Source of the DNA: Dehalococcoidia bacterium
GTDB taxonomy: Bacteria; Chloroflexota; Dehalococcoidia; Tepidiformales; Tepidiformaceae
DNA length: 64,000 nt
Direction of reading: 5' to 3'
NCBI GenBank assembly: GCA_020850615.1
Contig: JADZEI010000021.1
Span: 124,001 to 188,000, forward strand
Part shown: piece by piece, positions 1 through 64,000 of the stretch
How positions within the stretch are numbered: the first letter of the stretch is position 1
Layout of the letters: the number at the start of each line of letters is the position of its first letter
The notes under the pieces: model-generated
What the model was told of the DNA's origin: nothing
Database searches by the model: none
The model's input: the letters and a program-made list of their open reading frames with translations, nothing else
Made by a program: the position numbers and the translations under genes

Positions 1-1
1 G

Positions 2-253
2 CTGCCGATCGAAGGTGGCGTGCAGGCGGTGTTCCGCCGCGAGATCGACGCGGCACCGGACCCCGCGGCGCGGCGGCGCGAAATCGAGGATGCCCTCTAC
101 GCGGGGCGTTCGCCGTTCCAGGCCGCCGAGAACTTCACTGTCCACGAGATCATCGACCCGCGGGACACGCGGGCGCGGCTCGTGGAGTGGGTGCCGCTCG
201 CGTACGAATCGATGAAGGACCTGGGACCGAAGGGGCGCACGTTCCGGCCGTAG
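2..253 (+). CDS. Acyl-CoA carboxylase carboxyltransferase subunit, C-terminal fragment
   Basis: The frame is open from the window edge and ends at 253, giving the last 83 residues of a longer protein. The tail contains ENFTVHEIIDPRDTR followed by a short basic end. This matches the C-terminus of biotin-dependent acyl-CoA (propionyl/methylmalonyl type) carboxyltransferase beta subunits, where a V-x-E-x-I-D-P-R-x-T-R segment precedes the stop. The enzyme moves carboxyl groups between biotin and an acyl-CoA in the cytoplasm. The catalytic part lies upstream of the window, so substrate preference cannot be judged. It is distinct from the AccDA fusion at 47.4 kb. Confidence 0.7.
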   Translation: MPIEGGVQAVFRREIDAAPDPAARRREIEDALYAGRSPFQAAENFTVHEIIDPRDTRARLVEWVPLAYESMKDLGPKGRTFRP

Positions 254-389
254 CGAGCTGCTTGACCGGGCGCGAGAGAATAGCAGCAGGATGCCGAACA
301 GACGGCGCGTTACGGCGGCCCGAATGGCCGTCGTGTCCGCGGCCGGTCCGGGATGAGCATCGATTTCGAACCATGCAGGAGGTATGCAG

Positions 390-836
390 ATGTCGAACGT
401 GACGCGATGGAACCCGCTCGATGAGTTCCCGCCGGCCTGGCCGCGCCTGTTCGGGCGTGACTTCTTCGCCCGGCTGCGGCCGGGAGGCGAGCTGGCCATG
501 GAATGGAGCCCGCGCTGCGACGTCGAAGAGACGGACGCCGAGGTGATCGTCCATGCCGAGCTGCCGGGCGTCGAGGCGAAGGACATGGAGGTCTCGATCG
601 CCGGGTCGCAGCTGACCATCCGCGGCGAAAAGCAGACGCAGCGCTCGGAGGAAAACGAGGGCCGGACGTACCAGGAGCGGTTCTTCGGGTCGTTCGAGCG
701 GTCCATCCCGCTGCCCCCGGGCGTCGACGCCGACAACATCGCGGCGAACCTGAAGGACGGCGTGCTCGAGGTGCGGATCCCGCGGGTGGCGCCGCCCGCG
801 CCGGAGAAGAAGACCGTCAACATCGCGACCGGGTGA
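390..836 (+). CDS. Small heat-shock protein, Hsp20/alpha-crystallin family
   Basis: ATP-independent holdase chaperone that binds unfolding proteins in the cytoplasm. The product has 148 residues: a short N-terminal arm with WNPLDEF, an alpha-crystallin domain of about 90 residues (from DVEETDAEVIVHAELPGV), the conserved GVLEVRIPR near the C-terminus and a short tail. That is the usual length and order for bacterial Hsp20. An ATG at 384 is in frame, but the AGGAGGT at 377-383 overlaps it and sits 6 nt before the ATG at 390, so 390 is preferred. The stop overlaps the GTG start of the next gene by 4 nt, so the two are probably cotranscribed. Confidence 0.93.
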   Translation: MSNVTRWNPLDEFPPAWPRLFGRDFFARLRPGGELAMEWSPRCDVEETDAEVIVHAELPGVEAKDMEVSIAGSQLTIRGEKQTQRSEENEGRTYQERFFGSFERSIPLPPGVDADNIAANLKDGVLEVRIPRVAPPAPEKKTVNIATG

Positions 837-2185
837 GCGGCACGGCTGGACCCGCGCCCGTCCGCACCGTCATTCTCGGCGCGGCCGGGCGGGACTTCCA
901 CAACTTCAACACCGTGTACCGGGACGACCCCGGCACGCGGGTCGTTGCCTTCACGGCGACGCAGATCCCCGGGATCGCGGGCCGGCGCTACCCGGCGGCG
1001 CTGGCCGGGCCGCACTACCCGGACGGCATCCCGATCGTCCCCGAGGACGAGCTCGAGGCGCTCTGCGCGCGCGAAGTGCAGCGCGTGGTCTTCGCGTACA
1101 GCGACGTGACGCACGAGACGGTGATGCACCTCGCCTCGCGGGCCCTGGCCGCAGGGGCCGACTTCGAGCTCCTCGGGCCCGACCGGACGATGCTGCGCTC
1201 GCGGAAGCCGGTCATCGCCGTGTCGGCGACGCGGACGGGCTCCGGGAAGTCGCAGGTGGCCCGCTGGCTCGCGTCATTCCTGCGCGAGCGGCGCCTCCGC
1301 GTGGCGGTCGTGCGCCACCCGATGCCCTACGGCGACCTCGCCGCACAGGCGGTGCAGCGGTTCGCGGCGGTCGAGGACCTCCGCGCCGCCGGGTGCACGG
1401 TCGAGGAGCGCGAGGAGTACGAGCCGCACATCGCCCGGGGCGCCGTGGTCTACGCGGGCGTGGACTACGCCGCGATCCTCGCGCGGGCGGAGGCGGAGGC
1501 GGACGTCGTCGTGTGGGACGGCGGGAACAACGACTTCCCGTTCTTCCGGCCGGACCTGCACATCGTGGCCGTCGACGCGCTTCGCCCCGGGCAGGTGGCG
1601 ACGTACCACCCCGGCGAGGCGGTCCTGCGCATGGCCGATGTCGTCGTGCTGAACAAGGTGGATAGCGCCGGCGAAGGGGGCGCGGCGGCCGTGGAGACGG
1701 AAGTGCGAGCGGTGAACCACGCCGCGCCCATCGTCCGTGCCGCATCGCCGGTACGGCTCGATGACCCGGGCGCGGTCGCCGGGCGGCGCGTGCTGGTGGT
1801 GGAGGATGGACCGACGATCACCCACGGGGGCATGGCCTACGGCGCGGGGTTCGTCGCGGCGACGGCCGGCGGCGCGAGCGAGGTGGTCGACCCGCGCGCC
1901 TCGGCCGCGCCCGCGATCGCCGCCGTCTTCGCGCAGTACCCGCACATCGGGCGCGTGCTCCCCGCCGCCGGGTACGACGCCGGGCAGCTCGCCGCGCTGG
2001 CCGCGACCATCAACGCCTCGGGCGCCGATGTCGTGGTCTCGGCGACGCCGGCGGACCTCGCAGCCCTGGTGCGGATCGACCTGCCCGTGGTGCGGGCGCG
2101 GTATGAGTACGCCGACGCCGGCGAGCCCCGCCTGGCGACCTTCGTCGAGTCGTTCCTGCGGCACAGGGGACCGCCCCGCGAGTAA
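833..2185 (+). CDS. Cyclic 2,3-diphosphoglycerate synthetase-like P-loop protein
   Basis: About 450 residues from a GTG that overlaps the Hsp20 stop; the open frame extends further upstream but inside Hsp20. An N-terminal Rossmann-like part (VILGAAGRDFHNFNT) precedes a P-loop around residues 133-140 (TRTGSGKS) and NKVD near residue 273, a nucleotide-specificity motif of GTPases. This architecture is that of the cPGS family, named for the methanogen enzyme that cyclises 2,3-bisphosphoglycerate with ATP. Bacterial homologues are widespread but largely uncharacterised, so the reaction is uncertain here. Coupling to a chaperone gene could reflect a role in a stress solute or metal-linked GTPase function; that is inference. 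Confidence 0.75.
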   Translation: MSGTAGPAPVRTVILGAAGRDFHNFNTVYRDDPGTRVVAFTATQIPGIAGRRYPAALAGPHYPDGIPIVPEDELEALCAREVQRVVFAYSDVTHETVMHLASRALAAGADFELLGPDRTMLRSRKPVIAVSATRTGSGKSQVARWLASFLRERRLRVAVVRHPMPYGDLAAQAVQRFAAVEDLRAAGCTVEEREEYEPHIARGAVVYAGVDYAAILARAEAEADVVVWDGGNNDFPFFRPDLHIVAVDALRPGQVATYHPGEAVLRMADVVVLNKVDSAGEGGAAAVETEVRAVNHAAPIVRAASPVRLDDPGAVAGRRVLVVEDGPTITHGGMAYGAGFVAATAGGASEVVDPRASAAPAIAAVFAQYPHIGRVLPAAGYDAGQLAALAATINASGADVVVSATPADLAALVRIDLPVVRARYEYADAGEPRLATFVESFLRHRGPPRE

Positions 2186-2302
2186 CGCCATCGGAGCCGC
2201 GCCCGTAAGGAAGCGGGGAGCTCCGTCGCGAGCTTCGCATGGGCGGTAGCGGGCCGGGGCAGCCATGCCTCGTCGCAATAGCGCCGCGGAAGGTGTTTGG
2301 TG

Positions 2303-2320
2303 CCGGAGCGGCCGCTCCGG
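2303..2320. other. Perfect 18-bp palindrome
   Basis: CCGGAGCGGCCGCTCCGG equals its own reverse complement. It lies 118 nt after the stop of the P-loop protein gene and has no T-run, so it could be a factor-dependent terminator, a protein-binding site or a REP-like remnant. Confidence 0.5.
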
Positions 2321-2522
2321 GCGGCGTCATTGAGTAGCCCTCGCGGCGTCATGGTAGTGCTGGGCCACAAGCGTTATGTACGTGGTTCGATTGAGCCACG
2401 CTATTCATCTTTGATGTATCACTGCGCCACGCAGACTCGTCCCGGACCGCGCCGACGGCGTGGGACGCGGGGCTAGATAGAGTAAATCGATGGGCAAGAT
2501 TGGGCCCTGATCTATCGAGCAC

Positions 2523-2551
2523 TTGACAGGTAGCCTTCCAAGCGGCTTTGA
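2523..2551 (+). promoter_or_regulatory. Candidate sigma-70 promoter for the first importer
   Basis: TTGACA at 2523-2528 is followed after 17 nt by CTTTGA at 2546-2551. The -35 is a perfect match and the -10 is weak. It lies about 50 nt before the ATG at 2601. Confidence 0.35.
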
Positions 2552-2600
2552 TGCGCCATCTCAAGAAACCTTTGGGAAGCGGGTTTCAACGGAGGGGCAC

Positions 2601-4310
2601 ATGGAATCGGGATACTGGACACGTTGGCAGCAGCGGAAGCTCGGACGCCGGGGACTACTGGCCGCGGCGGGTGGTGGCACGGCCGGTCTCGCGGGCCTGG
2701 CGCTCGTCGGGTGCGGCGACGACGACGATGACGATGGCGGCGGCGACGCTACCAGCACAAGCGCGCCTGCAACGGCACCGCCGACGCAGGGCGTCGCTTC
2801 GGCGACCGCAACCGCCACGGAGACCATCAAGAAGGGCGGGACGCTCCGGTCCGGCACGTTCCTCAACGTGCTCGGCATCGACCCGCACATCGAAGTGTCG
2901 GTCGGTCTCTCGCAGATGGCGCGGGTGTACACGTTCCTCGGCGGGTTCTCTATCAAGGATCAGTCGTTCCACCCGCTGCTCGCGGAGACGGTGGAGACCC
3001 CGGGGACGGCCGGCACCGAGTTCGTCTTCAAGCTCCGCAAGGACGCGAAGTGGCAGAACACGGCGCCGGTGAACGGCCGCGCGGTGACCGCCGAAGACGT
3101 GAAGTACAGCTTCGAGCGCTTCCGCGACCTGCCGCAGGCACAGAACAATGACTTCTTCAAGTCGGTCGTCGACAAGATGGAAGTCGTCGACGCGAACACG
3201 TTCAGGCTGACGACGAAGTTCCCCTACGCGGAATCGCTGTCCGAAATCGGCGGTACCCAGAAGGCGATCGTCGCGAAGGAAGATGTCGAGGCGAAGAAGG
3301 ACCTCTCGAACGGCGGCGTGGGCGCGGGCCCATACATGATCGAGTCGTACTCGAAGGGCGAGACGCTCGTCATCAAGAAGAACCCGGACTACTTCAACAA
3401 GAACCTGCCGCACCTCGACAAGATGCAGTGGCAGACGATCCTCGACATGTCGACGCTGCTCCAGGCCTACCAGTCGGACCAGCACGACGTCTGCGGCGCG
3501 CTGCTGACGAAGCTCGACTTCGAGGAGCTGAAGAAGAACAGCAACCTGGTCAACACGAAGCTGCCGGCGCTGCACTACGGCTCGTTCGGTCTGAACGCCT
3601 CCGTGAAGCCGTTCGACAACCCGCAGGTCCGCCAGGCGATCTACGTCGGCGTCGACCGGAAGCAGTTCGTCGACAAGGTGTTCCTCGGCGAGGCGGTGCC
3701 GATGGGCCCGGTAAGCGCGGGCCTGGACTTCTGGGCGCTGCCACAGAGCGAGCTCGCGACGTACATCGGGCCGGACGTGGCCAAGGCGAAGCAGCTCCTG
3801 AGCGCGGCCGGCTATCCGGACGGCTTCGAGATCGACATCGAGACCTCCGGTGGCGTGCAGCTCTACATCGACCACGCCGAGGTGCTCGTCGCGGAGCTCA
3901 AGAAGATCGGGATTACCGCGAACCTGAAGCTGAGCGACCTGTCGTCGTACCTGAGCAACAAGCTGTTCAAGGGCGACTTCAACGCGACGGTGTTCACGCA
4001 CAACCCGTACGAGTCGCCGAAGATCCCGCTGGCGATGTACCACAACAACGGCCTCGGCGGCGGCAGCTGGTGGCACTACAAGAACGACGAGATCTCCGCG
4101 GCGATCGACAAGCAGTCGATGGAGCTCGACACGAACAAGCGCAAGGAGCAGGTCCTGGAGATCCAGCGCATGCTCCTGAAGGACGGCGCGCCGATGATGA
4201 ACTTCGCTTCGCCGCAGGCGTTCGTCTCGTACCACAAGCGGGTTGGCGGCGTCGACAACTCGCTGCGCACGTACCAGGTGTTCACCTACGCCGAGCACCT
4301 GAAGAGCTAG
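2601..4310 (+). CDS. ABC importer substrate-binding lipoprotein, family 5 (set 1)
   Basis: Extracytoplasmic receptor of a peptide/nickel-type ABC importer, 569 residues. The N-terminus has a twin-arginine pair (R16-R17) followed by a hydrophobic stretch and a lipobox ending in C38, so it should be exported folded by Tat and lipid-anchored. A run of six Asp and a Ser/Thr/Ala/Pro-rich linker precede the SBP_bac_5 fold (GGTLRSG start, KGDFNATVF near the end). ATG 2601 is chosen over an upstream in-frame start because GGAGGGG at 2591-2597 precedes it. Two permease genes follow but no ATPase. Family-5 receptors bind peptides, sugars, opines or metal complexes; the ligand is not predictable, and the catabolic context suggests a non-peptide carbon source. 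Confidence 0.9.
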   Translation: MESGYWTRWQQRKLGRRGLLAAAGGGTAGLAGLALVGCGDDDDDDGGGDATSTSAPATAPPTQGVASATATATETIKKGGTLRSGTFLNVLGIDPHIEVSVGLSQMARVYTFLGGFSIKDQSFHPLLAETVETPGTAGTEFVFKLRKDAKWQNTAPVNGRAVTAEDVKYSFERFRDLPQAQNNDFFKSVVDKMEVVDANTFRLTTKFPYAESLSEIGGTQKAIVAKEDVEAKKDLSNGGVGAGPYMIESYSKGETLVIKKNPDYFNKNLPHLDKMQWQTILDMSTLLQAYQSDQHDVCGALLTKLDFEELKKNSNLVNTKLPALHYGSFGLNASVKPFDNPQVRQAIYVGVDRKQFVDKVFLGEAVPMGPVSAGLDFWALPQSELATYIGPDVAKAKQLLSAAGYPDGFEIDIETSGGVQLYIDHAEVLVAELKKIGITANLKLSDLSSYLSNKLFKGDFNATVFTHNPYESPKIPLAMYHNNGLGGGSWWHYKNDEISAAIDKQSMELDTNKRKEQVLEIQRMLLKDGAPMMNFASPQAFVSYHKRVGGVDNSLRTYQVFTYAEHLKS

Positions 4311-4387
4311 GCACCGGCAGCTGGCGCGGCCCGGGAAGCAGCGGTCCCGGGCTGTGCCACGCCGCCGCGAATGCCTCGGAGCGAACT

Positions 4388-5332
4388 ATGCGCACCTACG
4401 CCCTGCGACGCCTGCTACTCATGGTCCCGGTCATCATCTTCGTCACGATCATGGTGGCGAGCCTGATGCGCATGGTCCCCGGAGACCCCGCAACCCTCGC
4501 CCTCGGCCAGCAGGCCACGGAAGAGGACCGTCAGCGGTTCAACGAGGAGTACCACCTCGACGAATCGCTGCCCGTGCAGTACCTCCGCTGGTGGAGCGAT
4601 GTCTTCCGCGGGAACCTCGGCTCCTCGGTGGTGCAGCGCACGGACGTGACGGACGAGCTCGGCGAACGGCTGCCGAGCACGCTCGAGCTGCTCATCCTGA
4701 GCATGATCCTCACGGTCATCATCGGCATCCCGCTCGGGGTGATCTCGGCGGTCAAGCAGAACTCGATCCTCGACTACGTCATCCGCTTCACGAGCATCGC
4801 CGGGATCTCGGTGCCGAGCTTCTGGCTGGGCACGCTGCTGCTCATCCTGCCGTCGATCTGGTGGGGCTACCTGCCGCCGCTGACGAAGGTGAGCTTCTTC
4901 GATGACCCTCTTTCGAACCTGCAGCAGTACATCACGCCGGCGTTCACGCTGGCGGTGGGCGGCTCCGCCGGCATCATGCGCCTGACGCGGTCGTCCGTGC
5001 TCGAAATCATGCGCAACGACTACATCCGGACGGCGCGGTCCAAGGGGCTCAAGGAACGGCTGGTGATCGTCCGGCACGTCCTCCAGAATGCGCTCATCCC
5101 GGTGGTGACGGTGCTGGGGCTCCAGTTCGCGGGCCTCGTCGGCGGCGCGGTCATCATCGAGACAATCTTCAACCTTCAGGGTGTGGGGCTGTTCTTCATC
5201 AACTCGATCTTCGCGCGGGACTACCCGGTCATCCAGGGGCTCGTCCTCTTCCTGACCGTCGTCTTCCTGCTGATCAACCTGCTCGTCGACCTTTCGTACG
5301 GGTTCCTGGACCCAAGGATTCGCTACTCATGA
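4388..5332 (+). CDS. ABC importer permease, DppB/OppB type (set 1)
   Basis: 314 residues with about six membrane helices: an N-terminal helix (RRLLLMVPVIIFVTIMVASL), a periplasmic loop, and a BPD_transp_1 core carrying the EAA-type cytoplasmic loop (DYIRTARSKGLKE) that contacts the ATPase. It ends LLVDLSYGFLDPRIRYS, typical of DppB. The true start is ATG 4388; the open frame extends far upstream as a shadow of the binding-protein gene. The TGA overlaps the ATG of the next permease by 4 nt, so they are translationally coupled. Set 1 encodes no ATPase, so it probably shares one (see 22.6-24.7 kb). Confidence 0.92.
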   Translation: MRTYALRRLLLMVPVIIFVTIMVASLMRMVPGDPATLALGQQATEEDRQRFNEEYHLDESLPVQYLRWWSDVFRGNLGSSVVQRTDVTDELGERLPSTLELLILSMILTVIIGIPLGVISAVKQNSILDYVIRFTSIAGISVPSFWLGTLLLILPSIWWGYLPPLTKVSFFDDPLSNLQQYITPAFTLAVGGSAGIMRLTRSSVLEIMRNDYIRTARSKGLKERLVIVRHVLQNALIPVVTVLGLQFAGLVGGAVIIETIFNLQGVGLFFINSIFARDYPVIQGLVLFLTVVFLLINLLVDLSYGFLDPRIRYS

Positions 5333-6228
5333 CCACCGCAGCCGGCCAGAGCCTCCCTCTCGATACCTTCGACACCTACACGCCGCCATCCCGGCTGCGG
5401 AAGCTCGGCCGGACGGCGCGCAAGCAGCCGCTGGGCGTGTTCGGCGCAGTGGTCGTGATCATTCTCGTGCTGATGTCCGTCTTCGCCAGCGTCGTGGCGC
5501 CGCACGACCCCTCGAGCATCGACTTCGACTCGCTCACCTCGCCGAACGCAGCTCATCCCTTCGGCACCGACGACAAGGGCCGCGACATCCTCAGCCGCGT
5601 GATCTACGGCAGCCAGACGTCACTCAAGGTCGGGCTCATCGCGACGTTCATCGGCACGGTCGGCGGCGCGCTCATCGGGCTCACGTCGGGCTACTTCGGC
5701 GGCCTGTTCGATTCGATCCTGCAGCGCCTGATGGACTCGCTGATGGCGTTCCCGACGATCATCCTCGCGCTGATCATGGTGGCCGTCTTCGGAAACTCGA
5801 TTTCCAAGCTAATGCTGGTGGTAGGGATAGCCATCATCCCGGGCGTGGGCCGCGTCATGCGCGGCGTGGTGCTGGCGGAGAAACAGAGCCTGTACATCGA
5901 ATCGGCGCGCGCCACCGGGGCGGACTCGGCGCGGATCATGTTCCGGCACATCCTGCCGAACGTGCTGGCGCCGATCATCGTCATCGCCACGTCGCTCCTG
6001 GGCGCCTCGATCCTCGTGGAGGCGTCGCTCAGCTTCCTCGGGCTCGGGACGCCGCCGCCGACGCCGAGCTGGGGCGCCGACCTCAGCGGCAACGCGCGCA
6101 AGTACTTCCCCTACGCGCCGTGGATGGCGATCTTCCCGGGCGTCGCGCTGAGTCTCGTCGTCCTCGGGTTCAACCTGCTCGGCGACGCGCTGCGCGACGT
6201 GCTGGACCCGCGGCTGCGGAACCGGTAG
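5329..6228 (+). CDS. ABC importer permease, DppC/OppC type (set 1)
   Basis: 299 residues. An N-terminal cytoplasmic segment (RKLGRTARKQPLGVFG) and first helix match the OppC_N domain. The GTDDKGRDILSRVIYGSQTS segment and five further helices follow, with the EAA loop YIESARATGADSARIMFRH. The C-terminus LLGDALRDVLDPRLRNR is characteristic of DppC. It forms the heterodimeric channel with the preceding permease. The acyl-CoA dehydrogenase gene lies 162 nt downstream on the same strand, separated by an inverted repeat. Confidence 0.92.
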   Translation: MTTAAGQSLPLDTFDTYTPPSRLRKLGRTARKQPLGVFGAVVVIILVLMSVFASVVAPHDPSSIDFDSLTSPNAAHPFGTDDKGRDILSRVIYGSQTSLKVGLIATFIGTVGGALIGLTSGYFGGLFDSILQRLMDSLMAFPTIILALIMVAVFGNSISKLMLVVGIAIIPGVGRVMRGVVLAEKQSLYIESARATGADSARIMFRHILPNVLAPIIVIATSLLGASILVEASLSFLGLGTPPPTPSWGADLSGNARKYFPYAPWMAIFPGVALSLVVLGFNLLGDALRDVLDPRLRNR

Positions 6229-6289
6229 CCGGGCGAAACGCGGACGGCGGACGAGGGCAGCGCGGCAGGCGGGCCGGCGTGGTAGGATC

Positions 6290-6306
6290 GCGCGATTATT
6301 TCGCGC
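6290..6306. promoter_or_regulatory. Inverted repeat upstream of acyl-CoA dehydrogenase
   Basis: GCGCGA, five bases, then TCGCGC. TAGGAT at 6283-6288 lies just before it and could be a -10, in which case the repeat would be an operator at the start site. No clear -35 is present. Confidence 0.3.
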
Positions 6307-6390
6307 GCAACCCCCGGGCAGGGCAGAATTGACGCACCAAGCCCGGCGGGAATGCCGCCCTTCACCCTGCGCCGCCAAAGGAGCACCACA

Positions 6391-7533
6391 TTGGACTTCA
6401 ACCTGAGCCCTGAGCACGCCGCTTTCCAGCAGGAAGTGCGCGACTTCATCCAGAACGACATGCCAGCTGGCTGGAACACGGCCGACGCCGAAGACCGCCC
6501 CGACATCGAGCGGCAGATCCGCTTCAAGCTCGCCGAGCGGAAGTGGCTCGCGCTTGCGTGGCCGAAGGAATACGGCGGTCTCGCTGCCTCGCCGATGCAG
6601 CAGATGGTCTACAACGAGATGATGGCCTACAACGCGGTGCCGTCGTTCAGCATGGGCGTCGCCTGGGTCGGCCCTGTCATCATGCTCTATGGCACGAAGG
6701 AGCAGCAGGAGCGCTTCCTCCCGCGCATCACCAGCGGCGAAGACGTGTGGTGCACGCTCTATAGCGAGCCGGGCTCGGGCTCGGACCTCGCCAGCCTGCA
6801 GGCCCGCGCCGTCCGTGACGGCGACGACTACGTCGTGAACGGCCAGAAGATCTGGACCTCCGGCGGCCACCGCTCGGACTGGGGCTGGCTCGCCGTCCGC
6901 ACGGACCCGGATGTGCCGAAGCACAAGGGCATCTCGATGGTCTGCGTGAAGATGGACTCGCCGGGCATCACGGTCCGGCCGCTGGTCAACATGGCGGGCA
7001 CGCACGAGTTCAACGAAGTCTTCTTCGAAGACGTCCGCATCCCGGTTTCGAACCTGGTGGGCGAAGAGAACCGCGGCTGGTACAGCCTTGCCGTCGGCCT
7101 CGACTTCGAGCGGTCCTCGATCGGTGCGACCTCGACCGCGCGGCGGATGGTCGAGCAGATCGTCGGGCTGGCCAAGGCGAAGCCGGGCGGGCTGGACCAC
7201 GGCGTGAAGGGCCGGCTGGTCGATGTCGCGATCGCCGTCCAGGTGATGCGGAACATGGGCTACAAGATCGCGGCGGAGCAGGAGCGCACCGGCATCGCCC
7301 CGAACCGCGAGTCGCAGATGGCGAAGCTGTTCGGCGCGGAGCTGAACCAGCGCATCGCCACGCTCGGCCTGCAGGTCCTTGGCATGCAGGGCCAGGCGAC
7401 GACCAGCGGCTCGGTGGCGGACCGCCTGCACTACAACTTCCTCCGCGCCGTCGCGAATACCATCGAAGGCGGCACGAGCGAAATCCAGCGCAACGTCATC
7501 GCGACGCGTGCACTCGGCCTCCCGCGCGAGTAA
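6391..7533 (+). CDS. Acyl-CoA dehydrogenase
   Basis: Flavoenzyme introducing the alpha,beta double bond into an acyl-CoA, 380 residues. It has the usual N-terminal helical, middle beta (YSEPGSGSDLASLQ, then WTSGGH) and C-terminal helical domains. The C-terminal IEGGTSEIQRNVIA motif carries the Glu (about E359) that acts as catalytic base in many family members. The TTG at 6391, 7 nt after AAAGGAG, is preferred over an upstream ATG at 6352 because the protein then begins MDFNLSPEHAAF, as is usual in the family. A strong terminator follows. Sequence style resembles enzymes for branched or steroid-like acyl-CoAs; substrate unknown. Confidence 0.93.
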   Translation: MDFNLSPEHAAFQQEVRDFIQNDMPAGWNTADAEDRPDIERQIRFKLAERKWLALAWPKEYGGLAASPMQQMVYNEMMAYNAVPSFSMGVAWVGPVIMLYGTKEQQERFLPRITSGEDVWCTLYSEPGSGSDLASLQARAVRDGDDYVVNGQKIWTSGGHRSDWGWLAVRTDPDVPKHKGISMVCVKMDSPGITVRPLVNMAGTHEFNEVFFEDVRIPVSNLVGEENRGWYSLAVGLDFERSSIGATSTARRMVEQIVGLAKAKPGGLDHGVKGRLVDVAIAVQVMRNMGYKIAAEQERTGIAPNRESQMAKLFGAELNQRIATLGLQVLGMQGQATTSGSVADRLHYNFLRAVANTIEGGTSEIQRNVIATRALGLPRE

Positions 7534-7560
7534 CCCGCGCGAGTCCCGGCACACAAGCGA

Positions 7561-7590
7561 AGGCCCGCTCCAGTTGGAGCGGGCCTTTTT
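7561..7590 (+). terminator. Rho-independent terminator after acyl-CoA dehydrogenase
   Basis: AGGCCCGCTCC, loop AGTT, GGAGCGGGCCT, running directly into a T-run. The stem is a perfect 11 bp. It closes the plus-strand transcript facing the convergent SDR gene. Confidence 0.92.
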
Positions 7591-7617
7591 CGTTTACCGG
7601 TCGATTGTGCGGACAAC

Positions 7618-7638
7618 CCGCGGAGCTGTGCTCCGCGG
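7618..7638. repeat. Dispersed palindromic element, copy 1
   Basis: CCGCGGAGC, TGT, GCTCCGCGG: perfect 9-bp stem. It is preceded by GGACAAC and followed by a second GC-rich stretch. A second copy with the same stem and similar flanks lies at 31011-31031. Both sit just past the 3' end of a minus-strand gene, as REP-type elements often do. Confidence 0.6.
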
Positions 7639-7663
7639 CCACGCCTGCGGCGCCGCGCGCGCC

Positions 7664-8569
7664 TCAGTGGCCGGACCAGGGCTGCTGGCGGCCGACGGGC
7701 TCGATGGCCTGTTCGAAGGCGCGGCGGGCATTGGCGCGCATGTCATCGAGCGTGAGCGCGCCCGTGCCGGCGAAGTGCGACTTCTCCACCGGGTGCGACC
7801 AGAGCGCGATCTCGTCGCGGTGCATCGAGAAGACCTGGCCGGTCACCCAGTCGGCCTCGTCGCTGGCGAGGTAGACGAGGAAGGGCGTGATCTCCTCCGG
7901 CTTCGCCGCCGCGGCGACCATCTCGTCGAAGCTCGGCGCGTCCGTGTCGCCGCGCTGCTCGGCGAGCTCGACCGCCTTCTTGTAGAGCGGGTCGTGCATG
8001 CGCGTGTAGGCGCCGGGGATGACGCAGTTCACGGTGATGCCGTAGCGGGCGAGCTCGATCGCCCAGGTGTAGGTCATCGCGTGGATGCCGCCCTTTGCCG
8101 CGGCCACGTTCGTCCCGCCGAGCGCGCCGTGCTGGGCCGAGCCGTCGCCGGTGTTGATGATGCGGCCCCAGCCGCGCGTCTTCATGTCGCGCGCGGCGTG
8201 GCGGGAGCAGGCGAAGGTGCCGTAGTAGTCCACGTCCATCGGGCCACGGAACTCGGCGTCGGTCATGTTGAACATCATGCGTTCGGCGATGACGCCGGCG
8301 TTGTTCACGAGGATGTCGACGCCGCCGAAGGCATCGACGGCGGCCTGGACCAGCTGCTCCGCGCCGTCGAAGGTGCTGATGGACCAGGGGCAGGCGATGG
8401 CCTTGCCCCCTTCGGCGGTGATCTCAGCGGCGACGGCATGGACGAGCTCGGGCGTGGTGCCGTTGACCACCACCTGGGCGCCTTCGCGGGCGAGGGCGAT
8501 GGCATAGGCGCGGCCGAGCCCCCGCCCGGACCCGGTCACGATTGCGCGCTTCCCACTGAGCAGGCTCAT
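7664..8569 (-). CDS. Short-chain dehydrogenase/reductase with degenerate active site
   Basis: 301 residues with a classical SDR Rossmann fold: TGSGRGLGRA near residue 12 for NAD(P) binding and NNAG at 89-92. The active-site tetrad is altered. Where Y-x3-K is expected the sequence is V155-A-A-A-K159, and the Ser 13 residues earlier is D142. Lys is kept, Ser and Tyr are not. The codons are unambiguous (GTG, GAC). Either it is a non-catalytic partner, as one subunit is in the BbsCD dehydrogenase of anaerobic toluene degradation, or it uses other residues. The start overlaps the stop of the HMGCS-like gene by 4 nt; it is the last gene of this minus-strand operon. Confidence 0.88.
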   Translation of the reverse strand: MSLLSGKRAIVTGSGRGLGRAYAIALAREGAQVVVNGTTPELVHAVAAEITAEGGKAIACPWSISTFDGAEQLVQAAVDAFGGVDILVNNAGVIAERMMFNMTDAEFRGPMDVDYYGTFACSRHAARDMKTRGWGRIINTGDGSAQHGALGGTNVAAAKGGIHAMTYTWAIELARYGITVNCVIPGAYTRMHDPLYKKAVELAEQRGDTDAPSFDEMVAAAAKPEEITPFLVYLASDEADWVTGQVFSMHRDEIALWSHPVEKSHFAGTGALTLDDMRANARRAFEQAIEPVGRQQPWSGH

Positions 8570-10014
8570 CCGGCGGCAACAGCCTCCCGTTCGCGCACGA
8601 ACAGCTCGCGCGCGGGCATCGACTTCCAGTAGTAGTTGGTGATCCCACCACCGGACCGCGCCAGGCGGAAGGAAAGCTCGACTGGCATGTCGATCTTGAT
8701 GGCATCGACGTCGCGGTCGGTCATCATCAGCACCGCGCGGGCACCATTATCGAAGTCGATCACGGTGAGCACGAGGGGCACGTCGGTGGTGCCGGCGATG
8801 TAGTCCATCGAGTAGGTGAACAGCTTCGCCGGTTCGCCGACGAGCCGGATGGGCGTCATCCCATCGCGGGCGCTGCAGGCGATGCAAATGCGCTGGGGCG
8901 GGTACATCACCGCCTGGCAGGCGTCGCACTGCACACCCTTGAAGCGCAGCACCTGGTCCTGCTCGCGGTGGAGGGCGGCCGCGGACGGGCCCGAGAGGTT
9001 CGGGCGGCGGACACCACTGTCCTCGGAGAAGAGGCCGCGCCACTTCAGGTATTCGCTGTAATTGCCCACGGGCAGGCACGCGGCGAGGTGGCCCTGGAGC
9101 CCGCGGTTGCCGCGCGCCGGGCGGTCCGCGATCCGGTCGGTCGTGCGGAGGACCATCGCATCGGCGCCGTCGCCGTAGTTCAGGACGAGGATGGATTCGC
9201 CGGGGCCGGCCGCTTCGAGCGCGGCGGCGAGCTGCATGAGGGCGAAGGCGCAGCCGGTGTTGCCCAGCCGGTCGAGCATCGGGTCCTGGAGCTTCGCGCG
9301 CGGGATGCCGAGCAGGCGCGTGGCCTCGGCGTGGCGGCGCGAATCCGGCGCGTAGAGGACGATGCGGTCGAAGTCATCGACGGTCTTGCCCGTCTTCTTC
9401 TTGAGCAGCTCGAGGACGCGCTGGAGCGAATCGAGGTAGCCCTCCTGCTGGACGAAGCGGTCCTCCCAGGAGCGGATCATCGTCTCGCCCGCGGGGCGCC
9501 AGACGTCATTGATCTCGTTCGCGGCGGAGACGAGCGTCTCGAGCGTCGCGATCTCGTTGCCGCTGCCGACCTGGAAGCAGACGCTGCCGTCGCCGGTCGC
9601 CTTCTCGAAGTCGGAGCCGGCGGGGCCGAGGCGGCTATCGGAGGCGACGACGAGGCCGCCCTGGACGCGCCCGGCGGCCGCGGCGTCGAGTGCCATCGCG
9701 AGGGCGAGCGTGCCCGAGCGCAGACTGTGGCTCACGTCCGTGGTGAAGATGTCGTCCGAGAGGTCGGTGGCGGTTGCGACGAGGGTCGCGGCCTGCTTCT
9801 CCTGGTACGGCAGCGAGGTCGATGCGAGGTAGAGCGCGTCGACGTCCGCCCGGGACTGGCCCTTCAGGCAGTCCTCGACCGCAGCGACGGCCATGGTGAT
9901 CGAGTCCTCATCGAAGTTGGCGACGGAGCGCTCGTTGTTGCCGGACCAGCCATCCGTGGCCGGCCCGAGGCGATGGAGGGGCACGTACGCCCCGAAGTCG
10001 GTAATCCCTGCCAT
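8566..10014 (-). CDS. HMG-CoA-synthase-like protein fused to DUF35 zinc-ribbon/OB domain (copy 1)
   Basis: 482 residues. Residues 1 to about 340 have the thiolase-like condensing fold of the HMGCS/KAS III group (GAYVP start, YLASTSLPY, LNYGDGADAM). The C-terminal 125 residues are a zinc ribbon (C363-x2-C366, C377-x2-C380) plus OB fold of the DUF35 type. The catalytic Cys position of HMG-CoA synthase reads L98 (SLRSGT), so condensation is doubtful. DUF35 proteins act as acyl-CoA-channelling partners of thiolases and of thiolase-fold aldolases, which fits the genes upstream. The ATG at 10014 is chosen over a GTG at 10023 by alignment to the paralogue at 24690-26087. Confidence 0.85.
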   Translation of the reverse strand: MAGITDFGAYVPLHRLGPATDGWSGNNERSVANFDEDSITMAVAAVEDCLKGQSRADVDALYLASTSLPYQEKQAATLVATATDLSDDIFTTDVSHSLRSGTLALAMALDAAAAGRVQGGLVVASDSRLGPAGSDFEKATGDGSVCFQVGSGNEIATLETLVSAANEINDVWRPAGETMIRSWEDRFVQQEGYLDSLQRVLELLKKKTGKTVDDFDRIVLYAPDSRRHAEATRLLGIPRAKLQDPMLDRLGNTGCAFALMQLAAALEAAGPGESILVLNYGDGADAMVLRTTDRIADRPARGNRGLQGHLAACLPVGNYSEYLKWRGLFSEDSGVRRPNLSGPSAAALHREQDQVLRFKGVQCDACQAVMYPPQRICIACSARDGMTPIRLVGEPAKLFTYSMDYIAGTTDVPLVLTVIDFDNGARAVLMMTDRDVDAIKIDMPVELSFRLARSGGGITNYYWKSMPARELFVREREAVAAG

Positions 10015-10074
10015 GCTTTCCACCCTTCCACGACCGGGTTCACCGGCGCGTTATGTACGTTGTTGGCGGCGCCC

Positions 10075-11634
10075 TCAATCGAGGCCGAGGAACATCGGCT
10101 CCGGCCGGAAGAGGCGATCGTCCATGAGCTTGAGGTCCGGCGAGATGCAGATCGGGAAGCCCACAGCCGCGAGCACCTCCCGCTTCACATCAATGCCGGG
10201 CGCGACTTCATCGAGCTGGAGGCCGTCGGGCGTCAGGCTGAAGACGGCCCGCTCGGTGATGTACTTGATCTCCTGGCCCGTTTCGACAGCACGGCGACCG
10301 CTGAAGCAGACCATCTGGACGTCGTCGACGAAGCGGCGGTGCTGGCCCTCCTGGATGATGCGGAGGGTGCCGTCTTCGGCTTCGACCTGGAGGTTTCCGC
10401 CCGTCATCGCCCCGCAGAAGGTCACCTTCTTGGTGCCCGTGGCGATGTCGGTGAAACCACCGGGGCAGGGCAGCTGGCCGCCCATCTTGCCGACGTTGAC
10501 GTTGCCGTAGCGGTCGACTTCGGGCATGGCGAGGAAGGACTGGTCCAGGCCGCCGCCGTTGTAGTAGTCGAGGAGCCAGGTCGGCGAGGTGATCGCGGTG
10601 GGGTTCCAGTGCGTCGCGCTCATGCAGTGGCCGCCGAAGACGCCGTGCTCGACGCTCCAGTTGATCTTGCCGTCGAGGTGCTCCTCGATGGCGGTGACGG
10701 GCATCATGCTGCCCGGGATGCCCGCGCCGATGTTCACGACCTGGCCGGGCTTGCACTCCATGAGCGCGCGGCGGGCGATCACCTTGTCCGCCGAATGGGG
10801 GAAGTAGGCGATGTCCGGGAGCGGCAGGCGTCGGGCACCGGTCGTGGCCGGGGCGTCGCCCATGTTCGCGCCGTAATCCCACTGGAGGCCCGCCTCGTGG
10901 AGGACGACGTAGTCCACCAGCACGCCCGGCACTTCGACCATGAGCGGGTGCATGGAGCCGGCCTGGACGATGCGGCGGACCTGGGCGATGACGATGCCGC
11001 CGGAGTTGTGGGCGGCCGTCGCCTGGTTGAGGATGCCCTGCGTGAGCCCCTCGTCGTCGCAGATGAGGTTGCCCTCGGTGTCGGCCGTGCTCGCCTTGAT
11101 CAGGGCGACGTTGATCGGCAGCGAGCGGTAGTAGAGGTGCTCCTCGCCATCGAGGTTGACGACCTGGATGAGGTCGTCGTCCTTGGCCGCGGCGTTGAGC
11201 CGGCCGCCGTCGCGGCGCGGGTCCGCGAAGGTGTCGAGACCGATGGTCGTGAGGTAGCCCTTCCGGCCGCCCGCGGTGGCGCGCAGGTTCTGGAAGATCG
11301 CGTTCGCGGGCCAGCAGTGGGCGCGTACCTTCTCATCGAAGATGAACTGGTTGATCTCCGAGTCCTTGCTCAGCGTCGGGAGGATGTAGGTGCTCCCGAT
11401 GATGCGCTTGAGCAGCCCTTCGTGGGCCCAGCGGTTGAGCCCGGTGCCGTTCGGCCCGCCGTAGAGCCACGGATGGATCTCGGTGATGTCGCGCGGCTGC
11501 CCGGTGGCCAAGAAGCGCGCCTCGAGCTGTTCGAGGATCGCCTCCGGCACCATGTTCCCGATCAGCCCGCTCACCGTCACGTTGCTGTTCGACGGGATGA
11601 GCTCGGCCGCCCGTTCGGCGGTGATGATCTTCAC
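10075..11634 (-). CDS. CoA-transferase family I, fused alpha-beta subunits (copy 1)
   Basis: Transfers CoA between an acyl-CoA and a free carboxylic acid through a glutamyl-CoA intermediate. The 519-residue product joins both halves of the acetate/3-ketoacid CoA-transferase family: an N-terminal half from VKIITAERAAELI and a C-terminal half with VNIGAGIPG and the catalytic Glu near residue 329 (SVEHGVFGG). The GTG at 11634 follows an AGGGGGG ribosome site. The open frame runs further upstream into the thiolase gene, but that part is a frame shadow. It lies 37 nt after the thiolase-fold gene. It likely activates the acid imported or formed by upstream oxygenases. Confidence 0.88.
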   Translation of the reverse strand: MKIITAERAAELIPSNSNVTVSGLIGNMVPEAILEQLEARFLATGQPRDITEIHPWLYGGPNGTGLNRWAHEGLLKRIIGSTYILPTLSKDSEINQFIFDEKVRAHCWPANAIFQNLRATAGGRKGYLTTIGLDTFADPRRDGGRLNAAAKDDDLIQVVNLDGEEHLYYRSLPINVALIKASTADTEGNLICDDEGLTQGILNQATAAHNSGGIVIAQVRRIVQAGSMHPLMVEVPGVLVDYVVLHEAGLQWDYGANMGDAPATTGARRLPLPDIAYFPHSADKVIARRALMECKPGQVVNIGAGIPGSMMPVTAIEEHLDGKINWSVEHGVFGGHCMSATHWNPTAITSPTWLLDYYNGGGLDQSFLAMPEVDRYGNVNVGKMGGQLPCPGGFTDIATGTKKVTFCGAMTGGNLQVEAEDGTLRIIQEGQHRRFVDDVQMVCFSGRRAVETGQEIKYITERAVFSLTPDGLQLDEVAPGIDVKREVLAAVGFPICISPDLKLMDDRLFRPEPMFLGLD

Positions 11635-11671
11635 GTTGTCCCCCCTGTGACTCGCTCTGCCCCGCGCGTCC

Positions 11672-12856
11672 CTACGTGGGCTTCCCGTACACCTGCACGA
11701 ACGCGCTGAACGACCCGACCGCGCCGCCGGCGGAGTAGACCACGCTGCGGCGGACGTTCGGGAGCTGGCGCTCACCCGCCCTGCCGGTGAGCTGCAAGTA
11801 CGATTCGTAGACCTGGCGGATGCCGCTCGCGCCCGCCTGGAACCCGTTGCAAAGGAGGCCGCCGTCCGTGTTCGTGGGGATGCGGCCCTCCAGGTCGAAG
11901 TCGCCGGCGAGCACGCGCTCGACGGCGGTGCCGGGCGCGGCCAGCCCGAGGTCCTCGTAGGCGATGAGCTCGGCCGCGGTCGTGAGGTCGAAGATCTGCG
12001 CGTGGTCGATCTCCTCGTCCGGGCGGACGATGCCGGCCATGCGGTAGGCGCGCTGCGCGGCGATCCGCGCTTCGGGCAGGCCCAGGTAGTCGTAGTCCTG
12101 CTGCATGCGGCCTTCCAGGCCACCCGAGGCCACGCCGATGCCTTCGAGCACGATGTACGGCCGGCCGCTGCTCTTCGCGAACGCCTCCGAGCAGACGATC
12201 GCGGCGCCGGCGCCATCGAGCGACTGGCAGCAATCGAGCACCGTCAGCGGCCAGGACGAGACCGGCGCGCCTTCGACTTCGTCTTCGGACACGCTCGAGC
12301 GGAAGGCGGCGAGCGGGTTGCGCGCGCCAGCTCGCCGGCTGCGCGTGGTCAGCCGCGTGAGCGCGGTGCGGATGCGCCGCGCCGGGATGTCGTGCACGGC
12401 GGAGTAGCGCTGCAGGTAGAGTGTCGCGAACGCCGGCGTGCGGAACTCCCCGAGCACGGCATCGGCGCCCACCGCGGACCCGCCGACCGGGCCGCCCTCG
12501 GTGAACTCCGTGAAGCCGCTGTCGGTCGGCTTTTCGACGCCGGCGGCGAGGGTCACGTCGTACATGCCGCTTGCGACGGCCGTGATGGCGCCGCGGAGCG
12601 CGTCCGCGCCGGTCGCACCCGCGTTCTGGACCTTGGTCATCGCGGTATAGCCGAGCTTGAGCGAGAAGTTCAGCAGGGCATGGTTCGCAGACACGGACGT
12701 GCAGCCGAACCAGGAGGCGTTGATGTCCTCCGGGGTGATCCCTGCGTCGTCCATCGCGGCCATGCCGGCTTCGACGATCAGGTCCTCCTGGCCCGCGTCA
12801 GAGCGCACACCGGCCCCCGAACACCCCATCCCAATGATTGCCACCCGCCGGTTCAT
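11672..12856 (-). CDS. Thiolase-fold protein lacking the catalytic Cys and both His; possible aldolase
   Basis: 394 residues, collinear with the SCP-x-type thiolases at 12902-14080 and 27798-28988. The nucleophilic Cys (C80 in both) is G80 here (QNAGATG). The GHP/GHG His (337/340 in the others) is F339 (NGFQAG). The C-terminal H-x-QGG His (372/376) is Y374 (VYSAGG). Thiolysis by the usual mechanism is therefore not possible. Thiolase-fold aldolases such as mycobacterial Ltp2 also lack the Cys, use tyrosines and need a DUF35 partner. An HMGCS/DUF35 protein is encoded two genes downstream. Retro-aldolase activity is inference; a structural subunit is the alternative. Confidence 0.85.
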   Translation of the reverse strand: MNRRVAIIGMGCSGAGVRSDAGQEDLIVEAGMAAMDDAGITPEDINASWFGCTSVSANHALLNFSLKLGYTAMTKVQNAGATGADALRGAITAVASGMYDVTLAAGVEKPTDSGFTEFTEGGPVGGSAVGADAVLGEFRTPAFATLYLQRYSAVHDIPARRIRTALTRLTTRSRRAGARNPLAAFRSSVSEDEVEGAPVSSWPLTVLDCCQSLDGAGAAIVCSEAFAKSSGRPYIVLEGIGVASGGLEGRMQQDYDYLGLPEARIAAQRAYRMAGIVRPDEEIDHAQIFDLTTAAELIAYEDLGLAAPGTAVERVLAGDFDLEGRIPTNTDGGLLCNGFQAGASGIRQVYESYLQLTGRAGERQLPNVRRSVVYSAGGAVGSFSAFVQVYGKPT

Positions 12857-12901
12857 CCCGTGCTCCTGTCGCTGGTTGTCGGTCCGGTCACGCCGCGCAC
12901 G

Positions 12902-14080
12902 TCAGTCGCGCGGGCCAAGGACGGTGACGATGGTCGAGAACGAACCGGTGAGCCCGCCCTGGCTGTGCGCGAGGCTGTAGCGCACGTTCTTGACCTGGCG
13001 CGGGCCGGCCGTGCCCTGGACCTGGTGGTAGGACTCGGCGAGCTGCTTGAGGCCGGTCGCGGGCACGGGGTGGCCGGTGCACTTCAGGCCGCCGTCCGTG
13101 TTCACCGGGATCTTGCCGTCCATCTCGAAGTAGCCGTCCTTCACGAGGTGCGGCGCCTTGCCGCGCGGCGCGATGCCGACGTCCTCGTAGTCCACGAGCT
13201 CGTTCACGGTGAACGCATCATGGAGCTGGACGTGGGAGAGCTCGTTCACCGGGTCCGTGATCCCGGCCTGGTCGTAGGCCTGCTGGGCGGCCTTCACGTT
13301 CTCCGGGAACATCGTGAAGCTGTACTTCTGGGACATGCGCCCTTCGCGCCAGCCGCTCGAAAGGCCGATGCCCTTCACGAGCACGTAGTCGTCGCGGTAG
13401 CGCTTCGCCACTTCCGGGCTGGCGAGGATGGCGCAGGCGCCGCCATCGATGTTCGCGCAGCAGTCGTACAGCCCCAGCGGCCAGGCGATGTAGGGCGCGT
13501 TGAGCGCGTCTTCGAGCTTGATCTCCTTCTGGAAGTGCGCCTTCGGGTTGAGCGTCCCGTTCTTGTGGTTCTTCACGGCGATCTTCGCGAGCGTGAGCTT
13601 GAGCTCGTCGAACGAGTAGCCGTAGTGGTGCATGTAGCGCGTGGCGTAGAGGGCGAAGTGCCGCGGCACCGAGCCGTTGTGGATCATCGCCTCCATGCCG
13701 ACGGTCGAAGGGTCGCCCGCCATGTCGATGCCCGTGGTGCCGGCGTCCTTCTGCTTGCCCGCCGCGGCGACGATGACGATGTCGTACATGCCGCTGGCGA
13801 TGGCCATCGCGCCGTTGCGGAAGACATCGCCACCGGTGGAGCAGGCGTTTTCGACGCCGCTCACGGGGATGTAGTTCAGCTTGAGGACCCGGTTCAGCGT
13901 GTGCGTCGCGGAAAGCCCGCCGACGTAGCCGGCCTCGATCTCACTGGGGTCGATCTTCGCATCGGCGAAGGCTTCGGAGGCGGCTTCGTAGAGGAGGTCC
14001 TCCACGCCGGCGTCCCAGCGCTCGCCGACTTTGGTGGTGCCCATGCCGATGATGGCGACTTTGTCCTTGATACTCTCCAC
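12902..14080 (-). CDS. Thiolase, SCP-x type
   Basis: Cleaves 3-ketoacyl-CoA with CoA, 392 residues. All catalytic residues are visible: C80 (ENACSTGG), H337 (TGHP) and H372 (AHSQGG). There is no C-terminal sterol-carrier domain, as is common in bacterial members. The GTG start at 14080 is supported by AAGGAGG ending 7 nt upstream. It follows the DppC-type permease by 36 nt and precedes the Cys-less paralogue by 45 nt, so importer and thiolase genes probably form one transcript. Paired thiolases, one active and one degenerate, suggest a hetero-oligomer or sequential cleavages. Confidence 0.92.
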   Translation of the reverse strand: MESIKDKVAIIGMGTTKVGERWDAGVEDLLYEAASEAFADAKIDPSEIEAGYVGGLSATHTLNRVLKLNYIPVSGVENACSTGGDVFRNGAMAIASGMYDIVIVAAAGKQKDAGTTGIDMAGDPSTVGMEAMIHNGSVPRHFALYATRYMHHYGYSFDELKLTLAKIAVKNHKNGTLNPKAHFQKEIKLEDALNAPYIAWPLGLYDCCANIDGGACAILASPEVAKRYRDDYVLVKGIGLSSGWREGRMSQKYSFTMFPENVKAAQQAYDQAGITDPVNELSHVQLHDAFTVNELVDYEDVGIAPRGKAPHLVKDGYFEMDGKIPVNTDGGLKCTGHPVPATGLKQLAESYHQVQGTAGPRQVKNVRYSLAHSQGGLTGSFSTIVTVLGPRD

Positions 14081-14116
14081 AGGTGGCCTCCTTGTGCGTG
14101 CGGGTAGCTTGCCGTG

Positions 14117-15025
14117 TCAGGCTCCGCGGCGGAGCCGGGGGTCGAGCGTGTCCCGGAGCGCGTCGCCGAGCATGTTGCAGCCGTAGACGGTCAGGGCGAT
14201 GGCGGCGCCCGGGAAGAGCGCCAGGTGCGGATGCTGGGTCATGTAGGTCTGCGCTTCGCCGAGCATGCGCCCCCACGAGGGGAACGGCGGCGGCGTCCCG
14301 AAGCCCAGGAACGAGAGCGACGACTCCGCGAGGATGACGGCGCCGACCTGGACAGACGCATTCACGATGATGATGGGCGTCACATTGGGGATCACGTGAC
14401 GCAGGATGATACGCAAATCCCCGGCTCCTGTGGCGCGCACCGCCTCGATGTAGCTCATGGAGCGCACGGTGAGCGCGGCGCTGCGGATGACGCGCGACGA
14501 GCCCGCGCCGTAGAGCAGCCCCAGGGTGAGGATGATCGTGCCCCGGCCGTTCCCGAAGATCGCGACCACGAAGACGATGAAGATCAGCCCCGGAAACGAC
14601 ATCCACACGTCGATCAGCCGCTGGAAGACGGTGTCGAACCAGCCGCCGAAGTAGGCGGACGAGACGCCGACGGCGGTCGCGATCGCCGCGGCCACGAGCA
14701 CCGCCGAGAAGCCGATGATCACGGACGTGCGCGAGGCGTAGATGATCCGGCTGAAGTTGTCGCGGCCGAGCTGGTCGGTGCCGAAGAAGTAGTCCATCGA
14801 CGGGGCCTGCAGGCGCGCGGTGACGTCGAAGTCGTCGTAGCGCTGGGGCGCGATGACCGACGGCAGGGCCGCGAGCACCACGAGGATGATGACGATGAGC
14901 AGCCCGAACGCGCCGAGCGGCTGCTTCTTGATGAACCGCAACGCGGGCCTGTAGAAGCGGGCGGCCGTGGACGGGCCCTGGAGCTCGCGAGGGGCGAGGA
15001 CATCGCCAGCTGCTGCAGCACTCAT
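14117..15025 (-). CDS. ABC importer permease, DppC/OppC type (set 2)
   Basis: 302 residues. An N-terminal cytoplasmic segment (FIKKQPLGAFG) and helix precede GTDQLGRDNFSRIIYASRTS and five more helices. The EAA loop is YIEAVRATGAGDLRIILRH and the end is MLGDALRDTLDPRLRRGA. It pairs with the DppB-type gene whose stop it overlaps by 4 nt. No ATPase gene is present in this set. Confidence 0.92.
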   Translation of the reverse strand: MSAAAAGDVLAPRELQGPSTAARFYRPALRFIKKQPLGAFGLLIVIILVVLAALPSVIAPQRYDDFDVTARLQAPSMDYFFGTDQLGRDNFSRIIYASRTSVIIGFSAVLVAAAIATAVGVSSAYFGGWFDTVFQRLIDVWMSFPGLIFIVFVVAIFGNGRGTIILTLGLLYGAGSSRVIRSAALTVRSMSYIEAVRATGAGDLRIILRHVIPNVTPIIIVNASVQVGAVILAESSLSFLGFGTPPPFPSWGRMLGEAQTYMTQHPHLALFPGAAIALTVYGCNMLGDALRDTLDPRLRRGA

Positions 15026-15972
15026 CGGTAGCGGATCCTCGGGTCGATGACGGAATAGGAGAGGTCGACGAGCAGGTTCGTCAGGATGATGAAGGAGGCG
15101 CTGATCAGCACGATCGCCTGGACCACCGGGTAATCGCGCTGGCTCAGCGAGGTGAGGAGGTAGCTGCCCATGCCCGGGATCGAGAAGATCCGTTCGAGCA
15201 GGACGGTGCCGCCCACGACGACCGGCACCTGGAGCCCGATGACGGTGATCACCGGGAGGATGGCGTTCCGCAGGCCGTGGCGCATGACCACGAGGCGCGC
15301 GCCCAGGCCCTTCGCCCGCGCGGTGCGGATGTAGTCCTCGCGGAGGACCTCCAGCATGGTGGAGCGCATGATCCGCATCGTGGTGCCGGAGAGCAGGCCG
15401 CCGAGGATGAGCGCCGGCACCCAGAGGATCTGCAGGTTGGCTATCGGATCCTCCCAGATCTGCTCGTAACGCAGGGGAGGTGTCCAGCCGAACCAGGCGA
15501 AGCCGTACGTGATCGCCAGCAGCCCGAGCCAGAAGCTGGGCACGGAGAGCAGCATGATGGCGAGGCTCCGGGCGGCGTAGTCGATCGGCGTGTTCTGCTT
15601 CACGGCCGAGACGATCCCGATGGGGAGCGAGATCATCAGCGAGAAGGCCATCGCCAGCAGGCCGAGCTGGAACGTCGCCGGCAGCCGGCGCTGGAGCTCC
15701 GAAGAGACCGAGCGCCCGCTGGTGATCGACGTGCCGAGGTCGCCGGTGACGAGCTCGCCCATCCAGTCGACGTACTGCTGCGGGATGCTGTTGTTGAGCG
15801 AGTAGCGCTCCTCGAGCTGGCGGCGGAGCTCGGGGGAGGCTGCGCCGAAGTCCCCGAGCATCTGGTCCACCGCGTCGCCGGGCAGGAAGCGCACGGCCAT
15901 GAACAGCACCACGGTCACCCCGAACATCGTCGGGAGGATCAGGAGGAGCCGCTGGATGACGTACGTATTCAT
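15022..15972 (-). CDS. ABC importer permease, DppB/OppB type (set 2)
   Basis: 316 residues with the DppB arrangement: N-terminal helix (QRLLLILPTMFGVTVVLFM), an extracytoplasmic loop with the LxxRYSLNNSIPQQY pattern, and a permease core with EAA loop DYIRTARAKGLGARL. The end is LLVDLSYSVIDPRIRYR. It starts 11 nt after the binding-protein stop. Confidence 0.92.
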   Translation of the reverse strand: MNTYVIQRLLLILPTMFGVTVVLFMAVRFLPGDAVDQMLGDFGAASPELRRQLEERYSLNNSIPQQYVDWMGELVTGDLGTSITSGRSVSSELQRRLPATFQLGLLAMAFSLMISLPIGIVSAVKQNTPIDYAARSLAIMLLSVPSFWLGLLAITYGFAWFGWTPPLRYEQIWEDPIANLQILWVPALILGGLLSGTTMRIMRSTMLEVLREDYIRTARAKGLGARLVVMRHGLRNAILPVITVIGLQVPVVVGGTVLLERIFSIPGMGSYLLTSLSQRDYPVVQAIVLISASFIILTNLLVDLSYSVIDPRIRYR

Positions 15973-15983
15973 CGGCCCCCGCG

Positions 15984-17801
15984 CTATGCCTTGAAGTAGT
16001 AGGGCACCGTGCAGCTGCCCTGGTAATAGCCGTTGACCTGGTACTGGAGCCCGTTGCGGACGTTCGCGGCGTAGCCGGTGTAGACGCCGGACGCGCCGAG
16101 CTGGCTCGGGACCAGGTACATCTTGTCGTTCACGTAGTTCTGGAGGTTCAGCATGCCGACACGCTGCTTTTCGCGGTCGCGCTCGGCGAGCATCGCGCGG
16201 ACGTCGTCGGCGAGCTTCGCGTCTTCGATCTTTGCGTTATTGCGGATGCCACCAGGCAGATAGTAGATCTCGAACTGCGAACCGGTGCCGCCACCGCGCG
16301 GGATGTGCGCGAGACCGTCGAATTCGCCGCGCGCGGTCTTCGTGACGTAGACCGAGTTGTAGTCCTCGTCGACGAGCTCGAGGTCCACCCCGATCTGGCC
16401 GAGGTACTGCTGGATGAGCTCGGTGATCGTGTTGAAGGCGAGGCCGTAGCGCGATGTGGTGGTGTGCAGCTTCGACTTGAAGCCGTCCTTGTGGCCCGCC
16501 GCTTCGAGCAGCTTCTTTGCGTCGGCGGGGTTGTAGGCGAACGACTTCGCGTTCTCGGCGCTGATCTTCGGGTCCGAGGCCTGGATCTGGAACTTGCCGG
16601 TGGGGTCCAGCCAGTAGCCGGACTCGAAGGCAGGCATGTCGTTGTTCCAGCGCCGCTTCGCACCCAGGTTCAGCTTCTCGATGTCCTTGAGGTTGTAGGC
16701 GGCGTCGAGCATGGCATCGCGGTCGAGGGCCATCGAGACGGCCTTGCGCACGCGGGGGTCGCGCCAGGGTGCGTTCGCGGCGGCCGGGCTGCCATCGAAG
16801 GTGATGTAGCTGGCGGGCAGGTTCGACTGGCCGACAAAGAGCTGGAGGCCCTTGACCGTGCCCTGGGCACGCTCGAGGTCGCTGCCGAGGATGTCCACCT
16901 CGTCCAGGTTGCCGGCGAGGAACTGGGTGAGCCGGGTGTTGTACTCGGTGATCAGGTTGACCTCGACGGAGTCGAAGTAGGGCGCGTCGGGGCCGAGGTG
17001 CCAGTCGTTGTTGCGCTTGAACTTGACCACGGTGCCGGGCTGGTACGAATCGAAGACCCACGGGCCCGTGCCGACCATTTTCGTTGCCGGGTCGAAGGCG
17101 GTGCCCGTCTCCTTGGGCATGATGAAGATGAAGCCGTTGGTGCTCAGGAAGTCGCCGCGGGTCTTCTTCAGCTTGAAGACGACGGTCGAGGCATCGACCT
17201 TTTCGACGCTGCCCAGGTAGTCGTTGAGGGTGACGGCATTGGCGTTGGCGGGCGTGCCTTCGATCTGGCCGGTGTAGCGCCTCCAGGAGAAGACGACGTC
17301 GTCGGCATCGACCGGGCGGTTGAGCGGCGCGTGGAACTTCGCGTTGCTCTTGAGCTTGACCGTGTAGGTGAGCCCGTCTTCGGAGGCGGTGTACGACTCC
17401 GCGATGTCCGGTTCGAGCGCATAGAGGCCGGGGTCGACGCCGGGGCCGGCCTTCTGGCGGAAGAGGGTGCTGTAGACCCAGGCGCCAATCTGGGTGGTGG
17501 TGAAGCTGGTGCCAGCGTAGGGGTCGAGGTTCGTGGGGTCGCCGGGCATCACGGCGCGCCAGACACCGCCGCGCGTCGGCTTCTCGGTGACCGCGGTCGG
17601 CGAGGGGTTGCCCGCCTGGGTGGCTGTGGATGTCGTGCCAGTGGTGGCCGTCGAATCGGTCGCGTCGTCGTCGTCATCGCCGCAGCCAACGGTGGATGCG
17701 GCGGCGAGCCCCGCGCCCGTGGCGAAGGCGCCGCCAATCCAGCGGCGGCGCGTAATCGGGCGGGAGCTGCGGCGGAGCCAGTAGTTATCTTCGCGATTCA
17801 T
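15984..17801 (-). CDS. ABC importer substrate-binding lipoprotein, family 5 (set 2)
   Basis: 605 residues. The start MNREDNYW is followed by an arginine cluster (R18-R20), a hydrophobic stretch and a lipobox with C40, so a Tat-exported lipoprotein is expected. CGDDDDD and a Thr-rich linker precede the SBP_bac_5 domain. The region before the fold (NREDNYW) resembles the set 3 receptor more than set 1. It is the first gene of the operon running to 7.7 kb, and two promoter candidates with a shared spacer motif lie upstream. This arrangement ties the receptor to the thiolase, CoA-transferase and HMGCS-like genes; ligand unknown. Confidence 0.9.
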   Translation of the reverse strand: MNREDNYWLRRSSRPITRRRWIGGAFATGAGLAAASTVGCGDDDDDATDSTATTGTTSTATQAGNPSPTAVTEKPTRGGVWRAVMPGDPTNLDPYAGTSFTTTQIGAWVYSTLFRQKAGPGVDPGLYALEPDIAESYTASEDGLTYTVKLKSNAKFHAPLNRPVDADDVVFSWRRYTGQIEGTPANANAVTLNDYLGSVEKVDASTVVFKLKKTRGDFLSTNGFIFIMPKETGTAFDPATKMVGTGPWVFDSYQPGTVVKFKRNNDWHLGPDAPYFDSVEVNLITEYNTRLTQFLAGNLDEVDILGSDLERAQGTVKGLQLFVGQSNLPASYITFDGSPAAANAPWRDPRVRKAVSMALDRDAMLDAAYNLKDIEKLNLGAKRRWNNDMPAFESGYWLDPTGKFQIQASDPKISAENAKSFAYNPADAKKLLEAAGHKDGFKSKLHTTTSRYGLAFNTITELIQQYLGQIGVDLELVDEDYNSVYVTKTARGEFDGLAHIPRGGGTGSQFEIYYLPGGIRNNAKIEDAKLADDVRAMLAERDREKQRVGMLNLQNYVNDKMYLVPSQLGASGVYTGYAANVRNGLQYQVNGYYQGSCTVPYYFKA

Positions 17802-17860
17802 GTGTCCCTTCCCTGTGCCAAAGCGGCGGCGACGGGGATCCCCGCGCCTGCTTGGGCGGC

Positions 17861-17889
17861 ACCTTAACTATCGAACGCTCGCTCGTCAA
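17861..17889 (-). promoter_or_regulatory. Promoter with embedded operator motif for importer set 2 (proximal)
   Basis: On the minus strand TTGACG (17884-17889), 17-nt spacer, TAAGGT (17861-17866). The spacer contains GCGTTCGATAG. The start codon is about 60 nt downstream. Confidence 0.5.
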
Positions 17890-18070
17890 TGGGTTCTGCC
17901 CGTCCGGGAAGGAAAGAGGCAGCGAACGGGAGCGCTGGAGCTCGTGGCGGGCCGGGCATGCCCGGAAGCATGCCCGGCCCGGTGTCCCGGTCCGCACGAG
18001 AGGGGAAACGCCAGGACCGGTGCCTCAGCGAACGCCGGGCTGCAATCGGCGCACGTGATAGACGTGCGGA

Positions 18071-18099
18071 ACCTAATCTATCGAGCGAACGTTAGTCAA
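18071..18099 (-). promoter_or_regulatory. Promoter with embedded operator motif for importer set 2 (distal)
   Basis: On the minus strand TTGACT (18094-18099), 17-nt spacer, TTAGGT (18071-18076). CTAACGTTCGCTCGATAG spans the end of the -35 and most of the spacer. It shares 7 consecutive bases (TCGATAG) and the CG-T-C core with the sites at 17868 and 29053, at the same spacing to -35 and -10. Confidence 0.5.
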
Positions 18100-18122
18100 C
18101 ACCCAAAAAAGAGAGAAGCCCG

Positions 18123-18761
18123 CTATTCCACCAGGCTGGTGGGATCCGTGAGGAGCCCGCGGACGAGCAGGAAGCCGTACGTCTCGGCGATGTCCTCCGG
18201 CGTGAGCCGGCCGCCGGGGTGGAACCAGGCGCTGAGCCGCACCTGGGCGCCGAGGATGATGTAGGCCGCCAGGGCGACATCCGTGCGCACGAACTCGCCG
18301 GATGCCATGCCCTCGCTGATGATGCGGAGGTAGAGCGCCTCGTAGCGCTTGAGGATGAGCGTGAGCTCGACGGTCTGGTCGCGCGGGAGCTCGCGGCCCT
18401 GGGTGGTGGAGATGCCGGCGGCGAGCCGGTCGCCGATCCGGTAGATCACACTTTCGCGAATCAGCTTGCGTAACTTCTGCGCGTTCGTCGCCGCGGGGTC
18501 CAGTTCACTCAGTGCGCGTTCCATGCGGAGGATGAGCTCCTCCATGTGGCGCTTGATAATCCGGTAGAGGATCTCGTCCTTCGAGGGGAAGTAGTAGTAC
18601 AGCGAGGACATCTGGATGCCCACAGCCGCGGCGAGGTCGCGGATCGAGACGCCGCGATAGCCCTTTTCGAAGAACATCTGCTCGGCGGTGTTCATGATCA
18701 GCTCGAGGCGCTGGTCACCGCCCATTGGGCCACGGACAGTCGTTTCTGGCTCGGTCGTCAT
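18123..18761 (-). CDS. TetR/AcrR family transcriptional regulator
   Basis: 212 residues. The N-terminal helix-turn-helix reads MNTAEQMFFEKGYRGVSIRDLAAAVGIQMSSLYYYF split over two helices, typical of TetR. The C-terminal part is a helical ligand domain with no recognised subfamily signature. Many TetR repressors of acyl-CoA metabolism respond to acyl-CoA. The open frame extends to 18926, but ATG 18761 after GGGGGAACG gives a normal length and start. It lies between two importer operons on the same strand. AACGTT-containing sites upstream of its own gene and other catabolic operons make it the best candidate for local control; this is inference. Confidence 0.9.
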   Translation of the reverse strand: MTTEPETTVRGPMGGDQRLELIMNTAEQMFFEKGYRGVSIRDLAAAVGIQMSSLYYYFPSKDEILYRIIKRHMEELILRMERALSELDPAATNAQKLRKLIRESVIYRIGDRLAAGISTTQGRELPRDQTVELTLILKRYEALYLRIISEGMASGEFVRTDVALAAYIILGAQVRLSAWFHPGGRLTPEDIAETYGFLLVRGLLTDPTSLVE

Positions 18762-18940
18762 CGTTCCCCCGCTTTCTCCACATCGCACTCGTGCGCCGGC
18801 CAGGTCGCGGCGGGACTCGCCGCATGCGAACTGCGACCCGGCGCTACGAGTGAAACCGTGCGCTCTGCTGATACTGCCTGCCGGGCCGCCGCCTCGTCGT
18901 TCACCATGCACTCCCTCGTGCGGCAACGGCAGGGAATCGC

Positions 18941-18955
18941 TTCAAACGTTACGAA
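18941..18955. promoter_or_regulatory. AACGTT-containing operator candidate upstream of TetR
   Basis: TTCAAACGTTACGAA. On the minus strand it reads TAACGTTTGAAGCGAT, similar to the TAACGTTCGCTCGAT of 18078-18095. Suitable for autoregulation. Confidence 0.35.
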
Positions 18956-19001
18956 ACACGGTCCGCAGTGTCACGCCGTGCAATCCCTGACGAGGCGCGG
19001 G

Positions 19002-19898
19002 TCACAACCCGCGCCGCTTCGGGTCCAGCTTGAGGCGGAGCCAGTCGCCCATGAGGTTCGTCGCCATCACGGTGAGTGCGATGACGATGCCCGGCATGGT
19101 GACGACCCACCAGGACTGGCGGATGTAGGTGCGCCCTTCGGACAGCGTGCCACCCCAGGTCGAGGTTGGGGGCGGGATCCCCAGCCCGAGGAAGTCCAAC
19201 GACGAAGCGGCGATGATCGTCGTGCCGAGCTGGAGCGTCGCGAGGACGACCAGCGTGTTCACGATGTTCGGGAAGATGTGGAAGGCGAGGATGCGCCAGG
19301 ATGGCACACCCGTGATGCGGGCGAGGGTGACGAAGTCGAGCTGGCTGATCCGCAGGACTTCGCCGCGGAGGATGCGGGCGTACCCCGCCCACGACAGCAG
19401 GCCGAGGATCAGGATGAGGTTGCGCATGCTTGCGCCGAGGATGCCCGCCGCCGCGACCGCGATCACGAGGAAGGGCATGCTGATGACCGCGTCCGTCAGG
19501 CGCGAGATGATCATGTCCGGGATGCCGCGGAAGTATCCCGAGACGAGCGCGAGGGTGGTGCCGATACCGCCGGCGATGAACACGACCGTGGCGCCGATGA
19601 TGAGCGAGACGCGGGCCCCGGCGATCAGGCGGCTGAGCATGTCGCGGCCGACGGGGTCCGTGCCGAGGGGGTAATCCCAGCTGCCGCCCTCCTGCCAGGC
19701 CGGGGGCTGGAGGCGGAGGAGCGGGTCCGGCACCTCCGGGTCGTGCGGCACGATCACGTCCGCGAAGATGCCGGAGAAGAGCACGATGACGATGATGATG
19801 ACCGGGATCACCGGGACCCCGCGGAGCAGCTGCAACGTCCGCGAGATCCGACCCGGGCCGGTGCGTTCGAGGCCGATGGCTGGGGTTTGCGCGACCAT
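19002..19898 (-). CDS. ABC importer permease, DppC/OppC type (set 3)
   Basis: 298 residues. OppC_N-like start, GTDPVGRDMLSRLIAGARVS, five further helices, EAA loop FVTLARITGVPSWRILAFH, and end LMGDWLRLKLDPKRRGL, which departs slightly from the usual DPRLR ending. It follows its DppB partner by 9 nt. The TetR gene lies 240 nt downstream. Confidence 0.92.
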   Translation of the reverse strand: MVAQTPAIGLERTGPGRISRTLQLLRGVPVIPVIIIVIVLFSGIFADVIVPHDPEVPDPLLRLQPPAWQEGGSWDYPLGTDPVGRDMLSRLIAGARVSLIIGATVVFIAGGIGTTLALVSGYFRGIPDMIISRLTDAVISMPFLVIAVAAAGILGASMRNLILILGLLSWAGYARILRGEVLRISQLDFVTLARITGVPSWRILAFHIFPNIVNTLVVLATLQLGTTIIAASSLDFLGLGIPPPTSTWGGTLSEGRTYIRQSWWVVTMPGIVIALTVMATNLMGDWLRLKLDPKRRGL

Positions 19899-19907
19899 CA
19901 GGGCCTC

Positions 19908-20828
19908 CTAGGCGTAGCGGATGCGCGGGTCGATGTAGCCATAGGCCAGGTCGACCAGCAGGTTGATGACGACGAGCGTCACGGAGATGAAGAACGTGCC
20001 CGCCTGCACGACGGTGTAGTCACGGGCGGTGACGGACTCGACGAGGAGCTTGCCCGTCCCCGGCCAGCCGAAGATCTGCTCGACGACGACCGACCCCGAG
20101 AGGAAGGCGACGAACTGGAGCGAGGCGAGCGTGAGGATCGGGATGGCGGCGTTGCGCAGCCCGTGCTTGAAGATAACGAGCCGCTCGGGCAGGCCCTTGA
20201 TCCGGAGGAACTTCACGGACTCGCTTTCGAGCACGTCGAGCATGGCGGAGCGCGTGAGCCGGACCATCGCCGCCATCGAGAACCACCCGAGCGTGACCGA
20301 CGGGAGGATGTAATGCTTCCAGTCTCCCGGCCCGGCCACGGGTAACCAGCCAAGCTTCACGGAGAAGATGAGGATGCCGAAGATGCCGATCGCGAAAGTG
20401 GGGATGGACTGCCCGAGCACGGCGAAGAACCGCCCGAACTGGTCGACCACGCCCCCGGGGCGCACGGCCGAGAAGATGCCGATCAGGCCGCCCAGGCCAA
20501 CGCTGATGAGGAAGGCGAGGGCGGCGAGCTTGAGCGTGGCGGGGAACCGTTCGATGACGAGACCGAGGGCCGGTTCGCGGAAGCGGAGCGAGTCCCGGAA
20601 GTCGCCGCGGACGACACGCGACATGTAGTCCGCGTATTGCTCGAGGACCGGTTTATCGAGCCCGAGCTCGATCTCCAGGAGCTCGATCTCCTCCTGGGAA
20701 GCGGAGGCGCCGGCCATCACCTGGGCAGCATTGCCAGGTGTGAACCGGACGAGCAGGAACACGAACGTCGTCACGATCCAGACGACGATGACCGCCTGGA
20801 TGAGCCGGCTCACGATGTATCGCGCCAT
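19908..20828 (-). CDS. ABC importer permease, DppB/OppB type (set 3)
   Basis: 306 residues with N-terminal helix (SRLIQAVIVVWIVTTFVFLL), loop, permease core, EAA-type loop near KFLRIKGLPERLVIFKH and the end LLVDLAYGYIDPRIRYA. It is 33 nt after the binding-protein stop. Confidence 0.92.
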   Translation of the reverse strand: MARYIVSRLIQAVIVVWIVTTFVFLLVRFTPGNAAQVMAGASASQEEIELLEIELGLDKPVLEQYADYMSRVVRGDFRDSLRFREPALGLVIERFPATLKLAALAFLISVGLGGLIGIFSAVRPGGVVDQFGRFFAVLGQSIPTFAIGIFGILIFSVKLGWLPVAGPGDWKHYILPSVTLGWFSMAAMVRLTRSAMLDVLESESVKFLRIKGLPERLVIFKHGLRNAAIPILTLASLQFVAFLSGSVVVEQIFGWPGTGKLLVESVTARDYTVVQAGTFFISVTLVVINLLVDLAYGYIDPRIRYA

Positions 20829-20861
20829 ACCACACCTCCCTTCCCGCCCGGTTGCCCGGGC

Positions 20862-22532
20862 TCAGACCTTCGCGTGCTCGAGGTTAATGATGTAGCCGAT
20901 GCCCGGCGTCGGGTCCCAGGACTTCACGCGCTTGCTGACCGCGAAGTGCGTGCTGGACGTCCAGAGCGTGCTGTAGATGCGCTCCTTTGCGACCTTCGTC
21001 TGGATGTCCGTCCAGTTCTTTTCGCGGGCGGCATCGTCCGTACCGGTGATGATGCCGTTCATCCAGCCGTCGAGCTCCGGGTCCTTCAGGTAGCTGAACG
21101 AACCATCGGAGAGGACGAACAGGCCCCACTGGCCGGGGTCGACGTAGTTCGCGCCGGTGGGCTCGATGTACATGCCCTGGGTCTTCTTGCCGTTCACCAT
21201 CGCGAGCCAGGCGCCGCTGTCCATCGACTTCACGGTCACGTTGACGCCGATCTTCTTCCAGTCGGCGACCATGACGTTCACGTACTCGGAGACCGGCGCA
21301 GTGACGGAGAAGTCGATATCGAAGCCGCCGCCGTGCCCGGCCGACTCGAGCAGCGCCTTGGCCGCGTTGATGTCGTACGGGTCAGGGTCGATCTTCGCGT
21401 GGCCCTTGAGCGCGGGGTTGCCAAAGCTGCCGGCCGGGTTCGCGCCGCCGTTGAGCAGCTTCTCCGTGATGTCCTTGCGGTTGATCGCCTTCGACATCGC
21501 CTCGCGGACGCGGGGGTCGTTGGTGGGCGAGCTGGCGTTGCCCAGGTACGGGTCCATGAAAACGAGCCAGAAGCTCGTGTCGTTGTCCGTCGTCTTGATC
21601 TGCCCGCCGAAGCCCTTGACCACGTCCTTGTTCGCCGGATTGATGTAGGCGATGTCCGTCTCGCCCGTCTCGATCTGCGAAAGGCGCGTGCTCTCTTCGG
21701 CGGTCGCCTTGATCACCAGGTCCTTGATGAACGGCGTCTTGCGGTAGTGCCCTTCGACGGCCTGGAGGGTGATGCGCTCGCCCTTCGTGCCGCTCACGAA
21801 CTTGAAGGGGCCCGAAGCCAGCGGCGCGCTCCCGGAGAACGCGTCGAAGCCGACCTTCTCAAAGTGCGCCTTGGAGATCACCGGGAACATGAAGTTGAAG
21901 GTTGTGAGGAGCGGGTACGGCTTCGCCAGCTTGACGATGGCGGTCTGCGCGTCCGGCGTCTCGGTCGCGGTGTAGATCTTGGTCCACTCCGACTTGCGGG
22001 CGTGCTTGGCCTGGTCGGTCTTCACGAAGTCGAGCGTGAACTTGAGGTCGGCGGAGGTGACCGCGGTGCCGTCGTGGAACTTCGCGTCCGGGCGGATCTT
22101 GAAGGTGACCTGGAGCCCGTCGTTCGGGCGCTCCCAGCTCGCGGCGAGGCTGTTGTAGTAGCTGAAGGCCTGGTCCTTCTTCTCGACGCCGATCATCGCG
22201 TCGGCGATCGAGTCGCGGTAGACCGTCTGGCCGCCGTTGGTCCACATCAGCGGGTTGAAGTCGCTCAGGGTGGAGCTGGCGGAGGTGTCGACGACGATCC
22301 TGCCGGCCGGGACCACGGCCTGGCTGGCGGTGGCCGTGGCGGCGGTACCCGTTCCAGTCGCGGCAGCGGTGGAGGTCGTGGTTGCCGTGGTGTCGCCGCC
22401 GTCGTCGTCGTCATCGTCGCCGCAGCCAACGGCGGCGTAGGCGGCGATGCCGGCGGCGCCGAGGCCCGTGCTGCGGAGGATGGTGCGGCGGCCGAACCGG
22501 CGCCGCGTCCAGTAGTTGTCTCGTTCCGACAT
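20862..22532 (-). CDS. ABC importer substrate-binding lipoprotein, family 5 (set 3)
   Basis: 556 residues. MSERDNYWTRRRFGRRTILR gives a twin-arginine signal, and the lipobox ends at C37. Six Asp and a long Thr/Ala linker follow before the SBP_bac_5 fold. The ATG at 22532 is chosen because the protein then aligns with the set 2 receptor; the open frame extends to 22700 but lacks a signal there. It is preceded by both ATPase genes of this set, so set 3 is the only complete importer here. It lies downstream of the second thiolase/CoA-transferase module in the same direction. Confidence 0.9.
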   Translation of the reverse strand: MSERDNYWTRRRFGRRTILRSTGLGAAGIAAYAAVGCGDDDDDDGGDTTATTTSTAAATGTGTAATATASQAVVPAGRIVVDTSASSTLSDFNPLMWTNGGQTVYRDSIADAMIGVEKKDQAFSYYNSLAASWERPNDGLQVTFKIRPDAKFHDGTAVTSADLKFTLDFVKTDQAKHARKSEWTKIYTATETPDAQTAIVKLAKPYPLLTTFNFMFPVISKAHFEKVGFDAFSGSAPLASGPFKFVSGTKGERITLQAVEGHYRKTPFIKDLVIKATAEESTRLSQIETGETDIAYINPANKDVVKGFGGQIKTTDNDTSFWLVFMDPYLGNASSPTNDPRVREAMSKAINRKDITEKLLNGGANPAGSFGNPALKGHAKIDPDPYDINAAKALLESAGHGGGFDIDFSVTAPVSEYVNVMVADWKKIGVNVTVKSMDSGAWLAMVNGKKTQGMYIEPTGANYVDPGQWGLFVLSDGSFSYLKDPELDGWMNGIITGTDDAAREKNWTDIQTKVAKERIYSTLWTSSTHFAVSKRVKSWDPTPGIGYIINLEHAKV

Positions 22533-22591
22533 GAGCTCTGCTTCCCCTTCTCGAGTGTTGGTCCCCGCTCGCATGGTTCCCTCAAGGGACC

Positions 22592-23587
22592 TCAGTACAG
22601 GTGGCATTCCACGAAGTGGCCGGGCTTCACCTCCTTCCACACAGGCGCTGCCTGGCTGCAGATGTCCATCACGGCCGGGCAGCGCGTCCGGAAACGGCAC
22701 CCGGAGGGCGGATTGATCGGGCTCGGGATTTCGCCCTGGATCGCCGGGAGCTGGCGCGCCAGGCGCGGGTCCGGCGGCAGGGCGGCGGCGAAGAGCCCCT
22801 TCGTGTAGGGATGGAGCGGCTCCGTCACCAGTGGCCGCGAGGGCGCCATCTCGACCATGCGGCCGAGATACATGACCGCGACGCGGTGGCTCGCCTGGGC
22901 CACGCTCGCGAGGTCATGGGCGATCAGCAGGTAGGAGATGCCGAGGTTCTTCTGGATGTCGCGCAGCAGGTTCAGCACCTGCGCCCGGATCGACACGTCC
23001 AGCGCCGAGACCGGCTCATCGAGCACGATGAGCTTCGGTTCGAGCGCGAGGGCCCGGGCGATGGCAACGCGCTGGCGCTGGCCGCCGCTGAACTGGTGCG
23101 GGTAGAGGTCGGCGGAATGCGGGTTCAGCCCGACGATGCGGAGGAGGTCGCCCACGCGCTCGCGGCGGCGGCCGCGGTCGTACATGCCGTGCACGACCAT
23201 GGGCTCCATGAGGATGTCGCGCACCCGCATGCGCGGGTTCAGGGACGAGTACGGGTCCTGGAAGACGGCCTGGACGTCGCGCCGGTGGCGGCGGAGCTCG
23301 CGGCCCTTGAGCGTCGCCAGGTCCCGCCCGGCGAAGGTGACCATGCCCTCCGGCGGGCGCTCGACGAGGAGCACCTGGCGCGCGGTCGTGGTCTTGCCGC
23401 AGCCGGATTCGCCGACGAGCCCGAACGTCTCGCCGCGGGCGATGGAGAACGACACGCCGTCGATGGCGTGGACGTGGGCGACCGTGCGCTGGAGCAGCCC
23501 CGACTTCACCGGGTAGTGCCGAACGAGGTTTGTGACCTCGAGGAGGGGCTCGGTCGCGGCGGCCGTGCTGCGTTCGGCGGTGGTCAT
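22592..23587 (-). CDS. ABC importer ATPase, DppF/OppF type
   Basis: 331 residues. Walker A GESGCGKTT, signature SGGQRQR, Walker B LIVLDEP and the C-terminal oligopeptide-transporter domain with GCRFRTRCP and further Cys. It couples ATP hydrolysis to transport in the cytoplasm. The start overlaps the stop of the DppD-type gene by 4 nt. As the only DppD/F pair in the window it may also energise sets 1 and 2. Confidence 0.93.
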   Translation of the reverse strand: MTTAERSTAAATEPLLEVTNLVRHYPVKSGLLQRTVAHVHAIDGVSFSIARGETFGLVGESGCGKTTTARQVLLVERPPEGMVTFAGRDLATLKGRELRRHRRDVQAVFQDPYSSLNPRMRVRDILMEPMVVHGMYDRGRRRERVGDLLRIVGLNPHSADLYPHQFSGGQRQRVAIARALALEPKLIVLDEPVSALDVSIRAQVLNLLRDIQKNLGISYLLIAHDLASVAQASHRVAVMYLGRMVEMAPSRPLVTEPLHPYTKGLFAAALPPDPRLARQLPAIQGEIPSPINPPSGCRFRTRCPAVMDICSQAAPVWKEVKPGHFVECHLY

Positions 23588-24663
23588 GGTCGCACCTCCC
23601 CGGCGGCGACCGGCACCTGGGCCGCGGCCTGAGCGGGCTCGCCCGGGAGCGCATCGACCCAGCAGAGCGAGCTGTGGGCCGGGCCGTGCACCCGGACCGG
23701 CGGCGGGTTGTCCTTGCAGATCTCCATCGCCACCGGGCAGCGCGGCTGGAACGGGCAGCCGGCCGGCAGGTTCGTCAGGTCCGGCGGCTGCCCTTCGATC
23801 GTGGGCAGCGTCTCCGGGAACTCGCCCAGGCGCGGCACCGACTGGAGCAGCGCCCGCGTGTAGGGGTGCTGCGGCTTTTCGAAGAGGTCGACGGTGCTCG
23901 CAGTCTCGACGATGCGGCCCGCGTACATCACGGCCACGCGGTCGCAGTTGCGGGCGACGATGCTGAGGTCGTGCGTGACCAGGATCATCGCGAGGTGGCG
24001 CTCGTCCTGGATCGACTTGAGCAGGTCCAGGAACTGGACCTGGATGGTCACGTCCAGCGCGGTCGTGGGCTCGTCGGCGATGAGGACGGCGGGCTCGCTG
24101 GAGAGCGCGATCGCGGCGACGACGCGCTGGCGCATGCCGCCGCTCATCTGGTGCGGGTACGCCTTCACGCGGGACTTCGCCCCCGGGATGCGGACCATTT
24201 CGAGCAGGCCGACGACGCGGTCCCAGCCGGAGCGGTGCTTGCCTTCGGCTTCGTCCACCCGGAGCGTCTCGCGCACCTGCTCGCCGACGATGAAGAGCGG
24301 GTCGAGCGAGGTCATCGGGTCCTGGAGGATCATCCCGATCTCGCGGCCGCGGACGGTGCGCATCTCCTTATCGGGGATGGTGAGGATGTCGCGGCCGTTG
24401 AGGATGACCTGGCCGCTGGCGATCCGCCCGGCGCCATGGGGGATCATCCGCATGAGCGAAAGGCAGGTGACGCTCTTGCCGGAGCCGGATTCGCCCACCA
24501 GCCCGAGCGTTTCGCCCGGGCGGAGGTCGAAGCTCACCCCGGCGACGGCGCGGACAATCCCGCGGCTCGTCCGGAACTCGACGCGGAGGTCCCGCACGGA
24601 GAGGATCGGCTCGCGGGCGGCAAGGCCGTTGCCCGGTCCTGCGGTTGGTGTGTTGTCGGCCAT
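23584..24663 (-). CDS. ABC importer ATPase, DppD/OppD type
   Basis: 359 residues. Walker A GESGSGKS, signature SGGMRQR, Walker B VLIADEP, His loop VTHDLS, and the C-terminal domain with GCPFQPRCP. An N-terminal stretch of about 18 residues precedes the ATPase core. It begins 26 nt after the HMGCS-like gene, which places transporter and enzyme genes in one apparent operon. Confidence 0.93.
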   Translation of the reverse strand: MADNTPTAGPGNGLAAREPILSVRDLRVEFRTSRGIVRAVAGVSFDLRPGETLGLVGESGSGKSVTCLSLMRMIPHGAGRIASGQVILNGRDILTIPDKEMRTVRGREIGMILQDPMTSLDPLFIVGEQVRETLRVDEAEGKHRSGWDRVVGLLEMVRIPGAKSRVKAYPHQMSGGMRQRVVAAIALSSEPAVLIADEPTTALDVTIQVQFLDLLKSIQDERHLAMILVTHDLSIVARNCDRVAVMYAGRIVETASTVDLFEKPQHPYTRALLQSVPRLGEFPETLPTIEGQPPDLTNLPAGCPFQPRCPVAMEICKDNPPPVRVHGPAHSSLCWVDALPGEPAQAAAQVPVAAGEVRP

Positions 24664-24689
24664 CCCTCATCCCCTCCCCGGCGGTGGCC

Positions 24690-26087
24690 CTAACGGGCGG
24701 GCGCGGCCTTCCAGAGGTAGGTGCTGATCCCGTCTGCTTCGGAGAACTTGCGGAAGGTGAGCTCGAGCGGCATGCCGATCTTCACGGCGTCGAGGTCCCG
24801 GTCGGTGACCATCATCATGGCCCGGCCGCCGACCTCGAAGTCGATCACGCCGTGGAGCAGGGGCACGTCCGGCGTCGCGGCCACGTAGTCCATGGAGTAG
24901 CTGAAGAGCGTGCCGCCGCCCTGGGACATCGAGATCGGCTCGTTCGTGTCCTTCACCTGGCACTTCACGCAGACGCGCTGGGCCGGGTACTGGACCATGC
25001 CGCAGCTGGTGCAGCGCATGCCGTGGAAGCGGATCACCTCGTCCTGCTCGCGGTAGATGGCGTGCGGGGCGGCGGCCACCCTGTGCCCGTTGAGCGTCGC
25101 GGGCCCGAGGTCGCGCCAGCGCAGGTAGTCGTAGTAGTCGGCGATCGGGACGCCCTTCTCGGCCTGCGCCGCGACGGAGCGGCGGTCCTGGCGGACGGCG
25201 GCGAGGTCCTCCGTGGTCTTGAGGACGAGCGCGTCGGCGCCGTCGCCGTAGTTAACAAGGAGGATCTTCTCGCTCGGCCCCGCCGTCTCGAGCGCATGGA
25301 TGAGCTGGAGGAACGCGTGGGCGACCCCGGAGCTGCCCAGCCCGGCCGGCGGCTCGACGAGCTGCTCCGGCGTGATCCCGAGCCGCTTCACGGCCTCGCC
25401 GCGGCGGCGGGCATCGGGCGAATAGAGCACGACTTTGTCGAAGTCCGCGATCTGCTGGCTGGTGTGCGAAAGCATGCCCGAGACGCAGGTGGTCACCGCG
25501 TGGAGGTAGCCCTCTTCGTAGCGGAAGTGCTCCTCCGGCGAGGAGCGGAGCATCCGGTCGCCGTCGCCGCGCCAGACATCGAGGATGTCGTTCACGATCG
25601 AGTGCGAGGAGCTCACCTTGAGCGCGGCTGCGTCGCCATCGATGAGGAACGCCACGGCCGCGTCGCCGCCCTCGCGTTCGAGGTCCGAGCCGGGCTGGCC
25701 GAGCCGGTTGTCGGTCACGACCACGAGCGCATTGGTGAACGTGCCCGCGCGGACGCCGTCGAGGGCCATGCGCAAGGCCTGGGTGCCGGCCCGCAGGCTG
25801 TGGGCGATGTCGGCGGTGAAGATGTCGCTGCGCAGGTCGACCGCGGTGGCGACGAGGCTGGCGGCCTGCTTCTCGCTGTACGGGAGCGACGTCGACGCCA
25901 GGTAGACGGCGTCGACCTTCGACTTATCGAAGCCGCGGAGGCATTCGCGCGCGGCGGCGACGGCCATGGTCACGGCGTCTTCGTCGAAGTTCGTGATGGC
26001 GCGCTGGGTCTTGTTGGGCCAGTTCTTCGTGCCGGGCCCCATGCGCATCTTCGGGATGTACGCCCCGTAGGAAACGATCGCTGCCAT
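24690..26087 (-). CDS. HMG-CoA-synthase-like protein fused to DUF35 zinc-ribbon/OB domain (copy 2)
   Basis: 465 residues, collinear with 8566-10014 over its whole length. Condensing-fold part with GAYIP, NFDEDAVTMAVAA, YLASTSLPYSEKQAA and LVNYGDGADALVL. The C-terminal 112 residues hold a zinc ribbon (C359-x2-C362, C373-x2-C376) and OB fold. The expected catalytic Cys is again Leu (L98, SLRAGT). Sharing of this substitution argues that it is functional rather than decay. A DUF35 partner role for the adjacent thiolase is the most economical reading. Confidence 0.85.
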   Translation of the reverse strand: MAAIVSYGAYIPKMRMGPGTKNWPNKTQRAITNFDEDAVTMAVAAARECLRGFDKSKVDAVYLASTSLPYSEKQAASLVATAVDLRSDIFTADIAHSLRAGTQALRMALDGVRAGTFTNALVVVTDNRLGQPGSDLEREGGDAAVAFLIDGDAAALKVSSSHSIVNDILDVWRGDGDRMLRSSPEEHFRYEEGYLHAVTTCVSGMLSHTSQQIADFDKVVLYSPDARRRGEAVKRLGITPEQLVEPPAGLGSSGVAHAFLQLIHALETAGPSEKILLVNYGDGADALVLKTTEDLAAVRQDRRSVAAQAEKGVPIADYYDYLRWRDLGPATLNGHRVAAAPHAIYREQDEVIRFHGMRCTSCGMVQYPAQRVCVKCQVKDTNEPISMSQGGGTLFSYSMDYVAATPDVPLLHGVIDFEVGGRAMMMVTDRDLDAVKIGMPLELTFRKFSEADGISTYLWKAAPAR

Positions 26088-26109
26088 GCTCTGCCTGCCT
26101 CCTCTTCTT

Positions 26110-27759
26110 CTACCCCGCCGTGGCGGTGCACCAGGTGTTCTTCAGGCCCATCGGGCCGGGTGTGAAAATGCGCGGGTCCATCGGCCTGAGCGCGCTCGAA
26201 ACGCGCGGCCGGAAGCCCATCTGGCCGATGACGTCCGTCTCGACGTCGACGCCGGGCGCGACTTCGATGAGCTCGGGGCCCTCAGCGGTGAGCCGGAAGA
26301 CGGCGCGCTCGGTCACGTAGAGCACGTCCTTGCCTTCGGCCAGCATCTTGCGGCCGTTGAAGCAGACGCCCTGGACGTGCTCGACCGCGCGCGGCACGGC
26401 GCCGTCGACCGCGATCGAGAGCTTGCCGTCGCGGCCCTCGGCCTGGAGCCCGCCCGCCCGCAACGTGCCGCAGAAGACGACCTTGCCCACGGACTCGGCG
26501 ATGTCCATCGAGCCGCCGGGGCCGACCCAGGTGTCCCCGTACTTGAGCAGGTTCACGTTGCCGGTGGAGTCGAATTCGAGCATCGAGAAGAAGGCGGCGC
26601 GGACCAGGCTCGAGCCGTAGAAGCTGAAGATGCCGGGCGTGTCCATGATCGCCGTGGTGTTGGCGCGGAAGCCGTTGCCGTTGACGATGCCGCCGAGGTG
26701 GCCGGTCTCGATGGAGAGCTCCAGCTCGCTGTCCAGCTCCTCTTCGGCGACCACGGGCAGCATGTCCCGCGCGGGGAGCCCCTGGCCGATGTTCACGACG
26801 TCGCCGCGCATCAGCTCGGAGACGGCGCGCCGGCCGATGAGCACGTCCGGCGAGAGGCGGCGTTCCCGCGGGGCGCGCTCCTCGTCGGTGGCACCCTCGG
26901 CCATCCAGCGCTCCCACGCCTCCTTGTCGGCGGCGGCGAGCACCTGCGAGGGCGGCCGGCTCACGCGGAGGAACGGGTTCATCCAGGGGAGCTCCGGCAT
27001 CATCTCGTCGTCGTACTGGTTGCGGTCGACGACGATCGCGTCGACGAGCGTGCCGGGGATCTCGACCAGCCGGGCGGGGATGTGCCCGGTCGGGACGACG
27101 CGCTGGCACTGGACGATGACCTTGCCGCCGAAGCGCTTCGCGGCGAGCGCCTGGTAGAGGGAGTTCATCGTGGTGTGTTCGTTTTCGAGGCTGACGTTGC
27201 CCGCTTCGTCCACCACGCTGGCGCGGATGATGGCGACGTGGATGGGGAGCTGTTTGTAGGCGATGTACTGCTCGCCGTTGATCTCGGTGAGCGAGACCAG
27301 GTCCTCGGTGGTGGCCGTGTTGAGCTTGCCGCCGCCGTGGCGCGGGTCCAGGTAGGTTTCGAGCCCGACCTTCGTCACGAAGACATCGCGGCCCGCGGCC
27401 ATTGCCTGGCAGAGGAAGCTGAGCGATCCCAGCGGGTAGAGGTAGGCCTCGACCTGGTTCGCCACGATGAGCTCGCGGAGGCGGGGGTGAGGGGTGTACC
27501 ACCCGCCTACCACGCGCTTGAGCAACCCGGGATAGGAAAGGGGCTCAATGCCCGGGATCCCGGTGGGGAATGGTTCGAACCAGGTGAGGTTGCGCGGTGC
27601 GTTCTCCGTGAGGAAACGGACTTCGAGCGCACGCAGGACTTTACTCGGCAGCTGCCACGAGACCGTCCCGCTCACGGTGATGCAGTCGCCATCGCGGACC
27701 AGCTGCACGGCCTCTTCCGCGGTGCAGAGCTTGGAGCCCAGCTTCAACGCCAGTGCCAT
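26110..27759 (-). CDS. CoA-transferase family I, fused alpha-beta subunits (copy 2)
   Basis: 549 residues. N-terminal half MALALKLGSKLCTAEEAV with a GxxG-type loop, C-terminal half with VVNIGQGLPAR and catalytic Glu near residue 351 (LSIETGHLGG). Compared with copy 1 it has an insertion between the halves (around SQVLAAADKEAWERWM). ATG 27759 follows AGGGGGG; the upstream open frame is a shadow of the thiolase gene. It is 38 nt from the thiolase and 22 nt from the HMGCS-like gene. Confidence 0.88.
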   Translation of the reverse strand: MALALKLGSKLCTAEEAVQLVRDGDCITVSGTVSWQLPSKVLRALEVRFLTENAPRNLTWFEPFPTGIPGIEPLSYPGLLKRVVGGWYTPHPRLRELIVANQVEAYLYPLGSLSFLCQAMAAGRDVFVTKVGLETYLDPRHGGGKLNTATTEDLVSLTEINGEQYIAYKQLPIHVAIIRASVVDEAGNVSLENEHTTMNSLYQALAAKRFGGKVIVQCQRVVPTGHIPARLVEIPGTLVDAIVVDRNQYDDEMMPELPWMNPFLRVSRPPSQVLAAADKEAWERWMAEGATDEERAPRERRLSPDVLIGRRAVSELMRGDVVNIGQGLPARDMLPVVAEEELDSELELSIETGHLGGIVNGNGFRANTTAIMDTPGIFSFYGSSLVRAAFFSMLEFDSTGNVNLLKYGDTWVGPGGSMDIAESVGKVVFCGTLRAGGLQAEGRDGKLSIAVDGAVPRAVEHVQGVCFNGRKMLAEGKDVLYVTERAVFRLTAEGPELIEVAPGVDVETDVIGQMGFRPRVSSALRPMDPRIFTPGPMGLKNTWCTATAG

Positions 27760-27797
27760 CGATCGTCCCCCCTTCCTGTCGCGGCGCCCGGCCCCGG

Positions 27798-28988
27798 CTA
27801 GTCCCGGGTGGAGAGCAGGGTGATCACGGTGGTGTAGGTGCCCGGGTAGCCGCCCTGGTCGTGCGTGAGCCCGAGCGTGGGCGTGCCCTTCACCTGCCGC
27901 TCGCCGCACTTGCCCTGGAGCTGCTTGTAGACCTCGTAGGCCTTGTGGATCCCGGAGGAGCCCACGCCGTGGCCGAAGCTCTTGAGCCCACCGTTCGGGT
28001 TCACCGAGAGCTCGCCGTCGCGGTTGAACACGCCCGCCTTGGCGTAGTCGCCGCCTTCGCCGCGCGGGGCGAACCCGAGGTCCTCGTAGGCGGCCAGCTC
28101 GACGACCGTGAAGGCGTCGTGCACGCAGGCGAGGTCGATCTCCTTGAGCGGGTCGCTGATGCCGCCCATCGCGTAGGCGGTCTTGCCGGCGATGACGTTC
28201 TCTTCGAAGTGGACCCAGTCGTAGTCGGGGTCGAGGCGGCCCTGCTTGGTGCCCACGCTCATGCCGATGCCGCGGACCAGGATGTAGTCGTCGCGGAACT
28301 TTGGCGCGAGGTCGGCACGGGTGATGATCGCGGCGGCGGCGCCGGAGGGCATCACGCAGCAGTCGTGGAGGCCGAGCGGCCAGGAGATCATCGGCGCTTC
28401 GAGGTAGGCCTTCATGTCGACCTTGCGGTGGAGCGCCGCCTTCGGGTTCAGCAGGCCGTTCGCGTAGTTCTTGACGGCGATGGCGCCGAGGCCCTCCTTG
28501 AGCTGGTCGTAGGTCAGCTCGTAGTGGTGGGCGTAGCGCGTGGCGAAGGTGGCGAAGGTGCCGGCGGGCGGGCCCGCGAACGACGTCTCCTCGCCGAAGA
28601 ACCAGTTGCCGGAGGGGCCACCGCCGTAGATCCCGTTGGCGTGGCGGTGCCCGTCGGGCTTGGTCACGAACCCGGCGACCAGCGCGACATCGTAGAAGCC
28701 GCCGGCCACCGCGAGGGCGGCGTTCCGGAGCGTGTCGCTGCCGGTCGCGCACCAGTTCTCGACGCGGGTCGTCGGCACGAAGTCGAGCTTGAGGGCGTGG
28801 GAGAGGTTCTGACCGGTGATGCCGCCGCCGAGCCACGCCGCCTGGATGTCGTGCTGGTCGATGCCGGCGTCTTCGAAGGCTTCGAAGCAGGCTTCGACGA
28901 GGAGGTCCTCGCCGGTCTTGTCATAGTGGTCGCCGTACTTCGTGCAGCCCATGCCAACGATGGCGACTTTGTCCCGCAACGATTCCAT
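27798..28988 (-). CDS. Thiolase, SCP-x type (module 2)
   Basis: 396 residues. Catalytic residues present: C80 (ENWCATG), H340 (FGHGVG) and H376 (THDQGG). GHG replaces the more common GHP. ATG 28988 follows GGGAGG. It is the first gene of the operon running down to the set 3 importer, and the promoter candidate at 29046-29074 lies immediately upstream. It could perform the final thiolysis that releases acetyl- or propionyl-CoA. Confidence 0.92.
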   Translation of the reverse strand: MESLRDKVAIVGMGCTKYGDHYDKTGEDLLVEACFEAFEDAGIDQHDIQAAWLGGGITGQNLSHALKLDFVPTTRVENWCATGSDTLRNAALAVAGGFYDVALVAGFVTKPDGHRHANGIYGGGPSGNWFFGEETSFAGPPAGTFATFATRYAHHYELTYDQLKEGLGAIAVKNYANGLLNPKAALHRKVDMKAYLEAPMISWPLGLHDCCVMPSGAAAAIITRADLAPKFRDDYILVRGIGMSVGTKQGRLDPDYDWVHFEENVIAGKTAYAMGGISDPLKEIDLACVHDAFTVVELAAYEDLGFAPRGEGGDYAKAGVFNRDGELSVNPNGGLKSFGHGVGSSGIHKAYEVYKQLQGKCGERQVKGTPTLGLTHDQGGYPGTYTTVITLLSTRD

Positions 28989-29045
28989 GGTGACCTCCCG
29001 GCATATGGGCGCGATAGAGCGCCCGCTTAGTTGAATGCCGGGGAC

Positions 29046-29074
29046 AATAACCTATCGAATGAACGCTAGGCAAG
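29046..29074 (-). promoter_or_regulatory. Promoter with embedded operator motif for the thiolase/importer set 3 operon
   Basis: On the minus strand TTGCCT (29069-29074), 17-nt spacer, TTATTG (29046-29051). CTAGCGTTCATTCGATAG overlaps the -35 and fills the spacer, matching the sites at 17868 and 18078 at the same position. Confidence 0.5.
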
Positions 29075-29084
29075 CCGCCATAAC

Positions 29085-29094
29085 GAACGTTCGA
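29085..29094. promoter_or_regulatory. Palindromic operator candidate CGAACGTTCG
   Basis: Perfect 10-bp palindrome in the divergent region between the thiolase operon and the plus-strand SDR gene. It shares the AACGTT core with the TetR-upstream and 18087 sites. Confidence 0.4.
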
Positions 29095-29269
29095 ACGGTT
29101 TGTGGTCAAGGCACAATACGAATCTGCTTCGGCCTCTGCAAGTACTTCACGAGAGGAACCGGGCGCGTATTATCCAGCGGCATCCGACGGCGAAGCCCGG
29201 CCCGCGGGGCATGCCCCCGGGAGCTGGCCGCCGCCCGCATTCAATCCCTTCGGATCCAGGAGGTCGTAC

Positions 29270-30205
29270 ATGGAAATCTCACTTGCCGGCCAGGTCGCCA
29301 TCGTCACGGGTGGGGGTCGCGGCCTCGGGCGCACCTACGCCCTGGACCTCGCCCGTCATGGCGCGAAGGTCGTGGTCAACGACAACGGCGCCGACCTGAA
29401 CGGGCGCGGCGAAGACCATGGCCCGGCCGATTCCGTGGTCGCCGAGATCAAGGCCGCGGGCGGCGAAGCGGTCGCGAGCTACGACAGCGTGGCGAGCTAT
29501 GAAGGCGGCTACAACATCGTCAAGACGGCGATCGACACCTGGGGCCGGCTGGACGCGGTCGTCTGCAACGCGGGCATGCTCCGCGATGCCGCGCTCCACA
29601 ACATGGGCGAAGACGACTGGGACACGGTGCTCGGCATCCACCTGAAGGGCTGCTACACGCTGGTCCGCCATGCCTGGCCGGTGTTCCGGCAGGCGTCCTA
29701 CGGGCGGGTGGTGTTCGCTACCTCCGCCTCGGGGCTGTGGGGCAACTTCGGGCAGTCGAACTACGCCTCGGCGAAGGCGGGCATGATCGGCCTGATGAAC
29801 GTGACCAAGCTCGAAGGCGCGAAGTACAACATCCTGGTGAACCTGGTCGGCCCCGTGGCGGCGACGCGGATGACGATGGCCCTGATGCCGGAAGACCGCC
29901 AGAAGATGATGCGGCCGGAGCTCGTCGCGCCGGCGGTCACGTACCTCTGCTCGCCGCAGAACACGGAGAGCGGGATCATCATCGAAGCGGGCGGCGGCGG
30001 CTTCAACCGCGCCTCCCTGGTCAAGAGCAAGGGCGTGAACTTCGACCCGAACACGGACGTGGACGCGGGCTGGTTCGGCGACCACTGGGCCGAAATCACC
30101 GATATCACGGGCGCGCCGGACATGTGGAACATGGCCGACACGCGGGCCAAGCACGCCGCGGACGTCGCGGGCGGGGCGCAGGCGGCCACGAAGAACACGA
30201 TCTGA
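29270..30205 (+). CDS. Short-chain dehydrogenase/reductase (3-hydroxyacyl-CoA dehydrogenase-like)
   Basis: 311 residues. TGGGRGLGRTYALDLA at the N-terminus, an acidic residue pattern suiting NAD, CNAG at 99-102, and an intact tetrad S152, Y165, K169 (QSNYASAKAG). The extra segment after the second strand (NDNGADLNGRGEDHGPAD) is typical of the MFE-2/17beta-HSD4-like hydroxyacyl-CoA dehydrogenases. ATG 29270 lies 5 nt after AGGAGGT; the open frame starts earlier. Divergent from the thiolase operon. It may supply the 3-ketoacyl-CoA for those thiolases, or pair with the degenerate SDR at 7664-8569. Confidence 0.9.
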   Translation: MEISLAGQVAIVTGGGRGLGRTYALDLARHGAKVVVNDNGADLNGRGEDHGPADSVVAEIKAAGGEAVASYDSVASYEGGYNIVKTAIDTWGRLDAVVCNAGMLRDAALHNMGEDDWDTVLGIHLKGCYTLVRHAWPVFRQASYGRVVFATSASGLWGNFGQSNYASAKAGMIGLMNVTKLEGAKYNILVNLVGPVAATRMTMALMPEDRQKMMRPELVAPAVTYLCSPQNTESGIIIEAGGGGFNRASLVKSKGVNFDPNTDVDAGWFGDHWAEITDITGAPDMWNMADTRAKHAADVAGGAQAATKNTI

Positions 30206-30220
30206 GTGCTGAGTGCTGAG
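30204..30220. repeat. Short heptamer tandem repeat at SDR stop codon
   Basis: GAGTGCT twice plus GAG, overlapping the SDR stop. About 2.4 units. Similar short tandem arrays occur at 36271-36302 and 45614-46505. Confidence 0.6.
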
Positions 30221-30266
30221 GCCGGTGGCGAGCGGACGCCGGCCCGGCGCGCGGCGCCATCAGTGG

Positions 30267-30320
30267 GCGCCATCAGTGGCGCGACCGGCCAAGGGAGCGC
30301 TCCGCCGCAACCCGGATAGC
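30267..30320. repeat. 54-bp repeat flanking a small gene, left copy
   Basis: Nearly identical to 30782-30836 (shared core TGGCGCGACCGGCC, then GGGAGCGCTCC and ACCCGGAT). It contains short hairpins. The phrase GGCGCCATCAGTGG is itself partly duplicated just before it. Confidence 0.75.
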
Positions 30321-30376
30321 TGATCCGGGAAGCCCGATCGCCCGGCACACGCCCAGGACAGGAAGGAGCGGCCGCC

Positions 30377-30739
30377 ATGCGGATAGCCATCGGCGCACTG
30401 ATCGTCTTCGCCATCGGGATCGGCGCGGGCGTCGTGCTGCAGCGCCAGCTGGACGACGACCAGCTCGCCCGCCCGCGGGTGGTCGAAGGCTACGTGTTCG
30501 TGAACGCCTCCGGCACCGGGATCGGCTTCCGGGAGGACTTCGACGCGGACGAGGAGGAGGGCTACAACATCGGCGGCCCGCCCTGGCGCGGCGGCAGTGC
30601 GACGTGGCATGACACCGGGCCCAGCTGCCTGGAGCCACTCGTCGAGAACCAGCGCGTGCGCCTGGGACTGGTCACGGTCGAACCGACAGAGGACGCACCG
30701 GGGTACAAAGCGGTGGTCTGGATCCAGTGCCTGGACTGA
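30377..30739 (+). CDS. Small membrane-anchored protein of unknown function
   Basis: Not recognised. 120 residues: a single N-terminal hydrophobic helix (about residues 3-21) followed by an acidic, soluble domain rich in Gly and Asp, with two Cys (SCLEP and the C-terminal IQCLD) that could form a disulphide outside the cell. ATG 30377 follows AAGGAG with 8-nt spacing. The gene stands alone and is bracketed by two copies of a 54-bp repeat, which may mark insertion as a unit. Confidence 0.65.
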   Translation: MRIAIGALIVFAIGIGAGVVLQRQLDDDQLARPRVVEGYVFVNASGTGIGFREDFDADEEEGYNIGGPPWRGGSATWHDTGPSCLEPLVENQRVRLGLVTVEPTEDAPGYKAVVWIQCLD

Positions 30740-30781
30740 CCGCGAGCGCGGAACGGTAACCGACCGGTTCCGTCATCGGTG

Positions 30782-30836
30782 GTGCCATCGGTGGCGCGAC
30801 CGGCCGAGGGAGCGCTCCCGCCGCGACCCGGATGGC
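30782..30836. repeat. 54-bp repeat flanking a small gene, right copy
   Basis: Direct repeat of 30267-30320 with a few substitutions and one extra base. Confidence 0.75.
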
Positions 30837-31010
30837 AGGGCCGGGGAAGCGACACCCGTGGCATCGTCGGCACCGCGTGCCAGTTTCGTCCGGCCCGCGG
30901 CAGCGTGTGAGCTCCCTCTGCCGCCGCAGCGGGAGCGGGCCGGGGTGAGGGTGCGCGCGCACCCCCGGCGGACGTGTCCCGGGCTACCGCGGGGCATGGC
31001 ACGGACAATC

Positions 31011-31031
31011 CCGCGGAGCAATGCTCCGCGG
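31011..31031. repeat. Dispersed palindromic element, copy 2
   Basis: CCGCGGAGC, AAT, GCTCCGCGG: same stem as 7618-7638 with a different loop, preceded by GGACAAT and followed by CTACGGCTTCGCC. Confidence 0.6.
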
Positions 31032-31076
31032 CTACGGCTTCGCCTCACCAATCGGCTTCGGCTTCGCCCCTGGGCC

Positions 31077-32009
31077 TCAGCCCCGGTTGAACGCCTGCTT
31101 CAGCGCGCTGGCGGAGTCATTGACGGCGCGCTGGGCCTGGTCCATGGCGTTGGCCATGCCGAAGAAGCCGTGGATCATGCCGTTGAAGCGTTCGCAGGTG
31201 ACCGGCACGCCGGCCTTCTGGAGGGCGGCCGCGTAGGCCTCGCCCTCGTCGCGGAGCGGGTCGTACTCGGCAGTGATCACCTTCGCGGGCGGCAGGCCGG
31301 CGAGGTTCGCGGCGCGGATGGGCGAGGCGTAGGGGTTCGCGCCGTCGGCTTCGCTGCCCAGGTAGTGGCCCCAGAACCAGCGCATCGCGCCCTTCGTCAG
31401 CAGGTAGCCGTCGGCGTTCTCGTTGTAGGACACGGTCTCGAGGTTGTAGTCCGTGACCGGGTAGACGAGGAGCTGGAAGACGACGGCCGGGCCGCCCTTG
31501 TCGCGCGCCATCTGGGAGACGACAGCGGCGAGGTTGCCGCCGGCGCTATCGCCGCCGACCGCGATGCGCGAGGCATCGCCGCCGAGGGACGCGGCGTTCT
31601 GCGCGGTCCAGAGCAGCGCCGCGTACGCGTCGTCCGCCGCTGCGGGGAACCGGTGCTCCGGCGCGAGGCGGTAGTCGACCGAGACGACGACGCAGTTCGC
31701 CTGGTTGCAGATGGCGCGGCAGGGCGCGTCCATGGTTTCGAGGTCGCCGATGACCCAGCCGCCGCCGTGGTAGTAGATGAACACCGGCAGGTTCGCGGCG
31801 GCGCCTTCGGGCCAGTAGATGCGGACGGGCATCTCGGCGCCGGTCGCGCCGGGGATGGTGCGGTCCTCGACCCGGCCGACGGGCTCGGGCTCGACCGGCG
31901 GGCGGAGGGTGGCCATGAGCTCGCGGCAGGCGGCCGGCTCCATGGATTCGAAGGGCGGGATTGCGGCGAACGCCTCCAGGACGGCGGCAGCCTGCGGGTC
32001 GACGGGCAT
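31077..32009 (-). CDS. Alpha/beta hydrolase, hormone-sensitive-lipase (fold-3) esterase family
   Basis: 310 residues. HGGG oxyanion motif at 81-84, nucleophile S155 in GGDSAGG, the acid in EYDPLRDEG and the His in NGMIHGF: a complete triad. These enzymes hydrolyse short-chain esters and some lactones in the cytoplasm. In this context it could open the ester or lactone made by the Baeyer-Villiger monooxygenase at 34.3 kb. It lies 70 nt after the second hydrolase gene on the same strand. Confidence 0.92.
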   Translation of the reverse strand: MPVDPQAAAVLEAFAAIPPFESMEPAACRELMATLRPPVEPEPVGRVEDRTIPGATGAEMPVRIYWPEGAAANLPVFIYYHGGGWVIGDLETMDAPCRAICNQANCVVVSVDYRLAPEHRFPAAADDAYAALLWTAQNAASLGGDASRIAVGGDSAGGNLAAVVSQMARDKGGPAVVFQLLVYPVTDYNLETVSYNENADGYLLTKGAMRWFWGHYLGSEADGANPYASPIRAANLAGLPPAKVITAEYDPLRDEGEAYAAALQKAGVPVTCERFNGMIHGFFGMANAMDQAQRAVNDSASALKQAFNRG

Positions 32010-32079
32010 GTGTGTAGGAACCTCTCTCCGGGTTGGCCGGGTGTTGTGTACGGGGCCCGCGCTGCGGGACCCGGGGGGA

Positions 32080-32859
32080 TCAGCTTTCGAGGAACGTGCT
32101 CACCAGGCGGAGCGCCTCCTCCGGCTGCTCGCTCTGCGGCAGGTGGCCGGCGTTGGCGATGACCTCGAGCCGGGCGTTCGGCAGCAGCTTCACGAAGTCA
32201 CGGCCGTACGCCTGCGGGATGATCCCGTCGGCATCGCCCCAGAGGAGCAGCGTGGGCGTGGTGACGCGGTGGATGCGCTTCGTGAGCCCGCGGTTCGGGA
32301 TGGGCCAGAGGTACTTCGCGGCCACCCGGAGCGACTTCACGCGTTCGAGCAGGACGGCGACGTCGCCCTCCGTCTGCGGGACCTGCGTGACCGCGCGGGC
32401 GGCCTCGCTGCTGGGGTCGGCCCACATCGCGGCCTTGAGCTCGTCCGGCGATGAGACGAAGAAGTCCACCACCGGGTAATCGCTGTTGAAGAGGCCGAAC
32501 GGCGCGATGAGGACGAGCTTCGAGAAGCGCTCCGGCTGCACGGCCGCCAGCTCGGCGGCGAACATGGCGCCGAGCGAGTGGCCGACCAGCGGGATGTTGC
32601 GCAGCCCCTTCGCGTCGAGGAAGTCCAGGTAGTAGAAGACGAGGTCCTGCAGGTCCTGGAGGTGCTCGTCGCCGGTTGAGCGGCCGTAGCCAGGGTGGAG
32701 CGGCGCGATGACGTGGTGGTCCGCCGCGAGCCCGTCGAGGAAGGCGTCGGGCTGGAGCCCGGGCCAGCCGTGGAGGTAGAGGAGGGGCTCGCCCGAGCCC
32801 GCCTCCCAGACGTCGATGTTGAAGGCGCCGCCGCGCACGGAGAGCATGTCGCGTTCCAT
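32080..32859 (-). CDS. Alpha/beta hydrolase
   Basis: 259 residues. HGWPG oxyanion loop, nucleophile S95 in GHSLG, acid in WGDADGII and His in NAGHLPQ: a canonical triad with a cap region between. Resembles C-C hydrolases, lactonases and haloalkane-like hydrolases; specificity cannot be read. ATG 32859 after AGGGGCG is preferred, starting 8 nt after the luciferase-like gene ends, so the two are cotranscribed. Coupling to a flavin monooxygenase suggests hydrolysis of its product. Confidence 0.9.
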   Translation of the reverse strand: MERDMLSVRGGAFNIDVWEAGSGEPLLYLHGWPGLQPDAFLDGLAADHHVIAPLHPGYGRSTGDEHLQDLQDLVFYYLDFLDAKGLRNIPLVGHSLGAMFAAELAAVQPERFSKLVLIAPFGLFNSDYPVVDFFVSSPDELKAAMWADPSSEAARAVTQVPQTEGDVAVLLERVKSLRVAAKYLWPIPNRGLTKRIHRVTTPTLLLWGDADGIIPQAYGRDFVKLLPNARLEVIANAGHLPQSEQPEEALRLVSTFLES

Positions 32860-32867
32860 CTGCGCCC

Positions 32868-34109
32868 CTACCGGCTCGCCGCGCCGGCGAGGTTGCGGCG
32901 CGGGGCCTGGGCGTTGGCGAGCCCCTTCGGCCACCAGCGGTCTTCGTACTGCCCTTCCCAGATGTGGCGCAGGTTCGGCAGCACCTCCGTGGCGGTCTTG
33001 CGGATGTTCGCCATCGCCAGGTCGTGCGGGATGGAGCCGAACTGGTTCAGGACCATCAGGTGGCCGATATGGAGGTCCTTTATCACCGCTTCGAGCCGCT
33101 CCGTGACCTGCTTCGGCGTCCCGGCGACGATGTTGCCCTGTTCGAGGAGGTCCTTCCAGGTCATCGCGGGCGGGCGTTCGCCGAACTGGGTGGTCTGCTG
33201 GAGCAGGCCCGCCTCGACGGTCTTGAGCGTGCGGTAGCCGGGCGCATCGGCGAACCCGGGGTAGACGTGGAGCATCTTGTTGTAGAAGTACTCACCGTGG
33301 GGGCCGAACTTGTCGGCGGCTTCCTGCTCGGAATCGGCGACGGCGACGAGCTGGAGGAAGCCGGCCTGGTACGGGTTCTTGGCGGAGCCCATCTTCTCGG
33401 CGGTGTTCCAGAAGCCGTCCATCACGACCTTGCCGCGCTTGAAGCCGGCGTAGGACAGGTAGGCGTAGAGGTAGTCCTTTTCGACGCACCAGCCCCAGGT
33501 CTCGATCGAGCCGCCGCCCGGCACCCAGATGGGCGGGCGCGGGTCCTGCAGCGGGCGCGGCCAGATGTTCACGTAGCGCAGCTGCGTGTACTTGCCGTCG
33601 AAGGAGAAGACGTCCTTGTTCGCCCACGCCTTCGTGATGAGCTCTTCCGCCTCGTAGTAGCGGTCGCGGAGGGTGGCGGGGTTCATGCCGTAGGCGAAGT
33701 TCGTGTCGGAGCTGCTGCCCACGGGAAAGCCAGCGATGAGGCGGCCGCCGCTGATGCAGTCGAGCATCGCGAACTCCTCGGCCACCCGGATCGGCGGGTT
33801 GTAGAGCGCGATCGAGTTGCCGAGCACGATCAGCGCGACATCCTTCGTGCGCCGGGCGAGCGCCGCGGCCATGATGTTCGGCGACGGCATGAAGCCGTAG
33901 GCGTTCGAGTGGTGCTCGTTCACGCAGACGCCGTCAAAGCCCATCTCGGCGGCGAACTCGAGCTCGTCGAGCGTGTCGTTGTAGAAGACGTGGGCCCGCT
34001 GGGCGTCGAAGAGCTCGCTGGGGATGTCGACCCAGACGCTGCGATAGCGCTCGGCGAAGTCCTCGGGGAGCTCCCGGTAGGGCATCAGGTGGAACATCTC
34101 GATCTTCAA
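32868..34109 (-). CDS. Luciferase-like (LLM class) flavin-dependent monooxygenase
   Basis: 413 residues with the bacterial-luciferase TIM barrel: VNEHHSNAYG (the E-H-H segment), LGNSIALYNPPIRVAEE and GRLIAGFPVG. It uses reduced flavin supplied by a separate reductase and O2. The family includes type II Baeyer-Villiger enzymes and alkane, nitrilotriacetate and sulfonate monooxygenases. The TTG start at 34109 follows GAGGGA. First gene of an operon with two hydrolases. An operator-like site lies about 40-60 nt upstream. No flavin reductase gene is visible in the window. Confidence 0.92.
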   Translation of the reverse strand: MKIEMFHLMPYRELPEDFAERYRSVWVDIPSELFDAQRAHVFYNDTLDELEFAAEMGFDGVCVNEHHSNAYGFMPSPNIMAAALARRTKDVALIVLGNSIALYNPPIRVAEEFAMLDCISGGRLIAGFPVGSSSDTNFAYGMNPATLRDRYYEAEELITKAWANKDVFSFDGKYTQLRYVNIWPRPLQDPRPPIWVPGGGSIETWGWCVEKDYLYAYLSYAGFKRGKVVMDGFWNTAEKMGSAKNPYQAGFLQLVAVADSEQEAADKFGPHGEYFYNKMLHVYPGFADAPGYRTLKTVEAGLLQQTTQFGERPPAMTWKDLLEQGNIVAGTPKQVTERLEAVIKDLHIGHLMVLNQFGSIPHDLAMANIRKTATEVLPNLRHIWEGQYEDRWWPKGLANAQAPRRNLAGAASR

Positions 34110-34150
34110 CGTAGTCCCTCGCGCTCGATGTGTGGCATTGGCCGGTTGAA

Positions 34151-34170
34151 TCGATAGCGGGGACGTTAGC
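34151..34170 (-). promoter_or_regulatory. Operator-like site upstream of the luciferase-like operon
   Basis: On the minus strand GCTAACGTCCCCGCTATCGA. CTAACGT is shared with the site at 18078-18095; the CGATAG half is displaced. A weaker match than the other three. Confidence 0.3.
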
Positions 34171-34345
34171 AGGACACGAATTACCGCCGCAAGGGGTTTC
34201 GGTGGCTGAAGTGGCCGCTACGTCAACGGCACATAAGGCCCCGGTTCAATGGGCCGGATGGACCTGATGTATCGAACAGGGCCGGGCCGGTAGGATAGGC
34301 CGCAAATCCGTGGGGGGTAGCTCCTGTCCGTGCGGGAGCGCAAGC

Positions 34346-36271
34346 ATGTCTCTTTCACATACCACCGAACCGTTCACCGACGACGATGACGCCCTGCGGC
34401 GGTACCTCGCCGAGGCGCACCTTCCCTCGCTCCTGCCGGCGCTGGCGCAGGTCACCGGCGACATGTCGCTGCTGCGGGCGGACCTGGCGCCGCGCACCGG
34501 GCTCGATGCCCGCATCCAGGGCGGGCTGAGCGACGAGCAGCAGGCGACCGCGCGCGAGCTCGCCTTCGATGCGCTGAAGGCGTTCCGCGACGGCGGGTTC
34601 AAGGTCGCGCCCGCCCCGACCGACGAACAGCTCCACCAGATGATGAGCTACATGACCGCCGGCGGCCTCACCGAGGAGTACTTCCCGCTCCTGTTCGAAG
34701 AGCTCCAGTGCTCCGGCGAAGACGCGCGCGCGCCGAAGTGGACGAAGGAGTCGATCGACGGCAACACGCCGTTCCAGGTCGCGATCATCGGCTCGGGGAT
34801 GTCCGGGATCCTCGCCGGGATCCGGATGAAGCAGGCCCACGTGCCGTTCGTCATCCTCGAAAAGAACGCGGACCTCGGCGGGACGTGGTTCGAGAACCGG
34901 TACCCCGGCGCGCGCGTTGACTCCTCGAACCACCTGTATAGCTACTCGTTCGCCCAGCGGAACGACTGGCCGTACCACTACTCGACGCAGGACGTGCTGC
35001 TCGACTACTTCCGCGGCGTCGCGGAGGAGTACGACCTGCGCCCGAACATCCGCTTCAGCACCGAGGTCGAGTCCGCGACCTGGGACGAGGCGAAGGCGGC
35101 GTGGGTGCTCAAGCTGCGCACGCCGGGCGGCGAAGAGACGCTCGAAGTGAACGCGCTCGTGAGCGCGGTCGGGCAGCTCAACCGCCCGAAGATCCCGACC
35201 ATCGCCGGGATGAACACCTTCGAGGGGCCGGCGTTCCATTCGGCCCAGTGGGACGCGAGCGTGGACCTCGCAGGGAAGCGCGTCGCCGTCATCGGCACCG
35301 GCGCGAGCGCGTCGCAGCTCATCCCTATCGTCGCGCAGCAGGCGGAGCACCTGACCATCTACCAGCGCACGCCGAACTGGTACATCCCGGTGCCGAACTA
35401 TCACGCGGAGGTGGAGCCGGGGCTGCAGTGGCTCTTCCGGCACGTGCCGTTCTACGCGCAGTGGTACCGCTTCTCGCTGTTCTGGTCTTCCACCGATGGG
35501 CTGATCCCGATGGCGAAGGTGGACCCGGAATGGCAGCCGCGCAACCTGAGCGTGAGCGCGGAGAACCAGATGCTGCGCGACCTGATGGTCGAGTACCTGA
35601 AGGCGCAGCTCGAAGACCGGCCGGACCTGCTCGAAAAGGTCATCCCCCAGTACCCGCCTGCCTCCAAGCGGATCGTCCTCGACAACGGCATCTGGGCGGC
35701 GACGCTGCGGCGCCCGAACGTCGACCTGGTGACGACGCCGGTCAAGGAGATTACGCCGCGGGGCGTGGTCACCGAAGACGGCACCGAGACGGCGGTGGAC
35801 GTGATCATCTACGGCACGGGCTTCCAGGCGTCGCGGTTCCTGACGCCGATGAAGGTGTACGGCACCGGCGGGCAGGACCTGCACGGCCAGTGGGACGGCG
35901 ACGCCCGCGCCTACATGGGCATCACCGTGCCGAACTTCCCGAATCTCTTCCTGATGTATGGCCCGAACACGAACATCGTCGTGAACGGCAGTATCGTGTA
36001 CTTCTCGGAGTGCGAGGTGAACTACATCATGGGCTGCATCCGGCTGCTGCTCGAACGGGGCCTGCACGCGATGTCGCCGAAGAAGGATGTGCACGACGCC
36101 TACAACGTCCGCATCGACGAGGGGAACCGGACGATGGCGTGGGGCGTTTCGACCGTGAACAGCTGGTACAAGAACGACTACGGCCGTGTCGCGCAGAACT
36201 GGCCGTTCAGCCTGCTGGAGTACTGGCAGCAGACGCGGGAGCCGAACCCGGACGACTACGTCCTGAGTTAG
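34346..36271 (+). CDS. FAD-dependent Baeyer-Villiger monooxygenase, long HAPMO-like form
   Basis: Converts a ketone to an ester or lactone with NADPH and O2. 641 residues. Residues 1-140 are an N-terminal helical extension. FAD-binding GSGMSG lies at 149-154, the type I BVMO fingerprint F292-E-G-x3-H-x3-W at 292-302, and the NADPH Rossmann motif GTGASA follows. The late YGTGFQASRF segment is also family-typical. The N-terminal extension and total length match 4-hydroxyacetophenone monooxygenases (about 640 residues). ATG 34346 is chosen after GGGAG. It is divergent from the luciferase-like operon and convergent with the EthD/hydratase/VOC operon. Substrate unknown; aryl or cyclic ketones are plausible. 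Confidence 0.93.
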   Translation: MSLSHTTEPFTDDDDALRRYLAEAHLPSLLPALAQVTGDMSLLRADLAPRTGLDARIQGGLSDEQQATARELAFDALKAFRDGGFKVAPAPTDEQLHQMMSYMTAGGLTEEYFPLLFEELQCSGEDARAPKWTKESIDGNTPFQVAIIGSGMSGILAGIRMKQAHVPFVILEKNADLGGTWFENRYPGARVDSSNHLYSYSFAQRNDWPYHYSTQDVLLDYFRGVAEEYDLRPNIRFSTEVESATWDEAKAAWVLKLRTPGGEETLEVNALVSAVGQLNRPKIPTIAGMNTFEGPAFHSAQWDASVDLAGKRVAVIGTGASASQLIPIVAQQAEHLTIYQRTPNWYIPVPNYHAEVEPGLQWLFRHVPFYAQWYRFSLFWSSTDGLIPMAKVDPEWQPRNLSVSAENQMLRDLMVEYLKAQLEDRPDLLEKVIPQYPPASKRIVLDNGIWAATLRRPNVDLVTTPVKEITPRGVVTEDGTETAVDVIIYGTGFQASRFLTPMKVYGTGGQDLHGQWDGDARAYMGITVPNFPNLFLMYGPNTNIVVNGSIVYFSECEVNYIMGCIRLLLERGLHAMSPKKDVHDAYNVRIDEGNRTMAWGVSTVNSWYKNDYGRVAQNWPFSLLEYWQQTREPNPDDYVLS

Positions 36272-36302
36272 GCGTGAAGGCGTAGAGGCATAAAGGCGTA
36301 GA
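36271..36302. repeat. Octamer tandem repeat after the monooxygenase stop
   Basis: Four units: GGCGTGAA, GGCGTAGA, GGCATAAA, GGCGTAGA. The first base is the last base of the stop codon. Confidence 0.75.
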
Positions 36303-36341
36303 GTGCGATGGGGCCGCTGTGGCGGCCCTATCGTGTTTGGT

Positions 36342-36707
36342 TCAGCCGATGATGGGCTTCTCTTCCGCGAACCAGAGCGGGGAGTTGGCGAGGTCGATGA
36401 ACTTGCGTTCGTCCTCGAGGAGGAGCTGGGCGGCGGCGCGGGCTTCCTCGCTGCGGTTGCCGCCGATCGCGTCGAGGCTGTCGTACCAGAGCTCGGCGAC
36501 GCCGTCGTAGCCCTCGGGGCCGCCGCGGGAGGCCTGGATCGCCGCGTTCAGACCCGTCTCGAGCGTGTGCACCTGGACGTAGCGGCGGATGCCGAGCACG
36601 TCCTGCACGCTCTTCACCAGCGGGGCATGGTTGTCGTACCAGTAGCGCTGGAACTCCTCGCGGGTGAGCTCCGGGCGGCGGCGCAGGCAGAACACGAGCT
36701 TGACCAC
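36342..36707 (-). CDS. EthD-domain protein
   Basis: 121 residues. VKLVFCLRRRPELTREEF, YWYDNHAPL and a C-terminal EEKPIIG match the EthD dimeric ferredoxin-like fold. EthD proteins accompany oxidative degradation pathways (first seen with ETBE oxidation) and some are decarboxylases or lyases; a defined reaction cannot be given. The GTG at 36707 follows AAGGAG, which overlaps the stop of the hydratase gene. Confidence 0.85.
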   Translation of the reverse strand: MVKLVFCLRRRPELTREEFQRYWYDNHAPLVKSVQDVLGIRRYVQVHTLETGLNAAIQASRGGPEGYDGVAELWYDSLDAIGGNRSEEARAAAQLLLEDERKFIDLANSPLWFAEEKPIIG

Positions 36708-36711
36708 GCCG

Positions 36712-37521
36712 CTACTCCTTCGCGCCCAGCCGCGTCCAGCGGGGTTCGCGCTTCTCGATGAGCGCGCGGGCGCCTTCCGCCGCGTCCGGGTGGGCGACGA
36801 CGCGCCACTGGGCCTCATCCGCCTCGCGCAGGGCCTCCGGGTACATCGCGCCCATGTGACGGTAGACCAGGCGCTTCGTCTCCATGCTGCCCGTGGGCCC
36901 GGCATTGGCCGCGATCGTGCGAACGTAGTCCTTCGCGCGGTCGAGCAGCTCGTCCGGCTCGCAGACGTACTCGACGTAGCCGAGCTCGTGCGCGCGGCGG
37001 GCGTCGAAGCGCTCGCTGGTCCAGAGCAGGTCGAGCGCGCGGCCGGGGCCGAGCATGCGCGGGAGGATCCAGGTCATGCCGTGCTCGGCGATGAGCCCGC
37101 GCTTGAGGAACACGGTCGTGAAGCTCGCGGCCGTGGAGGCGATGCGCACATCGCAGAGCGATGCGAGGACGAAGCCGCCGCCCGCGGTCACGCCGTTCAC
37201 CGCGGCGATCACGGGCTTCGGGACTTCGATGAGGTAGCTGAAGAGCCCGGGCAACTCGGTGCCGGGCGACTTGTCGCGGTTGGCGCCGCCGGTGCTCGTG
37301 ACCTCCGCCAGCGCGCCCGAATCCAGCCCCGCGGAGAAGCCGCGGCCGGTCCCGGTGATGACGATGCCCACGACGGCGGGGTCGGCGGTGGCCGCGTTCA
37401 CGGCCGAGCGGATCTCGGCGAGCATGGGGTAGGTGAACGCGTTCAGCTTCTCCGGCCGGTTCAGCCGGATGACCGCGACGGGGTCTTCGACGGAGTAGTC
37501 GACGAACTCGTAGGCGCTCAC
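36712..37521 (-). CDS. Enoyl-CoA hydratase/isomerase family protein
   Basis: 269 residues, crotonase fold. VAVIRLNRPEKLNAF at the N-terminus, oxyanion-hole segments GRGFSAGLD and NGVTAGGGFVLASLCD, and AEHGMTW in the region of the catalytic acid. It could hydrate a trans-enoyl-CoA or act as isomerase. The GTG start overlaps the VOC gene stop by 4 nt, indicating coupling. The long open frame upstream is a shadow. Confidence 0.92.
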   Translation of the reverse strand: MSAYEFVDYSVEDPVAVIRLNRPEKLNAFTYPMLAEIRSAVNAATADPAVVGIVITGTGRGFSAGLDSGALAEVTSTGGANRDKSPGTELPGLFSYLIEVPKPVIAAVNGVTAGGGFVLASLCDVRIASTAASFTTVFLKRGLIAEHGMTWILPRMLGPGRALDLLWTSERFDARRAHELGYVEYVCEPDELLDRAKDYVRTIAANAGPTGSMETKRLVYRHMGAMYPEALREADEAQWRVVAHPDAAEGARALIEKREPRWTRLGAKE

Positions 37522-38288
37522 AGCAGGTTGATCCGCATACCGCAGAGGTAGACCTGGGTGTCGCTCACGTATTTCCCGCGCTCCTTCGCGGCTTCGAGGA
37601 TGCGCTCCTTGTTCACCGCGAGGAGGTCCATGGCGCCGAGGCCCTCGGGGCGGCCGTCGGTGATCGGCACGAAGCGGACGCCTGCGTTGGCGAGTGGCAG
37701 CACCGGGTTCCCGACCGAGTCCTTCGCCAGCGGGATCTGGGCGATCTCGGACCAGCGGGCCGCGACCTTCGCCGGGTCGTCGCACTGGAGCTCGACCATC
37801 GCCACGCCGCGGACGACGTCGACGCGCTGGCCGGCCTTCCAGTCGGGCCCGGCCGGCTCCCAGGGGCCGTCCGGGAGGTGGGCGCCCGGGCCCTTCTGCT
37901 CATCGATTTCGAAGAACGAGCCGCCCGTGTCCTTGGGATGGAGCTGCATGTTCGTGAACTCGTGGCCGTCGTACTCGTTCACGATGCGGATGCCGAGGTC
38001 CTTCACGCGAGCGCGGCGAGGTGCGTGCTCGTCGCACTGGGTGATGACCATGTAGCCGCCATCGCCGCCGCGACGCTCGAGGTAGCGGCCGCCCGCGGTG
38101 TCCTCCTGGATGGGGGCGACGACTTCGAGGATGGTGTTGCCGATCGGCAGGAGCGCGTTTTCGAGGCCGAACTTCCCGACGCCGGGGTCGCGGTAGCAGA
38201 CCTCGAGGCCGAGCACGGCGCGCAGGTCATCGAGGACGGGTTCGAGCTGGTTGGCGACGAGCGCAACCTGGCGAAGACGTAGCCACAT
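37518..38288 (-). CDS. VOC (glyoxalase/dioxygenase superfamily) protein
   Basis: 256 residues with two beta-alpha-beta3 modules: the first from LRQVALVANQLEPVLDDL, the second from VRGVAMVELQCDDPAKVAARW. Sequence resembles metal-binding VOC proteins, but a clear His/Glu metal set cannot be assigned. Such proteins in catabolic clusters are often epimerases, dioxygenases or resistance-type binding proteins. ATG 38288 follows GGAGGT. First gene of the three-gene operon with hydratase and EthD protein. Confidence 0.8.
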   Translation of the reverse strand: MWLRLRQVALVANQLEPVLDDLRAVLGLEVCYRDPGVGKFGLENALLPIGNTILEVVAPIQEDTAGGRYLERRGGDGGYMVITQCDEHAPRRARVKDLGIRIVNEYDGHEFTNMQLHPKDTGGSFFEIDEQKGPGAHLPDGPWEPAGPDWKAGQRVDVVRGVAMVELQCDDPAKVAARWSEIAQIPLAKDSVGNPVLPLANAGVRFVPITDGRPEGLGAMDLLAVNKERILEAAKERGKYVSDTQVYLCGMRINLL

Positions 38289-38353
38289 AATCCGAGTACC
38301 TCCGGCGGCGCAGTCTACGCCGCGCACCGCAAGCGCGCAGGCCAGAGACAACG

Positions 38354-38383
38354 AGAAGGGGCGGTCTTTCGACCACCCCTTCT
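38354..38383 (-). terminator. Hairpin terminator after the two-TM coiled-coil gene
   Basis: On the minus strand a 13-bp stem (one G-U pair) AGAAGGGGTGGTC, tetraloop GAAA, GACCGCCCCTTCT, then a T-containing stretch. It lies between the gene at 38440 and the VOC operon. Confidence 0.7.
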
Positions 38384-38439
38384 GCTTCCCGTCCCGGTCC
38401 GGGATCGACCCCGGTATGGGCGGGTGTACCGCGATGAGC

Positions 38440-39231
38440 TTACTTGGCGCCGCTGGGCCGCGTGGCCGTGCTGCTGGGAGCGGTCGCGCTGAACGCAACC
38501 TTCTCCTTCGGGGTGATGAACGCGTGCACGAAGCCGGCGATGGCGAGGACGATCAGGAGGCCACCGATGATGTAGCAGACGGTCGCAGCGAGGGCGGCCT
38601 TTTCGCCGAAGATGCTGAAGCCGTAGCTGGTCAGGAGGAGGCCGCGGAGGGTCTCACCGGTCTGCATGGTGCTGCGGAGCGAGGTGACCGAGTCGATCTG
38701 CTTCTGGATGGGGTCGATCTGCTTCTGCAGTTCGTCGACCTTCGCCTGGTCGTTGGCAGCCTTCGCGGCGGTCTGCTGCTCCTTGAGCGGGTTGATCTGG
38801 GCGTTCAGCTTGGTGCGGAGCTCGCCGTCGCCGCCGAGGGTGGCGTAGGTCGCGCCGTTGAAGAGCGGTTCGTTGTACTGGGCGGCCATGTTTGCGGCCG
38901 AGCGGGCCATGTGCATGCCGATGTAGAAGTTGCCGTAGCACTCGGCCTTCTTGCCGGAATCGAGCGCCGTGCCAGCGTACTTCTCGAGGCAGGTCGAGCC
39001 TTCGCGCCACTCGGTGACCTTGGCGATGTTCGCGGTGTTCGCGGGCGTCGCTTCGTCCTTGTCGAGGGCTTCCTGGCTGGAGAAGACGATCTTCTGCTCG
39101 CTGAGCTGCTGCTTCACGTAGTCTTCAGCGAACGCGGCCTGGTCCGCGAGGACCCAGCCGAGGACGAGGATGAGCACCGCGAGTACGGCACCGCCACCGG
39201 CGAAGATGATGTCGAGAGTCCTGCGCTTCAC
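38440..39231 (-). CDS. Two-helix membrane protein with extracytoplasmic coiled coil
   Basis: Not recognised as a named family. 263 residues: an N-terminal membrane helix (about 9-30), a soluble domain of about 170 residues with a Cys pair (STCLEKY, AECYGNF) and a heptad-like helix (EQQTAAKAANDQAKVDELQ), a second membrane helix near 215-237 and a charged tail. The topology places the domain outside the cell. The GTG start is 8 nt after GGAGGA. It is transcribed alone, with its own terminator. Housekeeping envelope function is possible but unproven. Confidence 0.8.
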   Translation of the reverse strand: MKRRTLDIIFAGGGAVLAVLILVLGWVLADQAAFAEDYVKQQLSEQKIVFSSQEALDKDEATPANTANIAKVTEWREGSTCLEKYAGTALDSGKKAECYGNFYIGMHMARSAANMAAQYNEPLFNGATYATLGGDGELRTKLNAQINPLKEQQTAAKAANDQAKVDELQKQIDPIQKQIDSVTSLRSTMQTGETLRGLLLTSYGFSIFGEKAALAATVCYIIGGLLIVLAIAGFVHAFITPKEKVAFSATAPSSTATRPSGAK

Positions 39232-39689
39232 GAATTGTTCCTCCGTTCGGTGCCCGTTCGTGACGGGCGGTTGCTTCGCTCTGACGTTGTGTGGTGTGGT
39301 GACGCTGGGCGTCGATGGGGGGAAGGGAGCGCCGTCCCGTCGCGGGCGGCGAGCTGTCTAGAAGCGCGGTGGATCGTGGGAAAGCGACGGGCGCGAGTGC
39401 AGACGGCGGATCACTTAAGATCCCTCCAATATATGTCTGCCTGTGTTGAATTGGTCTCCTGTGCTACGCACCGTAGACTCTGAGCCGCCAGGCAGAAAGC
39501 ATCGTTACATGCCGCTGAGTAATCGAAATGGGGCAAATGGGACCCTCGTAGTGGGCCGCTTGGGGCCAATTTGCGACTCGAATTACTGACTTAGTCAACA
39601 ATATAATGGGGACCTCCATTTCGCGTTTCCCAGCGACCTTCGGAGTTCCGGGGCATCCCGTAGGGGATGCCCCGGAGGGAAGGCAGCGA
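39232..39689. other. Intergenic region including a low-GC stretch
   Basis: No gene seen. 39410-39620 is much less GC-rich than the window average. It contains TATAAT at 39602-39607 (plus strand) and an 11-bp palindrome TGACTTAGTCA at 39587-39597. On the minus strand TATATT near 39425 could be a -10 for the gene starting at 39231. The right end holds the hairpin 39648-39675. Confidence 0.6.
39648..39675 (-). terminator. Perfect hairpin after the RIO kinase gene
   Basis: CCGGGGCATCCC, loop GTAG, GGGATGCCCCGG: perfect 12-bp stem, 14 nt after the kinase stop. No T-run follows, so termination efficiency is uncertain. Confidence 0.5.
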
Positions 39690-40433
39690 TTACCCCAGCG
39701 CGCCGTGCCGCCAGCGCTCCCAGAGCCCGGCCACGTGCTCGTCCACGTCGAGCTCCAGGCCGAAGCGGCGGAAGAAGCGGGCGAGGTTGCCAACGTCGCG
39801 CGTGAGCAACTCCCGGGCGTGGCGGTTGAACCGCGGGTCGGCCGCCTGGGGGAAGTCGATCACCACCGGCCGGCCGCCGTGCAGGAGGACGTTGAACGGC
39901 GACAGGTCGGCGTGGACGACGTTGTTCTCAAGGAACAGCTCGACGTTCCAGAGCAGCCGCTCGAACAGGGCCGGCGCGTCTTCCGGCGCCACCTGCGCGC
40001 GCTGGAGCTGCGGCGCCGGACCATCGGCGTCCCCCGCGTAGCTCATCAGGATGGCGCGCTCCGTCGCGAAGAACGGCTCGGGGACGTCGGCACCGGCGTA
40101 GTGCAGCGCGCTCAGCGTCTCGAACTCGTGGTCGACCCAGAGCGCGGACGCGGCCGACCGGCCGAGGTCGCTCCGGGCGGCGATGGCGCGCGCGGCGCGG
40201 CTATCGAGGACGATGCGGCCGTCCTGGTAGACGGCGTCGCGGTTGAAGTTCCGGCGGTCGAGCTCGTGGTACACCTTCGCGACCACGAATTCGGCGCCGA
40301 GCGAGGGATGGGCCCGGCAGAGCAGCGCGACTGCCTCCTTGCCGGGCTTGATGACGTGCAGGACCTCCGTGACAAGGCCCTGGGAAAGGAACTCTTCGAG
40401 GGCGGGTTCGATGTCCGCCAAGATTTCGGCCAA
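39690..40433 (-). CDS. RIO-family serine/threonine protein kinase
   Basis: 247 residues. The ATP-binding Lys is in VVAKVYHELD (about K53), the catalytic loop is VHADLSPFN and the metal site IDFPQA, which are RIO kinase signatures. In archaea and eukaryotes RIO kinases act in ribosome maturation; bacterial roles are poorly known. The TTG at 40433, 8 nt after GGAG, is preferred over a TTG at 40478, which would lie inside the terminator at 40477-40504. The gene is thus preceded by a 19-codon ORF and a terminator, an attenuator-like layout. Confidence 0.85.
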   Translation of the reverse strand: MAEILADIEPALEEFLSQGLVTEVLHVIKPGKEAVALLCRAHPSLGAEFVVAKVYHELDRRNFNRDAVYQDGRIVLDSRAARAIAARSDLGRSAASALWVDHEFETLSALHYAGADVPEPFFATERAILMSYAGDADGPAPQLQRAQVAPEDAPALFERLLWNVELFLENNVVHADLSPFNVLLHGGRPVVIDFPQAADPRFNRHARELLTRDVGNLARFFRRFGLELDVDEHVAGLWERWRHGALG

Positions 40434-40476
40434 CGCAAATGCTCCGGGAGCTGGCGCGTCGCGGCGAGCGAGACGC

Positions 40477-40504
40477 AAAAGGCCGCCTCCAGCGGAGACG
40501 GCCT
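40477..40504 (-). terminator. Rho-independent terminator between a 19-codon ORF and the RIO kinase
   Basis: On the minus strand AGGCCGTCTCC, loop GCT, GGAGGCGGCCT, then TTT. 11-bp stem with one G-U pair. It lies 25 nt after the small ORF and about 43 nt before the kinase start. Confidence 0.8.
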
Positions 40505-40529
40505 CGATGTTCCCGGGACAGGGGTGACG

Positions 40530-40589
40530 TCAGGCAGCTGCGGGGAGGCAGACGATGCGGAAGGCACCTGCGGCGCGCACAGCGTTCAT
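40530..40589 (-). CDS. Putative 19-residue leader peptide
   Basis: MNAVRAAGAFRIVCLPAAA, ATG preceded by GGAGGAG with 5-nt spacing (the strongest ribosome site nearby). A terminator follows 25 nt later and then the RIO kinase gene. TACACT on the minus strand, near 40625-40630, could be its -10. The layout suits a translated leader controlling read-through; alternatively it is a small bioactive peptide. There is no run of one regulatory codon except Ala. Confidence 0.5.
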   Translation of the reverse strand: MNAVRAAGAFRIVCLPAAA

Positions 40590-40911
40590 CTGGCTCCTCC
40601 GGGGCGATGTGCCCAGTGTCACCCAGTGTAGCAGACGCCCGGGGCGGTGCGTGTGCCGATTTGCGGCGCGAATGGGAGCTGGTTCACAGGCCGGCCTTGT
40701 CGCGCTCCCGCCGAACGCGCAGGGTTGGCGGCGAGGCAAGGAAATGCAGGTACGCGAAAGCATCGGCATCCGCATCCACCGGGCGTAAGGAGCCCGGGGA
40801 CCGCACCGGAACTGATTCGGCGGCCACGGCGCACCGCGCCCGCTCCAGACCCGCCGCCCTGCCGCGCCCGCGGCGTTTGCCGGCCACGTGCCGGCCGAGC
40901 TGGAGCACCCT
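40590..40911. other. Divergent intergenic region
   Basis: Separates the small ORF/kinase unit (minus) from the MFS exporter (plus). It has a direct repeat ACACTGGG twice, 2 nt apart (minus strand, about 40611-40628). No other gene-like frame with a ribosome site is evident; long open frames here are GC-driven. Confidence 0.5.
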
Positions 40912-42144
40912 GTGTCTCGCTTCTTTCGTGGCGCCGCACGCCACCCCGACTTCCGCCACCTGTGGGCCGCGCAGGCGATCTCGCTTGTCGGGACCGGCCT
41001 CGGCGCCCTGCCCTTCACCGCCATCCTCTTCCTGGACGCGAGCGGCACCGAGATGGCGCTGCTCGCGGCCTGCGGCGTCCTGCCGGGCCTGCTCGTCGGG
41101 CTGCCGGCGGGCGCCTGGGTCGATCGTGTCCGCCGGCGGCCGGTGCTCATCGCGGCCGACCTCGTGCGCGCGGTGGCGCTGGCGTCGCTCCTCGGCGCGG
41201 CCGCGTTCGACGCGCTGCGCATCGAGCACCTCTGCGCCGTCGCGCTGGTGAATGGCGCGATGGAGGTGTTGTTCGACATCGCCTACGTCGCGTATGTGCC
41301 CGCGCTGGTGCCGGAAGAGGAGCTCGTGGACGCAAACGCGCGGCTCGCGGCCAGCGCCTCGGTGGCGGAGGCGAGCTCGTTCAGCGCGGGCGGCTGGATC
41401 GCCCAGCTCGCGGGCTCCCTCTGGGCGGTCGCGGCGGATGCGGCTTCGTTCGTGGCTTCGGCCGCGTTCCTCGCCCGCATCCGGACCGCCGAACCGGCGC
41501 CCGAGCGCCCGGCCGCCGAGCCCGCGCTGCTCGCGGAGATGGCGGCGGGCTGGACGGCGATCCGGGCCGACGGGCGGCTCGCGGCCATCGGCGCCGCGAC
41601 GGTGGCGCTCGGGCTCGGGCACGGGCTCATCGGCGCGGTCATCCTGCTCTTCGGCACGCGGGACCTCGGCATCGGTGCGGGCGTGCTCGGGCTCGTGTTC
41701 GGCGTCGGCGGGCTGACGTCGCTGCTCGGCTCGCTGGTCGCGGGCCGTGCGGGGACGCGGCTCGGCCCGGGCCGCGCGATGATCGCGGGCGCGGCCGTGT
41801 TCCTCGTGGGCACGCTGCTGATCGTGGTGGCGAGCGGCCCGCCCGCTGTGGGGGTGCTGTTCCTGGTTGGGTCGCAGCTCCTCGGAGACCCTAGCTATAC
41901 CGTGCGCGAGGTGAACGAGATGGCGGTCCGCCAGGCGGTCACGCCGCCGGCCGTGTTCGGGCGCGTGAATGGGGCGCTCCGCTTCGCGCAGCTCGTGGCG
42001 ATGCTCGCGGGGTCGCTGGTGGCGGCGGGGCTGGCGCCGGTGGTGGGCTCGCGCGGCGTGCTGGCCGCGGGGCTGGTGGCACACGTGGGCGTGCTCGCGG
42101 CGCTGCTGTCGTCGCGCCAGCTCCGCGCCGGCGGGCCGCGCTAG
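40912..42144 (+). CDS. Major facilitator superfamily exporter
   Basis: 410 residues with about 12 membrane helices, no signal peptide. FRHLWAAQAISLVGTGLGALPFT and the loop WVDRVRRRPVLIAADL (motif A-like between helices 2 and 3) match the enterobactin-exporter/MFS_3 drug-efflux group. A GTG at 40888 is in frame, but the GTG at 40912 is 8 nt after GGAG and starts at the usual place. The 3' end overlaps the convergent gene by 4 nt. Substrate unknown. Confidence 0.88.
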   Translation: MSRFFRGAARHPDFRHLWAAQAISLVGTGLGALPFTAILFLDASGTEMALLAACGVLPGLLVGLPAGAWVDRVRRRPVLIAADLVRAVALASLLGAAAFDALRIEHLCAVALVNGAMEVLFDIAYVAYVPALVPEEELVDANARLAASASVAEASSFSAGGWIAQLAGSLWAVAADAASFVASAAFLARIRTAEPAPERPAAEPALLAEMAAGWTAIRADGRLAAIGAATVALGLGHGLIGAVILLFGTRDLGIGAGVLGLVFGVGGLTSLLGSLVAGRAGTRLGPGRAMIAGAAVFLVGTLLIVVASGPPAVGVLFLVGSQLLGDPSYTVREVNEMAVRQAVTPPAVFGRVNGALRFAQLVAMLAGSLVAAGLAPVVGSRGVLAAGLVAHVGVLAALLSSRQLRAGGPR

Positions 42145-42653
42145 AGGTTCGAGTCTTCCTCGCGGAGCTGCTCCAGGGGCACCTTCGGCGGCTCCGCGAG
42201 CCGGTCGAGCGAGACCAGGATGGCCGAGTGCGGGTAGAAGCGCACCGAGACGCGGTCGCCTTCCTTCACCTCCATCAGGAGGTCGAGGTCGCCGCGCAGG
42301 ATCTGCTTGCTGGCGAGACGGATGTAGTGGCTGCGCATCACCAACGAATCGCTCCGGGACCAGCGCCGGGTGACGATGTCCTCGGTGTGCCGCGGCTCGG
42401 AGCGCAGGTCCATGATCGCCTGGATCGCCTGGAACCCGAAGAGGACCGTGAAGATGGAGAGGACCACGATCAGGAACCAGGTGCCCTGGTTGCCCCCGGT
42501 GAGGATGTCGGCCAGGAAGTAGACGAGGGCCACGGCCGAGACGAGGAAGAGCGGCGTCCAGATAATCGCCGTGCGCAGGATGCCATTGCGCACGCGCCCT
42601 TCGCGCAGCCGCTGCTGGATCTCCGGGTCGTCTTGCCAGTCGTTTCGCGTCAT
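42141..42653 (-). CDS. Two-TM membrane protein, unknown function
   Basis: Not recognised. 170 residues: charged N-terminus, two hydrophobic helices (about 29-50 and 58-80) and a C-terminal soluble part with beta-type pattern (LLMEVKEGDRVSVRFYPHSAI), resembling a small PH-like or beta-sandwich domain. The ATG overlaps the stop of the LysM gene by 4 nt, so the two are coupled and may act together at the membrane. Confidence 0.75.
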   Translation of the reverse strand: MTRNDWQDDPEIQQRLREGRVRNGILRTAIIWTPLFLVSAVALVYFLADILTGGNQGTWFLIVVLSIFTVLFGFQAIQAIMDLRSEPRHTEDIVTRRWSRSDSLVMRSHYIRLASKQILRGDLDLLMEVKEGDRVSVRFYPHSAILVSLDRLAEPPKVPLEQLREEDSNL

Positions 42654-43210
42654 GGTGCAGGCGGAAGGATAAGCTGCTGGCCGGGCTGCAGCGACTCCGG
42701 GCTCACGCCCGGGTTGAGCGCCTGGAGCTGCTCGACCGTCGTCCCGTTCGCAGCCGCGATGCTGGAGAGCGATTCGCCCTCCTGGACCGTGTGCGTGCGG
42801 CTGGCTGCGGCTACCTCTGTCGTGGTCGCCGTGGCCGTCGCGGCGGGCGTCGTGGTGGTGGCGGCGGCCTGGGTGGCGTCGCCGCCCGGCGTCGCTGTGC
42901 GGGCCGTCGAGCCCGCGCGCGTCGGCGTCGCGGTGGCGCTGGCCGCGGGCGCAACGGTCGGAACAGTGCGGACGGTGTCGTCGCCGGCGTCGTCCTGCGG
43001 CGGGCGGAGGAGCAGGAAGATGGCGACGAGCGTGCCAACGGCGAGCGCGAGCAGCGAGCCGCGGTACACCCGGGCGGAGGGCGTCGCCGATTCCGGCGCC
43101 AGGCAGCGGAGGCAGACGTCCTCGCCGTGCATGCCGCAATAGAGGCGGCCACACTGGTGGCACTCCTGTTCCGCCGGGCGGGTGCAGTAGTGGCAGGTGG
43201 GGTCGGACAC
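42650..43210 (-). CDS. Zinc-finger membrane protein with C-terminal LysM domain
   Basis: 186 residues. N-terminal Cys/His-rich segment of B-box type (C-x2-C, C-x2-C, CGMHG, C-x2-C within residues 6-37), a membrane helix (about 51-68), a long Thr/Ala/Pro linker, and a C-terminal LysM repeat (THTVQEGESLSSIAAANGTT to LQPGQQLILPP). This places the zinc finger in the cytoplasm and the peptidoglycan-binding LysM outside. GTG start at 43210. Divergent from the peptidase gene. Confidence 0.85.
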   Translation of the reverse strand: MSDPTCHYCTRPAEQECHQCGRLYCGMHGEDVCLRCLAPESATPSARVYRGSLLALAVGTLVAIFLLLRPPQDDAGDDTVRTVPTVAPAASATATPTRAGSTARTATPGGDATQAAATTTTPAATATATTTEVAAASRTHTVQEGESLSSIAAANGTTVEQLQALNPGVSPESLQPGQQLILPPAP

Positions 43211-43362
43211 TGCCCACAGGGTACGCGGAGCCCCCGACAGGCGCGAGAAAAGCGGGGCCGGGGCGGGTCGCTCGCGCCATGGTCTCCCGCGGCGGGCGCA
43301 ATTTCGCCACCGCAACCGGACCGGCACTGCGCCGTCACCGGTCCTCCGCCGATGTTCGAAGC

Positions 43363-45609
43363 ATGAAGATCCGTCTTGCGCTGACCGCCCTCGTCGCGCT
43401 GTGCGTCGCGCTGCCGCTCGCCGGGACCCGGCAGGACGCAGCCGCCCAGGCGATCCCCTTCGGCATCGCCTCCGAAACGTACTACCGGCTCGACGTGCCG
43501 AACGGGACGATGAGGGTCCGCGTGGAGGCGGAGGTTTCGCCGGGGAAGGGCGAGCTGACCGAGGTGTACCTCTGGACGATGCCGGGCGCCACGAACGTCG
43601 TCGCGACACAGGACGATGCCACGCTCACCACCGAGATGACGGCGCCCGAACCGGGCATCCCGGCGATCGTCACGGCGACGCTGGCGAAGCCGCCGCGCGG
43701 CGCCCAGCGCACCAACATCGTGATGAACTACGACGTGCCGTCGCAGAAGAACGAGTTCGCGACGCTCGAACCGGGGCTCATCGAGGCGCTCTTCGTCAGC
43801 CAGGACGCGGGCTCGTTCGTGTTCATCGACATGCCCGCAACCGGCGACAATTATGTCGAGCCAGGCTGCCTCAGGACCGCCAGCCAGCCGAAGGACGCGC
43901 ACGACGCCGGCCTCGAACGGTTCGTCTGTGGCGACACCGTGAGCATCGCCTTCGCGACCGAGGACAAGGCCGCCCAGAAGTCGTGCACGGAGCTGGATGA
44001 CCGCTGCCGCCAGAAGGCGTTGCCCGACGGCGAGGTCTTCCCGTTCACCGGCTTCGCCCAGTCCATCACCGACGACGCCAAGAAGGGCGTGCTCGAAGGG
44101 GAGCTGGCGCTCAGCGGCGGGCCGGTGAAGGTGACGCTCAAGTACTTCAAGACGGACGCGGCCTGGGCCCAGCGCCAGTTCGACATCGCGATGAAGGCGG
44201 TGCCGCTGCTCGAAGCCGCCTACGGCTGGCCCTACCCGCACGATGTCGTGAACCTGCGCCAGTCGCGGTTCATCGAGCTCGGTGGCGCGCTCGGCGTCGC
44301 CTTCCCGGACGAAGGGCAGATGCTCATCGCGAACGTGGACATCCCCGGCGTCGTGTCGGAAGAAGTGACGATCCACGAACTGGCGCACCAGTGGGCTGGC
44401 AGCAACCTCGAGACCTCGTGGCTGTGGGAGGGCCTCGCCGAATACGGGATGCGCGTGGTGGCGCCCTCGTTTGGGTTCACGCCCTATAACCGGCGGTGGG
44501 ATTCGTACCCGTGGAAGGATCCGCTGGCGACGTGGTGGCACGGGTCCAGCATCATGAACCCCGACTACTGGTACGGTAAGTCCGGCGCCTTCTGGTTCGA
44601 ATACGAAAAGGCGATCGGCGGCCGCGAGAACATGATCGCCGCGCTCGGGCAGATGGACGACGCCGAGGCGAAGTGGCCGCTCGACGGCGAGTGGTTCATG
44701 GACGCAGGCGAGCGGGTGAGCGGCGCGAACCTCGACGAGCTGTTCCTGACCTGGGTGTACAACCGCGAGTCCGCGGCGCCGCTCATCGCCGAACGGCGGG
44801 CCGCCCACGACAAAGTGAAGGAACTGACCGCGCGGGCCGCGCAGATGGGCCTGCCGGGCGTCCCCGCGGACATCCAGGGCCTGCTCGATGAGTGGCAGTT
44901 CGGGCCGGTGCCGGCGCTGGTGACCAGCGGCAACTCCGTGCTCGATGACTACAAGCTCCTCACCGAGGAGACGGCCGCCGCGGGGCTCCCCGTCGGAGAC
45001 GCGGTCGCGAAATCGTGGGGTACCGTCTCGGTGGAGCTCACGCGGCGGGCGATCGTGGACCAGCGGCAGGCGATTGCGGCGATCGGCCGGGCGGCCACGG
45101 AGCTCGCTGGCCAGCCAGAGGACGCGCCCTCGATGGTGCAGCTCGCGGATGCGCGCACGAAGTACACCGAGGGCGACTACGTGAAGGCCGAGCAGCTCGC
45201 GGCGACCTCCACCACCACCGCCTACAACCAGGTGGCGGCGAAGAAGATGATCGCCATCGCCAAAGAGGAACAGGCGGCCTACAAGCCCTCCTTCCTGGGC
45301 AAGGTCGGCATGTTCTGGGCGGACCCGGATGGTGACCTCGCGAGCGCCGAGGAGGCCTACGCCAGCGGCGATCCGACCAAGGCGCTCGGCCTTGCCAAGT
45401 CCGCCTACACCGGCTGGACCGAGGCGGAGAAGCGCGGGCTGATGCGCCTGGCGATGCTCGCGGGCGCGATGTGTCTCGTGACCGTCGGCACGTACTACCT
45501 GCTCCGGCGCCTGGACCCGGACCGCAACGCGGTCAAACCGCTCGGCCAGGGCCACGTCCTCACGGACGAGGGCCGCGGCGGCTGGCAGGACTGGGAGAAC
45601 CGGGCGTAG
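43363..45609 (+). CDS. M1-like (gluzincin) metallopeptidase with signal peptide and C-terminal membrane anchor
   Basis: 748 residues. Signal peptide at 1 to about 30. Zinc motif H338-E-L-A-H342 with QW following, and the third ligand Glu in LWEGLAEYG (about E356). The gap between HEXXH and this Glu is shorter than the 18 residues of classical M1 aminopeptidases. A helical C-terminal region of about 250 residues ends in a membrane helix (AMLAGAMCLVTVGTYYLL) and a short cytoplasmic tail. Probably a surface-exposed aminopeptidase or protein-processing enzyme. ATG 43363 is the first start giving an intact signal peptide. Confidence 0.88.
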   Translation: MKIRLALTALVALCVALPLAGTRQDAAAQAIPFGIASETYYRLDVPNGTMRVRVEAEVSPGKGELTEVYLWTMPGATNVVATQDDATLTTEMTAPEPGIPAIVTATLAKPPRGAQRTNIVMNYDVPSQKNEFATLEPGLIEALFVSQDAGSFVFIDMPATGDNYVEPGCLRTASQPKDAHDAGLERFVCGDTVSIAFATEDKAAQKSCTELDDRCRQKALPDGEVFPFTGFAQSITDDAKKGVLEGELALSGGPVKVTLKYFKTDAAWAQRQFDIAMKAVPLLEAAYGWPYPHDVVNLRQSRFIELGGALGVAFPDEGQMLIANVDIPGVVSEEVTIHELAHQWAGSNLETSWLWEGLAEYGMRVVAPSFGFTPYNRRWDSYPWKDPLATWWHGSSIMNPDYWYGKSGAFWFEYEKAIGGRENMIAALGQMDDAEAKWPLDGEWFMDAGERVSGANLDELFLTWVYNRESAAPLIAERRAAHDKVKELTARAAQMGLPGVPADIQGLLDEWQFGPVPALVTSGNSVLDDYKLLTEETAAAGLPVGDAVAKSWGTVSVELTRRAIVDQRQAIAAIGRAATELAGQPEDAPSMVQLADARTKYTEGDYVKAEQLAATSTTTAYNQVAAKKMIAIAKEEQAAYKPSFLGKVGMFWADPDGDLASAEEAYASGDPTKALGLAKSAYTGWTEAEKRGLMRLAMLAGAMCLVTVGTYYLLRRLDPDRNAVKPLGQGHVLTDEGRGGWQDWENRA

Positions 45610-45613
45610 GGGG

Positions 45614-45676
45614 GTTGTCCGTTGTCCGTTGTCCGTTGCCCGTTGCCCGTTGCCCGTGGCCCGTGGCCCGTGGCCG
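45614..45676. repeat. Heptanucleotide tandem array 1 (nine units)
   Basis: GTTGTCC three times, GTTGCCC three times, GTGGCCC twice, GTGGCCG once. The units change stepwise along the array, as expected from slippage and local conversion. It starts 5 nt after the peptidase stop and ends 30 nt before the Phd-like start. Confidence 0.95.
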
Positions 45677-45705
45677 TCTACTACACTCGGGAGCGTGAGG
45701 GCGTG

Positions 45706-46017
45706 GTGAAACGACTGGTGGGGGTCGACGAAGCGAGCGACCGCCTCGATGATCTCATCGAGGCGGTACACGACCGCGGGGATGAGGTGGTCATCCAACG
45801 CGGCGGGGAGACCGTGGCGGTCGTGATACCCGCCGAGCGATACGCGGCTCTGGAGCGGAACCGCGAGCGCATGTGGGAGCTGCTTGAAAAAGCACAGGGT
45901 GCCGGCGAGCAGATGACCGAGCAAGAGGTATCGCAGCTCGTAGACAGCGAGATCTGGGAAGTGAGGCGGGCACAGGGTCGTTATCCGTTCTCCGTTGTCC
46001 GTCACGACTCGGTTTGA
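45706..46017 (+). CDS. Phd/YefM-type antitoxin-like protein
   Basis: 103 residues from GTG 45706 (45703 GTG is an alternative). N-terminal VGVDEASDRLDDLIEAV and VVIQRGGETVAVVIPAERYAAL match the Phd/YefM DNA-binding antitoxin fold. No RelE, Doc or PIN toxin is next to it; a four-helix-bundle gene follows instead. The C-terminal residues (RYPFSVVRHDSV) are encoded by a heptamer repeat array, so the natural protein end may have been lost or replaced. Whether it still represses or neutralises anything is unknown. Confidence 0.8.
   Translation: MKRLVGVDEASDRLDDLIEAVHDRGDEVVIQRGGETVAVVIPAERYAALERNRERMWELLEKAQGAGEQMTEQEVSQLVDSEIWEVRRAQGRYPFSVVRHDSV
45980..46000. repeat. Heptanucleotide tandem array 2 (three units, inside the antitoxin gene)
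   Basis: GTTATCC, GTTCTCC, GTTGTCC in the same orientation as array 1. Three heptamers equal seven codons, so the frame is kept. Confidence 0.9.
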
Positions 46018-46101
46018 GGCGGTGGGGTGCGAGCGCGCTATGATGCGCCTCGCGAACGTGGCCCATGCACGGCGGACCGCGAGCGAGAGGACGGCGCAGC
46101 A

Positions 46102-46467
46102 GTGGGTAGCTTCCGGGACCTGGACGCGTGGCGGCTGAGCATGGACCTCGCCGTCCAGGTGCATACCCTGACTCGTACGTTTCCGCGCGATGAACTGTTT
46201 GGCTTGACGTCGCAATTGCGGCGAGCATCGCAGTCAGTACCGCTGAATCTCGCCGAAGGCCAGGGGCGAGACACGCCCATGGAACTGCGTCATTTCGTCC
46301 GCATCGCCAGGGGTTCGCTGGCGGAAACCGAGACCGGACTGGAGCTGGGGCGCCGGCTCGGCTACGTCTCGCCCGACGACTACGAGACGGTGATGCTGGC
46401 CACCCAGCGCGTCGCCCGCGTTCTGAACGGATTGCTTCGTTCCCTCAGCGGCAAGGCCCCCGGGTGA
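46102..46467 (+). CDS. Four-helix-bundle protein (S23/IVP, bAvd-related family)
   Basis: 121 residues. FRDLDAWRLSMDLAVQVH, FPRDELFGLTSQLRRAS, SVPLNLAEGQGRDTPMELRHFVRIARGS and a last helix match the family named after the protein encoded in 23S rRNA intervening sequences; it is related to the accessory protein Avd of diversity-generating retroelements. Function as free-standing genes is unclear; Avd homologues bind nucleic acid. GTG 46102 fits the family start. Flanked on both sides by inverted heptamer arrays. No reverse transcriptase or rRNA gene is nearby. Confidence 0.9.
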   Translation: MGSFRDLDAWRLSMDLAVQVHTLTRTFPRDELFGLTSQLRRASQSVPLNLAEGQGRDTPMELRHFVRIARGSLAETETGLELGRRLGYVSPDDYETVMLATQRVARVLNGLLRSLSGKAPG

Positions 46468-46477
46468 CGTCCGATTC

Positions 46478-46505
46478 GGACAACGGACAACGGACAACGG
46501 ACAAC
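46478..46505. repeat. Heptanucleotide tandem array 3 (four units, inverted)
   Basis: GGACAAC four times, the reverse complement of GTTGTCC, 10 nt after the four-helix-bundle stop. Thus arrays 1/2 and array 3 face each other around the gene. Confidence 0.95.
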
Positions 46506-46512
46506 GGGCGGC

Positions 46513-47343
46513 TCACCACCCCATAGCCTTCAATCCCAACCGCAGCCCAACCAAAACGAGTGCGGCCGCCAGGGCGCGGATGATCGCGGTGGCGTGGAGG
46601 CGGTGGGCGAGGCGGGCGCCGAGCTGTGCGCCCGGGATGGCGCCGGCGGCGAGCAGGGCCGCCTGCGCGAGCGACCGGTCCCACTGGAGCGTGCCCGTGG
46701 TGAAGTGCACGGCCGTGCCCTCGGCGGACATGAATGCGAGCACGAACTGCGAGGTCGCGGTAGCGATGTGCACGGGGAAGTGGAGGATGGTCGCCATCAC
46801 CGGCACGTGGATCACGCCGCCGCCGATACCGAGCAGGCTGCTGATGAACCCGACGGCCGCGCTGATCGCCAGGCCCTTCCACAGCGGATACGCGTAGAAG
46901 AAGCGGTTGCCCTGGCTGTCCGTGATCTGGCGGCGGACGACGCCACGGCCGGTCACCGGGGGCTGGATCGCCTGGCGGTTGCTGCGCAGGGCGAGGAACG
47001 CGCCCAGCAGGATCAGGGTCGCCGCGAAGATCGCATCGAAGAGGCGGCGCGGCACGAACCCGACCAGCACTGCGCCGCCAACCGCACCGGGCAGCGTCGC
47101 CAGGCCGAACCACATGCCGCTGCGGTAGTCGATCCGCTTCTGGCGCGCATAGGCCAGGCTCCCGGAGATCGCGTTCGCACAGACCACGAGCAGCGACATC
47201 GCGGTGATCGTTTCCGCGTCGCGGTCGGGGTAGACCAGGAGAAGGATGGGCACGAGCACGAACCCGCCGCCCGCACCGACGAGCGTGCCGAACGTGCCCA
47301 CGGCCAGCCCGAGCGGGATGAGCCAGAGGTCGGAGAGGTCCAT
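46513..47343 (-). CDS. TauE/SafE-type membrane permease (copy 1)
   Basis: 276 residues, about eight membrane helices in two halves, each with a GxGGG loop (GTLVGAGGGFVLVP and SLLGIGGGVIHVP). The family exports or imports sulfite, sulfoacetate and related organic anions. The stop is only 7 nt from heptamer array 3. It follows accDA by 26 nt and is the last gene of the minus-strand housekeeping block. Confidence 0.88.
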   Translation of the reverse strand: MDLSDLWLIPLGLAVGTFGTLVGAGGGFVLVPILLLVYPDRDAETITAMSLLVVCANAISGSLAYARQKRIDYRSGMWFGLATLPGAVGGAVLVGFVPRRLFDAIFAATLILLGAFLALRSNRQAIQPPVTGRGVVRRQITDSQGNRFFYAYPLWKGLAISAAVGFISSLLGIGGGVIHVPVMATILHFPVHIATATSQFVLAFMSAEGTAVHFTTGTLQWDRSLAQAALLAAGAIPGAQLGARLAHRLHATAIIRALAAALVLVGLRLGLKAMGW

Positions 47344-47369
47344 GGGCCCCCGCGCCGGCCGAGCTGCTG

Positions 47370-49193
47370 CTAGACCGGGATGTCCGGATTATCTCCGAAT
47401 TCGGCCAGGCGGCGCAGGTTCGTCCGGCCACGGAGGCGGTCCCATGCGCCGCCAAGACGGTCCGAAAGGTGCGCGAGGCGCCGTTCCATGGTGCCGCGCA
47501 GCCAGGAGCGGGTCACGCCGATGTGGCGGTAGCGCTCGTAGCGGCGTTGCACGCGGCGCTTCGCCCCCAGCCGGCGGGTGCGGGCCAGCTCGCGGATGAT
47601 GCTCCGGCGGAGAAGCAGGGCCGCCTCGTCGTGATCCGTGTGGGCGCCGTCGCCGGGCTCCGGCACCGTCGCGTCGATGATCCCGAGCTTGAGGCAGTCG
47701 TGCGAGGTGATGCGCAGGCGCTCGGCCGTCTCGCCGACGTCCCGCTGGTCCAGGATCACGGCCGCGTCTTCGGGGCGGATGACCTCGTAGACGGCGTTGT
47801 CGAGCATGAGCACGCGGTCGGCGACGCCGAGTGCGGCCGCCGCCTCCGAGTTGCCCTCGCCGATGATGACGGCGATCGTCGGCACCGGGACGTCGAGCAT
47901 GGCCGCGGTGCACTCGGCGATTGCGTGGCCCAGCCCGGCCTCCTCGCTTTCGAGGCCCGGGTGGGCGCCGGCCGTGTCGATCAGCGAGACCACGGGGAGC
48001 TGGAAGCGCGCCGCCAGCCGGAGCGCGCGGTTCGCCTTGCGGAAGCCCGCAGGCCGCACCCAGCCGTCCGTGTTCGTGCGGACGTGCGGCTGGTTCTGGC
48101 CGATGACCATCACCGCTTCGCCGCCGAGCGAGGCGAAGCCGGCCACGACCGAGGGGTCGTCCGTGCCCATGCGGTCGCCGCGGATGGCGGTGAACGACGA
48201 GGTCATGCGGGCGATGAAGTCGGCCGTGGTGGGGCGCTGCTGGTGGCGCGAGAGCTGGAGCTGCTGGAGCGCGCCGCGCTGCGTGTGCTCGAGCTTGTGC
48301 GCGTGCTTCTCGCCCGGCGCCGTCAGGTGGTAGTCGCTCATCAGCAGGTCGAGCAGGAGCGCGAGCTGGTCGCGGAGCTGCGGCCGCGGCACCACCGCGT
48401 CGACCAGGCCGTGCTGGTAGTGCGACTCCGAGGTGTGGGCGTGCTGGGGCAGGTCGTTGCCCTGCGCCTCCTGCAGCACCCGCAGCGCCGCGTAGCCCAC
48501 GAGCGCGTTCGGTTCGGCGATGAGGAAGTCCGCGAGGCTGACGAAGCCCGTGTAGGCCGAGCCCGTCGTCGGGTCCGTGAGCACGGCGATGTGCGGCAGG
48601 CCGGCGCGGCTGTGCTTCTGCGCGGCGGCGATGACGCGCGGCATCTGCATCAGTGCGAGCAGGCCCTCCTGCATGCGCGTGCCGGAGGTCGAGCAGACCG
48701 TGATGACCGGGGTGCGCCGCGCCTCGGCCTTTTCGAACGCGCGCGCCAGCCGCTCGCCGGCGACGACGCCGATCGAGCCGCCGAGGAACGAGAAGTCCAG
48801 CACCGCGGCGACCACATCGCGCCCGAAGATCGTGCCGGTGCCGGTGAGCGCGGCCTCCGCGAGCCCCGTGCGCCGCTGGGCGTTGATCACGCGGGAGCGG
48901 TAGGACTGGCGCCCGGTGAACGAGATCGGGTCGATCGCGGTCACGCCGCGGTCTGCTTCGTGGAACGAACCGGCGTCGAGGAGCGATGCCAGCCGTTCGT
49001 TGGCGCTCAGGTGGAAGTGGAACCCGCACGAGTGACACACGCGGTACCGCTCGTAGGACTTCGAGCCTTCCAGGTCGGCCCCGCACGAGAGGCACAGGTC
49101 GCGCTGGGGCTCGATTGGGGCGAGCTCCTCGCTTTCGGTGCGGCGCAGCAGGTCACGGAGGTTCTTCACAGGCTTCAGTGTATCAAGCGTCAT
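47370..49193 (-). CDS. accDA: Acetyl-CoA carboxylase carboxyltransferase, fused beta and alpha subunits
   Basis: Makes malonyl-CoA from carboxybiotin and acetyl-CoA. 607 residues. Residues 1 to about 285 correspond to AccD, with a four-Cys zinc ribbon (C34, C37, C53, C56) and the GGSIGVVAGER and STSGTRMQEG segments. The rest corresponds to AccA (DRMGTDDPSVVAGFA, DTAGAHPGLESEEAG, GEGNSEAAAALGVAD). In most bacteria these are separate genes; fused forms are known in a few phyla. ATG 49193 lies inside the end of ftsK (11-nt overlap). The biotin carboxylase and carrier are not in the window. Confidence 0.93.
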   Translation of the reverse strand: MTLDTLKPVKNLRDLLRRTESEELAPIEPQRDLCLSCGADLEGSKSYERYRVCHSCGFHFHLSANERLASLLDAGSFHEADRGVTAIDPISFTGRQSYRSRVINAQRRTGLAEAALTGTGTIFGRDVVAAVLDFSFLGGSIGVVAGERLARAFEKAEARRTPVITVCSTSGTRMQEGLLALMQMPRVIAAAQKHSRAGLPHIAVLTDPTTGSAYTGFVSLADFLIAEPNALVGYAALRVLQEAQGNDLPQHAHTSESHYQHGLVDAVVPRPQLRDQLALLLDLLMSDYHLTAPGEKHAHKLEHTQRGALQQLQLSRHQQRPTTADFIARMTSSFTAIRGDRMGTDDPSVVAGFASLGGEAVMVIGQNQPHVRTNTDGWVRPAGFRKANRALRLAARFQLPVVSLIDTAGAHPGLESEEAGLGHAIAECTAAMLDVPVPTIAVIIGEGNSEAAAALGVADRVLMLDNAVYEVIRPEDAAVILDQRDVGETAERLRITSHDCLKLGIIDATVPEPGDGAHTDHDEAALLLRRSIIRELARTRRLGAKRRVQRRYERYRHIGVTRSWLRGTMERRLAHLSDRLGGAWDRLRGRTNLRRLAEFGDNPDIPV

Positions 49194-51717
49194 CGTCTGG
49201 GTCGGGATCGAACGGGAGATCGTCATAGTCAGGGCCGGGGCGCTCGGCAACGGCGACCGCGGCGGCGGCGGATTGGATGACCCGGCGGGACTCGCCGTCC
49301 TCGCGGGGGCCGACGATGCCGTCCTCCTCGAGGATCTCGACCACCTTGAGCGCCTTCACGTAGCCGATGCGGAGGCGCCGCTGGAAGAGCGAGGGGGAGA
49401 CGCGGGTGTGCTCGCGGGCGAGCTCGCGGGCTTTCTGGACGATGGGGTCCTCGCGCTCGATGTCGATCTGGATGTCGCCCCCGTTCTGCTCGATGAGCGC
49501 CTGTTCGAGGAGCTCGTCGTGGCGTTCGGGCGCCAGCTCGCTGAACCGGTCGTCCGTCCAGAACTCGACGAGGCGCTCGACCTCGGCGTCGGAGAGGTAG
49601 ACGCCCTGGATGCGGATCGGCTTCGAGGCGTCGGTCGGCATGTAGAGCATGTCGCCGCGGCCGAGCAGCTTCTCGGCGCCGCCCATGTCGAGGATCGTGC
49701 GCGAGTCGGTCATCGAGGTCACGGCGAAGGCGATGCGCGTGGGGAAGTTCGCCTTGATCAGGCCCGTGATGACGTCGACCGACGGCCGCTGGGTGGCGAC
49801 GACGAGGTGGATGCCGGTGGCGCGGGCAAGCTGTGCGAGGCGGCAGATCAGCTTCTCGACTTCGAATGGCGCCGCCATCATCAGGTCGGCGAGCTCGTCG
49901 ATGATGATGACCCAGTAGGGCAGCTTCGTCACCACGCGCGGGTGGCGGTTGTAGGACTCGATGTTGCGGACCGCCATGGCCGCGAACTTCTTGTAGCGCG
50001 CCTCCATCTCCGAGACGACCGCCTGGAGCGTGCCCACGACCTTGTCCATGTCGACGATGACTTCGCTGAAGGCGAGGTGGGGGATGTGGCTGTAGGGCGT
50101 GAGCTCCACGCGCTTGGGGTCGACCATCACGAAGCGGACGTCGTTCGGGCTCGCGTTCATCATGATCCCGGCGATGATCGCGTTCATGCAGACGCTCTTG
50201 CCGGAGCCGGTGGCGCCCGCGATGAGCAGGTGCGGCATCCGCGCGAGGTCCGCGACCACCGGCACGCCGGAGACGCCCTTGCCCAGGGCGACGGCGAGCT
50301 TGCTCTTGCGGGCGAGGTCCTGGAACTCCTTCGTCTCCATCACGCCGCGCATGGTGACGACGGTCGCGCTGTCGTTCGGGACTTCGATGCCGACGATGGC
50401 GCGGCCCGGCACCGGCGCTTCGATGCGGAGGCTCGGCGCGGCGAGCGCGAGCGCGAGGTCGTTCTGGAGCGCAGTGATCTTGTTCACCCGGACGCGCGTG
50501 CGGCCCTGCTCGACGCGCTCCGTGCGCGGGCGCCCGTCCGGGCCGAGCAGCGTCTTGCCGGTCTCGTCCTTGAGCGGAAGGTCCTTGTAGCGCACTTCCC
50601 AGCCCGGCTCGACGCCGAACTGGGTCACCGTCGGCCCTTCGTTCACCTCGACGACGGTCGCGTCCACGCCGAAGCTCGCGAGCGTGTCGACGATGAGCTG
50701 GGCGCGGGCGGCGTTGTCGTGCTTGCGGCTCTGGCTCACCTGGGGCGGGTTCAGCAGCTCCATTGCCGGGAGTTGCCAGCCGAAGCCCGGGCTCGCCATG
50801 GGCATCTCGAGCTGTTGCGGCTCGTCCGGCTCGTCCTCCACGCCGTCGACGATGGGGAGGTCTGCGGCGGCATCCAGCGGCGGCGCGGCCATCGTCTCGT
50901 CGAATTCGCTCGGCTCTTCGTGCACGGATTCGGGGTCGAAGTGGGCCGCGGCGCCGGCACCCACCACCGACACGGGCGAGGCCGGGTCGATCGACGGACG
51001 GTAGACCGCGGGCGCGGTTTCGAACGAGGGCGCTGGCCGGCGGTCGAGCTCGACGCCGTTGCCGATGACGATGCGCTCCTCGGCGGGCTCGCGGCCCGGG
51101 TGCTTGAAGATGTAGCGGACGAAGGCGGCGACACCACGCGCGAACCGGTGGGGGTATTCGCGCTCCCAGGCGGTGCGGAGCCAGGCCGGGAAGTTGCGCG
51201 CGAACCAGGCGGTGGCGTGCGGCGCCAGCAGCGCGAGCGCGATGAGCAGCAGGCTGAGCCAGGCGAGGATGCCGATTGGCCCGTGGACCAGCCCGCGGCC
51301 AACATCGCCGCCGAGCGAGACCTCGCGGAAGCTGACGTTGCCGAGCGTCCAGTCGGCTTTGTTCAGGCCGAGCGCGCCCCAGAAGAAGAGCCCGAACGCG
51401 ACGATGCCAGCTGCCCGGCGGGCGAACAGGGGCGCATCCTCGTAGGCCCGGCGCGAGATCGCCCAGCCGCCGACGACCGAGAGCGCGGCGATGATGAACA
51501 GCCCGAGGCCGGTCGTCTCGACGATCCAGTCGCGCGTGCGGGTGAACACCTCGCCCATGTCGACGAGGAAGGGCAGGGAGACGAGCACCGCGCCCACGAT
51601 GACCAGCCCGATGATTTCGGGCTGGTAGATGTTCTTCCGCGTGAAAAACGGCTTGCCCTTGCGCTTCGAACGGGGCGCGCGGGTAGCGCGGGGTTTTGCA
51701 CGTGTGCGTGCCGTCAT
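49183..51717 (-). CDS. ftsK: DNA translocase FtsK/SpoIIIE
   Basis: Hexameric ATPase that pumps chromosomal DNA through the division septum. 844 residues. Four or five N-terminal membrane helices (within about 35-180), a modest linker, then the motor with Walker A GATGSGKS near residue 500, Walker B VIIIDELADLM, and a C-terminal gamma winged helix (SPSLFQRRLRIGYVKALKVVEIL) that reads KOPS-like sites. Basic N-terminus. The acidic end DPDPDDDA is unusual. ATG 51717 follows GGAG. Confidence 0.95.
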   Translation of the reverse strand: MTARTRAKPRATRAPRSKRKGKPFFTRKNIYQPEIIGLVIVGAVLVSLPFLVDMGEVFTRTRDWIVETTGLGLFIIAALSVVGGWAISRRAYEDAPLFARRAAGIVAFGLFFWGALGLNKADWTLGNVSFREVSLGGDVGRGLVHGPIGILAWLSLLLIALALLAPHATAWFARNFPAWLRTAWEREYPHRFARGVAAFVRYIFKHPGREPAEERIVIGNGVELDRRPAPSFETAPAVYRPSIDPASPVSVVGAGAAAHFDPESVHEEPSEFDETMAAPPLDAAADLPIVDGVEDEPDEPQQLEMPMASPGFGWQLPAMELLNPPQVSQSRKHDNAARAQLIVDTLASFGVDATVVEVNEGPTVTQFGVEPGWEVRYKDLPLKDETGKTLLGPDGRPRTERVEQGRTRVRVNKITALQNDLALALAAPSLRIEAPVPGRAIVGIEVPNDSATVVTMRGVMETKEFQDLARKSKLAVALGKGVSGVPVVADLARMPHLLIAGATGSGKSVCMNAIIAGIMMNASPNDVRFVMVDPKRVELTPYSHIPHLAFSEVIVDMDKVVGTLQAVVSEMEARYKKFAAMAVRNIESYNRHPRVVTKLPYWVIIIDELADLMMAAPFEVEKLICRLAQLARATGIHLVVATQRPSVDVITGLIKANFPTRIAFAVTSMTDSRTILDMGGAEKLLGRGDMLYMPTDASKPIRIQGVYLSDAEVERLVEFWTDDRFSELAPERHDELLEQALIEQNGGDIQIDIEREDPIVQKARELAREHTRVSPSLFQRRLRIGYVKALKVVEILEEDGIVGPREDGESRRVIQSAAAAVAVAERPGPDYDDLPFDPDPDDDA

Positions 51718-51788
51718 GGCGCACCACTCCTCATGTGCGCCTCACCCCGCTGGACGCGCACTTCCGCTGGGACCGGGTGTGTGCTCAG

Positions 51789-53447
51789 CTAGACCTCGAC
51801 TGTCACGGTGAGCACCATTGGCCTTCGCCGGGTCTCATCATAGAGGAACTTCGCGAGAGCGTCCCTGATCCTGGCATTGATGTCGCCGAACTCCGCGTAG
51901 TGGTCCGCGCCGGCGAGCGAATTCGCGACCACATCCTTGCCCCGGTCGAGGATGCCGCTGAAGTCGTCCTCCACGTCCGCGAAGCCGCGGGTGAGGATTT
52001 CGCACGGCCGGTCCAGGCGCCCGGTCTGGCGGTCGACCGAGACGATCACGACGACGACGCCGTCGGTCGAGAGGTGGGCGCGGTCACGGAGGATCTGCTG
52101 GTCCACGTCGCCGATGCCGAGGCCATCGACGTAGACGTAGCTGGCGGAGACGCGGCCGGCGCGGCGGGCCTCCTCCTCGTCGATCTCGAGCACGTCGCCG
52201 TCCGTGAGCACGAAGGCGTTGCCCTTCGGCACCCCGACCGACTCGGCGAGCCGGGCGTGGACGACGAGGTGGCGGTACTCGCCGTGCACCGGGACGAAGT
52301 ACTCCGGCTGGAGCACGCCCTGGAGGATCTTGAGCTCCTCGCGGCTGGCGTGGCCGCGCACGTGGATGTTCGCGACGCGGTTGTAGAGCACCTCCGCGCC
52401 GAGCCGGAAGAGGTTGTCCACGTTGCGGTAGACGGCCTGCTCGTTCCCCGGGATGGGCGAGGCCGAGAGGACGACCGTGTCGCCTTCCTGGATGGTGATG
52501 TGGCGGTGGTCGCCGTTGGCCATGCGGGTGAGGGCGCTCGTCGGCTCGCCCTGGCTGCCCGTCGTTATGACGACCAGCTTGCTCGAGGGCGTGTTGCGCA
52601 TCTCTTCGACGCCCACGATCACGCCATCGGGCGCGTTCAGGTAGCCGAGCTGCCGCGCCATCGCGACGTTGTCGATCATCGAGCGGCCGGTCACGAACAC
52701 CTTGCGCCCACAGAACGCGGCCGCGTCGACCACCTGCTGGACGCGCGAGATGAGCGACGCGAAGGTGGCCACGATCATGCGGCCGTTCGCGTTCACCATG
52801 ATGTTGCGCAGGGCCTCGCCGACGAGCTGCTCGCTCGGCGTGTAGCCCTCCTGCTCGGCGTACGTCGAATCGGCGAGGAGGAGCAGGCAGCCCTCCGCGC
52901 CCACCTGGGCCAGGCGGATGAGGTCCGTGTGCTGGTCCATCACGGGCGTGTGGTCCAGCTTGAAGTCGCCGGTGTGGACGATCGGCCCGAGCGGCGTCCG
53001 GATGATCAGCCCGCAGGCGTCGGGAATGCTGTGGGCGACCGGGAAGAACTCGACTTCGAAGACGCCCGCCTGGACCAGCTCGCCCGGCGGCACCACGTGG
53101 AGCTCGGATTCGTTCAGGAGGCGGTGCTCGTTCAGCTTCACGCGGATGAGGCCATCCGTGAGGCGGCTGGAGTAGACCGGGCACTTGAATTCGCGCAGGA
53201 AGTACGGGAGCGCGCCCACGTGGTCTTCGTGGCCGTGGGTCAGGAAGACGGCGCGCAGCTTGGCCGCGTTCTCGCGGAGGTAGGTGAAGTCGGGGATGAC
53301 GAGGTCGACGCCGAGCATCTCCTCTTCGGGGAACATCAGGCCGACGTCGACGACGATGAGGTCATCGCCGTACTCGATGATCATCATGTTGCGGCCGATT
53401 TCGCCGAGGCCGCCGATAGGGATCACGCGCAGGGGTGTGTTGGGCAT
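51789..53447 (-). CDS. rnj: Ribonuclease J
   Basis: Metallo-beta-lactamase/beta-CASP RNase with endo- and 5'-3' exonuclease activity in mRNA decay and rRNA maturation. 552 residues. Start RVIPIGGLGEIGRNMM, metal motif H71-G-H-E-D-H76, beta-CASP segments (GSQGEP, SASPIPGNE, HVRGHASREEL) and a C-terminal domain. ATG 53447 is 5 nt after AAAGGAG; an upstream in-frame start at 53465 is less likely. Follows the DNA glycosylase gene by 14 nt. Confidence 0.95.
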   Translation of the reverse strand: MPNTPLRVIPIGGLGEIGRNMMIIEYGDDLIVVDVGLMFPEEEMLGVDLVIPDFTYLRENAAKLRAVFLTHGHEDHVGALPYFLREFKCPVYSSRLTDGLIRVKLNEHRLLNESELHVVPPGELVQAGVFEVEFFPVAHSIPDACGLIIRTPLGPIVHTGDFKLDHTPVMDQHTDLIRLAQVGAEGCLLLLADSTYAEQEGYTPSEQLVGEALRNIMVNANGRMIVATFASLISRVQQVVDAAAFCGRKVFVTGRSMIDNVAMARQLGYLNAPDGVIVGVEEMRNTPSSKLVVITTGSQGEPTSALTRMANGDHRHITIQEGDTVVLSASPIPGNEQAVYRNVDNLFRLGAEVLYNRVANIHVRGHASREELKILQGVLQPEYFVPVHGEYRHLVVHARLAESVGVPKGNAFVLTDGDVLEIDEEEARRAGRVSASYVYVDGLGIGDVDQQILRDRAHLSTDGVVVVIVSVDRQTGRLDRPCEILTRGFADVEDDFSGILDRGKDVVANSLAGADHYAEFGDINARIRDALAKFLYDETRRRPMVLTVTVEV

Positions 53448-53461
53448 AGAGCTCCTTTGTC

Positions 53462-54403
53462 TCAATCGAACAGACGGATTTGCGGTTGGGTTATCGGTTC
53501 AGGTATCCGGGAAGGTGTCGGTCCCGGCGCCGTCGATTCCTCGGTAGGGGCGGGCGGAGGTGCCGCCGGCTCAGCAGCGGCTCCCGCGTCCCGCGGCGGA
53601 GACGCGACCGCCTCCGCAGGCATCGCTCCCCTCTCCTGCCGGAGAGGGGCCGTGGGTGAGGGCTCCACCGCGACGGCCAGCTCCTCCATTGGCGGCTCGC
53701 CGTCGAAATCCGCGCCGCCGTCCTCGTACTCCCAGGGCTCGTCGTCGGGTATCGGCGGCGGTGGCGGCGCAGCCGGCCGTGCGGCCACGATGGGGGCGGC
53801 GGGCGGCGGCGCGAGGCCCGGCATCACGGGCGCACCGGCGGCCCGCCGCGCGCGCTGGAGGATGCCCGGCAGCTTGCGGAAGTCCTCGATGATGACCTGG
53901 CGAAGCCCGCCCTGGTGGAGCGCCGCCGCAGGATGGTACATCGGTACGTAGAAGCGGCCGGCCACTTCCTTTACCGTGCCATGAATTCGGGAAATGGTCT
54001 GCTTGGGGAAGTAGCGCGCCATCGAATAGCGGCCCAGCGTGACGATGACCAGCGGGTCGATCAGGTCGATCTGCTCGTCCAGGTAGTCCCTGCAGGCTTC
54101 GATTTCGTCCGGGAGCGGGTCGCGGTTGTTCGGCGGGCGGCACTTGAGCACGTTGCAGATGTAGGCGGAGCTGCGGTCCAGCCCCGCGTGCCCGAGGAGC
54201 TCGTCGAGGAACTGCCCGGCCGCACCGACGAACGGGCGGCCCTGCTTGTCCTCGTTCGCGCCGGGCGCTTCGCCGATGAACATGACCTCAGCGTTGATGT
54301 TGCCTTCGCCCGGGACCGAACAGGTGCGCGTCGCTGCGAGCGGGCACCGTTCGCAGCCGCGGACCTCTGCGTAGAGGCGCTCGAAGCGCTCCGGGCGGTT
54401 CAC
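53462..54403 (-). CDS. Uracil-DNA glycosylase family 4 (Fe-S) with long C-terminal tail
   Basis: Removes uracil from DNA. 313 residues. The catalytic domain occupies about the first 195: [17 protein letters not shown] and the C-terminal motif [10 protein letters not shown]. Fe-S ligands C17, C20, C88 and C104 have the spacing known in the Archaeoglobus enzyme. About 110 residues of Pro/Ala/Glu-rich, probably disordered tail follow and end QIRLFD, a short motif resembling beta-clamp-binding peptides (QxxLF). GTG 54403 overlaps the upstream stop by 4 nt. Confidence 0.92.
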
Positions 54404-55212
54404 GCCGCCTCCGAGGGGCGCGGCGCGAGCGCCGGCCGGGCCCGGAGCATGCGCGTCGCGGTCACGAACATCTGCACGCCGACGACGACCGCCACGAGCG
54501 CGAAGATGCGCTGGAGCACGCCCGCATCGAGCTGGGCGGCGAGCGCCGCGCCGGCGATGCCCGCGGGCACGGCCGCGGGGACAATCAGCTTCGCCGCGGA
54601 GGCATCGAGCGACCCGTGCCGCGCGTGCGTGAGCGCGCCGACGAGCGCGGCGGCGACGATCGTGCAGAGCGATGCCCCCTGGGCCGCGTGCTGGTCGACG
54701 CCGAGGAGGAGGACCATCGCGGGGACGAAGATTGCGCCCCCACCGACGCCGAGCGACCCCGATAGCAGCCCACCCGCGAGGCCGATCGCCGCGCCGAGCG
54801 CCGCTTCGCGCAGGCCGGAGACGTCGAACACGGGGTCGACATCGCGGAAGAGCAGCAGGCGCACGCCGACGAGGAAGACGAAGAGGCCGAAGAGCTGCCT
54901 GAGGCGCGTGCCCGGGACGAGCTGGACCAGCCGCGCGCCCGCATACGCCCCCGCGAGCGACGCCGGCAGGAGCACCGCGACCAGCGCCCAGTCGATTCCC
55001 TCGCCGACGGCGTAGACGAAGGCGCTCGCGGCGGCGGCGAAGATGATGACGACGAGCGAGGTGCCGTGCGCGGTGTGCTGGCGCATGCGCAGGACGCCGG
55101 TCATGAGCGGGACCATGACGGCGCCGCCGCCCACGCCCGTGAGCCCGCTGAACAGGCCGCCACCGAGGCCCGTAGCGAGGACGGCCCAGGGACGGCGGGC
55201 GGGGTCGCTCAC
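54400..55212 (-). CDS. TauE/SafE-type membrane permease (copy 2)
   Basis: 270 residues, about eight helices. Both halves carry the GGG loops (GLTGVGGGAVMVP, SLGVGGGAIFVP). Paralogous to the gene at 46513-47343 but with its own ending ([13 protein letters not shown]). Overlaps tatC and the glycosylase gene by 4 nt each, so it is tightly embedded in the operon. Substrate unknown. Confidence 0.88.
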   Translation of the reverse strand: MSDPARRPWAVLATGLGGGLFSGLTGVGGGAVMVPLMTGVLRMRQHTAHGTSLVVIIFAAAASAFVYAVGEGIDWALVAVLLPASLAGAYAGARLVQLVPGTRLRQLFGLFVFLVGVRLLLFRDVDPVFDVSGLREAALGAAIGLAGGLLSGSLGVGGGAIFVPAMVLLLGVDQHAAQGASLCTIVAAALVGALTHARHGSLDASAAKLIVPAAVPAGIAGAALAAQLDAGVLQRIFALVAVVVGVQMFVTATRMLRARPALAPRPSEAA

Positions 55213-55997
55213 ACCGCGGCCTCACGCGGCCGGCGGGGCTGGACCGCCCACGCGAAGAGGATGCCCACAAAGTAGAGGAAGAAGAGCGGCCCCATGACGA
55301 GCGCCATGTTCACCGGGTCCGGCGTGGGGGTCACGACGGCGGCGATGACCGCGATGATGATGATCGAGTAGCGCCAGAAGCCGAGCATGCGTTTCGCCCG
55401 GACGAGCCCGAGCTTCGCCATGATCGCCATCACGACCGGGAGCTCGAACGCAAGGCCGATGCCAACGATGAGCCGTGTGACGAAGCCGACGTACTGCATG
55501 ATGCCGATTTCGTCTTCGATCTTGTCGTCGCCAAGGCTGAGCAGGAACGTCAGGGAGTTGGGGAGGACGATCCAGTAGGCGAAGGCCATGCCGCCGAGGA
55601 GGAAGGCGATGGTGGCGAAGAGGCCCGGGAAGAGGATCCTCTTCTCCTTCGACGTGAGCCCGGGCGTGACGAAGGCCAGCAGCTGGTAGACGACCATCGG
55701 CGAAGCGAGGACGAGGCCGCCATAGAACGCGATCCGCATGAGCGCTGAGATGCGGTCGAACGGCGAGAAGCTGTTGAGCTGGAACGAGTCATCGTGTTCG
55801 CGGGCTGGCGCGAGCAGCCAGCCGAGGATCGTCTCCCAGAAGATGCCGCAGATGAGCATGCCGAGGACGACCGCGATGCCCGCCCACATGACGCGGTCCC
55901 GGAGCTCCTTCAGGTGCTCCAGGAGGGTCATCTCGCCCGGGTGCTGCGGCTCCACGGGCTGGAGGTGGGGTGGCTGCGGCTGCTGTGCGGCGCTCAT
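55209..55997 (-). CDS. tatC: Sec-independent translocase TatC
   Basis: 262 residues, six membrane helices. The family signatures are HLKELRDRVM at the N-terminus and LNSFSPFDRI, PGLTSKEKR and FELPVVMAIMAKLGLV further on. It is the receptor for twin-arginine signals and so serves the three Tat lipoproteins encoded in this window. A Pro/Gln-rich N-terminal stretch of about 22 residues precedes the domain. Starts 3 nt after tatB. Confidence 0.95.
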   Translation of the reverse strand: MSAAQQPQPPHLQPVEPQHPGEMTLLEHLKELRDRVMWAGIAVVLGMLICGIFWETILGWLLAPAREHDDSFQLNSFSPFDRISALMRIAFYGGLVLASPMVVYQLLAFVTPGLTSKEKRILFPGLFATIAFLLGGMAFAYWIVLPNSLTFLLSLGDDKIEDEIGIMQYVGFVTRLIVGIGLAFELPVVMAIMAKLGLVRAKRMLGFWRYSIIIIAVIAAVVTPTPDPVNMALVMGPLFFLYFVGILFAWAVQPRRPREAAV

Positions 55998-56000
55998 GGG

Positions 56001-56450
56001 TTAGAACACCATCGGCGGGGCAGGCGGCTTCTGCTCGCCGGCCGGCGGCTCCGCCGGGGCAGCTGGCGCCGTGCCCTCGCCCGCGGCGGTCGCGGGGGGC
56101 GCCGCATCGGGCGTCGCCGCAGCGCCGTTGGCGGATGGGGTGTCGGGTGGGAGCAGGGGCGGCAGATCCACGGCTGTCGCGTCGCGCAGCTCCGCCTGGA
56201 GCTTGCGGTCCTCGTCGCGGAGGGCCTGGCGGGTGTCATCCACCTGGCCCTTCACGGTCTTGTACTGCTCCTCGATGTATGCGAACTCGTCGCTGAACTC
56301 GTTGCGGACGGCACGGGCGTACTGCTGCATCGTGCGGACGGCGCGGCCAATCTGGTACGCCATCCCCGGGAGCCGTTCGGGGCCGACAAAAACGAGCAAC
56401 AGAACCAGGACGAGAAAGATCTCCTGGTAACCTACGCCCAGGAACTCCAC
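56001..56450 (-). CDS. tatB: Sec-independent translocase TatB/TatA-family protein
   Basis: 149 residues. One short N-terminal helix (IFLVLVLLLVFVGPERLP, with the FVGPERLP hinge typical of TatB), an amphipathic helix (GRAVRTMQQYARAVRNEF), a longer charged region, and a Pro/Ala-rich disordered tail. FGPxRLP-type hinges favour TatB over TatA. No separate tatA is in the window. Confidence 0.9.
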   Translation of the reverse strand: MEFLGVGYQEIFLVLVLLLVFVGPERLPGMAYQIGRAVRTMQQYARAVRNEFSDEFAYIEEQYKTVKGQVDDTRQALRDEDRKLQAELRDATAVDLPPLLPPDTPSANGAAATPDAAPPATAAGEGTAPAAPAEPPAGEQKPPAPPMVF

Positions 56451-56498
56451 GCCGGCCTCCTCGTGCCCGAGGGCTGGCCGCTTTTCGGCGCCGCCAGC

Positions 56499-56759
56499 CT
56501 ATTTATCCTCGATGCCGTGATCCTTCAGGTAGTCTACGGCGTCCTGGACGGTGGCGATCTTTTCCGCGTCTTCGTCGCTGATTTCGAGCTCGACGCCATC
56601 GGCGGAGAACTCCTCTTCGAGCGACATGATCAACTCGACGAGGTCGAGCGAGTCGGCGTTCAGATCGTCGACGAAGGAGGCAGCGGGAAGGACTTCTTCC
56701 TCTTCGACACCAAGCTGTTCCACGACGATCGCGCGGACCCGTTCGAAGACAGTGGCCAC
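56499..56759 (-). CDS. acpP: Acyl carrier protein
   Basis: 86 residues, acidic. Phosphopantetheine site S37 in [14 protein letters not shown]. Carries growing acyl chains in type II fatty-acid synthesis. Slightly longer than the usual 77-80 residues, with an ending [12 protein letters not shown]. It is 4 nt after nusB, an unusual separation from fabG. Confidence 0.96.
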
Positions 56760-56763
56760 GTTG

Positions 56764-57258
56764 TTAGTTCTCCTGATCCGTTGTTGATGTGGGGTGTCCC
56801 GCCGGTGGCGGGGGCCCGCCCGCGCGGGCGGCGAGGATGCGAGCGCTTACGGTGCGCAGCACTCCATTAACGAACGCGGGGGAGGATTCTCCTCCATATC
56901 GGTGCGCCAGCTCCACGGCCTCGTTGATGACGGCCGCTACCGGGGCCGAAGTATCGGAAAGCAGTTCCCATATTGCAAGCCGCAGAATGTTCCGGTCAAC
57001 GACGGCGAGGGAGTCGACCGGGTATTGGGGTGCGGCTTCGGCGATGAAGCGGTCCAGCTCCTCCCGGCGGCGAAGGACGCCGCGCAGCACGCCGCGCCCG
57101 AAGCCGCTCGGCCCCTGGGCGGCGAGCTCCGGGTCCTCCCCGGCCACGTCCTGGACGCGGCGGTTGTAGGCGTGCTCGGGATCGTGGTCGGAGGTTTCGC
57201 TTTCGTAGAGCGCTTCGATGACGAGATGCCGGGCCCGGCGGAGGACATTGTCGCTCAT
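56764..57258 (-). CDS. nusB: Transcription antitermination protein NusB
   Basis: 164 residues, all-helical NusB fold: [15 protein letters not shown] at the N-terminus, [13 protein letters not shown] and [24 protein letters not shown] near the C-terminus. Binds boxA RNA with NusE for rRNA transcription. ATG 57258 overlaps the fabG stop by 4 nt. Insertion of nusB between fabG and acpP is not a common order. Confidence 0.94.
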
Positions 57259-58013
57259 GCCATCACGAGGCCGCCATCGACCTGGATGCACTGCCCGGTG
57301 ATGTAGGCCGCGCCTTCGCCCGCCAGGAACGCCACCAGCGGCGCCACTTCCTCCGGTTCGGCGACCCGGCCGAGCGGCACCGCCTGCATGACGGCGGCGA
57401 CCTGCTGCTCGGTCATGGCGGAGGTGATGTCGGTCTTGATGAAGCCCGGGGCGACGGCGTTGCAGGTGATCCCGCGGGATGCCACTTCCTTCGCCACGGC
57501 GCGCGTGAAGCCGATGATGCCCGCCTTGGCAGCTGCGTAGTTCGCCTGCCCGGCGTTGCCCATCACGCCGACGACGCTGGTGATGTTGATGATCCGGCCG
57601 CCGCGGGCGCGCAGCATCGGCCGCATCGCCGCCTTCGTGACGAGGAACGTGCCGCGAAGGTTCGTCTGGTGCACCGCGTCCCAGTCGTCTTCGGACATGC
57701 GCATCAGCAGGCCGTCGCGGGTGATGCCGGCGTTGTTCACGAGGATGTCGAGCCCGCCGAAGGTGTCGACGGTCGTTTTCACGATGGCGGCCGCGGCATC
57801 GGGCTGAGAGACGTCGCCCTGGACAGCGAAAGCCTCGCCGCCCGCCGACTTGATCGCCTCCACCACCTCTTCGGCGGCGGCGGCGTTCGCCTGGTAATTC
57901 ACGGCGACGCGCGCGCCCTGGCCGGCGAGCTCGATGCAGATAGCGCGGCCGATCCCGCGCGAGCCGCCGGTGACCAGCGCGGCCTTGCCTTCCAGGTTTG
58001 CCACGGGCGCCAT
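57255..58013 (-). CDS. fabG: 3-oxoacyl-[ACP] reductase
   Basis: NADPH-dependent beta-ketoacyl-ACP reduction, 252 residues. TGGSRGIGRAI cofactor motif, NNAG, and intact SDR tetrad with QANYAAAKAG. C-terminal [15 protein letters not shown] is typical of FabG. Begins 1 nt after fabD. Serves as internal comparison for the degenerate SDR at 7.7 kb. Confidence 0.95.
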   Translation of the reverse strand: MAPVANLEGKAALVTGGSRGIGRAICIELAGQGARVAVNYQANAAAAEEVVEAIKSAGGEAFAVQGDVSQPDAAAAIVKTTVDTFGGLDILVNNAGITRDGLLMRMSEDDWDAVHQTNLRGTFLVTKAAMRPMLRARGGRIINITSVVGVMGNAGQANYAAAKAGIIGFTRAVAKEVASRGITCNAVAPGFIKTDITSAMTEQQVAAVMQAVPLGRVAEPEEVAPLVAFLAGEGAAYITGQCIQVDGGLVMA

Positions 58014-58014
58014 C

Positions 58015-58971
58015 CTACAGGTCGACGCGCACGGATGCGGCGTCGTTCACGTTGATGCAGTTCGATTTGCGCAGCATGCGCTTGATGATCGCCGTGAGCA
58101 CGCGGCCGGGGCCGAACTCGACAAACGTGGTCACGCCCTGCGCGCCCAGGTACTCGACGGTGTTGCTCCACTGCACCGGCCGCGAGACCTGGTCCACCAG
58201 CTCGTTCCGGACGGAGAGCTCGTCGGCGACGGGCGTGGCCGTGCAGTTGACCACCACGGGCACCAGCGGCGCCTCGACGGTCGCGGTCGCGATGTGCTGG
58301 ACCATGCCTTCGGCGGCGGGCTTCATGAGCGAGCTGTGGAAGGCGCCGCTGACGCTCAGCGGGATGACCTTCACGGCGCCGCGGGCCTTGGCGTAGTCGA
58401 GCGCGCGGACGACGGCTTCGCGGCGGCCGCCGATGACGACCTGGCCGGGCGCGTTCACGTTGCAGACCTCCGCGCCGGCTTCGCGGCAGACTTCCTCGCA
58501 GTCGGCAATGTCGAGCCCGAGAATGGCGGCCATGGTGCCGGGATTGCGGTCGCCGGCGGCCTGCATGAGCTCGCCGCGGGCGCGCAGAAGGGTGACCGCA
58601 CTTTCGAACGAGAGCGAACCGGCGGCGACCAGCGCGGTGTACTCGCCGAGCGAGTGGCCGGCGACATAGGCGGGCCGCCCGAGCAGGTTCGGCGAGATCT
58701 CGCTCGCGACCTTCAGGAGGGCGAGGCTCGTGACGGCGATGGCCGGCTGGGTGTTGCGGGTCTGCTGGAGGTCCTCTTCGGGGCCTTCGAAGCAGAGGCG
58801 GCTGAGCTTGAACCCGAGGATCTCGTCGGCGCGGTCGTAGAGCTCACGCGCCGAGTGGAACTGGTCGTAGAGGTCCTTGCCCATGCCGACGAACTGGGCG
58901 CCCTGCCCCGGGAAGACGAAGGCACGGTCCTTGTGGACGTGGTCGGTTAAGGCGAGGAACCGCCCGTGCAC
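58015..58971 (-). CDS. fabD: Malonyl-CoA:ACP transacylase
   Basis: 318 residues. FVFPGQGAQFVGMG at the N-terminus, nucleophile S107 in GHSLGE, and SGAFHSSLM with the catalytic His. GTG 58971 is the only start between rpmF and the PGQGAQ motif; it lacks a clear ribosome site and lies 14 nt after rpmF, so translational coupling is likely. No fabH or plsX is found between rpmF and fabD, unlike the common order. Confidence 0.94.
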   Translation of the reverse strand: MHGRFLALTDHVHKDRAFVFPGQGAQFVGMGKDLYDQFHSARELYDRADEILGFKLSRLCFEGPEEDLQQTRNTQPAIAVTSLALLKVASEISPNLLGRPAYVAGHSLGEYTALVAAGSLSFESAVTLLRARGELMQAAGDRNPGTMAAILGLDIADCEEVCREAGAEVCNVNAPGQVVIGGRREAVVRALDYAKARGAVKVIPLSVSGAFHSSLMKPAAEGMVQHIATATVEAPLVPVVVNCTATPVADELSVRNELVDQVSRPVQWSNTVEYLGAQGVTTFVEFGPGRVLTAIIKRMLRKSNCINVNDAASVRVDL

Positions 58972-58985
58972 GGCCGGCGAGGGGA

Positions 58986-59180
58986 CTACTCGAGCTCGGG
59001 ATTCGGAAGCGTGATCGCCTCGCGGCCCCGGTACGTCCCGCAGATCGGGCAGGCGTGGTGCGCCAGGCGCGGGCTCTTGCACCGCGGACAGTCGATGACG
59101 TGCGGCATCTTGATGGCCAGGTGACTGCGGCGCTTCCCCTGGCGCGATTTGGGGTACTTCCGCTTCGGCAGCGGGGGCAT
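58986..59180 (-). CDS. rpmF: Ribosomal protein bL32
   Basis: 64 residues. MPPLPKRKYPKSRQGKRRSH and a zinc-type C-x2-C (CPRC) and C-x2-C (CPIC) pair, as in Cys-containing L32 forms. ATG follows AAGGAGA with 7-nt spacing. Placed at the head of the fatty-acid genes and downstream of DUF177, a widely conserved order. Confidence 0.96.
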   Translation of the reverse strand: MPPLPKRKYPKSRQGKRRSHLAIKMPHVIDCPRCKSPRLAHHACPICGTYRGREAITLPNPELE

Positions 59181-59370
59181 AGCGGGTCTCCTTCAGGTCG
59201 TTACCCATCCGAACGTCTCAGTGCCGCGACGGGCGCCCATTCGGCCGGCCCGGTCGCAACTGCAGCGAGCGAAGCTCCGGCGGCCGGGAGGCAACACGGA
59301 GCGGGCCGCAGGGCGCGGCCGTCTCGCTATATTGCCGGACAGGCGGGCTAGTGTCGATTGCGCCGGCGCC

Positions 59371-59871
59371 TCAGCCGGTTTCGCCCAGCTTCAGCCCGGC
59401 CAGCGCCGCCCAGCGCGAATCGAGCGGCGCGCGGTCGCAGGCGCAGATCCCGAGGCTGAGATCCTGCCCGCATTCGGAGCAGATCCCCGGGCAGTCCTCG
59501 CGGCAAAGCGGCTGCATCTCGGTCGCCATCTCGGTGTACTGCCGCACCGCCTCGGTGATGTCGATCATGTGGTTCAGGTCGATGCGGAAGGCCTCGGGGT
59601 CGTCGGGTTCGGCCAGGCGCTGGCCGGTCACCGGGTCGAGCTGCTGGGCGAAGATCTCCTCGAAGCGGATGTGCTCGGGCGTCGCGATCGGTGCCAGGCA
59701 GCGGCTGCAGGTGGTGTCGATGAGGACATCGGCGTCGCAGCGCACGAGCACGCCGCTGGGCACGCGGATCATCTCGACCGTGCCGCGGTGGACCGGGGCC
59801 TCGGGTTCGAGCACGGGGTGGCGGGACGAACCGACCGGTTCGCGGAGCAGTTGAGAAACGTTGAACAACAT
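59371..59871 (-). CDS. DUF177 (YceD-like) protein
   Basis: 166 residues. N-terminal beta-rich part with C-x2-C (TTCSRCLAPI), and a C-terminal Cys cluster (CREDCPGICSECG, then CAC). DUF177 proteins precede rpmF in most bacteria and are linked to 23S rRNA metabolism. ATG 59871 after GAGG with 8-nt spacing. A 190-nt gap separates it from rpmF. TATACT on the minus strand at 59902-59907 is a possible -10. Confidence 0.9.
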   Translation of the reverse strand: MLFNVSQLLREPVGSSRHPVLEPEAPVHRGTVEMIRVPSGVLVRCDADVLIDTTCSRCLAPIATPEHIRFEEIFAQQLDPVTGQRLAEPDDPEAFRIDLNHMIDITEAVRQYTEMATEMQPLCREDCPGICSECGQDLSLGICACDRAPLDSRWAALAGLKLGETG

Positions 59872-60059
59872 GAGGGGGACCTCGGCAAAGGAGGTACGTC
59901 CAGTATAGCGAATCGCGAGGCCCGGGCCGGTGAGCGGCGATGTCGGTGCCATAACGGGTAGCCGGAGCGTAACGATTCGTGAACCTGTGGGCCGGGGCGG
60001 CGCCGGGCCGTTTACGGGCCGATCGCCGGGGGCGTAGCCTTAGCGCTACGGTTAGCCCA

Positions 60060-60761
60060 ATGAGCACAGTACTCGAACTCCTCACCCTCCAGGGCCTCGA
60101 CGACGAAGCCGCCGCGCTGCGGGCCGCGCTATCGGATGTCGAACGGCGCATCGCCGGCGACGAAGAGCTGATGAACGCCCGCCGCGCCTTCGCCGAGGCC
60201 GACGACCGGGTGAACGAGGTGCGCCGGCGGCAGCGCCGGCTCGAAGACGAGATCGAGACGCTGAGCGACAAGATCGCGCGCGAGGAGAAGCGGCTCTACG
60301 ACGGCTCCGTGAAGAACCCGAAGGAGCTGAGCTCGCTCCAGCACGAAGTCGAGTCGCTCAAGGCGCACCGCAGCCCCTTCGAGGACGAGCTCATCGGCGT
60401 GCTCGACGAGTTCGAGCGCGAGGAGCGGGCACGCAAGGAGGCCGCCCGCACGATGGCCCAGCTCGAAGCGCTGCGCGAAGCCCACCTCGTCGACCTGCGG
60501 AGGGAGGGGCGCCGCCTGAACGACGCGATCCTCAAATCCGACACGCGGCGCGAAATCCAGAAGGCGAAGATCCCGCCGCGGCCGCTCGCCGCCTACGAGG
60601 ACCTCCGCCGCCGCAAGGGAGGCATGGCGATCGCGAAGATCTCGGCGGGGTCGTGCCTGGGCTGCCGGGTGAGCGTCCCCGACGCGATCCGGCGGCGGGC
60701 GCTGTCGTCCAACGAGCTCGCGCAGTGCCCCAACTGCGAACGCATCCTCTCCCTGGGCTGA
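60060..60761 (+). CDS. Zinc-ribbon coiled-coil protein (CT398/DUF164-like)
   Basis: 233 residues. A long antiparallel coiled coil (about residues 10-175) followed by a C4 zinc ribbon (C-x2-C in SCLGCRV and CPNC near the end). Homologues (CdsZ/CT398 group) have been linked to flagellar, secretion or transcription functions, but no general role is settled. GTAGC and GCTAC arms lie just upstream (60035-60050). It ends 4 nt before the recombinase-like gene; the two appear cotranscribed, which is unusual for a recombinase. Confidence 0.85.
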   Translation: MSTVLELLTLQGLDDEAAALRAALSDVERRIAGDEELMNARRAFAEADDRVNEVRRRQRRLEDEIETLSDKIAREEKRLYDGSVKNPKELSSLQHEVESLKAHRSPFEDELIGVLDEFEREERARKEAARTMAQLEALREAHLVDLRREGRRLNDAILKSDTRREIQKAKIPPRPLAAYEDLRRRKGGMAIAKISAGSCLGCRVSVPDAIRRRALSSNELAQCPNCERILSLG

Positions 60762-60765
60762 GCGC

Positions 60766-62187
60766 GTGAAGGCCGTCGGGTACTTCGTCGAAGGAGCGAA
60801 GCGGAACGGGCACAAGCGCGGCATCGGCGACCAGAACCGCGCCTTCCTCGATTTCTGCAGCCGGCAGGGCTACGAAGTGGCCGGCACCTTCCTCGATACG
60901 GCCGACCCCGAAGCGCCCGGCAGCGGCTTCCGCCAGATGCTCTCGTTCCTGCAGCGCGCCGACCGGGGCTTCACCGTGGTGGCGGTCGATTCGCTCGGCG
61001 TGCTCGGCGCGGACCTCGGCGAGGCCGCGATGAAGCTGCTCACGATCGAGACCTCGGGCGTCACCGTCGTATCGGTCCACACGGCGAAGGAGCTGGCGAA
61101 GGAGCTCGTCGAGACCTGGGCCGAGCGCGGCGACGAAACGCCCGTGAGCGAGCGGGTGCGCGCGGCGATGCGGCGCAAGGCGGTGAAGGGCGAGGTCCTC
61201 GGGCGGCCGCCCTATGGCTACCACGTCGGGCCCCGGCGCCGGCTCGAGCTCGTGCCGGACGAGGCGGTGGTCGTGCGCTACATCTTCCGGCTCTACCTCC
61301 AGGAAGGGCTCGGCATTCGGAAGATCGCGGGCAAGCTGAACGAGGAGGGGATCCTCACCCGGCGCGGCGGCCGCTGGAGCATGGTCAGCGTGCGCGACCT
61401 GCTCCGGAACCGCGTCTACCTCGGCACGTACACGCGCTTCGGAGTGAAGATCCCCGGTAGTCACGCACCGCTGGTCTCGCAGGAGGACTTCCGCCAGGTG
61501 CAGGAGCGGCTCCAATCGCGCTCGGGCGAGGTGCGCGAACGGACGGTGACGCCCTTCCTGCTCTCGGGGCTGCTCTACTGCGCCCGCTGCGGCAACCGCA
61601 TGATCGGCGTGAGCCGCCGCCAGAAGTGGAAGACGCGCGACGGCGAGGAGCACTCCTCCTCGTACCGGTACTACCAGTGCGAAAGCCGCACGAACCAGAG
61701 CTCCTGCGGCTACAACACCCAGCGCGCCCAAGAGATCGAGGCGCGCGTGCGGGCGATGGTCGCCGAGGTCGAGGATTCGCCGCAGGTGCGCCGGGTACGC
61801 CGCGCGGGCAACGTCGATTCCTACGTACTCGACCTCATCGCCGAGGTCGACCGGATCGAAGCGCGCATGCGGAAGACGCGGCGCCAGCTCGAAGAGATCG
61901 TGGCCGATACGGCGCACGGCCACCTGAGCCTCGAACGGATGCGCGCGCTCGGGAGCGAGCTGGCCAAAGAGCAGCAGGACCAGGCCGGGGAGCTCGCCGC
62001 CGCGAAGGCCCGCCTCGCCGCGCACCAGTCGGAGTCTGAACGGCACCGCCACCTGGACGACCTGCGCGCGCGCCTGACCACGAGCTGGGACGAGATGCCG
62101 TTCGCGGAGCTCCAGCGGGCCCTGCGCGAAGTCGTGGACCGGGTGGACGTGGACGGCGACGAGAGCCGGCTCTTCCTGCGGCCGTAG
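60766..62187 (+). CDS. Large serine recombinase homologue lacking the catalytic serine
   Basis: 473 residues. The N-terminal resolvase fold reads AVGYFVEGAKRNG where active enzymes have a YxRVS motif, so the catalytic Ser is Gly (residue 10) and the preceding Arg is Val. The DRLSR loop also reads DSLGVLG. The recombinase domain (GRPPYGYHVGPRRRLEL, IAGKLNEEGILTRRGGRWS), zinc ribbon (CARCGNRM and a later C..C) and C-terminal coiled coil are intact. It should still bind DNA but not recombine it. GTG 60766 follows the previous stop by 4 nt. No att sites, insertion boundary or compositional change is seen; it may be domesticated. Confidence 0.88.
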   Translation: MKAVGYFVEGAKRNGHKRGIGDQNRAFLDFCSRQGYEVAGTFLDTADPEAPGSGFRQMLSFLQRADRGFTVVAVDSLGVLGADLGEAAMKLLTIETSGVTVVSVHTAKELAKELVETWAERGDETPVSERVRAAMRRKAVKGEVLGRPPYGYHVGPRRRLELVPDEAVVVRYIFRLYLQEGLGIRKIAGKLNEEGILTRRGGRWSMVSVRDLLRNRVYLGTYTRFGVKIPGSHAPLVSQEDFRQVQERLQSRSGEVRERTVTPFLLSGLLYCARCGNRMIGVSRRQKWKTRDGEEHSSSYRYYQCESRTNQSSCGYNTQRAQEIEARVRAMVAEVEDSPQVRRVRRAGNVDSYVLDLIAEVDRIEARMRKTRRQLEEIVADTAHGHLSLERMRALGSELAKEQQDQAGELAAAKARLAAHQSESERHRHLDDLRARLTTSWDEMPFAELQRALREVVDRVDVDGDESRLFLRP

Positions 62188-62206
62188 TCCCGCCGGGAAC
62201 GGCGAA

Positions 62207-62226
62207 GCGCCGGGTTGCCCCGGCGC
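62207..62226. terminator. Hairpin between convergent genes
   Basis: GCGCCGGG, loop TTGC, CCCGGCGC: perfect 8-bp stem between the recombinase-like and globin-sensor genes. No T-run on either side. Confidence 0.4.
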
Positions 62227-62253
62227 CTCGGTGGATGATCCCTGGTGCGGCGG

Positions 62254-63912
62254 TCAGGCCGCCTGGTTGAGCGCGCCCTTTTCCGGCACGAACGTCTCGC
62301 CCTTCGAGTTGTGGGCGATGTGGCCGAAGCGGCCGATGAAGCCGCTCAGCTCCGACGTGCTCGACGCGAGCGACTGCGACTGGCGGGCCGCCTCGCTAAT
62401 CTGGGTCGACACTTCCTCGGCGCTGGCGGAAACCTGCTCGCTGGCGGCTGCCGCCTCCTCGGCGATGGCGCTGGCGTCGGCCACGGCAGAGACCACGCGC
62501 TGGCTGGCAGCGCTCATGTCGGTCGCCAGGTGGGCCGACCGCTCGGCGAGGGAGGCGAGCTCCGTGAGGAGCGAGCCCATCTCGGCGGCGGCGCCTTCGA
62601 CGCTCGCGGACGCCTGCTTGATGGCGCTGATCTCGGTGTTCACCTGGCCCGCGCTCTCGACGATGCGGCCGAGGGCATCGCCGGCCGTCGCGGCACGTTC
62701 GCTGCCGGTTTCGACATCGGCGAGGCTGCGCTCCATGGCCTTGACGGCGCGCTCGGTGCCCCGCTGCACGCCGCTGATCAGGTCCGAGATCTCCTTCGTG
62801 GCGAGCGCGGTCCGCTCGGCGAGCGAGCGCACGTTTTCGGCGACGACGGCGAAGCCGCGGCCCTGCTCACCAGCACGGGCAGCCTCGATCGCGGCGTTGA
62901 GCGCCAGCAGGTTGGTCTGGGCGGCGATGTCCTGGATGACCTGGACGATCGCACCGATCTGGGAGCCCTGCTTGCCGAGCTCCTCGATCTCGCCGGCCGA
63001 CTCGGTCACGGTGCGGCGGATGATGTCCATCGCCTCGACCGTCTGCTGTACGGCGACGGTGCCTTCCTCGGCAGCGTGCAGCGAACCTTCGCCGCGCGTC
63101 ACGGCGGAGTTCGACGCTTCGGCCACGAGGGCGAGCGCGTCTTCGACCTGGGCGGTCGCGGCGACAGCCTGCTGGATGCTCGCGACCTGGCTGGCCGCCC
63201 CGGCTTCGATGTCGGACGCGGAGGTGCTGAGCTCCTGCATGTCGGCGTTCATGCTGATAAGGGCGGAGGTCTGGGAGGTCGCGCCGCGGGCGATCTCGTC
63301 GACCGCGTTCGCGATTTCGCGCGCGGCCGTGTCGACGTGGCCCACGCGGACCCCGAGCTCCTTCAGCGGCCCGCCGAGGTTGTCGTGGATGTCGACGAGC
63401 TGTTCGAGCACGCCCTCGCTGATGAACGTCTCGACCGCGAGCGTCATGTCGAGGACGAAGACCTTCTGGAAGGCGATGATCGTGTTGATCAGCCTGTCAC
63501 CCTTGAGCTTCTTCGCCAGCAGCGGGAAGACGATGCTCGCGTAGATCGAGTAGTTGCCGACGTTCCAGCGCGGTTCGACGTTGAGCTTGGCGTGGACCAG
63601 GCCCACCTTCAGACGCTGCTCGAAGTACTCCTCGTCGAAGCGGCCATCGAGGATGCGGAGGAAGTACTTCTTCTGGGCGACCTCCATGACGGCCCGGCTC
63701 GAGCCGACGCTGGTGATCTTCTGGTTCCATTCGGCGAACGAGGACGAGTGGTCGTAGAAGCGCTTGACGATGTCGTCCACGTGCGGGCGGAGGATCGGCG
63801 CCGCCGCGCGGATGAGCTCCGCGTCCGCTTCGGTGACGGCAATCCAGCGCAGGCGAAGCGACTGGTCGGCGGGGGTGACATGAAGGCGTTGCGTCAGGGT
63901 CTGGACGGCCAT
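62254..63912 (-). CDS. Globin-coupled methyl-accepting chemotaxis sensor (HemAT-like)
   Basis: 552 residues, no membrane helix. Residues 1 to about 180 form a protoglobin/sensor-globin domain with a proximal His at H107 ([20 protein letters not shown]), the usual R/K-x-G-x2-H pattern. The C-terminal part is an MCP coiled coil with the hairpin tip [25 protein letters not shown]. It would sense O2 or another gas via heme and signal to CheA in the cytoplasm. No che genes are in the window. The C-terminus ends KGALNQAA without a CheR-binding pentapeptide. The upstream region continues to the window edge without another gene. Confidence 0.93.
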
Positions 63913-64000
63913 GTGCGGGCGGTATTCCTTTGATGTAAGTTGCGGCGGATGCCCCTGCCCCGCAGGGTCATAGTCGGCGGCCGGGCGGGCGGCTAGTATC

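Follow-up and report, generated by a model that had tools for sequence, protein, structure and literature searches.

Large serine recombinases (LSRs) such as the integrases of SPbeta (YokA), Bxb1, A118 and PhiC31 combine a catalytic fold with a recombinase domain, a zinc ribbon and a coiled coil. Cells are known to put dead transposases and nucleases to new use, and TldR is reportedly a nuclease-dead, domesticated mobile-element protein. Our literature search found no report of an LSR that has become a permanent cellular gene throughout a class. In the part of the A118 integrase study used here, the linker that follows helix E occupies the minor groove of the DNA, whereas strands beta11-beta12 of the zinc ribbon, together with the next turn, engage the major groove (PMC3783163).

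The gene analysed here, REC, is located at 60766..62187 on the forward strand of the window, i.e. the whole stretch of 64,000 nucleotides under study, and encodes a predicted catalytically dead LSR of 473 aa (GTG start, TAG stop). It has the domains of the large serine integrases, and a phrog_95 integrase matches it over residues 128-467 (E 1.7e-71); unlike these integrases, REC presents no active-site set, no element, a single fixed locus and an inverted conservation profile. The top curated NCBIfam models, those of the CcrA, CcrB, CcrC and XisF recombinases, cover its C-terminal part with 53-75 bits against cut-offs of 375-900, so REC is not a member of these families, and no curated NCBIfam model reaches its own cut-off on this protein. 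By analogy, REC is close to TldR-type domesticated proteins, in which catalysis is lost and nucleic-acid binding retained, as would be the case here, but it differs from TldR by its serine recombinase scaffold and its retention across a whole class. We consider it likely that REC is a pseudo-integrase that was domesticated and is retained to bind or bridge DNA.

The partner gene of REC, ct398, belongs by PF24481 to the CT398/FlgZ (HP0958)/DUF164 genes. These genes share synteny with rpoD and dnaG, rnhA being found in a figure legend, and the portion of that account drawn on here mentions no recombinase-like gene in their neighbourhoods, unlike the REC locus (PMC3372290).

Distribution and genomic setting of REC

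The first-pass annotation had named absence from close relatives as an observation that would speak against domestication. Such an absence was not seen: REC orthologues are present in 35 of the 37 genomes of the window's family (Tepidiformaceae), and both genomes without REC are incomplete draft assemblies, one with a contig that stops inside ct398 (G015) and the other with no ct398 match (G002). The orthologue of Tepidiforma flava (L062) shares 65% identity. In the class draw (class meaning the GTDB class throughout; NCBI now puts Tepidiforma in class Tepidiformia), a REC match was counted from the match listing in 150/294 genomes at E ≤ 1e-60; at 1e-40 the count was 163/294, some ordinary LSRs included. 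The phylum draw gave matches in 10 of 301 genomes at 1e-60, all ten in REC's own class. In a scan covering 84,980 species genomes, 120 relatives were confirmed; judged by title, the best 80 of these 120 were nearly all Chloroflexota or Dehalococcoidia, with a few labelled only 'bacterium'.

In a tree of 56 of the 137 full-length members, built by a quick method and with some long branches, the 56 REC rows fall on one side of a branch with an SH-aLRT of 99 and 20 intact LSRs on the other; five chosen rows are absent, perhaps because the same protein was retained from another locus. Genome families mostly cohere in this tree, one exception being L040, which is labelled as the window's family and has a long branch. 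Among the matches listed, phage, plasmid and viral relatives of REC reach just ~23-34% identity, and a nearby mobile origin was rejected on this basis. REC is best read as an ancient, class-wide, vertically inherited pseudo-integrase.

Upstream of REC, ct398 (60060..60761, forward strand, 233 aa) codes for a CT398/FlgZ/DUF164-like coiled-coil zinc-ribbon protein (PF24481, E 1.7e-16). Its stop ends at 60761, in agreement with the 4-nt spacing behind a zinc-ribbon coiled-coil gene already reported in the first-pass annotation. The housekeeping surroundings described there were found as well: tatC, tatA, acpP, nusB, fabG, fabD, rpmF and yceD lie on the minus strand, followed by ct398, REC and a protoglobin-MCP gene (for yceD, ct398 and the MCP gene the assignment was checked with Pfam, the remaining names being read from translations). 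This last gene (62254-63912; PF11563, PF00015) immediately follows REC, in convergent orientation, and likely encodes a gas sensor for chemotaxis. A simple promoter and terminator scan gave no match. No mobile element is apparent at REC and nearly all members share this one housekeeping locus; the identical arrangement in many genomes rules out chance.

Synteny was counted at loci with room, drawn from 141 distinct REC proteins. The orthologues are conserved beside the DUF164-like gene: of the 138 distinct members whose upstream sequence was long enough, 118 have ct398 as the gene directly before REC, at a median gap of 4 nt. Among 80 named loci, 77 have it upstream on the same strand, most at ≤20 nt, and the other three start at or near a contig edge. 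Using a profile built from six loci of this analysis, rnhA (RNase HI) was found within 260 nt downstream of REC in 64/137 members, and the order ct398-REC-rnhA in 60/134; a weak opposite-strand rnhA match (32 bits) in L002, L044, L051 and L132 was not scored as adjacent. Behind REC in L091 (L179), two RNase HI profile matches lie ~600 nt apart, possibly a duplication. The family is class-wide and, by its gene order, placed between ct398 and rnhA, which goes beyond the view of the first-pass annotation.

At ct398 loci of the same class that lack REC, rnhA is directly behind ct398 in 12 of the 25 with room, and in other classes in 2 of 24. Since the ct398-rnhA pair exists at REC-less loci, other classes included, REC appears to have been inserted into an older pair, and the simplest history would be that of an LSR gene that entered between ct398 and rnhA and then stayed. 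In six REC-less loci of other classes (L263, L265, L266, L273, L274 and L278), ct398 is followed by a ~495-aa ORF, which in L265 and L273 resembles, by eye, a membrane-anchored NACHT-type NTPase.

The profile search did not detect ct398 in 11/11 genomes of four families that keep REC (loci L038, L160-L167, L181, L190, L193 and L204), the L190 family being represented by that genome and the L204 family by two sister genomes. This null result is credible because the same profile matched 26 of 32 other genomes. A role of REC as obligate CT398 partner is weakened by these four families and, with rnhA adjacent in about half of the loci, REC would not be strictly dependent on either neighbour.

RNase HI removes RNA:DNA hybrids, and REC could guide it, and CT398, to DNA sites where such hybrids are cleared, the three proteins forming one unit. 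The 60 loci with the complete order and the insertion of REC between already paired genes are consistent with this, as are L190 and L204, from two families, in which REC still precedes rnhA with no ct398 upstream. However, rnhA is non-adjacent in about half of the loci; this includes the window, where the MCP gene comes next and an rnhA lies on another contig of the genome. We regard such a unit as rather unlikely.

Tandem element upstream of the operon

A conserved tandem element (60031..60057, forward strand), a candidate operator or promoter, precedes the operon; its second copy, GCTACGGTTAGCC, is at 60045-60057. The GGTTAG core is present in 26/26 aligned upstream regions of the family. 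Exact matches to GCTANGGTTAGCC, the second copy as it stands in the family, occur in 10 of the 17 genomes searched, a single one in each and nine of them at the ct398-REC operon, compared to four scattered matches for a reversed control pattern in the same search. These features would fit a REC that acts mainly as an autoregulator, binding the tandem element to repress or tune the ct398-REC operon, with no wider role. The element was, however, found in Tepidiformaceae only and not in families that share the recognition residues of REC, and it may serve as part of a promoter or as the site of a different protein; pure autoregulation is therefore judged unlikely.

The search for a class-wide DNA site of REC found none, the Tepidiformaceae element being absent in the other families despite the conserved recognition residues, and a role of this element as the operator of REC throughout the class is not supported. 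An operator function may still apply to it; because the residues with which REC would read DNA are conserved where the element is missing, it could just as well belong to a promoter or be the site of another factor. A search of the REC coding sequence for a hidden binding site gave no outstanding stretch at third codon positions.

Domain organisation and loss of the active site

REC starts with a degenerate resolvase-type catalytic domain (residues 1-125; 60766..61140), recognised by alignment, by a fold match to TP901-1 integrase and by dN/dS. It is followed by the end of helix E, the linker and the recombinase, or DNA-binding, domain (residues 126-255; 61141..61530), the best-conserved part, then by a zinc ribbon (residues 262-330; 61549..61755) with the conserved ligands C272, C275, C305 and C314, all on the forward strand. 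The C-terminal part (residues 331-473; 61756..62184, same strand) is a coiled-coil insertion with a beta hairpin, modelled by AlphaFold2 as helices 352-383 and 389-419 and strands 457-463 and 466-471. Pfam detects PF07508 (Recombinase, E 4.2e-23) and PF13408 (Zn_ribbon_recom, E 9.2e-12) in the window protein, and both in 24/24 REC members checked. The recombinase domain, zinc ribbon and coiled coil noted at first reading are thus retained. PF00239 (Resolvase) was not detected in the window REC at E ≤ 0.1, and was found in 8 of the 24 members checked, the window protein not among them.

The AlphaFold2 model of REC has a mean pLDDT of 86.1 and a pTM of 0.60. Its residues 1-129 superpose on the TP901-1 integrase catalytic domain with Z 12.9 and an rmsd of 3.1 over 118 residues, and the whole model matches the SPbeta integrase 9dxh (Foldseek E 3.7e-21) and VIA (9y66; Z 18.3). 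Additionally, a profile search of solved structures groups REC with the integrases of phages A118 and SPbeta, Bxb1 and PhiC31. The profile search and the model matches together indicate that REC descends from LSRs and, as predicted by the model, retains their catalytic fold. In the model, helix E is interrupted at 122-126, where local confidence is low; tetramer formation by REC may therefore be impaired.

In the alignment, the window REC carries V8, G10, G52, V79 and A82 in the columns of R8, S10, R45, R68 and R71. The active-site Ser and the Arg preceding it are replaced, as the first-pass annotation had claimed, and the DRLSR loop is lost, although not at the place given: D-R-L-x-R aligns with G78-V79-L80-G81-A82, three residues past the start of 'DSLGVLG'. 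Its statement that all catalytic residues were lost holds for these five, but not for Y6 and Q23 (Q19 column), which are retained in the window protein and often kept across the family.

Among the 137 full-length members, from which the short fragments L032, L048, L130 and L206 were excluded, R8 is kept in 66, S10 in 10, R45 in 25, R68 in 7 and R71 in 8, with the divergent N-termini making single alignment columns uncertain. None of the five residues is kept in 52 members, one in 56, two in 27, three in 2, and four or five in none. These patterns indicate that the losses differ by lineage and that the whole REC clade is crippled. The comparison set consisted of the 20 intact LSRs, out of 23 matches, that carry a YxR-[VYAKI]-[ST] motif, the other three being dropped; R8 and S10 are present in this set by selection, whereas R45, R68 and R71 were not selected for. 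Three members (L039, L181 and L204) seem to keep R68 and R71, but their N-terminus is degenerate. Two families combine a degenerate N-terminal domain with an intact DNA-binding core; in the L181 family the first 25 residues, the expected site of the catalytic strand, have a pLDDT <50 and the DNA-binding core aligns readily.

In member L036, three of the four zinc-ribbon cysteines are gone and the surrounding strand residues are kept, as read by eye from the alignment. This loss of ligands, and the coiled coil encoded by the partner gene, would suit a REC that has also lost double-stranded DNA binding and works as a protein scaffold or an RNA-binding protein. As the DNA-binding domain is the best-conserved part of REC, we hold this to be quite unlikely.

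An active recombinase with unusual chemistry is very improbable: seven of the 137 members retain both R8 and S10 (with a YFRES motif in six), and Y6 and Q23 are often kept, but these seven lack the other catalytic arginines, the full catalytic set is found in 0/137, and no element is seen at the single fixed locus. The data favour instead the domesticated, DNA-binding pseudo-integrase.

Constraint along the protein

The dN/dS of orthologues, proposed as a check in the first-pass annotation, is 0.04-0.17 in 14 of the 16 lowest-dS family pairs; the remaining two pairs (dN/dS ~0.79, dN 0.28, dS 0.35) are read as having saturated third positions. In the same 14 pairs, the recombinase domain shows 0.01-0.08, among the lowest values, and the catalytic-domain part alone 0.03-0.21. 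Purifying selection thus persists on the catalytic domain in close pairs, so this domain presumably still does something.

Neutral decay, the other observation that had been named as adverse, left no sign, dN/dS being low and the DNA-binding part best conserved. A decaying leftover of an integrated element, or a recent prophage remnant, could account for catalytic residues that are lost and varied, but its probability is close to nil given the retention across the class, the low dN/dS in 14 of the 16 closest pairs, and the open frame, with no internal stop, of every match listed in the family and class draws.

In a clade of intact LSRs (n = 13), the mean identity is 80% for the catalytic domain and 57% for the recombinase domain, whereas REC shows 31% and 57%, respectively. 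When only pairs with a recombinase-domain identity of 50-70% are compared, the catalytic-to-recombinase identity ratio is 1.43 in intact LSRs (56 pairs) compared to 0.52 in REC (3965 pairs). This reversed constraint between domains is the strongest sign of a changed REC function. As read from these identities, intact integrases hold the chemistry and vary the target, whereas REC has dropped the chemistry and frozen the part that would read the target.

Residues R185, R199, R210, R214, R224, R284, W288, R301, Q304, R308 and N310 are near-invariant in REC and not in other LSRs, although one third of the LSRs in the comparison also have R301. In the alignment, many of them, namely R185, R199, R210, R284, W288, Q304, R308 and N310, map to the regions, helix-turn-helix and zinc ribbon, with which A118 integrase touches DNA (PMC3783163).

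Proposed cellular role of REC

The constancy of the locus and the long, class-wide retention of a dead REC argue that it probably serves the cell through DNA binding. The domestication put forward at first reading accords with the presence in 35/37 family genomes, the purifying selection and the class-wide spread, and its DNA-binding role is the one we would also assign. On the present data, an LSR gene took its place between ct398 and rnhA at an early stage of the evolution of the class, the DNA-cutting residues are missing from the whole REC clade, and purifying selection, most strongly on the DNA-binding half, keeps the gene at this locus. The present protein would bind double-stranded DNA at a specific type of site through its recombinase domain, minor-groove linker and zinc ribbon, in the manner of an integrase at its attachment site, and residual dimer and coiled-coil contacts would let it bridge or loop DNA with no cutting.

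With less confidence, REC may share a cellular process with CT398/DUF164 proteins and RNase HI, namely transcription and RNA:DNA-hybrid housekeeping, for example as a site-marking or architectural factor that perhaps also regulates its own operon. In the portions of the reports used here, a DUF164 protein of mycobacteria was found in association with RNA polymerase and was also recovered together with DNA (PMC7092591), and a Waddlia CT398 homologue gave ChIP-seq peaks and interacted with RpoD (PMC6426960). The link of REC to transcription and RNA:DNA hybrids is drawn from its neighbours and is an association, not proof. A bolder version, which we think improbable, is that attachment-site recognition was turned into a permanent chromosomal function, REC binding a fixed type of site and bridging it uncut, and serving, together with RNase HI and the transcription-associated DUF164 protein, as a site-directed factor for RNA:DNA hybrids or transcription-replication conflicts.

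The authors of a review, in the part used here, know no evidence for serine resolvases mediating prokaryotic chromosome segregation (PMC8987985), and a retained cellular use of this scaffold is therefore of interest. The frozen DNA-binding domain of REC makes the question testable, as a conserved target is to be expected, and there are cultured members of Tepidiforma, according to the portion of a further report used here (PMC10284905). The position of REC between ct398 and rnhA is also a concrete lead on DUF164 proteins outside sigma-54 biology.
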